Assembly: GCF_030539875.1 (NCBI RefSeq)
Contig: NZ_JAUNXI010000018.1
Span: 1-36,018, forward strand
Source: Methanobrevibacter sp.
Lineage (GTDB): Archaea; Methanobacteriota; Methanobacteria; Methanobacteriales; Methanobacteriaceae
Direction of reading: 5' to 3'
DNA: 36,018 nt
Shown: positions 1 through 36,018 of the stretch, piece by piece
Numbering within the stretch: the stretch's first letter is position 1
Layout: every line of letters starts with the position of its first letter
Notes under the pieces: model-generated
Seen by the model: the letters and a program-made list of their open reading frames with translations, nothing else
The model's database searches: none
What the model was told of the DNA's origin: nothing
Position numbers and translations under genes: made by a program

Positions 1-184
1 ATAAAATTATATATAATAATATTCTTAATAAATAATAATGGTTAAACTTTAATAAATAGCTTATACATTCTTTAATTTAAAATGTTGGATTTGACATTGG
101 TTTAATTAAATTTAATATTTTTTAATAAAGACGATGTTTATTTTAGTAAATCAAATTTAAATTAATATTAATGCGAGTAGTAGG
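1..184. other. AT-rich leader upstream of the first gene
   Basis: Very AT-rich sequence with no open frame of note. It probably carries the promoter for the rightward unknown-mreB pair, but several TATA-like stretches compete and I cannot choose one. The only ribosome-binding hint is a weak purine run (AGTAGG) abutting the ATG at 185. Confidence 0.4.
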
Positions 185-823
185 ATGATTGAAGATAGTA
201 TACGTGTTCTTAGGCAAGCTGCAAAAGTTTCTTCAAATGGAGAGTACAAGATTGAAAAAACTTGGTGTGTTATTGCAGGAAATGCTGAGTTAATTGATAA
301 AATTGCTTATAAGGCTATTGCATCGCATCACAGTGTCAAAATATTGTTCAGGGAACATGTAATCTTAAATGAAGGTAAATTAGATAAAAAATATGACTTC
401 ATCATGCTGTATGGCAGTTCCATTGTTATTGATGAGTTTAAAAATTTTTCAAGCCAAAATGGTGGGGCTTACGTAAGAATATTGCGCAAATATTTATCTG
501 ATGAACCAAATTTGATGGTCTTCATTGCTCCGGACAATATAATTAAAAAAGCAGTTTCTTTGATTGAAAAATCAAAAGTATCATTTGCGATTTTACAGGA
601 TTCACAAACTACCGGATTTATTGATGTTGATTTAAATAGTGAAGTAAAACTGCCGAATTTTATTAAATCTGCATTGAAACCATTTTATAATGTGAATGAA
701 GTTGTTTTGTCAACAATTTTGATTTCTGTAGATAAAAAAGAGGAAATTAAAAAAGTTCAAAGTATAGCTACATCTAACAGAATTTTCGTTATAGACTTTA
801 AAGATATTGTAACGGAGGAGTAA
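185..823 (+). CDS. Hypothetical protein upstream of the MreB-like gene
   Basis: A 212-residue protein I do not recognise. It has no signal peptide, membrane segment or cysteine cluster. Alternating hydrophobic strands and helices (for example a strand around KYDFIMLYGSS and another around NLMVFIAP) suggest a soluble alpha/beta fold. It ends two bases before the ATG of the MreB-like gene, and the GGAGGAG ribosome-binding site of that gene overlaps its end, so the two are probably co-transcribed. A role tied to the MreB-like filament is a guess from position only. The start at 185 has little Shine-Dalgarno support. Confidence 0.75.
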   Translation: MIEDSIRVLRQAAKVSSNGEYKIEKTWCVIAGNAELIDKIAYKAIASHHSVKILFREHVILNEGKLDKKYDFIMLYGSSIVIDEFKNFSSQNGGAYVRILRKYLSDEPNLMVFIAPDNIIKKAVSLIEKSKVSFAILQDSQTTGFIDVDLNSEVKLPNFIKSALKPFYNVNEVVLSTILISVDKKEEIKKVQSIATSNRIFVIDFKDIVTEE

Positions 824-825
824 TC

Positions 826-1899
826 ATGAACATTTTTGGAAAAGAAGAGGAAGAACCACAAATTAATGACACCAAAGTTATTAGCAATAGTTTAGGAATT
901 GATTTAGGAACTTTAAACACTGTTATTGCAAAACCTTCAGGGGATAAATTTGATTTATACCAAATCCCGTCTGTTGTTGCTGTTAAAAAAGATGATCCAT
1001 CAGAAGTTTTAGCTGTTGGTGAAGAGGCTAAAAGAATGCTTGGAAGAACTCCGGAGGATATTCTTGCAGTAAGACCTTTGAAAAAAGGTGTAATTGAAAA
1101 TGTTGTTCAGGCTCAAGCATTATTAATTAAAGCAATGCAAATTGGTATTAATGAAGGCGAAAGCGTTGGGAGAATTGTTATCGGTATTCCTGGAGATGCT
1201 TCTGAAGTGGAAAAAAATGCTGCTGAAGAAATTGGTAGAAAAGCAGGGGCACAAAATATTTTAGTTATTAGTGAAGGATTGGCAGCAGCTATTGGTGCGG
1301 GATTACCTATCGCAGAACCAAACGGAACCATGGTTGTTGACGTTGGTGCGGGATCAACTGATATTGTAATCATTTCTCTTGGTGGTATTAACGATATTGA
1401 AACTGTTAGATGTGGTGGAGACGATATTGATAACAAAATTGTTGAACTCGTAGCGGAAAAATATGATGTAGCAATTGGTATTCAGGATGCTGAAGCCGCT
1501 AAAATTGAAGTGGGTATGGTTCACTGTTCCGAACAATTAGAAAATCTAAGCGTAGAAGTAATCGGTAAATCTTTAGAAACTAATAGGCCTAAAAAAGTTG
1601 TAATTGACTCAATGCTTGTTGCTGATGCTGTTGAACCTTTCATGCAACAAATTATTGGTGGATTAAATGTAATATTAGAAAGATTATCTCCTGAATTAAT
1701 GATGGGTGTTTACAATAATTCTGTTGCTGTTGGCGGAAGTTCTAGACTTCGCGGTATGAAAGAAAGAATATTTGATGAGATTTCCATACCTATTGAAGTT
1801 TCAGAAGATCCAATGACTGTTGTAGCAAAAGGCACAGCAATTGTTGCTGCAGAACCTCTTGCATTAGAACCTGAAGTTCGTCTCAGAGCTATGAAATAA
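826..1899 (+). CDS. mreB: MreB-like actin-family ATPase
   Basis: A 357-residue actin/Hsp70-superfamily protein of MreB type and normal MreB length. The phosphate-1 loop is near residue 24 (GIDLGTLNTV), the phosphate-2 loop near 167 (VVDVGAGSTDIVII) and the adenosine motif near 303 (AVGGSSRLRGM). The stretch VGEEAKRMLGRTP after the first strand is characteristic of MreB. In bacteria MreB forms membrane-associated filaments guiding wall synthesis; homologues are known in pseudomurein-walled methanogens, where a comparable role is plausible but is inference here. A strong GGAGGAG precedes the ATG. A T-rich stretch follows the stop before rnhB. Confidence 0.9.
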   Translation: MNIFGKEEEEPQINDTKVISNSLGIDLGTLNTVIAKPSGDKFDLYQIPSVVAVKKDDPSEVLAVGEEAKRMLGRTPEDILAVRPLKKGVIENVVQAQALLIKAMQIGINEGESVGRIVIGIPGDASEVEKNAAEEIGRKAGAQNILVISEGLAAAIGAGLPIAEPNGTMVVDVGAGSTDIVIISLGGINDIETVRCGGDDIDNKIVELVAEKYDVAIGIQDAEAAKIEVGMVHCSEQLENLSVEVIGKSLETNRPKKVVIDSMLVADAVEPFMQQIIGGLNVILERLSPELMMGVYNNSVAVGGSSRLRGMKERIFDEISIPIEVSEDPMTVVAKGTAIVAAEPLALEPEVRLRAMK

Positions 1900-1946
1900 A
1901 TATTTTTATTTATTTCTTTTTATTACTTTTTTTTTTACTGATTTTT

Positions 1947-2561
1947 ATGGATATTTTAGGAATTGATGAGGCAGGCAGAGGCTCTGTTTTAGGGCCTATG
2001 GTTATTGCAGGAGTTATTGTTCCTGAAAAAATGGATAAAGTTCTTGAAAGAATGGGTGTTAAAGATTCAAAAAGAATCACTCCTAATCGTCGCACAATCT
2101 TGTCTAGAAAATTAAAAAAGATGTTTGAATATGAGATTGTTATTATTTCCGCTCGTGAAATTGATGAATTAAGGGCAAAAGGTGTTAATCTTAATGAAAT
2201 AGAAAAAAATGCTATGGAAAGTATTATTTTAAAATTAAAACCCGAAAAATCCATTGTTGATGCAGTTGATGTTAAAGCAGAACGTTTTCAGGAAAACTTA
2301 TGTAAAGATACTGGTTGTAATGTAGTTGCAGAACATAAAGCGGATGATAAGTATATTGAAGTTGGCGCAGCGTCTATCATTGCTAAAGTTGAAAGAGACA
2401 ATTATATTAATGAAATCAATAAAGAATATATCAAATCTGGTGGTATTGGCTCAGGTTATCCTTCAGACCCTGCAACAAAAAAATTTTTAACTAATTTTAC
2501 CTATGATGAAATGCCGGATTTTGTTAGAAAATCATGGGCTACTGTTGCAAAAATGAAGTAA
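1947..2561 (+). CDS. rnhB: Ribonuclease HII
   Basis: A 204-residue type 2 RNase H, which cleaves the RNA strand of RNA-DNA hybrids and removes misincorporated ribonucleotides. The N-terminal GIDEAGRGSVLGP motif supplies the first Asp-Glu pair of the active site; later acidic positions lie in VDAVDVK and in the conserved AEHKADDKY...ASIIAKVERD block. Length is normal for an archaeal enzyme. The start follows a T-rich gap with no clear Shine-Dalgarno, but the N-terminus beginning MDILGIDEAG matches the family, so the start is probably right. Confidence 0.96.
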   Translation: MDILGIDEAGRGSVLGPMVIAGVIVPEKMDKVLERMGVKDSKRITPNRRTILSRKLKKMFEYEIVIISAREIDELRAKGVNLNEIEKNAMESIILKLKPEKSIVDAVDVKAERFQENLCKDTGCNVVAEHKADDKYIEVGAASIIAKVERDNYINEINKEYIKSGGIGSGYPSDPATKKFLTNFTYDEMPDFVRKSWATVAKMK

Positions 2562-2598
2562 TTAAGTTCTTTTTTAAATAATATTTAAGTATATGTAT

Positions 2599-2612
2599 TT
2601 ATAAATTATTCT
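2599..2612 (+). promoter_or_regulatory. Candidate TATA element upstream of exbB
   Basis: The gap between rnhB and exbB contains ATTTATAAATTA-type sequence about 40-50 bases before the exbB start, a reasonable distance for an archaeal TATA box with a short leader. Judged by eye; the region is AT-rich throughout. Confidence 0.35.
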
Positions 2613-2651
2613 TATAAATAATTTTCAATTTAATATTTTTAGAGGATGAAA

Positions 2652-3491
2652 ATGATTATTGAGTATATTATGCCAATTTTTGATGGAGTAATGGATATTT
2701 TCACCCAAGGGGGAATTATTACCTATATAATTCTTTTTGTTGGAATTTATGGTATTATTATTGCATTGAGAAAGATTGCATATCTTAGAAAAATTAGTGA
2801 AGTGGATACAACAGAAATTTTAGGTGTTGTAACCGCATCTATGGAAAGGGGTGGGGCTGTAGAAGCTTTAAAACAAATAAACAGTTTTAAAAATCCTATT
2901 TCCAGAATTATTTCTGAAACTTTAAAGATTGGTTATAAAAATAAGGTTGAAGTTGAAGAAAGTATGGAACAAATCTTAATTGTTGAAGTTGGAAAAATGA
3001 CTAATGGGTTGGGCACCATTAAAACCCTTACTGAACTGGCTCCATTTTTAGGTTTAATTGGAACTGTTATTGGTATTTGGATGACTTTTAAAGCATTAGG
3101 CGTTCAGCCGGACTCTGCTGCAATGGCGGAAGGTATTTATGTTGCATTAACTACTACTATTATGGGGCTTTTAGTTGCAATTGTATTGTTGCCGCTCCAT
3201 ACTTATATTCAGGGTCTTATTGAAGTGGAACTGGATAAAATTGAACTTGCTACAAAAATGACCAATTGGGGATATGCGGTTGTTAAAGTTAGAGTTGATT
3301 CTAATGTGGAATGTGCACTTGAGGCATTACAAGAAGCTGAAGGTGTTGTTAATACAAGGCTGATTTCTGATCCGTATGCCAATATTAAAGTTTCTTTCAA
3401 ACCAAGTATGTTGGATAAAAGTATCTCGAATATTATTTTAGAAAAATGTAATGTTAATGCGGAAATTACAGAAAGTAAACTAAAACAATAG
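2652..3491 (+). CDS. exbB: ExbB/TolQ/MotA-family proton channel subunit
   Basis: I place the start at the second of two in-frame ATGs, because GAGG at 2642-2645 sits properly before 2652 and abuts the first ATG at 2646. The product is about 279 residues. A hydrophobic segment near residues 15-35 is followed by a cytoplasmic loop and two more membrane helices, with the family signature in TELAPFLGLIGTVIGIWMTF. In bacteria ExbB with ExbD converts proton motive force into mechanical work on a partner. The protein does not end after the third helix: about 65 further residues follow, patterned like a small beta-alpha-beta-beta-alpha domain. It is followed 8 bases later by exbD. No TonB-like partner is visible. 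Confidence 0.88.
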   Translation: MIIEYIMPIFDGVMDIFTQGGIITYIILFVGIYGIIIALRKIAYLRKISEVDTTEILGVVTASMERGGAVEALKQINSFKNPISRIISETLKIGYKNKVEVEESMEQILIVEVGKMTNGLGTIKTLTELAPFLGLIGTVIGIWMTFKALGVQPDSAAMAEGIYVALTTTIMGLLVAIVLLPLHTYIQGLIEVELDKIELATKMTNWGYAVVKVRVDSNVECALEALQEAEGVVNTRLISDPYANIKVSFKPSMLDKSISNIILEKCNVNAEITESKLKQ

Positions 3492-3499
3492 GTGATTAC

Positions 3500-3910
3500 A
3501 TGGCTATTGATGTTAGAAAACATAAAAAGAAAGTTTCTGATAGCAAGTTAAATATTAATTTAGTTCCATTTATTGATATTTTATTCACCATTATGATTTT
3601 TTTAGTTGTTACAAGTAATTTTTCAGCTACTGATGTTCAAACCGACGATTCTGATGTTGCGGATGCAACTGGAAAACCTAATGTTACTGATGTTTCTGGG
3701 GATGTTGAATATTATGTAATGCCTGTAGCTAATCTACATAAAGTTACAGTAAATGGTCAAGACAGGTCAGATGCAATTTCGGGTAATGCGGTTGGAGTTC
3801 AAGCAAGGGTAATTGATCAGGGTCAGATTATAATCAAGCCCGGAGAAATTGATATTGTAACTCCTGCAGGTTTTCCAGCCGATAAAGCGGTTCAACGTCC
3901 ACAAATTTAA
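3500..3910 (+). CDS. exbD: ExbD/TolR-family protein
   Basis: A 136-residue partner of ExbB. A basic N-terminal tail (RKHKKKVSDSK) leads to one membrane helix, LVPFIDILFTIMIFLVV, whose Asp26 corresponds to the proton-carrying aspartate of ExbD. The external domain has the family-like pattern YYVMPVANLHKVTVNG. The AGGTGAT ribosome site lies three bases before the ATG, a spacing also used for atwA in this window. Co-transcribed with exbB. What the motor drives in an archaeon without an outer membrane is not shown by the sequence. Confidence 0.9.
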   Translation: MAIDVRKHKKKVSDSKLNINLVPFIDILFTIMIFLVVTSNFSATDVQTDDSDVADATGKPNVTDVSGDVEYYVMPVANLHKVTVNGQDRSDAISGNAVGVQARVIDQGQIIIKPGEIDIVTPAGFPADKAVQRPQI

Positions 3911-3926
3911 AAATTGAGGAATAAAA

Positions 3927-4553
3927 ATGTATACAGGTAGAATTCTATCCGCGGGAATGAACTGTGACGGTAACTCTTTTGTTGCATATAGGGTTTCAAG
4001 CAGGTCATTTCCAAATAGGCAATGTTTAAAATATGAAAATCGCGCATCTGTTGTTCCAAAAGAAGGATTTGAAAAGGATATTTATGTAAATCCATATATT
4101 ACCTACAATTGTATCCGTATTGTGAAGGATGTTGCAATTGTATCTAATGGATCTCAAACAGATGTTATAGCAGATAAAATAGCTGTAGGAATGGATATGA
4201 GGGATGCGATGGCATATTCATTACTTACAATGGACTATGAAAAAGATGATTATCATACTCCAAGAATTGCGGCTGTTGTTTCATCAAGTACTGATGAAGA
4301 TGAATACGAATGTTTCATTGGCATAGTCAATGATAAAAAAATATTTGTTGAACAAGTTCCATATGGTAAGGCAGCATTCATTTCAACATATGGCAGTCAA
4401 TTACCTGATGCTGTTGATTTTGAAGCGAAAACCTCTTCTGAAGGGGCTAAATATATTTTTGATGAAGGTATTTTTGCAGATTATGAAAAGCCGGTTTCTT
4501 CTTCAGCATCTGTTTTTGATGGGGAATGGACTATTGATGTTTACAATCCCTAA
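3927..4553 (+). CDS. purO: Archaeal IMP cyclohydrolase PurO
   Basis: A 208-residue protein matching the archaeal PurO family, which closes FAICAR to IMP in the last step of purine biosynthesis, replacing the cyclohydrolase half of bacterial PurH. The N-terminus [15 protein letters not shown] followed by [11 protein letters not shown] is highly characteristic. A GAGGAAT ribosome site precedes the ATG. It lies 16 bases after exbD and just before cofE, on the same strand. Confidence 0.94.
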
Positions 4554-4586
4554 TTTTTCTTTTTTTATTTTTTTTAGATGGTTATT

Positions 4587-5351
4587 ATGAGTATTGAATT
4601 ATTTGGTTTAGAGAATATTCCTATTATTGATGGGAATAGCGATATTTCGAAAATCATTGCAGAAGCTATTGAAAAACAAGGTTGCGGACTTCTTCATGGA
4701 GATATTATATTGATTGCTGAAACTTTAATTTCAAAAGCCGAAGAAAATTTCATTAAACTGGATGAGCTGACTCCTTCAGTCACTGCTCTTGAATTGGCCA
4801 AGATGTGTAAAAAGGATCCTAAATTGGTGGAGGCTATTATTCAGCAGTCTAACGAAGTTGTTGAAGTGGGTCCAAATTTTATTATAACTGAAACACTTCA
4901 CGGTTTTGTTTGTGCTAATGCAGGTATTGATGAATCCAATGTAGGTAATGGCCTGGCCACACCTATGCCTCGTGATGCTGATAAATCAGCTTTTGAAATT
5001 CGTGAATTTTTAGAAGATAAGTTCGGCCAAGAAATTGCAGTTATTATCACTGATACTCAGGGAAGGGCATTCCGGTTTGGTGCTGTAGGTACTGCAATTG
5101 GATGTTCGGGCATTTCCCCGATATGGAAACGAGTCGGTGAGAAGGACTTATATGGTAGAGAACTTGAAACTACCGAGATTGCAACCTGCGATGAATTGGC
5201 ATCTGCAGCATCTCTTATTATGGGTCAGGCTGATGAAGGTTTGCCTGCTGTTATTATCAGAGGTTTTCAAAGTTTCGATGATTTAAGGGATGTTAATTCA
5301 ACAATCAATCCTGTGCTCATGCCGAAGAAATTTGATGTATTTAGAAAATAA
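4587..5351 (+). CDS. cofE: Coenzyme F420:L-glutamate ligase
   Basis: CofE adds L-glutamates to F420-0 in a GTP-dependent reaction, giving the polyglutamate tail of coenzyme F420. The N-terminus MSIELFGLENIPII and later blocks (GDIILIAETLISKAEE, CANAGIDESN, ITDTQGRAFRFGAVGTAIG) are family hallmarks. An upstream in-frame ATG at 4578 would add three residues; family N-termini start at the equivalent of 4587, so I prefer that. The ribosome site is weak. The gene runs directly into cofD, eight bases away, so these two F420 genes are probably one transcript. Confidence 0.95.
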   Translation: MSIELFGLENIPIIDGNSDISKIIAEAIEKQGCGLLHGDIILIAETLISKAEENFIKLDELTPSVTALELAKMCKKDPKLVEAIIQQSNEVVEVGPNFIITETLHGFVCANAGIDESNVGNGLATPMPRDADKSAFEIREFLEDKFGQEIAVIITDTQGRAFRFGAVGTAIGCSGISPIWKRVGEKDLYGRELETTEIATCDELASAASLIMGQADEGLPAVIIRGFQSFDDLRDVNSTINPVLMPKKFDVFRK

Positions 5352-5359
5352 GTGGTTTT

Positions 5360-6265
5360 ATGATTACTGTTTTATCTGGTGGAACTGGTACTCCAAAGTT
5401 ATTGCAAGGGTTAAAGGAAGTTATTGATCCTGGTGAATTAACAATTATTGTTAATACTTTAGAAAATGATTATTTTTCAGGCGTTTATGTCTCTGCAGAC
5501 ATTGATACCGTATTGTATACCATGGCAGACATGATTAATGATGAGTTATGGTATGGTGTTAAAGACGATACGTTCATAACTCATGAAAGGCTTGAAGAAA
5601 TTGGTTGTGAGGAATTACTTAGAATCGGAGATATTGACCGTGCAACTAAAATACAAAAGACACAGCTAATGGAAAAATATGGCCTTAATAGGGCATGTGA
5701 AATTCAAGCAAGGAATATGGGTATTTCTTCAAGGATTATTCCGATGAGTGAGGAAAATTCAGATATTAAAATTATTACTGACATTGGTGAATTGGAATTC
5801 CATGACTTTTTAATTAAGCACCAATCTGAGCCTGAAGTGTTGGATATTAAGTTTTCTAATGTTTCTCCATCTGAAGGAATAACTGAAGCTATTAAAAATT
5901 CAAAAGCGGTGATTATCGGTCCATCAAATCCAATTACTTCAATTTTACCAATTTTATCTTTAGAAGGTGTTCGCGATGCCTTAAAAGATACTTATGTTAT
6001 TGCAGTATCTCCCATTATCGGTTCTGATTCTGTTTCTGGGCCTGCAAACAAGTTTATGAAAGCATTAGATATTGAAGTTTCATCTGTTGGCGTTGCTTTG
6101 CTGTATAAAGATTTTTTAAATACGATGATAATTGATGTGCAGGATGAAGACAAAAAAGTTGAGGTAAATCAAATAATTAATAAGGTATTACTTACAAATA
6201 CCATAATGAATAATTTAGATGCTAAGAAAAATTTGGCTAAAATTATTATTGACTGTATTCCTTAA
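5360..6265 (+). CDS. cofD: 2-phospho-L-lactate transferase (F420-0 synthesis)
   Basis: A 301-residue CofD. It transfers the phospholactyl moiety from lactyl-diphosphoguanosine to the deazaflavin Fo, forming F420-0, the substrate of CofE encoded just upstream. The glycine-rich N-terminal motif [15 protein letters not shown] and the [20 protein letters not shown] stretch are diagnostic. Normal length. Two bases separate its stop from the next frame. Confidence 0.96.
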
Positions 6266-6285
6266 TCATGAAAAGAGGTTATTCA

Positions 6286-7047
6286 ATGATACAAATGACA
6301 TTAATACAAATTGACAATTACGGGCCTTGGACTGTTACTCCAAGACCTAGAACTGAATCTGACTTACAAATTCTTCAAGCAAGACTATTTGCTGATTTAA
6401 ATAGTTATTTCGGATCTAAAAAAGGTTTGGTATTCTTTACCAGATTTGATAACTTGCTTGCAATTTCAAATGGTATAAATGAAGAGGACCATTTAAGAAT
6501 TCAAAGGTCTATTAGAAACAAGTATCCTATTACCATAAGTATGGGAGTAGGTGCTGCTAAAACTCCTCATGAAGCTCAAAAATTAGCCACCATTGCTCTT
6601 CAAAAAGCGGGCAGCGCTCAATCCGGAGAGAGAAAAGAAATTTTGGCGATTGATAGTTTGGTTGATGAAGACCACAGTTTTGTTCAAGCAGCTCATATTG
6701 ATATTAATAGTGTCACAGAAACCTTTACAGATATTGAATCTGCTTTTGATGCGAGTTTCAGTGTTAATAAAGCTCAACATTACTTAATGACCAAGTTAAT
6801 TAAAAAAGGAGCATTACTGTTCTTCATTGGTGGGGACAATTTCATGGCGCCATGTAACGGTTTGTCTGAAAAGGAAATCGAATCCTTATTGATTGAAATT
6901 GATGAGGAAATCGGAATCCAGCTTAAAGCAGGAATTGGAAGGGCTAAAAATGCTGAAGATGCGGCTTATATGGCAGACATCGGTTTGGAAGAAATTCGTG
7001 CTCACAATAATGGAATGTGGACTTGGGTTGTTGAAAAAGACGACTGA
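6286..7047 (+). CDS. gch3: GTP cyclohydrolase III
   Basis: About 253 residues. GTP cyclohydrolase III hydrolyses GTP to a formylaminopyrimidine nucleotide, an early step of archaeal riboflavin and deazaflavin (Fo/F420) synthesis, which suits its position after cofE and cofD. The sequence [19 protein letters not shown] is the family N-terminus; a repeated pattern ([11 protein letters not shown]..., then [11 protein letters not shown]...) reflects two nucleotidyl-cyclase-like halves. An in-frame ATG at 6268 is possible, but AGAGG at 6274-6278 is correctly spaced for the ATG at 6286. Confidence 0.93.
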
Positions 7048-7056
7048 GGAATTTTC

Positions 7057-7788
7057 ATGCTTAAAGTAGTTGCGCCAATGGCAGGTATAACTGATGCTGA
7101 TTTTTTAAATAAAGTTATTCCTTATGGATTTAATGTGGCTACTTTGGGAGGATATAGTTTAGACACTCCAACTATTGAAGCAAGTAAAAAAATCATTCAA
7201 AGGGGCAGGAAGGAATTTGATTTTCCTTTGGATATGATTTTTAATCATATTGAAAATGAAGTTGGTTTAATTAAGAAATTTCATCGGAATGTAAAAGTTT
7301 CAGCTAATGTGCGCTCAACAAATCCTCAGCCAATTATTGAAGTTGGAAACATTAAAAAATTGGATATTGTAGAGATTAATTGTCATTGTCGTCAAAATGA
7401 AATTTTAGCTATTGGTTGCGGACAAGAAATGTTGAAAAGAGATGATTTAAATAAATTCATTTCTCAAATTGCTGATAATGTTTCCAGTGAAGTTTCAGTT
7501 AAGATTAGAGCTAATGTTGAGGGTGTAGATTCTTTAAAAATCGCCAAGTTGGTTGAAAATGCAGGGGCCGATTATTTGCATGTTGATGCAATGAAACCGG
7601 GTGTTTTTGAAGCGGACTGGCAACTTTTAAAAGAAATTTGCAATAATGTAAATATTAAAGTTATTGGTAATAATTCTGTAAATTCGCTAGAAAATGTTAA
7701 AAAAATGATTGATACTGGTGTAAACGGATTTTCAATAGCTCGTTCGGTTATTTCTGCTAATTTGGACTTTGATATAACTAATTTTTAA
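7057..7788 (+). CDS. Dus-like flavin TIM-barrel protein
   Basis: A 243-residue protein related to tRNA-dihydrouridine synthases and dihydroorotate dehydrogenases. It starts with the barrel strand VVAPMAGITDADF, has the typical EINCHCRQ and SVKIRAN strands, and ends with the flavin-phosphate-binding pattern KVIGNNSVNSLENV...GVNGFSIAR. It is shorter than a full Dus enzyme and lacks the C-terminal helical domain. The N-terminus also resembles the barrel part of methanogenesis marker 9 proteins, whose Cys-rich part seems to be encoded separately at 10361. A GAGG site overlaps the stop of gch3, so it belongs to that operon. Real substrate unknown. Confidence 0.75.
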   Translation: MLKVVAPMAGITDADFLNKVIPYGFNVATLGGYSLDTPTIEASKKIIQRGRKEFDFPLDMIFNHIENEVGLIKKFHRNVKVSANVRSTNPQPIIEVGNIKKLDIVEINCHCRQNEILAIGCGQEMLKRDDLNKFISQIADNVSSEVSVKIRANVEGVDSLKIAKLVENAGADYLHVDAMKPGVFEADWQLLKEICNNVNIKVIGNNSVNSLENVKKMIDTGVNGFSIARSVISANLDFDITNF

Positions 7789-7862
7789 TTTTTTTTTAAA
7801 ACAATTGTTATTAGAAAGTATTATTAATAGTCTTAAATATAAATTAATTTATAGGTGATTTC

Positions 7863-9461
7863 ATGGATTTTATAACACTTAAAAATATTACTAAAAATTT
7901 TGATGGTGTTGATGTTCTTAAAGATATTAATTTAAAAATTGCTGAAGGTGAAACTTTAGGTATATTGGGGCGTAGTGGAAGTGGAAAGTCTGTTTTGATT
8001 AATATGCTCAGGGGTACGTTGGATTATAAACCTGATGCAGGTCAGGTTATCTTCAATATAGCTGTTTGTCCTAATTGTTTAGCAGTAGATTCACCGTCAC
8101 ATGCTAATGAAAAATGTAGTTGTGGTGCAACTTTAGAGGCAAAAGAAGTTGATTTCTTCAATGCTGAGAGAAAATTATTCGCAAGTATAAAAAGAAGAAT
8201 TTCCATTATGCTGCAACGTAATTTTGCGTTATATGATGAGGAAACTGTTATCGAAAATGTAATGAGGGCAATGCCTGAAGGCAAAGAGTATGATGAAAGT
8301 ATTTATGATGCTTTGGAGTTATTGGAAATGGTTCAGATGAACCACAGGATTACTCATATTGCTCGTGATTTAAGTGGTGGTGAAAAACAAAGGGTTGTAC
8401 TTGCAAGGCAATTGGCTAAATCTCCAATGATGTTTTTAGCTGATGAACCGACAGGTACTTTGGATCCACAAACTGCGATTAAACTTCATAATACTTTGAA
8501 AGAGGGCGTTAAAGACGAAGGAATCACTATGTTAATTACTTCACATTGGCCTGAAGTAATGGTTGAATTGGCGGATAATGTAATTTGGCTGGAAGATGGC
8601 AGAATTAAGCAAGAAGGCAACCCTCAAAAAGTTGTAGATGAATTTGTAGCTACAATTCCAATTCCTAAAAAACCTGAAATTCCGGAATTCGGTGAACCGG
8701 AAGTAATTCTTGAAGATGTTAAAAAGCATTATTATTCCATTGAAAGGGGTGTTGTTAAAGCAGTTGACGGTGTAGATTTAACCATCAATAAAGATGAAAT
8801 CTTTGGTATTGTAGGTTTAAGCGGTTCTGGAAAAACCACTACAACCAGGATGTTAATGGGACTAACTGAACCAAGTGGCGGAAATATACAGATTAAGCTT
8901 GGTGATGACTGGATTGATATGACTAAGGTAGGTCCTCTCAACCGTGGACGTATCATGCCGTATATTGGTTTATTACATCAGGAATATTCATTATATCCTC
9001 ACAGAACTATTTTAGGTAACTTAACTGATGCAATTAGTTTAAATTTACCTGCTGAGTTTGGTAAAATTAAAGCAATTCATGCATTAACCACTGTCGGATT
9101 TTCAGATGATGTTGCAGAAACCATTCTTGATAAATATCCTGATCAGTTAAGTGTAGGTGAAAAACATAGGGTTGCTTTAGCACAAGTTTTAATTAAAGAA
9201 CCTACTTTGATTCTTTTAGATGAACCGACAGGTACTATGGATCCTATTACCAGGGTTATTGTAACTGATTCCATATTAAAAGCCCGTAATGAATTAGAGC
9301 AAACATTCATTATCATTTCTCACGATATGGACTTTGTTTTGGATGTTTGTGATAGGGCTGCTTTAATGAGGGGCGGTAAACTCTTAGATATAGGAACTCC
9401 TGAAGAAATTGTTGATAAATTGACTGCTGATGAAAAAGAAGACATGCTTAAGGAAAGATAG
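7863..9461 (+). CDS. atwA: Methyl-CoM reductase activation ATPase, component A2
   Basis: A 532-residue cytoplasmic protein with two ABC ATPase cassettes and no membrane segments. The first Walker A is residues 36-43 (GRSGSGKS) with LSGGEKQR as its signature; the second has [12 protein letters not shown] and an LSVGEKHR signature. Between the first Walker A and its signature lies a small four-Cys insert, Cys69-x2-Cys72 and Cys85-x-Cys87, probably binding metal. This layout matches component A2 (AtwA), needed for ATP-dependent reductive activation of the F430 nickel of methyl-CoM reductase. The ribosome site AGGTGAT lies three bases before the ATG. Confidence 0.9.
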
Positions 9462-9467
9462 GTCTTT

Positions 9468-10157
9468 TTATTCATTCAATTCTTTTTTTATTTTTTTCCA
9501 ATTTGGACAAAATTTGTCCATTAATTTTTTAAACTTTTTCCCATGATTGAATTCTATTAAATGACATAATTCATGAATTAGAACATATTCTAAACAGGTC
9601 TGATCTTTTTTTGCCAAATTCAAATTCAGGGTTATTGTCCTATCATGCCATCTGCAGTTGCCCCAATTTTTCATTTTTCTAATCTTAACTTCCGCAGGGG
9701 ATTTTCCAACAATTTTTATGCATTTATCTAAAACGAGATGTAATGCTTCTTGAAGCTGGCTTTTATAAAATTTCACCATTATCTCTTCTCTTTTTTCTAT
9801 TGTATTTTTGGAAGGTGTGGGTAAGTATAAAATAGAGTTCTCTTTATCAGCCAATACTTGTTTTGCAGTGCTGTTTTTGATTAATTTTAAAGTGTATGCT
9901 TCACCCCATAAATAGTGTTTTTCGCCGGTTACATATTTTAGGGGAGGCTGGATATTGCTGTTTAAAATAACTGTCTGCTTTTCTAAAATCCATTCTCTTC
10001 GAGATTTTATAAATTCAAGTAAATCCTCATCTGATATGGATGATGGAGCGGATAATTTAACATCTCCATTCGGAGGTATGACCCGAAGATATATGTTTTT
10101 TATATTTTTCAGCTCTAAATTAATGGTGATGCCGTCAATTATTAATTGTTTTTTCAT
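9468..10157 (-). CDS. YgjP-like zinc metallopeptidase domain protein (DUF45)
   Basis: A 229-residue protein of the YgjP/WLM-like metallopeptidase group. The zinc site is HELCH with a third ligand in FNHGKKF, preceded by the conserved WGNCRWHDRTITLNLNLA block. The N-terminal region carries the family's WILEKQ and WGEAYTL stretches. Length is typical. It points toward atwA, whose stop is six bases away, so the two are convergent; T-runs lie on both sides of the junction. Substrate unknown; a role in processing proteins or repair complexes is only an analogy with SprT-like proteases. Confidence 0.88.
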   Translation of the reverse strand: MKKQLIIDGITINLELKNIKNIYLRVIPPNGDVKLSAPSSISDEDLLEFIKSRREWILEKQTVILNSNIQPPLKYVTGEKHYLWGEAYTLKLIKNSTAKQVLADKENSILYLPTPSKNTIEKREEIMVKFYKSQLQEALHLVLDKCIKIVGKSPAEVKIRKMKNWGNCRWHDRTITLNLNLAKKDQTCLEYVLIHELCHLIEFNHGKKFKKLMDKFCPNWKKIKKELNE

Positions 10158-10264
10158 ACTAGTCTATATAAAAATTAGTGATTGATATATTAAAAGTTTG
10201 GTTATCAATTATCTTTTTGTTTGTCATCACGAGTTTTAGTTAATAATCCGTCTTCTAAAAAAGA

Positions 10265-10275
10265 TTTATATATAG
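10265..10275 (+). promoter_or_regulatory. Candidate TATA box for the Cys-rich marker gene
   Basis: TTTATATATAG lies about 85-95 bases before the ATG at 10361, in the divergent space between the YgjP-like gene and the Cys-rich gene. It predicts an RNA start near 10300 and a leader of about 60 nt that contains the inverted repeat at 10325-10342. Confidence 0.45.
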
Positions 10276-10324
10276 ATAGTTAGAATAAATTATATTATTA
10301 TAATTTTATTAATTATCATGATTG

Positions 10325-10342
10325 TATTCGCAGTGGCGAATA
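10325..10342 (+). promoter_or_regulatory. Perfect 7-bp inverted repeat in the leader
   Basis: TATTCGC, four bases (AGTG), then GCGAATA: perfect arms, standing out in an otherwise A/T-only stretch. It ends eight bases before the GGAGGT ribosome site (10350-10355). It could be a dyad operator or an RNA hairpin influencing translation. No match to a known motif was recognised. Confidence 0.45.
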
Positions 10343-10360
10343 AATATTTGGAGGTTTATT

Positions 10361-10843
10361 ATGACTTGGGAAGATGCGCCGTCTCATATTTGTAGAGGAG
10401 GAGATGCTAGGGGGCTTGCTTTTTGTTGCCCACCAGTTAAACCATGTCCTGTTTTAAACGTATTGCATGAAGTTAATTTAACTACTCAGGAATATATTGA
10501 AATTAAGACTCAATTTGCTAGAGAAACCAGATTAGGTGAAGGGGCAGGTACTTGTTTCGGATCACTTGTATGGTGTTGTAAACCATCTAAACCATGCCCA
10601 TTAAGAGACATGACATTAAAAAGTATGGGCATGACTCATGATGAATATCTGGACCTGAAAAAGGAATTGTCTGAAAAGTTGGTTAATGTTGACAAACCGG
10701 CTCCAGATGAAAAAGCTGAAGCATTAGCCGAAACATTCCATGTTACAAAACTTGAGGCTATGAATGTTTTAACTGAATGTAATAATGATTTAAGGGCAGC
10801 TGTAAAAGTTTTACATACAAGGTCTCTTGAAACTTCTGATTAA
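10361..10843 (+). CDS. Cys-rich methanogenesis marker 9-like protein with UBA-like tail
   Basis: About 160 residues from the ATG at 10361, chosen because GGAGGT lies six bases upstream; a longer frame from 10322 lacks a site. The first 100 residues hold two copies of a cysteine motif: Cys11, Cys22-Cys23, Cys29 and Cys65, Cys72-Cys73, Cys79, each with CC, five residues, then CP, and each followed by an EYxxxK helix. This resembles what I recall of the methanogenesis marker 9 domain; the name is from memory. Residues about 115-155 (EALAETFHVTKLEAMNVLTECNND) look like a UBA-type three-helix domain. Metal or Fe-S binding is likely from the Cys pattern. The next gene starts one base after its stop codon. 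Confidence 0.7.
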   Translation: MTWEDAPSHICRGGDARGLAFCCPPVKPCPVLNVLHEVNLTTQEYIEIKTQFARETRLGEGAGTCFGSLVWCCKPSKPCPLRDMTLKSMGMTHDEYLDLKKELSEKLVNVDKPAPDEKAEALAETFHVTKLEAMNVLTECNNDLRAAVKVLHTRSLETSD

Positions 10844-10844
10844 A

Positions 10845-11465
10845 ATGGATTGGACTTCTCTTTATTTGAAAACTGCTGATTTGAATATTTTTATTTTAGG
10901 TGCTGGTGAGGTTGCAACTAGAAGGGCAAATAAATTTCTGGACCATGGAGCTAATGTAAGGCTGGTTGGAAATGAGTTGTCTGAAGAATTGAAATCCAAA
11001 GGTGCGGTTTTATATTCAGTTAATGATGTGGATGATTTGGTTAAATGGGCTGATTTGGTTGTAGTGGCCAGCGGCGATAAGGAGTTGTCTGATTATGTTT
11101 GTGGAATTGCTCAGGATAAACTTGTAAACAGGGCGGATTTTCCACAAGAGGGAAATGTGATTGTTCCAACAAGTTTTAATATTGGAGACATTGAAATCTC
11201 TATTTTTACCAATGGCAAAAGCCCTCTGATGGCCCGACAGCTTAGAAAAAAAATTCAATCAATCATTACAGAAGAGGATATTCTGGAAATCGAACTTCAA
11301 GATTATGCCCGAAGCAAACTGAAGAAAGTTATTTCAAATCAAAAGAAAAGGCGGAAATTTCTTTATGAACTCTTTGAAGATAAAAAAATCAATGATTTGA
11401 TTGAGAATAATGAAATTGACGAAGCCAAAAATCATATTGACAATTTAATAAGGGGATTACTTTGA
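10845..11465 (+). CDS. Precorrin-2 dehydrogenase / siroheme synthase-like (Met8/CysG-N type)
   Basis: About 206 residues from the ATG at 10845; a TTG at 10827 is also in frame but lies inside the previous gene. The NAD-binding Rossmann motif is FILGAGEVATRRANKFL, followed by the typical ADLVVVASGDKELSDYV and VNRADFPQEGNVIVPTSF segments and the helical C-terminal domain with SPLMARQLRKKI. It oxidises precorrin-2 to sirohydrochlorin, and family members may also insert iron. It overlaps hemA by four bases (TTGA), consistent with a two-gene tetrapyrrole operon supplying siroheme and the F430/corrinoid branch. Confidence 0.92.
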   Translation: MDWTSLYLKTADLNIFILGAGEVATRRANKFLDHGANVRLVGNELSEELKSKGAVLYSVNDVDDLVKWADLVVVASGDKELSDYVCGIAQDKLVNRADFPQEGNVIVPTSFNIGDIEISIFTNGKSPLMARQLRKKIQSIITEEDILEIELQDYARSKLKKVISNQKKRRKFLYELFEDKKINDLIENNEIDEAKNHIDNLIRGLL

Positions 11466-12655
11466 TACTAAATTTAAGAGTTGACCATAAAATTGCAGAT
11501 ATTCAATCTATGGAAGTTATTTCAAAAGAAATTGATGAATTGTTCGCCAATTTACATGAGAAATATTCAATCGGAGAATATGTTGAAATCAGCACATGCA
11601 ATAGAAAGGAATATTATATTCACAATGATTACATTCCTGAAGATGAAGAGTTATTGTCTCATGAAAATATGAGTATTGTTATAGATTATGGCCAATCTGC
11701 AGTTATGCATCTGCTTAGGATGACTTCCGGTTTAGAATCAATGATTGTTGGTGAAGACCAGATTTTAGGTCAGGTAAAAGATGCGAAACATAAAGCTATA
11801 AAGAATCGCCATTGCGGCAAGGTTCTTGATTTGATTTTTACTAAATCAATTCATGTTGGCAGGGTTGTTAGAAATAAAACCAATATTAATAAAGGTTCAG
11901 TATCTATTGGTTCGGCAGCTATCGATTTGGCTGAAAAGCACATTGGCTGCTTGGATGATAAGTCTGTTTTGGTAATTGGTGCTGGAAAAATGGGTAAACT
12001 GGTTGCCAAAGCCCTTGCGGAGAAGGATTTGAATGCTATTTTTGTTGCAAACCGTACTTTTTATGTTGCTGTTGAACTTGCAAAAGACTTGGGCGGAGAA
12101 GCTATTCTATTCAATGATTTGGAAAAATATTTGGCCACTGCCGATTTAGTTATTAGCGCCACCAGTGCCCCCCATCCGATTATTACTAAGGAACGCCTTT
12201 TGGGAATTGACATGGATTATGAAGACATAATGATGGTGGATATTGCAAATCCTCGGGATATATCTGATGATGTTTCTGATTTGGGCGTTAAATCATTTAA
12301 TATTGATGATTTAAGAGAAATTGCTGATGAAAACACTTCCCGCAGATTGAAGGAATTCGGTGAAGCTGAAAACATCATCAATAATGAGTTTGTTTTACTT
12401 AAAGAATCCTTTAAAATAATGAGTATTGATGAGTTGCTCGGTAACTTAAGAGCATCTATGGAAGAAATAAGAGAACATGAAACTCAAAAAGCTAATGCTA
12501 AGTTGGTTGATGTAGATGGCAGTGCAAAAGTTTTGGATAATTTAACAAATTCGATAGTGAATAAGATATTTTATGACATATCCAAAAAAGTTAAGGAAGC
12601 TGCAAAAGAAGAAAACGAGGATATAATCGCAGCCTGTGAGTATATTTTTAATTAA
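11462..12655 (+). CDS. hemA: Glutamyl-tRNA reductase
   Basis: A 397-residue HemA, which reduces glutamyl-tRNA to glutamate-1-semialdehyde, the first committed step of C5-pathway tetrapyrrole synthesis. The catalytic cysteine lies in EISTCNRKEYY; GEDQILGQVKDA and the NADPH-binding VLVIGAGKMGKLVAKAL are conserved. The start codon is TTG overlapping the stop of the preceding gene, with AGGGG about eight bases upstream. Length is normal, with a helical dimerisation tail at the C-terminus. Confidence 0.96.
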   Translation: MILNLRVDHKIADIQSMEVISKEIDELFANLHEKYSIGEYVEISTCNRKEYYIHNDYIPEDEELLSHENMSIVIDYGQSAVMHLLRMTSGLESMIVGEDQILGQVKDAKHKAIKNRHCGKVLDLIFTKSIHVGRVVRNKTNINKGSVSIGSAAIDLAEKHIGCLDDKSVLVIGAGKMGKLVAKALAEKDLNAIFVANRTFYVAVELAKDLGGEAILFNDLEKYLATADLVISATSAPHPIITKERLLGIDMDYEDIMMVDIANPRDISDDVSDLGVKSFNIDDLREIADENTSRRLKEFGEAENIINNEFVLLKESFKIMSIDELLGNLRASMEEIREHETQKANAKLVDVDGSAKVLDNLTNSIVNKIFYDISKKVKEAAKEENEDIIAACEYIFN

Positions 12656-12668
12656 AGTCATATTTTGT

Positions 12669-13793
12669 TTATTCAAACATTCCTTTGACTTCATTATTTT
12701 TAATTTTAGTTGACTTTATAGCATAATCAATATTCTTCATGGTGATTATGTCGCTATCATTAGCGATTGCATTGTGAAGAGCTGTTTTTAATATTTTTTC
12801 TTTAATGTCTCTTCCGGATAATCCTTTAGTAATTTTAACAATTTTTTCTAAATCCAGTGTATAATCCAATGGGAATGTTTTTAAATTATTTTCTAAAATG
12901 GTTAATCTCTCTTCATCATCAGGTAATTTAAATTCAATTTCTTCTTCAAACCTGCTTCTTATAGCATAATCCAAATTATTTGAGTTATTGGTTGCACCAA
13001 TAGTTATTACAGATTTATTTTCATTAATTCCGTCCATTTCAGTTAAAAGTGAATTAACAATTTCAGAAACGTCTCCCCTAATTGATTGGAAAGATCTGTG
13101 CAGTGCAATAGCGTCAATTTCATCAATGAAAATTATTGACGGTGAGCTTTCACTAGCTTTTTTAAACAGATCATGAATTTTAGATGCACTGTCTCCGACA
13201 TGGTCTCCGATTAATGAAGTTGCTTTTATTAAATATAATGGAACTTCAAGCTCGTTGGCAAGTGCTTTAACAAGCATGGTTTTGCCGGTACCTGGAGGTC
13301 CGTAAAACAGTATGTTGTTTGGAGCCCATGGACCAAATTTTTCAGGGTCCTCCAAGAATTTTGTTATGACTTTTACTTTATTTTTAGCATTAACCTGCCC
13401 AACAATATCTGAAATATGAATATCTGTTTTAATTGAAGTTATTTTCTTTTTATCTTTTAATTCATCAGTTATTAATTTGATTCTTGTGTTTTCAGATATT
13501 ATGGAGTTATCGGGTTTTGCTTTTATAATTTCAAAACCGTAATCAGGTACGATTTTTTGATCAAATAAATGTGAGTTTTCACGAACAACCAATCCTAACC
13601 ATTGTTCACGTGCGTATTCTTCAAATAATCCTTTGTTTGTAATTTCTATATCTTCATCCATTAAGTTGAATTCAAAAGGATAGCCAACAGGTTTTAAAAT
13701 GACACATTCGGCATATTCTCTATCTTCTGTTTCTTTGACTGTCTGTTTTTGATTAGTTGTTTTTATTTCAACTTTTTTATTATCACTTTTCAC
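12669..13793 (-). CDS. CDC48-like AAA+ ATPase, single module
   Basis: A 374-residue protein with one AAA+ module. Walker A is residues 165-172 (GPPGTGKT), Walker B is IIFIDEIDAI near 220, sensor 1 is GATNNSNNLD and the arginine-finger region IRSRFEEEI follows. The C-terminal helical lid contains LSGRDIKEKIL. The first 120 or so residues are not AAA and carry no motif I recognise. The catalytic part resembles proteasome-activating nucleotidase and CDC48 modules, but there is no coiled-coil start like PAN. The start is GTG with GGAGGTGA seven bases upstream. It stands alone, convergent with hemA. Substrate unknown. Confidence 0.85.
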   Translation of the reverse strand: MKSDNKKVEIKTTNQKQTVKETEDREYAECVILKPVGYPFEFNLMDEDIEITNKGLFEEYAREQWLGLVVRENSHLFDQKIVPDYGFEIIKAKPDNSIISENTRIKLITDELKDKKKITSIKTDIHISDIVGQVNAKNKVKVITKFLEDPEKFGPWAPNNILFYGPPGTGKTMLVKALANELEVPLYLIKATSLIGDHVGDSASKIHDLFKKASESSPSIIFIDEIDAIALHRSFQSIRGDVSEIVNSLLTEMDGINENKSVITIGATNNSNNLDYAIRSRFEEEIEFKLPDDEERLTILENNLKTFPLDYTLDLEKIVKITKGLSGRDIKEKILKTALHNAIANDSDIITMKNIDYAIKSTKIKNNEVKGMFE

Positions 13794-13800
13794 AAACTCA

Positions 13801-13993
13801 CCTCCGATATTTTTACATATCTAAATTGTTTTTAATTATTTAAATAGTTGATGTGATGAGATATTTCCTGAGATTTTTTTAAGTGATATTTAAAACAAGA
13901 CTGATATTATTTATTCATGAAACATTTTTAATGATATTTGAATTAAAACCATTCATCTAATTCTTGACATTGTGGGGTGTGGTTGGTTAATAA
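13801..13993. other. Intergenic region between the AAA+ gene and the endonuclease IV-like gene
   Basis: Contains the ribosome site (13801-13806) and presumably the promoter of the AAA+ gene, and the 3' end of the gap operon. Nothing else was recognised; no open frame with a coding signature. Confidence 0.5.
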
Positions 13994-14830
13994 TTATTTC
14001 ATACTTTCATATAATTCTTTCATTTTAAGTGAATCAATGTCTCTAAGAGGGGTTTCACATATAATATTTGCGTTCCAACCGTTATCGATTAGATTAGAAA
14101 GTAAATCTTTGATATTTGGTCCGTATTCATCATTTTCATCTAGTGTGTGATGTTTCACTTCTCCACCGTGACCATATTCAATAGTTGTGAAATGGCAATG
14201 CAGGATATCAATGTCTAGCTGATTTTCAATAGCTGAAAAAATACAATTATAATCTTCCTTTTTAGTTAAATATCCTCTGCCTCTTGCATGGATATGTGCA
14301 AAATCAATTGTTGGTTCAAAATGATCAAAACTGGCGCATAATTCAATAACTTCTCCAATATTCCCAAGTTGAGTTCTTTTACCTGTGGTTTCAGGTGCAA
14401 ATGTAAACTCTCTGATTCCTGCTGCTTCAAGCTTTTCAAATAATCGATTAATGGTATTTTTTGATATTTCCATTGCTTTTTCAGGTTTTCTATTTAAATA
14501 TGCTCCGGGATGAAATACGAGTCTGTATGCTCCCATCCATTCTCCTGCACGTGCTGCTGCTATCAAATGCCCAATACTTTTCTCAAGTTTTTCTTCTTCT
14601 TTTGCACATAAGTTAATATAATACGGAGCATGCATTGAAACTAAAATATTGTGTTTTTCTGATTCTTCTTTTAGTGTAGTGGCAGAGGATTCTCCAATTC
14701 TAACGCCATATGGAGACTGGTATTCATAAGAGTCAAGACCTTCTTGTGAAATATATTTTGGTGCTTTATAACCTGCACCTTTATAACCGACCGGACTTCC
14801 GGCAGGTCCAAAAAGTACTTTATTTTTCAT
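13994..14830 (-). CDS. nfo: Endonuclease IV-type AP endonuclease / xylose-isomerase-like TIM barrel
   Basis: A 278-residue member of the AP endonuclease family 2 barrel. Putative zinc ligands fall in the expected places: SMHAPYYINL, VFHPGAYLN, FAPETTG, TIDFAHIHARG, DILHCHFT and ICETPL. Archaeal members are annotated as deoxyribonuclease IV, which nicks DNA at abasic sites, although sugar isomerases share the fold. It lies 33 bases downstream of gap on the same strand and has no clear ribosome site, so it is probably translated from the gap transcript. Confidence 0.85.
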   Translation of the reverse strand: MKNKVLFGPAGSPVGYKGAGYKAPKYISQEGLDSYEYQSPYGVRIGESSATTLKEESEKHNILVSMHAPYYINLCAKEEEKLEKSIGHLIAAARAGEWMGAYRLVFHPGAYLNRKPEKAMEISKNTINRLFEKLEAAGIREFTFAPETTGKRTQLGNIGEVIELCASFDHFEPTIDFAHIHARGRGYLTKKEDYNCIFSAIENQLDIDILHCHFTTIEYGHGGEVKHHTLDENDEYGPNIKDLLSNLIDNGWNANIICETPLRDIDSLKMKELYESMK

Positions 14831-14863
14831 TTAAATCTTTTAAAAAATAGTAAAAAGGGGAAT

Positions 14864-15880
14864 TTAGAATATTCCCATAGCCTTATTGGTTTTAGCAATT
14901 GATTTTTCGTTGTCACTTTCCATTTCTAAAAGTGCACGGATGGCATCAATATTTTCAGGAACAACGTCGGATTCTTGGTGCACTGCTTGCATGTAGAATA
15001 ATTCGTTTCCTACAACATTGACGGATTCTCTCCAAACCGGAATTTCATATAAGTCATTTCTGTTTCTTCCAAGTTCTTTAGCATATTCCATTAATTCTGC
15101 AGTAGATCCAAGTCCTTCTTCTGCTGAAACAACAATGACTCTAGAACGTTTTTCTAAAGTTTCAAGGATATCTTCGGTTTCTACATCATTATTAATTTCA
15201 ACCATGATGTTGTGCTGGTGCATTAATGTGGTTGGAACCAGCAATGCCATAGTTGTAACATCAATTCCCTTCATAACGGTCTTCACATCAGGCCCGTGGT
15301 GGGAAGGTACTTTCGGAGGATTTGGGACAATTGCATTAATAGGCCCCTTTTTAATTTCAGACGGGTCTGATCCTCTTCTTACCATCACTGCTCTAACTTT
15401 TTTAATATCTGCAACTGAATCAATAGTATGTAATGTACGGGTTAATCCTGTAGTGTTACAGGATACTACTCTGGTATAATCTGCACCGTATGAATCATCA
15501 TAATTGGAAATAGCATTAAATGAAAGGCCAGTTAACTCGTGGTCTTCTCCGCCCTGGTAAATTGCTTTAACTCCTGCCTTTTTATACATCTCAAGGTTTT
15601 GCGGCCCAATAGTTCCTGGAGTACAGTCAACAACCACATCTGCTTCCTGAATCATGTCTTCAACAGTACCGGCTATTTCAATTCCTGCATCTTTGAACAT
15701 TTGTTCTCTTTCCGGAATTCCAATGTATAATGGATAGTTTTTTTCTTCAACTGCAGTTTTTGCTTCGTAGTTTGGTCTAGTTTTACTTACACCAATTACT
15801 TTCATATCATCCTGAGCAGCTACAGCATCAGCCACTCTCTTACCGATTGTTCCATAACCATTTATAGCAACAGTTTTCAT
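14864..15880 (-). CDS. gap: Archaeal (type II) glyceraldehyde-3-phosphate dehydrogenase
   Basis: A 338-residue phosphorylating GAPDH of the archaeal class, using NAD(P). The Rossmann motif is at the extreme N-terminus ([16 protein letters not shown]) and the catalytic cysteine is in [12 protein letters not shown]. The region [20 protein letters not shown] is typical of archaeal enzymes. In methanogens it works mainly in gluconeogenesis. An AAGGGATT site precedes the ATG. First gene of a likely gap-endonuclease IV unit. Confidence 0.96.
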
Positions 15881-15991
15881 TTTAATCCCTTTTTTATTAA
15901 TATGATTTTAAAAAAATATTATATGAACTAAAATTTGTTGTTTAAATTATTTAAAATTTGATATTTGTTAATATGAAAAAATAAAAAAAGT

Positions 15992-16010
15992 AAGTAGACT
16001 TATTCTACTT
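15992..16010 (-). terminator. Hairpin terminator of the copper operon, overlapping the HMA stop codon
   Basis: AAGTAGA, five bases, then TCTACTT: perfect 7-bp arms. Reading the minus strand, the stem is followed closely by a run rich in T (TTTTTTTATTTTTT). The stem contains the stop codon (16000-16002) and the last codons of the HMA frame. Intrinsic-type terminators with a T-run fit this position. Confidence 0.6.
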
Positions 16011-16203
16011 TAAATCCGGCTTCTTTAACAGCTTCTTCAATATCAGCATCACTTACGTCGCCAGACATTGAAATAGTTGTAATTCCGGAATCAAGATCCG
16101 CTTTTGCATCATCAATTCCATCAATATCTTTTAATGACAATTCAACAGCGTTTACACAGGAAGGACAGTGCATACCCACAACTTTGATTTCTTTTTCACT
16201 AAT
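16000..16203 (-). CDS. Copper-chaperone-like HMA domain protein with apparent ATT start
   Basis: A 67-residue frame encoding a heavy-metal-associated domain: a first strand SEKEIKVVGM, the metal site MHCPSC (Cys13, Cys16), helix VNAVELSLKDIDGIDDAKAD and a C-terminal EEAVKEAGFKVE helix-strand. Such proteins carry Cu(I) to P-type ATPases, and the ATPase gene lies directly upstream. No ATG, GTG or TTG is available before the first strand. An AGGTGAT site (minus strand, about 16207-16213) lies three bases before ATT at 16203, the same spacing as for exbD and atwA, and initiation there gives a standard N-terminus. The frame is also continuous with the ATPase gene apart from its TAA at 16258-16260, so stop readthrough is an alternative. 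A substitution or sequencing error at the start codon is also possible. Confidence 0.75.
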   Translation of the reverse strand: MSEKEIKVVGMHCPSCVNAVELSLKDIDGIDDAKADLDSGITTISMSGDVSDADIEEAVKEAGFKVE

Positions 16204-16257
16204 AATATCACCTTCTATATTATAAATTAATTTTTGAATATTTTCATATTTAAATTT

Positions 16258-18087
16258 TTAATTAGGTATATAGTCTATGTTCTGACTTTTATATTTAATC
16301 AGCAGTGAAGAATAGATTATAACAATTACCGATCCTATATTATGGATTAAAGCTCCTTCTATCGGATTTAAAATTCCTAAAACTGCTAATGCCATAGCTA
16401 TTATGTTTAAAGACAGTGCAAAGGCAATGCTAATAGTGATTGTTTTTATGGTTTTTCTGGATATTTCGATTAAATGTGGAATATGTTCTATATTGTCTTT
16501 TATTAATACTATTTTTGCAGCTTCAAGAGAAATGTCACTTCCAATTTTCCCCATTGCTATTCCAACATTTGATTTTCTAAGGGAAGGTGCATCATTTATT
16601 CCGTCACCTATCATTGCAATTCTGTGTTTCTTTTTTTGTTCACATTCAATATATTTGGTTTTATCTTCAGGTAAGCAATTGTATTTGATGTTTCGGATAT
16701 TTACCTGATTTGCAATTGATTTTGCAGTTTTTTCGTTATCTCCTGTAAGCAGTGTTGTTTTGATTCTTAATTTTTTTAGACTGGAGATTGTTTGTTTGGA
16801 GCTTTCCCGCACTGTATCTGCAAGTATGATTTTCCCCATGACTTCCTTTTCTTTTGCAACAAATATTTCTATTTCTCCATTTTTGTTTTCATCATCGAAT
16901 TTTATTGGAATTTTTTCTGATTTCAATAATCGTTTATTTCCTGCAGTTATTTTTCTTTTGTTAATCATGCCTGTAATTCCCTTTCCTATATGCATTTTAA
17001 ATTCCATAACTTCTTCTAAATCATTTTTATTATAGTGTTTAACAATTGCTTTTGCTAAGGGGTGTTCTGATTTTGATTCAAGTGAAGCTAGCAAATGCAT
17101 CATTTCATGAGGGTTTTCAGAAATTACTTTGACGACTTTTGGTGTTCCGTTAGTTAATGTTCCGGTTTTGTCAAATATTAATTCATCAACACAAGCCAAT
17201 TCTTCTATTGACTCCCCGTCTTTTACTAAAATCCCATATTTTGTTAAATTGCCTATTGCGGCCATTATTGCAGTTGGTGTTGCTAAAACTAACGCGCATG
17301 GGCAGAAAACTACCAATATTGTTACTGATCTTGTTATTTCGAATGTGAATAAATATGTTAATATTGAAACTGTAAATGCAATTACTACAATCAATGTTGC
17401 CCATTTATCTGCTGTTTTTACAATTTTTGCGTTTTCTGGTTTTGAAGATTCAACTAATTTGATCAACTTTTGTATGGAGCTGTCTTCACCTATTTTTGTT
17501 GTTTCCATGATAAAAGAACCATAAAGGTTAATGGTTCCGCTGTATACTTCATCATGTGTGGTCTTATTCACTGGCAGAGACTCTCCTGTTAGTGTTGATT
17601 GGTCAATTGAAGTTTCACCATTAATTATTATTCCATCAGTAGGAATGCTTTCACCTGGAAGAACTTTTAAGATATCTCCCACATTCACATCTTCAATAGC
17701 TATCTTCTCTTCTGTTTCGTTTTTTATTCTTGTTGCAAGTTGCGGAGTCATATTTATTAGTTCTTTTATTTTTCCCTGTGTTTTTGATACGGTATACTCT
17801 TCTAAAAATCCTCCAATCGCCATTATTGTTGCAATTTCTCCTGCTGCAAATATTTCACCTATGATAACTGATGCAATGATGGCTATTGAAACAAGTAAAT
17901 CTGCTTTAATATCAAATTCTGTAATTAATCCTTCTAAACATTCTTTAAATATGGGAATTCCGCACAGCATTATTGAAATCCAGGAAAGATGATTAATTGA
18001 CAATATGAATTCCGCAACAAGGCTTATTGTTGAGATTAATATTATGATTATGTCTATTTTTTCTTTTTTGCTAAATTTTAAATTCAT
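16258..18087 (-). CDS. copA: P1B-type heavy-metal (probably copper) transporting ATPase
   Basis: About 609 residues from the ATG at 18087, preferred over an ATG at 18117 because GAGGTCA lies six bases upstream and the earlier ATG sits inside an operator. The actuator TGES is at 167-170, the membrane metal site CPC at 262-264, the phosphorylated aspartate at 306 in DKTGT, the HP motif in SEHPLAKAIVKH and the hinge in MIGDGINDAP. Eight membrane helices are expected. It lacks the usual N-terminal HMA domain; one is encoded just downstream. The CsoR-type repressor and operators argue for Cu(I) export. The final helix carries HNIGSVIVI rather than the classical Cu-ATPase pattern, so another soft metal remains possible. 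Confidence 0.88.
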   Translation of the reverse strand: MNLKFSKKEKIDIIIILISTISLVAEFILSINHLSWISIMLCGIPIFKECLEGLITEFDIKADLLVSIAIIASVIIGEIFAAGEIATIMAIGGFLEEYTVSKTQGKIKELINMTPQLATRIKNETEEKIAIEDVNVGDILKVLPGESIPTDGIIINGETSIDQSTLTGESLPVNKTTHDEVYSGTINLYGSFIMETTKIGEDSSIQKLIKLVESSKPENAKIVKTADKWATLIVVIAFTVSILTYLFTFEITRSVTILVVFCPCALVLATPTAIMAAIGNLTKYGILVKDGESIEELACVDELIFDKTGTLTNGTPKVVKVISENPHEMMHLLASLESKSEHPLAKAIVKHYNKNDLEEVMEFKMHIGKGITGMINKRKITAGNKRLLKSEKIPIKFDDENKNGEIEIFVAKEKEVMGKIILADTVRESSKQTISSLKKLRIKTTLLTGDNEKTAKSIANQVNIRNIKYNCLPEDKTKYIECEQKKKHRIAMIGDGINDAPSLRKSNVGIAMGKIGSDISLEAAKIVLIKDNIEHIPHLIEISRKTIKTITISIAFALSLNIIAMALAVLGILNPIEGALIHNIGSVIVIIYSSLLIKYKSQNIDYIPN

Positions 18088-18109
18088 TTCAACTGACCTC
18101 ACATCCAAA

Positions 18110-18127
18110 TATACCATATGGGGTATA
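18110..18127 (-). promoter_or_regulatory. CsoR-type operator at the copA promoter
   Basis: TATACC, six bases (ATATGG), then GGTATA. Identical arms and spacer length occur upstream of csoR. It lies 23 bases before the copA start, within the 58-base csoR-copA gap, where it overlaps a TATA-like sequence. Binding by the adjacent repressor is inferred from repetition, position and resemblance to the TACC...GGTA form of known CsoR sites. Confidence 0.7.
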
Positions 18128-18145
18128 AACCTATTTTAAAAAAAA

Positions 18146-18418
18146 TTAAAGTCTGGAGTAATATTCTAAAATTGAAGAAATATCACCTAAGGCTTCATCT
18201 GCATCTCCTTTTTCAATAGCTTGTTTAACGCAGTGTTCTAAATGGCCTTCAACAATAATATGTCCAACTTTATGCAGTGCTGATTTTGATGCATTTACTT
18301 GCATTAATATCTGTTCGCAAGGAATATCCTCTTCAATCATACGGTCAATGGCATTTAATTGGCCGATGATTTTTTTTAATCTTCGATGGAGATTATCTGT
18401 ATCCATACATTGTTTCAT
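18146..18418 (-). CDS. csoR: CsoR/RcnR-family metal-sensing repressor
   Basis: A 90-residue all-helical repressor. The ligand set Cys34, His59, Cys63 has the 25- and 4-residue spacings of the CsoR Cu(I) site (C-H-C), lying in DIPCEQIL and EGHLEHC. The N-terminal RRLKKIIGQLNAIDRMIEED is the family DNA-binding helix. Cu(I) binding releases the operator in this family. The gene lies upstream of copA on the same strand, with one operator before each gene, so it probably represses both itself and copA. Confidence 0.92.
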   Translation of the reverse strand: MKQCMDTDNLHRRLKKIIGQLNAIDRMIEEDIPCEQILMQVNASKSALHKVGHIIVEGHLEHCVKQAIEKGDADEALGDISSILEYYSRL

Positions 18419-18430
18419 AATAACACAACC

Positions 18431-18448
18431 TATACCTGTTAGGGTATA
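18431..18448 (-). promoter_or_regulatory. CsoR-type operator upstream of csoR
   Basis: TATACC, six bases (TGTTAG), then GGTATA, 12 bases before the csoR ATG. Read on the minus strand it overlaps TTTATATACC, a plausible TATA region, so binding would block promoter recognition. The arms equal those of the copA site, supporting autoregulation. Confidence 0.7.
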
Positions 18449-18523
18449 TAAATTTTTTAGTATATAAAAGTTTCTTAAAAATATTTCAAAAAATAAAAAA
18501 AATAAGGGAGGAAAATTTTAAAT

Positions 18524-19618
18524 TTAATTTTCCATCTCTTCAAGTTTTTGTGGGAAATATGTGTCTACTACATATTCAAGCCCGTATTTGGAGAAAGATT
18601 GCTGTTCTGCTTTTTTACCAATTTTAAGCATTTTTTTGATTTCAGTTTGCCAGAAATCACTTTTATACCTTGGGTCTTTTGCAAGCTCTTTAAGTCTCAT
18701 TACATCAACATCTTTGAGTTTATCTGTTGGCAACTCATAATTAATGATATCTGATGCAGTTACTCCCATAAATTTAGCATCAGGTGTTGCCAAATCATGG
18801 TTAACGTGAGCTAATTTTGCACTTCCGGAAATAATTACCTGTGCAATGTGGAATCCCCAAGGGTCTCCGTCGTTACAAATATAAACAGGCAAACCTAATT
18901 CTTCATTAACTCTTTTAATGAATCTTCTTGTAGCACGTGCGGCTTGTCCTTTAAGTCCAACAATTAATGTGTTGAATCTTTTATTAGCATTTTCCTGAAC
19001 CATCCTATGAAACATCCCCATGGTTTCCACAGCGATAACTCTTTCAACACCGCAGTCTAAGAATTCAACCTGGTCAATGGTTGGTGAAATGGTATAACCG
19101 GATTTTCCAGCTTTTGCAGCATTAATTTCAACATCGTCATCTAATAATGTGATGTCTCCATATACGGATGCTCCGTCTTCTTCAGGCATTAAACCTAAGT
19201 CTTCACGTGTTGTTCCAAGAGTTACCTCTAAATCTTCTCCGACAATGTTTGATTCTTGCTGTGTTTTGAAACTTATTCCCCATCCTTCGGAAACGTAATA
19301 CATTTCCCTGATTGTAGCTGTTTTTTCACGTGCAACCAAATCCTTACAGAAATTGGCAACATATACCATTTGACCTAATTTTCTTATTTGCTTTACATTT
19401 CCTAAAGATCTTCTACCGTATCTGTCTCCTAACACGTAGTATCTTTTAGCATCATCGTAAACAATGTTTCCTGTACCTCTGGAAGGAACTTTAATTGAAG
19501 GAACTTTTTGCTTTTCAATTTCTTCAATGATTTCCTGACCTAATCCTTTTAATTTATTGTAGGTGTATTCTTTTCTAACTTCCTTATGAGATTTTTTATC
19601 TTCCTTTACTTCAGTCAT
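18524..19618 (-). CDS. top6A: DNA topoisomerase VI subunit A
   Basis: A 364-residue Spo11-like catalytic subunit, which makes the transient double-strand break. The active tyrosine is Tyr107 or Tyr108 in [12 protein letters not shown], and the metal-binding Toprim part shows [16 protein letters not shown]. Length is normal. It follows top6B by eight bases, with an AGGTGAT site between them, so both subunits are translated from one transcript, in the order B then A. Confidence 0.97.
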
Positions 19619-19626
19619 TTAATCAC

Positions 19627-21333
19627 CTAGTCTTCAAATCCATCGTCAATATCTTCTTCTGTGAAATTATCAAGAGTACTATTTCCTTCTTCAACAGCAT
19701 ATCCTCTTTCATCAACTTCTTCCATAATGATTGCTTCAATTTCTTCTTCTTCCTCTTCTTCTTCAACATTTTCACCAAGCAATTCTGCAAGAGCTCTTTT
19801 GGTAACTTTTGCCAAGACTTCCTGGTATTCAGGAACTCCGGTTTCTCCAAGTTTTGCAGCTTCTTCGATGATTACCGGCATATAATCTTCAAATACTTTG
19901 GAACGTTTTTCTTTTTCTTTTGCCGCTTTTTTAGCTCTTATATGTTTTTGAAGTTTACGAGCCAATTTCATGGTTGCCTGTCTGATTTCGTGAACGATTT
20001 CAGGTTCAGGAGATACACTTTGTTTTCCAGTTGAAAGGTAAGGTACCTGTGTTGAAATAATGTTTACAAATAAAGTTAATGGAGTGTTGTCTAAATCTTT
20101 AAGGCCGTAACGTTTCCAGTCAATGCTTTTAAGAGCTTCTGTAATAGCACAACTTCCAGCATCAAAAGTTAATGGAACTCTATTTGCAAATCTCATAATC
20201 TCGGATTTTCTTTGGTCATTTACAATTCTACCGGCGTCTCCGCCATATGCGAGACCTGCTTCAATGATAAATGAAACACCTCCTTGATAAGTTACCGGTT
20301 TTCTTGTAATTGTTTCTACAAATTCAGGTTTGAGAATCTGTTTCATACCCTTTTCGATTTGCTCTGATCCGATTGGTATAAGTCCGTCAGTTGGAGGGGC
20401 CATGAATTTCATTTTCTTAAAGCAGTGAACAATTGCTTCTGCTTCTTGGAAAGTCATGTCTTTTGGACGTTTGTTCATGTCAATTCCTGTGACTTCACTT
20501 ATCTCGTCAACTCTTTTATTGGACATTCTGGATAATGAAGAGGTCAGCATGCTTTTATATCTTCTGCTGTCTGTGTTTTGTGCCATTGTCATTATGTCGT
20601 CTGCACTCACTCCTTTAGGATGAGGTAACACTTCTTTTGGAAGAACCGGAATTATGTCTGCAGCTCTTTTAAATATATATTTATGTCCTGACGGGTCTCT
20701 GAATGTGATTTTCGCATGAGGGTTTCCAATCATGGTTCTTCTGATGTATTCAAAAGCACCCTGTTCTGCAAGAGAGTAAGAAACTTCTTTAAATTGTAAT
20801 TCAATACATACTCCAGTACTTTCTGCAGGGATTTCCTCTCTTTGCATTAAAATTCCGCGGTTGTTTTTAACATCCATCTGGAATTTCATTTTTACTCCTT
20901 TAATATTTCCATTTTCTTTGTAACATGAAATTACTCGGGCAGGTTTACCTGTAGTCATCTGTGAGAGTAATACACAACCACTACAACCTAATCCTTGCTG
21001 TCCTCTGGATTGTATGTTTCTGAATTTGGATCCTGCAAACATACTACAATACACTCTCATTACATAATCTTCAGGAATACCTGGGCCATTATCTTTATGT
21101 CTGAGAATATAATGTTCTTTGTCAATTCTTTTTAATTCAATATCAATTTCCGGCAATATTCCTGCTTCTTCAGCTGCATCAAAACTGTTTGTAATTAATT
21201 CGTGAAATACAATAGTCAGTGAACGGATTTTACCGGTAAATCCTAACATCTGTTTATTTTTCCTAAAGAACTCTGATGGAGTTAAGTGCTTAAAATCATT
21301 TCTCCAATCGGTTCCCGGTTCTTGATTCGGCAA
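19627..21333 (-). CDS. top6B: DNA topoisomerase VI subunit B
   Basis: A 568-residue GHKL ATPase subunit. The N box is [14 protein letters not shown], the Mg/ATP motif DNGPGIP and the ATP-lid glycine motif GQQGLGCSG. The transducer domain follows, and the C-terminal tail is acidic, with a run of glutamates ([10 protein letters not shown]). The start codon is TTG with GGAGGAAA upstream, and a candidate TATA box lies at 21378-21391. It pairs with top6A directly downstream. Confidence 0.97.
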
Positions 21334-21627
21334 AAAATTTCCTCCTAAAATTATATGTTTAACTTTATTATGTGAGGTTTTATATTTAAATAATGTTAGA
21401 GAGCATTTGAAAACTAATATTTTTACATTACCCTATCTAACTTGTCTAAATATCTATTAAAATAATAAGTTCAAAATATGTAGAAAATATGGTATTTTCA
21501 ATACACTATCTATATATGTTAGTTAAAGTATATAATAGTTTTCTATTATGAATATAATTTTTATATGAAAATTGCATTATAATGCTAATTTTGTAAAAAA
21601 AAGAAAAGATAGTAACATATTAAGATG
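21334..21627. other. Intergenic region upstream of top6B
   Basis: Noncoding and AT-rich. On the minus strand it contains the top6B ribosome site and a TATA-like stretch (21378-21391). It also has two exact dyads: GAAAATA-TGG-TATTTTC at 21483-21499 and GCATTATAATGC at 21574-21585. The KH-gene terminator lies at its far end. No small gene was recognised. Confidence 0.5.
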
Positions 21628-21632
21628 TTACT
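21611..21632 (-). terminator. Hairpin terminator overlapping the KH gene stop codon
   Basis: AGTAACAT, six bases, then ATGTTACT: perfect 8-bp arms. On the minus strand it is followed by ATCTTTTCTTTTTTTTAC. The stop codon of the KH gene lies within the stem (21628-21630). Confidence 0.6.
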
Positions 21633-22248
21633 GTAACATATTTTCGTCAAATTCAATTCCGTCTTTGAATTCGATTTTATCGTCTTCAATTCCAACGAGA
21701 TCTTTGAATTCTTTCATTTTCAAGGATTCTTTTTTATGCTCTAAAAACCCGTAAACTGTTTTATGCCTTGAACCCTTCAATATCATCTCAATAGCTTCTT
21801 TGGCAATCATTATATTGTCCATTTCACCAATTAATGAAACTGTTTTACCATATATCACCATATCGACTTCAAGCAGATCCATGATTATTTCACGTGTTTT
21901 TCCGTCTTTTCCAATAATTCTGGCTTTGTGTCTTGCAAGAGCTTTTTTGGATTTGCCGATATATGCCGGTAAGCTGATTACTTCTAAATAAACATCATCA
22001 CTAACTAATTTTAATGCAACTTCAGGATTAAATCCTCTGGCTACAGCCTTAACAATATGATTTGCATTCCAAACGCCTAATGGATCATCCATGTCTTCAG
22101 TAGGAGTGATATAAACTGTTCCTTCTTCACCATCTATATCAAGAATAGTTCCTGTTGCTTTTTCAATGGCTTTTTTAACTCCTCCTTTGCTTCCAATTAA
22201 TGCCCCTATTCTATTTTGAGGTACTTTTAAATAATCTGTTTCTGGCAT
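21628..22248 (-). CDS. Two-KH-domain RNA-binding protein (archaeal Dim2/Pno1-like)
   Basis: A 206-residue protein with two KH motifs: VPQNRIGALIGSKGGVKKAI near residues 8-27 and HKARIIGKDGKTREIIMDLL near 107-126, each with the GxxG loop. It matches archaeal homologues of Dim2/Pno1, a small-subunit maturation factor that partners Rio1 kinase. The gene for Rio1 lies about 3.9 kb upstream on the same strand, separated by an island of degraded genes. No other domain is visible. Confidence 0.9.
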   Translation of the reverse strand: MPETDYLKVPQNRIGALIGSKGGVKKAIEKATGTILDIDGEEGTVYITPTEDMDDPLGVWNANHIVKAVARGFNPEVALKLVSDDVYLEVISLPAYIGKSKKALARHKARIIGKDGKTREIIMDLLEVDMVIYGKTVSLIGEMDNIMIAKEAIEMILKGSRHKTVYGFLEHKKESLKMKEFKDLVGIEDDKIEFKDGIEFDENMLQ

Positions 22249-22484
22249 ATTTTCACCTTTTTTCTTAAATTAAAATTAATAATAATTATTTAATCGAAGT
22301 TATTTAAAATTTAGGATTAACATATTCAGTATAAAAAGAACTTTTACTTGCAATGTTTTCTGTAACATTTCTGTTTTAACTTTATATGCTTTTTGATAGA
22401 TTAAGTTCAAGATTGAAAAAATATTTATTTTATCTTCGTTTGAAAAACATTATTAATTATAATTAATTTAACAGTGTGTTTTTA
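22249..22484. other. AT-rich intergenic region at the left edge of the decayed island
   Basis: Presumably carries the promoter and leader of the KH gene (leftward) and of the former MNT gene (rightward; TTTATATGC near 22382). No coding signature on either strand. Because the KH gene is probably separated from its ancestral promoter, this may be an acquired promoter. Confidence 0.4.
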
Positions 22485-22762
22485 ATGATATTAACAATAG
22501 AGGAAATCATTGAAAGAACCGCTCCAATTGCTATCAAACATGGTGTTAACAGCTTGGCATTTTTGGATTTTATGCTAGACATGATGCAACTGTTGATAGT
22601 GATTTGGACTTTATAATGGATGATGGTGATGTGGCTTCTTTGATTCAATACAGGTCATTAGCCAGTAATCTGGAAGATGAATTCAAATGCCATGTTGATT
22701 TAGTTTCATCATGCAGTCGCAATAAGGATTTTTTAAATCGAATACAAAGGATTGGGTTATAA
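22485..22762 (+). pseudogene. Frameshifted MNT-type minimal nucleotidyltransferase (antitoxin) remnant
   Basis: The frame opens with MILTIEEIIERTAPIAIKHG and then NSLAFLDF; shifting by one base restores YARHDATVDSDLDFIMDD, the nucleotidyltransferase core (normally GSYAR...SDLD), followed by a coherent helix-rich tail ending at TAA. The core glycine-serine is lost at the shift. Such proteins neutralise HEPN toxins by nucleotidylation or binding. The HEPN remnant follows directly. The reconstruction rests on one frameshift and two well-conserved motif halves. Confidence 0.75.
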
Positions 22763-22951
22763 TCTATAAACGCTAAAGATGAATATATTAAGAAAATCCT
22801 AGAATAATGTGAAACTACTGCAAGTGATATTGAGTATTTTTTGGATGATTTTAATGAATACTTGGAAAATGACCATTACCAAAGGGCATGTGAGTTTAAC
22901 ATTATTCAAATTGTTGAAGTCCCAAGTTATAATTTGTATAATTGTTTTTGA
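22763..22951 (+). pseudogene. DUF86-type HEPN toxin remnant
   Basis: Reading from about 22764 gives NAKDEYIKKILE, an in-frame TAA, then CETTASDIEYFLDDFN and DHYQRACEFNIIQIVE before the frame dissolves. This matches the first half of a DUF86 HEPN protein, where QRACEFNIIQIGEL is typical. The RxxxxH ribonuclease motif in the second half is absent. With the upstream nucleotidyltransferase remnant it forms a dead MNT/HEPN toxin-antitoxin pair. Confidence 0.65.
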
Positions 22952-23034
22952 AGAATATGGGTTTTTATAGTATTTGCCTTGTCTTGTCCCTTGGCAGAAA
23001 TTATAGTAACTTTTTTATTCTTTGATGGATAATT

Positions 23035-23050
23035 TTAAAATATATTATAT
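23035..23050 (+). promoter_or_regulatory. Candidate TATA box of the GNAT/zinc-ribbon/SAP gene
   Basis: TAAAATATATTATATC lies 22-37 bases before the ATG at 23072, implying a very short leader. Composition alone makes chance occurrence likely. Confidence 0.35.
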
Positions 23051-23071
23051 CAATTATCTGACAGGGTGTTC

Positions 23072-25189
23072 ATGACAACAAAATTTATTATTAGAAAGGA
23101 TGATGATCCTAAAATTATTCACAATGATTTGTCTGATTATTTGGATGTTGAATCTATTTTAAAAAATGATTATGGATATATTTATGAATCTATTCAAAAT
23201 GAAGGTTTCATACTGGAAAATAAGTTTGGCGACATATTTAAAGAAATATTATTTGAAAGTAAAGTTGTAGGATTTGCTTTTTATGAATTAAATTCAATGA
23301 CTAATTTCGTTTTAAATGAGATTTATATCTTGCCGGAATTTAGAGGATATTCCTTATTTTTATTAGAAATTATAATACTCCTTTCAGCAGGAAATACATT
23401 AAGTATTTTACAGCCGACAAAAAACATTGTTGAGATTTTAATTCATTATGGATTTGCATCTAAGTTAAGTGAAAATATTGTAGCTAGTGCTATTAGTTTT
23501 GATTTTAAAAATGAAGATATTTTATCTAATTCCGATGAAAAATTTGATGATGGTCAGATAATGTCTTCTAATATTTATGATTTAAATGTTCGTTCTAGTT
23601 TGTTTCTTATGGATATTTCAACTCCTGGAAAGAATGTAATTTATTATCATGAAGAACTTGAAAATGATTTTAATGAGTATGGAAAACGTAAATCATTAAA
23701 TGAAAGTTATTTTAATGAAATCAAAGAATTATTTTTGCAAAATTCTGACGAATTTACTCAAATGATGATTGATTTAAAAGAAAGATTGCCAAAGTCTCAA
23801 TTTGGTTTTGAGGTAATCATAGGTTATGATGATGAATTTTCAGATTATATGCAAGACTTGATTGATGGGGATATTATTTCAGAAGATAAGGCTAAAAATA
23901 TTAAAGATATTTTAACTGGGGAATATGAACGAGGCGAAGTCACCGATGATGGAATCATTACCCGTTTTAATTTTTTTATCAACGATTTAGATTCACAAAT
24001 CGATCATTTCAATATTCAGGAGATGAATGCTAATTTGTGTCCTTATTGTTGTAATCCGATAAATTTATCAGATGAATCCTGTCAAATTTGTGGTTATAAT
24101 CTGTTTTATGAAGATGAGGGAGATGATTTTGATTTTATAGATGATGATTTTGAAGATAGATTAATCATCGATAAAGACACGGGGGTTTCTAGTTTGTTAG
24201 AATTATTCAAAATATTTGATAGGAAATACAAACTTGAAGACATTGATTATGGAAAAGAATGCCCTACAAGCTATGATTTGGATCAATATAAAATTTTGAA
24301 ATTCATAGATGAATATCATAATTTAGATTTGGTATTTCTCATTCTAAATGATTTGAAATTGCCTCAAAATATATTTGCCGATTTATTATTTGAAGAGGGA
24401 TATGTCACTTATGAAATCACAAAAGAAACTTGGTTTGATTTTGCTAATAATGAGTTAACAGTAAATGATTTAAAAGATATCCTAAGAGCAAATGGGCTGA
24501 AGGTTTCAGGAAGAAAACAAGAACTCATTGACAGAATTGCCGAAAATGATATCTCTTTTAATGAATTTATTTCTGATAAACTATTTTTAACGGAAAAAGG
24601 TAAAAATTATTTAAATGAATATTCCTGGATTGGGCTGTTCATTGAATTTTTAAGGAATTTTGATTTCGATGACTTTTACAGATTTTATAATGCTGCTGAA
24701 GGGAATTTCAATGAAATTGTTTCTGAATATCTTGATGAACATATTAAACTAGCTGAAAAGGATATGGATTTTAATTATTTAATGGATTGTTTTTCTTCTA
24801 AAGCAATATTTTCGGAATTGGATGAAAATTTAGATGAGGCATTAAAATGGGAAATGAGAAGATTTTGTTTGACAATCAATTCAATTTGTTTAGATATGTC
24901 TTTTAATGCTCGTTCTTTGCCTTTAAACAAAGAAAATATAAATAATTTGAGATTATTGAAAGATGAACTTTCAATTGAAGCAATATTTGATTCATTTGAA
25001 GAATCTTGGGATTATTTTAAATTTAATAAGTTCATTGTTTCAAAAGATGAGGCTATAATTCTTCTTGAAAAACTGATTAATGATAATGAAAATTTGGAAT
25101 TGATTAATGCAGAACTTAAAGATAGATATTTTGGAAAAATGAATAATGATAATTTTATTCAAACAGATTTAAATGATTATTTTAAATGA
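23072..25189 (+). CDS. Large protein with GNAT-like, zinc-ribbon and SAP segments
   Basis: A 705-residue acidic protein with no family name I know. Residues about 30-135 follow the GNAT acetyltransferase pattern: VVGFAFYELNS, then the NEIYILPEFRGYSLFLLEII block and IHYGFAS near the end. A zinc ribbon lies at Cys323-x2-Cys326 and Cys337-x2-Cys340. An acidic stretch (350-362) follows. Residues 461-491 (LTVNDLKDILRANGLKVSGRKQELIDRIAE) read as a SAP DNA-binding helix pair. The last 200 residues are helical and unassigned. I choose ATG 23072 over GTG 23066 because AGGGTG then sits as its ribosome site. It is intact although both neighbours are pseudogenes, which suggests selection or recent arrival. 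Confidence 0.85.
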   Translation: MTTKFIIRKDDDPKIIHNDLSDYLDVESILKNDYGYIYESIQNEGFILENKFGDIFKEILFESKVVGFAFYELNSMTNFVLNEIYILPEFRGYSLFLLEIIILLSAGNTLSILQPTKNIVEILIHYGFASKLSENIVASAISFDFKNEDILSNSDEKFDDGQIMSSNIYDLNVRSSLFLMDISTPGKNVIYYHEELENDFNEYGKRKSLNESYFNEIKELFLQNSDEFTQMMIDLKERLPKSQFGFEVIIGYDDEFSDYMQDLIDGDIISEDKAKNIKDILTGEYERGEVTDDGIITRFNFFINDLDSQIDHFNIQEMNANLCPYCCNPINLSDESCQICGYNLFYEDEGDDFDFIDDDFEDRLIIDKDTGVSSLLELFKIFDRKYKLEDIDYGKECPTSYDLDQYKILKFIDEYHNLDLVFLILNDLKLPQNIFADLLFEEGYVTYEITKETWFDFANNELTVNDLKDILRANGLKVSGRKQELIDRIAENDISFNEFISDKLFLTEKGKNYLNEYSWIGLFIEFLRNFDFDDFYRFYNAAEGNFNEIVSEYLDEHIKLAEKDMDFNYLMDCFSSKAIFSELDENLDEALKWEMRRFCLTINSICLDMSFNARSLPLNKENINNLRLLKDELSIEAIFDSFEESWDYFKFNKFIVSKDEAIILLEKLINDNENLELINAELKDRYFGKMNNDNFIQTDLNDYFK

Positions 25190-25425
25190 TTTAGTTAGTT
25201 TAATCCAAAACTATTGATGTCTTTAAAACTTATCATGATAACCTTTCTGCAGGTAACATTTGATTTTTTTTACTTAATTAAATTTGTGGAAGTCTTTTAT
25301 AATTTCATTGCTTATTTTAACAGTTAATGTGAAACAATTCTACAAATTCTTTAAAATGTGGGTGTTGCGATTACTTTTCAAATGCTCCCTCATTGATTTA
25401 ATTATGATTTTCACCAAAAAGACTA
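25190..25425. other. Noncoding stretch between the SAP gene and the DinD remnant
   Basis: No open frame with recognisable similarity. It may hold the lost N-terminal part of the DinD-like gene in unrecognisable form, since the readable remnant begins in mid-domain. Confidence 0.4.
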
Positions 25426-26116
25426 TTGTCAATTAAATTAAAAGCAGGTTATGATGAAGGGGCTCAAAGTGTTACAATTTGTAACAGGTTGAAAATGCTT
25501 GTTAAAGATGGTAAAATGCGTGAACAGATGTTGCTACTGCAAAACAACTATTTCGTATCATCCAGTCTATACCTTCTCCAAATGCCGAACCATTCAAGCA
25601 GTTGCCGGCTCAAATGGGTAGTGAAAGGCTGGTGGGATAGCAGATCCAGAAATGGCTATTGAAGGGCGGTTGCCACTTTTCGTGAAAAAGGCAACAGCGA
25701 AGAATGGATTACTCAAAGATTGGGGCGCATTGAAATAAGAAAGGATTTGACTGCTGAATGGTAGGGCATGTGTTTAAAAAAAGGTGAAGAATATGCAATA
25801 CTCGCCAATGAGATTAGTCAAGCATCTTTTGGCATAACAACTAGGGAGCATAAAAAGATTAAAGGGTGAAAAAGGAGAACCTTCGCGATAACATGACCAA
25901 TGCCGAACTGGTTATTTGTATGCTGGGAGAGTTGGCCACTACTGAAATCACCAAAACCGAAAATCCTCAGGGCTTTAAAGAAAGCAAATTGTTGCAAGAG
26001 ATAGTGGAAACATTGCCTGTAGTGCCTTAAGGGAATTGGAAAATCGAACCGGACGAAAAGTGGTAAGTAGCAAAAATCCTAAAGGTCCAAGGTTATTGGA
26101 TGAAAATTTAAAGTAG
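25426..26116 (+). pseudogene. DinD-like (BRO/antirepressor-type) gene, multiply frameshifted
   Basis: Combining frames gives a long DinD-like C-terminal part: VTICNRLKMLVKDGKMRE, a one-base loss, DVATAKQLFRIIQSIPSPNA, then IADPEMAIE, VATFREKGNSEEWITQRLGR, an in-frame TAG, KKGEEYAILANEISQASFG, another shift, ENLRDNMTNAELVICMLGEL, and a last shift before NRTGRKVVSSKNPKGPRLLD and the stop. At least four frame changes and one nonsense codon make it dead. The N-terminal BRO-type domain is mostly missing. DinD-type proteins are DNA-damage-induced or phage-associated. Its base composition is less AT-rich than the neighbours, which suggests transfer from outside. Confidence 0.8.
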
Positions 26117-26182
26117 TGCAATTTAGAAAATATTGGATAGATTTTGGCCTTTATTTTTCTCTTATTTTTTTATATGAACGAT

Positions 26183-26956
26183 TCAAAAGGCTGGTCCAAC
26201 ATATTCCCAGATTTCTTCAAAACTAGTTTCAACACCAAGTTTGGTATATTCGCGAACAAGTGTGTTAATGTCTCTTTCAAGAAGTTCCTTTGAAATTGGA
26301 TTGTCTAAAACTACTGACTGTGAAACATCAATAATCACAGGTTCCTCATTTTTATTCAGTATATTGTAATTTGACAAATCCCCATGTACCAGTTTTGCTT
26401 CATTTACAAATAATTTTAAGTTTACTAATAGCTTATTGAAGAATTCCTCAGGATTTTTTGGTGGCTGGTTTTTTACAGGCTGTGCAGGATTTCCGTTTTC
26501 ATCTCCAATAAATTCAATTAGTAGTATGTTATTGGCGCTTGTAATCGGTTTGGGCGCATTTACTCCTGCTGCTTCAAGTCTTTTTAAATTTTTATATTCT
26601 TTGGTAACCCATGAATAGATTATTTTTCGTTTATTTTTAGTTTTAAGGTTAAATCTAGGATCTCCCTTAAGATAATAATCCATTTTTTTAAAATCAGATG
26701 TGGCGATTCTGTAAATTTTTACGGCTATGAATTTCTCATCGTCAGTAACGCCTGTAAGTACATTGGCTTCCTTTCCGGTACTTATGGCTCCATTTAAAAT
26801 ATTAATGTATCCCTGATTAGCAAATTTATATAATGTTTCTAATGTTATTTTATCAAAAATTTCATTTCCCACTTTTCTATCGGAGCTATCTTTTTTTCTT
26901 TTGCGGGAATGTATTTTTTTGTGTTTTTCATCAGCTTTTGCTATTTTGGAATCCAT
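26183..26956 (-). CDS. rio1: RIO1-type atypical serine kinase/ATPase
   Basis: About 257 residues from the ATG at 26956; a TTG at 26965 is also in frame. The ATP loop variant is STGKEANVLTG, the catalytic loop LVHGDLSNYNIL and the metal-binding loop PVIIDVSQSV, all signatures of Rio1. The basic N-terminus (KKIHSRKRKKDSSDRK) fits RNA or ribosome contact. Rio1 acts in small ribosomal subunit maturation. It lies downstream of aIF1A on the same strand, 27 bases apart, so a joint transcript is likely. Confidence 0.94.
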   Translation of the reverse strand: MDSKIAKADEKHKKIHSRKRKKDSSDRKVGNEIFDKITLETLYKFANQGYINILNGAISTGKEANVLTGVTDDEKFIAVKIYRIATSDFKKMDYYLKGDPRFNLKTKNKRKIIYSWVTKEYKNLKRLEAAGVNAPKPITSANNILLIEFIGDENGNPAQPVKNQPPKNPEEFFNKLLVNLKLFVNEAKLVHGDLSNYNILNKNEEPVIIDVSQSVVLDNPISKELLERDINTLVREYTKLGVETSFEEIWEYVGPAF

Positions 26957-26983
26957 TATAATCAAAAAAATAAGTTTATTAGA

Positions 26984-27289
26984 CTACATTTTTAAGTAGC
27001 CTTTTCTTTCAAGCCAATTTGATTCGGTTTTTGTGTATCTCCAAATCACATCAGCCTTTTCATCAGATTGGAAATCCCATGGTTTTACAAGAATAACGTC
27101 TCCTTCACGAATCCAAATACGTTTTTTCATTTTTCCAGGGATTCTAGTCATTCTCATATGTCCATCAGCGCAACGAACTTTTAATTTCCCATGGCCCATG
27201 ATTTGTTCTACCACTCCAGGGATTTCTCCTTTTTTAGGGGTTCTCACTCTTCTGTATTCTTGTTGTTGATTTTGATTAGGTTTTGACAA
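26984..27289 (-). CDS. eif1A: Translation initiation factor aIF1A
   Basis: A 101-residue OB-fold initiation factor. The stretch GEIPGVVEQIMGHGKLKVRC and the KRIWIREGDVILVKPWDF strand pair are diagnostic of aIF1A/eIF1A. It binds the small ribosomal subunit A site during initiation. The start codon is TTG, supported by GGAGGAG (27295-27301) upstream. Together with rio1 it forms a translation/ribosome unit, to which the KH gene probably belonged before the island separated them. Confidence 0.96.
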   Translation of the reverse strand: MSKPNQNQQQEYRRVRTPKKGEIPGVVEQIMGHGKLKVRCADGHMRMTRIPGKMKKRIWIREGDVILVKPWDFQSDEKADVIWRYTKTESNWLERKGYLKM

Positions 27290-27340
27290 ATACTCTCCTC
27301 CAAAATTATAAATAATGTATCTCTCTATAAGATTAAATTA

Positions 27341-27352
27341 TTTATATATTTA
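27341..27352 (-). promoter_or_regulatory. TATA box of the aIF1A-rio1 unit
   Basis: On the minus strand it reads TAAATATATAAA, about 52-63 bases before the TTG start. This leaves a leader of roughly 30 nt that includes the GGAGGAG ribosome site. Confidence 0.5.
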
Positions 27353-27548
27353 TCAATATATGTATTATAAATTTATCCTATTTTTAATGCTCTATTTATA
27401 TAATTTGAGAGTACTTCTAAAAATAGTTTATTGATGGGTTAAAAATAACTGTTCGTATAATACTAAATGAACAAAAAAAATAGTATAATTTCCGAGAGGG
27501 TTGTAAGAGAGATAATTTGAAAAGTAATAAATCACTAAAAAAAATAAA

Positions 27549-27575
27549 CCAGGAACAAAAAAATAATGGTCCTGG
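27549..27575 (-). terminator. Hairpin terminator downstream of the phage lysin
   Basis: CCAGGA and TCCTGG arms enclose a 15-base loop. On the minus strand the stem is followed immediately by TTTATTTTTTTTAG. It lies about 90 bases after the lysin stop and would end the leftward phage transcript. Confidence 0.6.
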
Positions 27576-27590
27576 CCAACTAACTTTTTA

Positions 27591-27625
27591 CATCCAAGTT
27601 CACATTCGAGGCTACTAACTGGATG
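27591..27625. repeat. Imperfect inverted repeat (CATCCAAGTT / AACTGGATG)
   Basis: Nine-base pairing with one bulge around a 16-base loop, flanked on both sides by CTTTTTA. It could be a second terminator arm, a regulatory RNA hairpin or part of an attachment site. It is less AT-rich than its surroundings. Confidence 0.4.
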
Positions 27626-27663
27626 ACTTTTTAGACATACATCATCGTAAAAAAAAATGAGAA

Positions 27664-28344
27664 TTATATTGGAGTTACACTGTAATAATTGATAGACCTG
27701 CCATTAGTGGCATTATCAATCTGTGAAAACTTACACCTTTTCAATCCTTTTGTCGGATCAGCCACAAGATATGAATCACCAGATACGCCATAAATCAAAA
27801 TATAATGGCCGTAATTATTCACATAACCTAAGCATGATGGTTTGGTCTTACCACCAGTTTCAATATGTGCAATTACTGTTTTGCCTAATCGTAAATTATT
27901 TTTCACTGCGGATGAAATCCTGGTAATTTTTGTTACTTTATAACCAAGACTTTTTGCACCAGCAATAAGATTTTCTGGACTGGTACCATTATGATTAGTC
28001 TTGCATTTTTTAGCACAATCCTTTTCACTTATGTAGCTGTATAACATTTGAATAGCCATCGAGAGACTTGTTGGTCCGCAATTATATGCATTATTCTGAT
28101 AATCCAACACTAAAGGATTGTTAGCTGTTGAATTTAAAGTGACATAATTGGGATACCTTCCATGCTTACGTATGAAGACATTTTGTGCTTCAAATAATCC
28201 GTTATAATGTGTTTTGTTTAATTTATGATTTTTACCAGCCATATCAGTCATTGTAACTGATGATGGCAATCCTTTGTTATTTTTTATAGATGTTCTTATA
28301 ATCTTTGATGCTTTATTCATTTCTTTTTTGCTAAATTTAACCAT
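27664..28344 (-). CDS. Pseudomurein-targeting lysin: pseudomurein-binding repeats plus C39-type cysteine peptidase
   Basis: A 226-residue protein. Residues about 5-72 contain two units ending in the pseudomurein-binding-repeat pattern, NNKGLPSSVTM and KHGRYPNYVTL, each after a helix. The rest is a papain-like peptidase of C39 type: Cys89 in YNCGPTSLSMA, His180 in YGHYILIYG and Asp196 in LVADPTKG form the expected Cys-His-Asp order. It plausibly cuts peptide cross-links of pseudomurein to release virions. No signal peptide is present. It is the last gene of the phage transcript, where lysins commonly sit. Published endoisopeptidases PeiW and PeiP use a different (C71) domain. Confidence 0.85.
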   Translation of the reverse strand: MVKFSKKEMNKASKIIRTSIKNNKGLPSSVTMTDMAGKNHKLNKTHYNGLFEAQNVFIRKHGRYPNYVTLNSTANNPLVLDYQNNAYNCGPTSLSMAIQMLYSYISEKDCAKKCKTNHNGTSPENLIAGAKSLGYKVTKITRISSAVKNNLRLGKTVIAHIETGGKTKPSCLGYVNNYGHYILIYGVSGDSYLVADPTKGLKRCKFSQIDNATNGRSINYYSVTPI

Positions 28345-28366
28345 ATTCTTTTCCTCATACTTTAAT

Positions 28367-30493
28367 TTATTTTATTTTTAATGTAATTTCTTTACTAGAT
28401 GCACCATATTCAATGTCGCCACCGAAATTGAAGTTAACGGCATAATCTCCCGGATTTAAGTTAACTTTTATTTTAAATTTTCCTTCCGCATCTGTTTTTG
28501 CAGTGTATGTTTTAGTTATTGCTTTTTCAGTTGTTGTAGTAGTGACTGGTTTGGTTGTTTTCTTTGTTGTAGTTTTAGCTGATGGTTTATTCTTGAAACC
28601 AGGAAAATTACTTGCGATTTCTTTTGCAGACTTGCCTTCTGCAATCCCAATACCTGCATTCAATAGATTGGTTCGAGGTTTATTCCATCCTTTAAAACTT
28701 GATGGGCTGAAATTATCATCATGAGCTCTTGGAAGAAACTTATCAGTTAATACCCGATTATACAAACCTATAACCATTTTTGCTTTTTTCTTTTTCAGAA
28801 CTGAATGATAATGAGAAGAATAACATTGTTCTTTTAAAGTACCAGCACATAGCCCACCATACAGTGTGAAATAGATGCCCTTCTTTTTAACTTTTGAAAT
28901 ATCCTTATAATGTGTGGATGGACCAATTCCACCAACTGTGACACTATATCCTCTTTTCCTCAATAAATCTGCTATATCATTCATTAATTTTTTATCACTT
29001 GATTTTGAATTAATGTTATCAGTATTCATGTAAACATGAATTCCGGTACCTTCTTTAAGTTCAGAAGTAGTTGTAGTTGTGACATTTTTAGTAGTTGTTA
29101 TAGTGGTCTCAGGTTTGGTTATATTGATTGAACATAATTTATCACTGAGTAGTTCATCTTCAGTTTTTAATACTGCAGTGACAAATCCTCCTTTTTTAAT
29201 AGTTGTATTGCTTGCAGTGATCCTTGTTGCTTTTTGATTAATTCTCGTTCCGATGTCTGCATTAGCTAAAGTGATTTTAGTTTCTCCAAGTAAGTGCGGG
29301 TTTTTTTCAATTTTCGAAATTTGAACTCTTACTAACTTAGAATAACCCGGTACTTTCACATACAATCTATCATACACATTAAAATTATTATCTCCGTTAA
29401 TTTGAGTTATATCTTTCAAGTCAACTTCAAGATTTAATTTAGGGTATCTCTTATCAATCAAAGTATTTGCGCATCTATTGTAAATAACATATTTGTTTGT
29501 TTCTGATGTTTGAATTACACCAATCTTGGGAAGTATTAGTGAAGTGGGATTTTCACCTTTTGATAGGATCGTATTATATTCCACTTCGGTTTCAACATCG
29601 TCCCGAATAAATAATTCATTAGCTCGTTTTTCAAATGGAGCTGCCCAATAAGCAGTTACTGTTTCAATAACATTATTATTTTCGTCAGTTGATTTTTCAA
29701 TAATCATTGGAATGTTAGTGCCTTTGCTAACAACAAGATTATTCCATTCGTTGATGATTGTTTGTAGATCTGCACGTGTTACTTCACCAGCTTCTCCACT
29801 TCCATTTAAACTTAATACTGGAGCAATTGCTTTGTATGTATCGGATTCTGTGATTTCATGTTCAATATTTTCGGCATTGAAGTTTAAATCTATAACTCTA
29901 TCGTGTTCAATACCTGCATGTGATGGTTGTAAAAAATCAAGGTATCTGTGTATAATATTATTTTCTGTGTCTTTTTCATATCTTGTTTTGAAAATATTGC
30001 TTGTTTCTTCTTCAATGTATCGTAAAAGCCCTAATTTAGTCATTGTACCATTTAGTGCGACATTTCCTCTACTGCCCATACATGGTTCGACAACACCTAT
30101 ATTGAAATAATTCCCAAATTGTTCCTCTAGCAATGTCCTGTTAATTGTTTTTGTTTCAGCAGAATATTGTTTAAATAGTTCAACATAATTTAGTTCGACA
30201 AGCACTTCTTCCAATTCCAATTCCACATTATTCTTGTCCCAGTAATCGTATTTGATTGAATTACTAATTACATATAAACAACCATTTAAACAATTTTTTT
30301 CAGGAACCCATGCTTTATTACCTATTTTGAATAATTCTTTTGTCAGATTAATATTTGCAGTGTCAAGAGGATAAGTTATAGTTATCCTCTGTAGTTCTCC
30401 TATTTCGCTGACTTGTTTTATTTCCAATTGTTCAGTATCAAGATATTTTAACGGTTCTTCTTGTTGATTTAGTATTAATACTGTGAAACTCAC
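28367..30493 (-). CDS. Tal-like phage tail protein with an inserted unknown domain
   Basis: I start it at GTG 30493, because GGTGGT lies just upstream and the previous gene stops two bases earlier; a longer frame to 30598 would overlap that gene by 100 bases. The 708 residues break into: 1-425, resembling phage minor structural/tail-endopeptidase (Tal/Gp37-like) proteins that form the tail tip (VYDRLYVKVPGYSKLVRVQI near 373-392 is typical); 426-458, first half of an Ig-like domain; 461-476, Thr-rich linker; 482-634, unknown domain with conserved-looking RAHDDNFSPSSFKGW; 640-658, second Thr-rich linker; 660-708, second half of the Ig-like domain (TYTAKTDAEGKFKIKVNLNP). It probably contacts the host surface. 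Confidence 0.75.
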   Translation of the reverse strand: MSFTVLILNQQEEPLKYLDTEQLEIKQVSEIGELQRITITYPLDTANINLTKELFKIGNKAWVPEKNCLNGCLYVISNSIKYDYWDKNNVELELEEVLVELNYVELFKQYSAETKTINRTLLEEQFGNYFNIGVVEPCMGSRGNVALNGTMTKLGLLRYIEEETSNIFKTRYEKDTENNIIHRYLDFLQPSHAGIEHDRVIDLNFNAENIEHEITESDTYKAIAPVLSLNGSGEAGEVTRADLQTIINEWNNLVVSKGTNIPMIIEKSTDENNNVIETVTAYWAAPFEKRANELFIRDDVETEVEYNTILSKGENPTSLILPKIGVIQTSETNKYVIYNRCANTLIDKRYPKLNLEVDLKDITQINGDNNFNVYDRLYVKVPGYSKLVRVQISKIEKNPHLLGETKITLANADIGTRINQKATRITASNTTIKKGGFVTAVLKTEDELLSDKLCSINITKPETTITTTKNVTTTTTSELKEGTGIHVYMNTDNINSKSSDKKLMNDIADLLRKRGYSVTVGGIGPSTHYKDISKVKKKGIYFTLYGGLCAGTLKEQCYSSHYHSVLKKKKAKMVIGLYNRVLTDKFLPRAHDDNFSPSSFKGWNKPRTNLLNAGIGIAEGKSAKEIASNFPGFKNKPSAKTTTKKTTKPVTTTTTEKAITKTYTAKTDAEGKFKIKVNLNPGDYAVNFNFGGDIEYGASSKEITLKIK

Positions 30494-30494
30494 A

Positions 30495-33311
30495 TTACCA
30501 CCTTTCAAAAAATCTAACAGATTGTATATTTGCAGTGTTATTACAGTTGAAACTATATTCTCCTTGTATGACGAACCAGTCACAATTAATATCAACATCA
30601 GAAGTAATGTTTATATTTACATACTCTTCAGCATTATCAGGGTTATCTTCAAGCAAATATGCTTCACGATTGCTACAATCAATTCGTAATAATTTATTAA
30701 CAATGTTATTGCCACGAATAATTAATTCCTGATTACTTCTGTCTTCAGTAATAACTACCGTATTCTCCAATGCAACAACGTAAATTTCAGGATTGACTTT
30801 TGCAATACTATTATTCACACCGTATGCGTTAGAAATATTCATATTCTTGTTGATACTAGTACCAGATGGGACAATTAATTTTATAGTTCCATCATAATTA
30901 GCAGATTCTGCCTTAGCATCAATTGCATCTTCAGTAATGAATTCCCAAATCCTATCAGGATAATGTGAAAATTCAATAGTATTTAAGATAGGTTTGTTGA
31001 ATTTATCACGTTCATTAGCAAATAATCTCCCAATACGTTCAAGGAATTTTGCAGTTTCTGTTATGGTACAACCAAAAACACTAAATTCAATTTCAATTTC
31101 TTTTTTCTGAATACTGCTACGATATGCTATTGTTGAATCGGTTCCGTCAACATCCAAGTATTTAACCTCATTTTCAGTACCTGCAGGAATTTTCACAGTA
31201 TTAAGGAACATATTATAATATCTCACATCCTTACCATTCACACGACATTTTACCAGTGATTCTTCTACTTCAAGATAATGGAATGTGACTTTAATATTAT
31301 TCAGTTCAATGTAACTATCATAGTTAAATGCGTTCAGCAGGTTTAGTTCTAATTCAAAATTATCAAGATTACCATCAAGGAAATCATCGAAACTAAGACC
31401 CCATAAGTCAAATTCCCCACCAATACTTTGAGAATCAGTTGTGGGATTGACATTAATGCTTCTTTGACCAGTTTTATTATTTATCACTAATTTCATCAGT
31501 AATGCAAATTCTGAATCACAATTAACATCAAAATCAACACTAACTCCTTGGATAACTACATTATTCTCTAATGCCAAACCAGATATATCGAAACCATACA
31601 CACGAATTGGATTGGTACTCTTATTGCTTGGAACATTCGCAACACAAAAATCATCACTACTGCTTATTTGTTTTATTGGATAAGGGAAAAGACCGGGTGC
31701 TTCACGATTCACAATAAATTCTGTTTCCATCAAGCAAGGATAAGTGTATTGTATTTTAAATGCTCTTGCATTTGCTTCAAGATATTCTCCAGTAATAAAA
31801 ATTATCACAGGATATTCTGAGTGATAAATAAAATCAACACTTAATTCCTCTTCAACATTAGGTGCACTAACGGATTCAGAGAAATAAGTATAATTTAAAT
31901 AATCTGAATCTGTAAAATCATCATATTTTTCACCATTAAAAACACCTAAACGATAATTGTTATTGTATGGGTCAAAAAGGTTAATATTATCAACATCAAG
32001 CAGTAATTTAAATACACTGCTTACAGTATATGTTTTCCCATCTCCCAAACGATCTAAAATTTTCTCATCTAACACTATTTTTGAGAAAAAAGGAATTGTT
32101 AATTCACTGTTTTTAATTTTGATATTATAGTTTTTTGTAACATTCTCAAAAACAGTAGTGAAAGTATGATTACCAGATATATGGCACTTTATTTTAAATG
32201 CCATTTCTGAGACGTTTTGTTCAGATAACTCAGGAGTAAAAACATAATTATTTCCATCAAAAATTACTTGATCATTTCCACTAAGAAGTGAAACCTCAAA
32301 ATTATCCGGAAAGTTAATATTAACTGGTGAGGAAGTATTAGTTGTTTTTTCTGAAACAACAGAAACCAGAAGCTCACCATCTTCACCACTATTAATCACC
32401 TCATCATAATCAACATACAACTCTATACGATTATCTGAAACTTTAAAAATTGTTTTAGTACTTGTATTTGTTGTTGATTCTCTGAAAAGTAATGATTTGT
32501 TCCCACTTGTTGTGAATAATACTTTAAAGCCTACATTAATGGATTTAGTGTTTTGGAAATTACCTTGCCAGGTGACAACATTTCCATTAACTGTAAAAAC
32601 ACCATTCCCTCTTGTTTTTTCTTTAAAAACAACACCTGAAGGTAATGAAAAACTAACTTTCGAAGCATATGAACTTATATTTCCAGTTTTACTAGTTAAT
32701 GAAAGATTAATTTCTGCAGAATCCCCAACAAGATATTCTTCATTTTGCATTGCTGAAGAACTAATACTAAAACTAAAATCTGTATAAGTAACTTCCACCC
32801 AAACATCTTTTAACTGAATTTGTGCAGGATTAGTACTACTATTTGCAGGATAATTAATTTTAACTCCAAAATTACCATTATTGATTTTAGATGGTGAAAT
32901 ATCAACATTACTAAAAGTTGTAACGAAACTTTTACTACTTGTTGGAACAGCATATCCTTTCGCATTATAACTTGTAGTTAATAATGAAATCGTAGGGGAA
33001 GCAAAAACACCATAAGCACCACCTATACGATTTTTACGATGAGTATAACCTACACGAATACGAGTTATTTTAGCATGAGCAGGGATATTAAAACCAAAAT
33101 TTTTAAGACTAATGGTGCTGGGTCTGTTCCAAGTACCCGTTTTACCTCCAATTAAAGTATAATCATTATTACTACTTGTAACACCACAATTAGCCCAATT
33201 AACACCACTTTTAAGATTATCTAAATTAGTCCATTTACGATAATATTTCTCACCTTTATATGATCCACTTGTTTGTGTGATGCTTTGAGCATATTTTTCA
33301 ACTGTAACCAT
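30495..33311 (-). CDS. Dit-like phage distal tail protein with N-terminal beta-sandwich modules
   Basis: A 938-residue protein. The last 250 residues (from VKCRVNGKDVRYYNMFLNTVK through FLERIGRLFANERDKFNKP and IWEFITEDAIDAKAE) follow the distal tail (Sipho_tail) pattern: small insert-rich strands, a helix, and a substituted galectin-like end. Residues about 1-180 form a beta-rich module similar to the end of the upstream Ig protein. Residues about 180-400 look like DUF11/Ig-type repeats (VGDSAEINLSLTSKTGNISS). No signal peptide, consistent with a virion component. It stops two bases before the Tal-like gene, matching the usual Dit-Tal order in siphoviruses. Confidence 0.7.
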   Translation of the reverse strand: MVTVEKYAQSITQTSGSYKGEKYYRKWTNLDNLKSGVNWANCGVTSSNNDYTLIGGKTGTWNRPSTISLKNFGFNIPAHAKITRIRVGYTHRKNRIGGAYGVFASPTISLLTTSYNAKGYAVPTSSKSFVTTFSNVDISPSKINNGNFGVKINYPANSSTNPAQIQLKDVWVEVTYTDFSFSISSSAMQNEEYLVGDSAEINLSLTSKTGNISSYASKVSFSLPSGVVFKEKTRGNGVFTVNGNVVTWQGNFQNTKSINVGFKVLFTTSGNKSLLFRESTTNTSTKTIFKVSDNRIELYVDYDEVINSGEDGELLVSVVSEKTTNTSSPVNINFPDNFEVSLLSGNDQVIFDGNNYVFTPELSEQNVSEMAFKIKCHISGNHTFTTVFENVTKNYNIKIKNSELTIPFFSKIVLDEKILDRLGDGKTYTVSSVFKLLLDVDNINLFDPYNNNYRLGVFNGEKYDDFTDSDYLNYTYFSESVSAPNVEEELSVDFIYHSEYPVIIFITGEYLEANARAFKIQYTYPCLMETEFIVNREAPGLFPYPIKQISSSDDFCVANVPSNKSTNPIRVYGFDISGLALENNVVIQGVSVDFDVNCDSEFALLMKLVINNKTGQRSINVNPTTDSQSIGGEFDLWGLSFDDFLDGNLDNFELELNLLNAFNYDSYIELNNIKVTFHYLEVEESLVKCRVNGKDVRYYNMFLNTVKIPAGTENEVKYLDVDGTDSTIAYRSSIQKKEIEIEFSVFGCTITETAKFLERIGRLFANERDKFNKPILNTIEFSHYPDRIWEFITEDAIDAKAESANYDGTIKLIVPSGTSINKNMNISNAYGVNNSIAKVNPEIYVVALENTVVITEDRSNQELIIRGNNIVNKLLRIDCSNREAYLLEDNPDNAEEYVNINITSDVDINCDWFVIQGEYSFNCNNTANIQSVRFFERW

Positions 33312-33312
33312 T

Positions 33313-35439
33313 CTATATCGCCCCCTGTGCAGGAATATATGTTGCAGTTAATTTAACACCAATGAAATATATTTGTCCTATTTCACCACTTGTATTTGCA
33401 GGGAATTGTGCTTTAACTGTAACTCCATCATTCAAACCGGCAGCTGTTGCTCCTGAATAATTGAATGTTCCTGAAACATATGTGCCTTTTCCAGGAGTTC
33501 CTGCAGTTTTTGTATGAGTTGAACCTGACCCATCACCTGAAATAGTGATTGTTGGAGCACCGATTGAAGCATACCCACTTCCACTCGTATATTTAACAAG
33601 TTGGCTTTTCCAATCTGCTTTAAGATTTGTTACTGTGCAACCAGAAGGCAATGAAAATTTAATAACTTTTGATAGTAAGCAAGGTTTCTTATGACTTCCA
33701 GATGAAGTTGCAATGTTTGTACATCTTGCATAATTCGTATTACAGTCAGTGTAAGCATCTGTCCAACTGCGAGTGGAGGTTGTTTCCGCAGCAACATCCC
33801 ATGTTCCAGGACATTTGCTTTCTGTTTTTGGAGATAATATTTTAAATGTTTTAGAAATGCTAACTGATTCATATTTAGAATCTCCATTGAATTTGTAAGT
33901 TATAGTGTAACTAGAACCTGCTGTTCCATTAAATGCTTTTGTCACTTTACCTTCAATATTTGTAGTTAATGTTCCACTTGTAGCCCCACTAAGCACAACA
34001 GACTTATTAGCCAATACAGTACCTTTACTATTTTTTAGAATAGCTCCTACTTTCCAACCAGAGTAAATATCTGATGTAATTACAGTAATCAGAGGTTTAT
34101 CTTTAATGATATTAACAACAACATTACTGCTTTGAGATGAATTATACTCATCTGTTTCGTTAAATACTGCATGAAAAGTATGTTCTTTAATTTCAGTAGC
34201 AGAATAATTATAATTAGCAACATTACCTGTTAATGATACAGTTTCTAATAATTTATCATCATCATAGAAACTAACAGTGCCATTGATAGTCTGATTATCC
34301 TCTGAGGATACGGTTGCAGATAATGTGAAATCCTCAATAAAACTAATACTTGATGAACTATTACTGCTTGTTAGAGAAGTAACAGTATTTAATTTTCCAA
34401 CAGTAACTGTTTCAGAGATAGTTTTTGAAGAATAATAGTTATTTTCAACCGAACTTACTTCCACAACCATATCTCCATTAGATGAAACAATATAATTCAG
34501 AACAAATTGCCCATTATTATCAGTAACTCCGGTATATTGAGTATCCAAAATATCAATAATCAATTCAATACCTTCTAAAAGATTACCCATTTTATCAGTT
34601 ACATAAAAAGTTAGAGGAATAGTATCTCCAGTATTATACTGTGCCGAAGGATAGTGTAAATTAATAGATGGTTCAGATAATTTTATGGTTTTAGTTACAA
34701 TAGGGGATTGTGAAGGCAAATACTCAACAGTTTTATTAAAAACAGCTTTAAAATTTAAATCGCTCCCATAATCTCTTTTTAAATCATGAGCATTATAATA
34801 ATTCAAACATCCTCCCTGTTCATCAGTGATGCTTGAATTTAATAATGTATCATCATTATAAATTTCAACAACACCTCCACTTATGGGAACATTATCATCA
34901 CGTAAAAGAGTAGCATTAACAACAACGGTATCTGCAACATCTATAACATTAGGATATACATTTAAAGCAATACTTGTGTTATAATAAACATAAACAGTAA
35001 CATTTGTGCTTGTTGCATCATACTGCAACTCATCATTTGTTTTAACAACAATAATATGTTCTCCACGAACATCACTTGAGTATTCATACTCACAAACACC
35101 ATCCACTGTTTCATCAGAACCCAATAACACATCATTTTCATAGAAAAACACATGTACATTATCAATAAATTCATCATCACTATTTTTTAATGTTGCTTTC
35201 AAAGTCAAACTTTCATTTGGAGCAACACCCTCAGCAGGAATCAATTCCACATTAACATATGCTTTTTCCCCATTTAATTTTATTTCAAAAACGGGCAAAT
35301 CAAGATTATCATGATTAAAAATAGTATCAGTTAGAATTGGAGAGCAATTGCTGCCCTCCATATGTTCTAACTGATTATCACTATTCATTACATTACCCAA
35401 CCCCCTACTACTCTCTGAGTAAACTACATATTCTTTCAT
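33313..35439 (-). CDS. Ig-like repeat protein of the phage tail module
   Basis: A 708-residue protein with about five Ig-like (Big_3-type) repeats between residues 60 and 530, seen by the recurring pattern of a Val-Thr strand, LLRDDNVPISGGVVEIYND-like middle strands and a Tyr or Thr-rich end. Residues about 540-705 are a different beta-rich module (TNLKADWKSQLVKYTSGSGY, GAPTITISG, TVKAQFPANTSGEIGQIYF) that recurs at the start of the next protein. It resembles methanogen adhesin-like proteins, but it has no signal peptide or membrane anchor and overlaps its neighbour by ATGA, so a virion adhesion fibre or baseplate protein is more likely. Confidence 0.75.
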   Translation of the reverse strand: MKEYVVYSESSRGLGNVMNSDNQLEHMEGSNCSPILTDTIFNHDNLDLPVFEIKLNGEKAYVNVELIPAEGVAPNESLTLKATLKNSDDEFIDNVHVFFYENDVLLGSDETVDGVCEYEYSSDVRGEHIIVVKTNDELQYDATSTNVTVYVYYNTSIALNVYPNVIDVADTVVVNATLLRDDNVPISGGVVEIYNDDTLLNSSITDEQGGCLNYYNAHDLKRDYGSDLNFKAVFNKTVEYLPSQSPIVTKTIKLSEPSINLHYPSAQYNTGDTIPLTFYVTDKMGNLLEGIELIIDILDTQYTGVTDNNGQFVLNYIVSSNGDMVVEVSSVENNYYSSKTISETVTVGKLNTVTSLTSSNSSSSISFIEDFTLSATVSSEDNQTINGTVSFYDDDKLLETVSLTGNVANYNYSATEIKEHTFHAVFNETDEYNSSQSSNVVVNIIKDKPLITVITSDIYSGWKVGAILKNSKGTVLANKSVVLSGATSGTLTTNIEGKVTKAFNGTAGSSYTITYKFNGDSKYESVSISKTFKILSPKTESKCPGTWDVAAETTSTRSWTDAYTDCNTNYARCTNIATSSGSHKKPCLLSKVIKFSLPSGCTVTNLKADWKSQLVKYTSGSGYASIGAPTITISGDGSGSTHTKTAGTPGKGTYVSGTFNYSGATAAGLNDGVTVKAQFPANTSGEIGQIYFIGVKLTATYIPAQGAI

Positions 35440-36018
35440 ATTATCCCTCTACTCCTTTTTTGTTTACCTTCAATTTTCGATTTAGCTTTTAAATCTGCCA
35501 ACTGAAAACGGAGATTATTTGCTAAACTTTTAATCCAATTATCACTACTGGTAGTTTCATTGATTAATCTTGCAACTTCCTCAGCAGAAACACCTTCCGG
35601 CAAATCAATGAATTTATGAATATGTTCAACTGTTACTTTACCTTTAATCTCAACATCCTCATCATTAGAGTTGTTATCCACTACAACAGTAGAATCATTT
35701 TCAGATTTAATGGCATCAACAAATTCACCAAATGTCAAACCTCTTTGAGCAGGTCCTGCATGACTAGCGGCAGGTGTCCAATTACGCTGATTCATCCAAC
35801 CAGTAGTGTCCATTTTGTGCCCGGCAACATTTGCCCAGAAATGACCTACACTTCCCCAATGCCCATGAACTTTATTTGCAGGTAAACCACAAGCATGAGC
35901 AAGAGCAATTAATGCATCTGAGGAATCACTACAATTCATGTATCCGGCTCTGAAAGCATTCATCCAAGAACCATACTTATCACTATCAAAATAGAAATCA
36001 TATTCGCATTGACCGAAT
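35436..36018 (-). CDS. Transglutaminase-like cysteine peptidase domain, C-terminal part (cut by window end)
   Basis: The frame stays open to the last base of the window, so the start lies outside; at least 193 residues are visible. A papain/transglutaminase core shows Cys in GYMNCSDSSDALIALAHACG, His in VGHFWANV and Asp in KMDTTGW, in the Cys-His-Asp order of transglutaminase-like and C71 endoisopeptidase enzymes. Conserved GLPANKV separates them as in transglutaminases. A charged helical tail follows. As the first visible gene of the tail module it may be the end of a tape-measure protein or a tail-associated wall hydrolase. Its stop overlaps the next start (ATGA). Confidence 0.75.
   Translation of the reverse strand, partial: FGQCEYDFYFDSDKYGSWMNAFRAGYMNCSDSSDALIALAHACGLPANKVHGHWGSVGHFWANVAGHKMDTTGWMNQRNWTPAASHAGPAQRGLTFGEFVDAIKSENDSTVVVDNNSNDEDVEIKGKVTVEHIHKFIDLPEGVSAEEVARLINETTSSDNWIKSLANNLRFQLADLKAKSKIEGKQKRSRGII

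Follow-up and report, generated by a model that had tools for sequence, protein, structure and literature searches.

An exchangeable alpha/beta cargo domain within a split Ig-like domain of a Tal-like tail-tip protein from a Methanobrevibacter provirus

In T4 gp5, the tail lysozyme is placed between hub domains. Integrin beta subunits and RrgA-type pilus tips have, at the end of a stalk, an Ig-like domain that holds a Rossmann-like insert; in integrin beta8, the I-like domain is inserted in the Ig-like hybrid domain. The RrgA/GBS104 pilus tips are vWA domains (PMC5536039). Decorated tail-tip proteins are already known as the evolved Dit and Tal proteins of Gram-positive siphophages, where decoration domains common to several phages occupy tail-tip loops (PMC7291167). 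Their scaffold is galectin or gp27-like and their insert a carbohydrate-binding module, and some evolved Tals have two decoration domains in the gp27-like part (PMC7291167). In the literature compared here, the enzymes described as lysing pseudomurein walls, PeiW, PeiP and PeiR, are cysteine peptidases (PMC2989375, PMC6189367). Almost no known peptidoglycan hydrolases turned up when pseudomurein-walled archaea were surveyed (PMC12352652). Pseudomurein glycan strands are beta(1-3)-linked and resist lysozyme, and pseudomurein hydrolases are poorly known (PMC2989375).

Here we describe a Tal-like protein encoded in a stretch of 36,018 nucleotides of Methanobrevibacter sp. DNA (the window). Like the evolved Dit/Tal proteins, it carries an extra domain in a tail-tip loop and has undecorated homologues. 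Window-type Tals differ from them in scaffold, which is an archaeal Big/Ig domain at the C-terminus, interrupted at a strand hairpin. Their inserts differ too and are flavodoxin-like, Zn-ribbon or transglutaminase-family; when tested, the window insert did not have a carbohydrate-binding module fold. What is new is an unnamed domain family and, in archaeal virus Tals, this Ig-hairpin mount, which takes three or more classes of cargo. The portions compared of the methanogen adhesin and pseudomurein lysin literature (PMC11532034, PMC12352652, PMC6189367, PMC2989375) do not describe the domain; the main methanogen virus survey lay outside this comparison and may hold an earlier mention.

The Tal-like gene and its split Ig-like domain

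The features of the locus are as follows.

27664..28344, minus strand: lysin, Peptidase_C39 plus weak PMBR (PeiR-like), downstream neighbour of the Tal-like gene
28367..30493, minus strand: Tal-like tail-tip protein, 708 aa from GTG
28370..28522, minus strand: second half of the Ig-like domain, four strands, residues 658-708 (profile, AlphaFold2)
28523..28582, minus strand: Thr-rich linker 2, the other predicted ribbon strand (AlphaFold2 model strand 238-252)
28583..29044, minus strand: inserted flavodoxin-like alpha/beta cargo, residues 484-637 (AlphaFold2 and homology boundaries)
28706..28729, minus strand: motif R589-A-H-D-D-N-F-S596 after cargo strand 4; R, D, D and S invariant in A2/A4
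29018..29020, minus strand: Asp492, invariant, at the end of cargo strand 1 (alignment)
29048..29107, minus strand: Thr-rich linker 1, one predicted ribbon strand (AlphaFold2 model strand 59-73, pLDDT about 76-80)
29108..29227, minus strand: first half of the Ig-like domain, strands A-B-C, residues 423-462 (profile, AlphaFold2)
29219..30493, minus strand: Tal body, residues 1-425, common to homologues with other cargo (36-71% identity)
30495..33311, minus strand: upstream tail gene, 938 aa, C-terminus distal-tail-like by eye
33313..35439, minus strand: Ig-rich tail protein, 708 aa (Big_3_5 and Big_1 domain matches)
35436..35963, minus strand: C-terminus of the tape measure protein, weak transglutaminase-like match, cut by the contig end

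Counted from its first ATG (30598), the open reading frame at 28367-30598 encodes 743 aa. The true start is likely the GTG at 30493, immediately after the upstream gene. The Tal-like gene is flanked by the distal-tail-like gene and the lysin, which has a PeiR-type make-up (C39 plus pseudomurein-binding repeat; PMC6189367). A family search with the 938-aa upstream protein gave no match. The Ig-rich protein at 33313-35439 has three Big_3_5 stretches and is encoded between the tape measure and distal tail genes. The contig breaks off at 36018, within the tape measure gene, and so contains only part of the provirus. Members of the Tal family A5 matched the tail-protein PHROGs 3475 and 12493 (7e-6 and 5e-5); the window Tal sequence itself matched neither, and we found no match to solved Tal structures. 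Family matches and gene position thus give indirect support to the tail-tip location named in the original prediction, where the protein would be exposed.

The same prediction held that an Ig-like sequence halts after its first strands and resumes about 200 residues later. The stretches it quoted (ASNTTIKKGG...LCSINI, RAHDDNFSPSSFKGW and KTYTAKTDAEGKF) are all present in the protein, and the two halves lie ~195 residues apart, with the break after the third strand. We observed that the joined halves matched an HMM of intact archaeal Ig repeats at 47.6 bits over profile positions 2-86 (best of 200 composition shuffles, 5.7 bits). Pfam Big_3_5 matched the joined halves only (E 1.3e-4 over 1-86), at 22.9 bits, below the cut-off of 35.5. 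Two Tal homologues (L133, L136) have the same Ig unsplit, as one continuous 99-103-bit match, and have about nine residues in place of the insert.

AlphaFold2 modelling of the Ig and insert region used an alignment of 51 sequences that held no intact Ig rows. We obtained seven Ig strands: three precede the insert and four follow it, and pLDDT is 83-91 in both halves. Both Thr-rich linkers were modelled as long strands, which we read as one two-stranded ribbon. With a pTM of 0.60, this model does not settle how Ig and insert are placed relative to each other. Strand content, profile and homologues together suggest that the halves pair.

We also considered that each flanking piece is a small domain of its own, with an ordinary neighbour domain between them. 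This would suit the score of half 1 alone, which was not significant (8.9 bits; shuffles up to 10.2), and because of that score we base the split on the joined match, the AlphaFold2 model and the unsplit homologues. Against independent domains, the halves are complementary on the Ig profile (positions 2-38 and 41-86, no overlap), the intact homologues have only those few residues at the site, and the first three strands are missing from half 2; we regard this explanation as very improbable. The data confirm that the Tal C-terminus is one Ig-like domain split by an insertion. An insertion at the same Ig position was also found in host surface proteins, in Methanobrevibacter. The insertion is beyond chance, since the domain is present in 94/139 related genomes and host surface proteins share the Ig position.

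Fold and conserved residues of the cargo domain

Modelled separately (AlphaFold2, 181 aa), the insert gave a five-stranded, flavodoxin-like structure (pLDDT 88, pTM 0.82). The original prediction gave no named family for it, and we found none in Pfam, NCBIfam or PHROGs and no enzymatic family by sequence profile searches; the model places the fold in a known general class (flavodoxin-like/Rossmannoid). A structure search returned generic PDB matches, the best being the B12-binding 1y80 (TM 0.42). The best viral structure match was a tail protein annotated as an endopeptidase (E 3e-6). Searched against PDB, the insert sequence profile gave short matches only, chiefly to designed Rossmann proteins. 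The Peptidase C71/transglutaminase profile did not match the inserted domain in 22 members; Transglut_core does match other proteins of the collected set.

In a 51-row alignment, D492, G515, R589, A590, D592, D593 and S596 were conserved, and G547 and H528 almost as well. The invariance of RAxDDxS is partly built in, because two collection scans used the motif as search pattern; among loci fetched by whole-domain similarity, without the motif, it was kept in 30/31 (the exception is L010). Host proteins of ~380 aa scored 48-58 bits on a family profile built without them (shuffles, 3.5 bits), and bacterial and remote viral rows kept out of the profile scored 70-106 bits (shuffles, 6.3 bits). Judged from the fold topology, Asp492, His528, Gly547, Arg589, Asp592, Asp593 and Ser596 probably share one sheet edge, as the residues of an active or ligand site would.

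Several known families were rejected on their motifs. The metal-site motif of vWA (MIDAS), DxSxS, counted anywhere in the sequence, occurred in 4/56 rows only, so that the cargo domain differs from the integrin and RrgA inserts, which are vWA domains with MIDAS. The B12-binding motif DxHxxG occurred in 0/56 rows, even though this family gave the best structural match. For SGNH/GDSL hydrolases, block I (GDS) was found in 2/56 rows and block III (GxND) in 1/56. A HAD assignment was likewise rejected on motifs. Inspection by eye for caspase/gingipain and Amidase_3 revealed no conserved catalytic His/Cys or Zn ligands, and both assignments were set aside. We found no relation of the cargo domain to lysozyme, and it matches neither C71 nor C39, the cysteine peptidase families of the Pei catalytic domains.

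Cargo exchange and occurrence of the domain

We collected Tal homologues by searching with the protein body alone. Two of them (L120, L125), 70-71% identical to the window Tal in the body, have Zn-ribbon modules between the Ig halves. Another two (L142, L143) keep the split Ig and have Cys-rich, Zn-ribbon-like modules as cargo. In L129, where the first Ig half is weak, a Zn-ribbon module is followed by a transglutaminase-family domain that is 42% identical to a domain of L046 passing the Pfam Transglut_core cut-off. Five homologous Tals therefore have a split Ig with other cargo at the same site. Comparison of the window cargo with these cargos showed no similarity (scores below shuffles). The original prediction of a cargo domain displayed from an Ig scaffold is borne out, and since homologous Tals hold unrelated modules in the same Ig loop, we take the loop to be an exchangeable cargo mount.

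We observed 72% DNA identity between window positions 28557-29056 and L098, a hub of a contractile-tail provirus (G055), with nothing similar outside the module. In the tree, the window cargo fell inside the L098-type hub group (support 100/97), apart from the split-Ig surface proteins. This cargo-only likeness, together with the tree position, indicates that the cargo moved between unrelated tail proteins as a module swap. Joint capture of cargo and split Ig from a host surface protein was not supported, on two grounds: the cargo groups with hub cargos, and the split Ig is common to Tal homologues.

Not all Tal homologues end in the Ig cargo mount; L130, L137, L141 and L134 end in C39-like peptidase domains. 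A Cys-rich CxxCG...GEITCxxCxADYCxxCG module, with no clear Pfam family, recurs in methanogen virus tail proteins (L127, L129, L139, L043), often beside transglutaminase domains.

The domain was found in 95/115 Methanobacteriota genomes, and 28/33 loci among GTDB species genomes were of methanogen type. Several near-complete genomes of the same order are without it, and the domain is therefore not essential for pseudomurein. In this phylogenetic profile, the tie of the domain to pseudomurein is strong and not universal.

In hub proteins of the L032 and L038 types, virus copies occupy the middle or the end; in L043-L056 they open a hub half. The genes adjoin tape measure, baseplate wedge and Baseplate_J genes. 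Transglutaminase domains occur in the same hub protein or the neighbouring gene. L032-type copies resemble T4 gp5 in that the domain is within a tail-hub protein, and an action on the wall is predicted for them too. Two adjacent genes seemingly encode the hub in L050 (6945-9170) and L053 (6913-9146); in both, the first gene ends in a transglutaminase domain and the next begins with the alpha/beta domain. A contractile-tail hub was also seen at 4017-6377 of L058 (JAFRCC010000006.1), a contig filed under a Clostridia MAG; its domain is about 60% identical to that of the window, with Methanobrevibacter copies as its nearest relatives, and the contig is probably mis-binned. The window domain was not found in public phage records, and a divergent copy was present in two records of one methanogen virus (vir080).

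Among host surface proteins, the domain follows either Ig repeats or PMBR-like repeats, so the likeness to Methanobacteriales surface proteins named in the original prediction proved correct. The split-Ig relatives carry the domain at the tip, opened at the Ig position used in the window. Adhesin-like proteins with archaeal Big domains (PMC11532034) have, as set out in the domain table and Results of that report, the same kind of Ig repeats as the window; these parts do not list the cargo domain, and a text search of that paper turned up no Rossmann domain and none described as unknown or inserted. In the ~380-aa host protein, a signal peptide and the domain are followed by a PMBR that passes the Pfam cut-off and, at the C-terminus, by a membrane segment; the signal peptide and the segment were recognised by eye. 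Like PeiW, PeiP and PeiR, this protein joins PMBR to a second domain (PMC2989375, PMC6189367). It is present in most Methanobacteriota genomes searched, and the source genome has a copy of such size. In three genomes (L091, L093, L094), a gene for a large beta-helix-like surface protein lies near the ~380-aa gene in opposite orientation.

Bacterial copies were rare: Riflebacteria with two PG_binding_1 domains and Wallbacteria with C39 and transglutaminase. Butyrivibrio AC2005 (L084, 308-10396) has a stand-alone domain gene, with no evident signal peptide in its product, between sugar ABC transporter and GH2 genes.

A proposed role at the pseudomurein wall

We propose, at a probability of roughly 60%, that the Ig loop is a mount for exchangeable cargo at the tail tip and that the cargo most likely acts on pseudomurein. 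The alpha/beta domain may hydrolyse pseudomurein or bind it, hydrolysis being slightly favoured. The hairpin between the third and fourth Ig strands (archaeal-Big profile position about 40) is opened, and the predicted Thr-rich two-stranded ribbon would lead outwards to an independently folding module at its end. At adsorption, the tail tip would present the alpha/beta domain to the wall; the domain would cleave or grip pseudomurein, and the tail could then reach the membrane. Host copies, tethered to wall or membrane by signal peptide, PMBR and anchor, would serve wall remodelling.

We favour pseudomurein because of the wall-binding and wall-cutting partners, the transglutaminase-family cargo at the same site, and the fixed-looking conserved residues. 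Of the wall-degrading or receptor-binding role suggested earlier, both parts are plausible; the PMBR, PG_binding_1, C39 and transglutaminase partners narrow it towards the wall, as does the transglutaminase-family cargo. Catalysis is a prediction here, because sequence gave no enzymatic family and the structural matches were generic. The same conservation pattern would be expected from a binding domain with a conserved pocket.

A tentative alternative, to which we give clearly less weight, is such a binding module: lectin-like or protein-binding, directed at wall or surface glycans and working as an adhesin tip in the manner of pilus-tip proteins or integrin beta, with cleavage left to the tape measure transglutaminase and the C39 lysin. 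Host copies do end the Ig-repeat stalks of adhesin-like surface proteins, the His/Trp alternation in RA[HW]DD would suit sugar stacking, and integrin beta8 was among the whole-region Foldseek matches, weakly (rank 34, probability 0.25, rmsd 32). Ig-like domains are also reported to be enriched in gut archaeal viruses, where adhesion has been proposed (PMC12134362). However, the charged residues are kept from archaea to viruses and bacteria, as one would sooner expect of an enzyme or a fixed small-ligand site than of a host-specific adhesin, and the scarcity of DxSxS speaks against a vWA-type adhesin. The exposed tail-tip location and the modular swapping between tails would also suit a host-range determinant, that is, a receptor-binding protein for strain-level surface structures. 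We consider this improbable: receptor-binding tips usually diverge fast, whereas the family keeps the same pocket residues in distant bacteria as well as in a host protein that is nearly ubiquitous, and its conserved polar residues are unlike such a fast-changing tip.

Among readings in which the cargo acts on pseudomurein, a bolder and rather unlikely one makes the alpha/beta domain the first enzyme family directed at pseudomurein glycan strands, or at a bond that the Pei peptidases do not cut; methanogens would remodel their walls with it, and their viruses would carry it as exchangeable tail cargo for entry. If true, glycan cutting would matter, because pseudomurein strands resist lysozyme and pseudomurein hydrolases are poorly known. 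A missing wall-acting function has a direct candidate in this conserved, unnamed domain, which virus tail tips share with host wall proteins, and the Ig cargo mount shows one way in which archaeal viruses swap their tail-tip tools.
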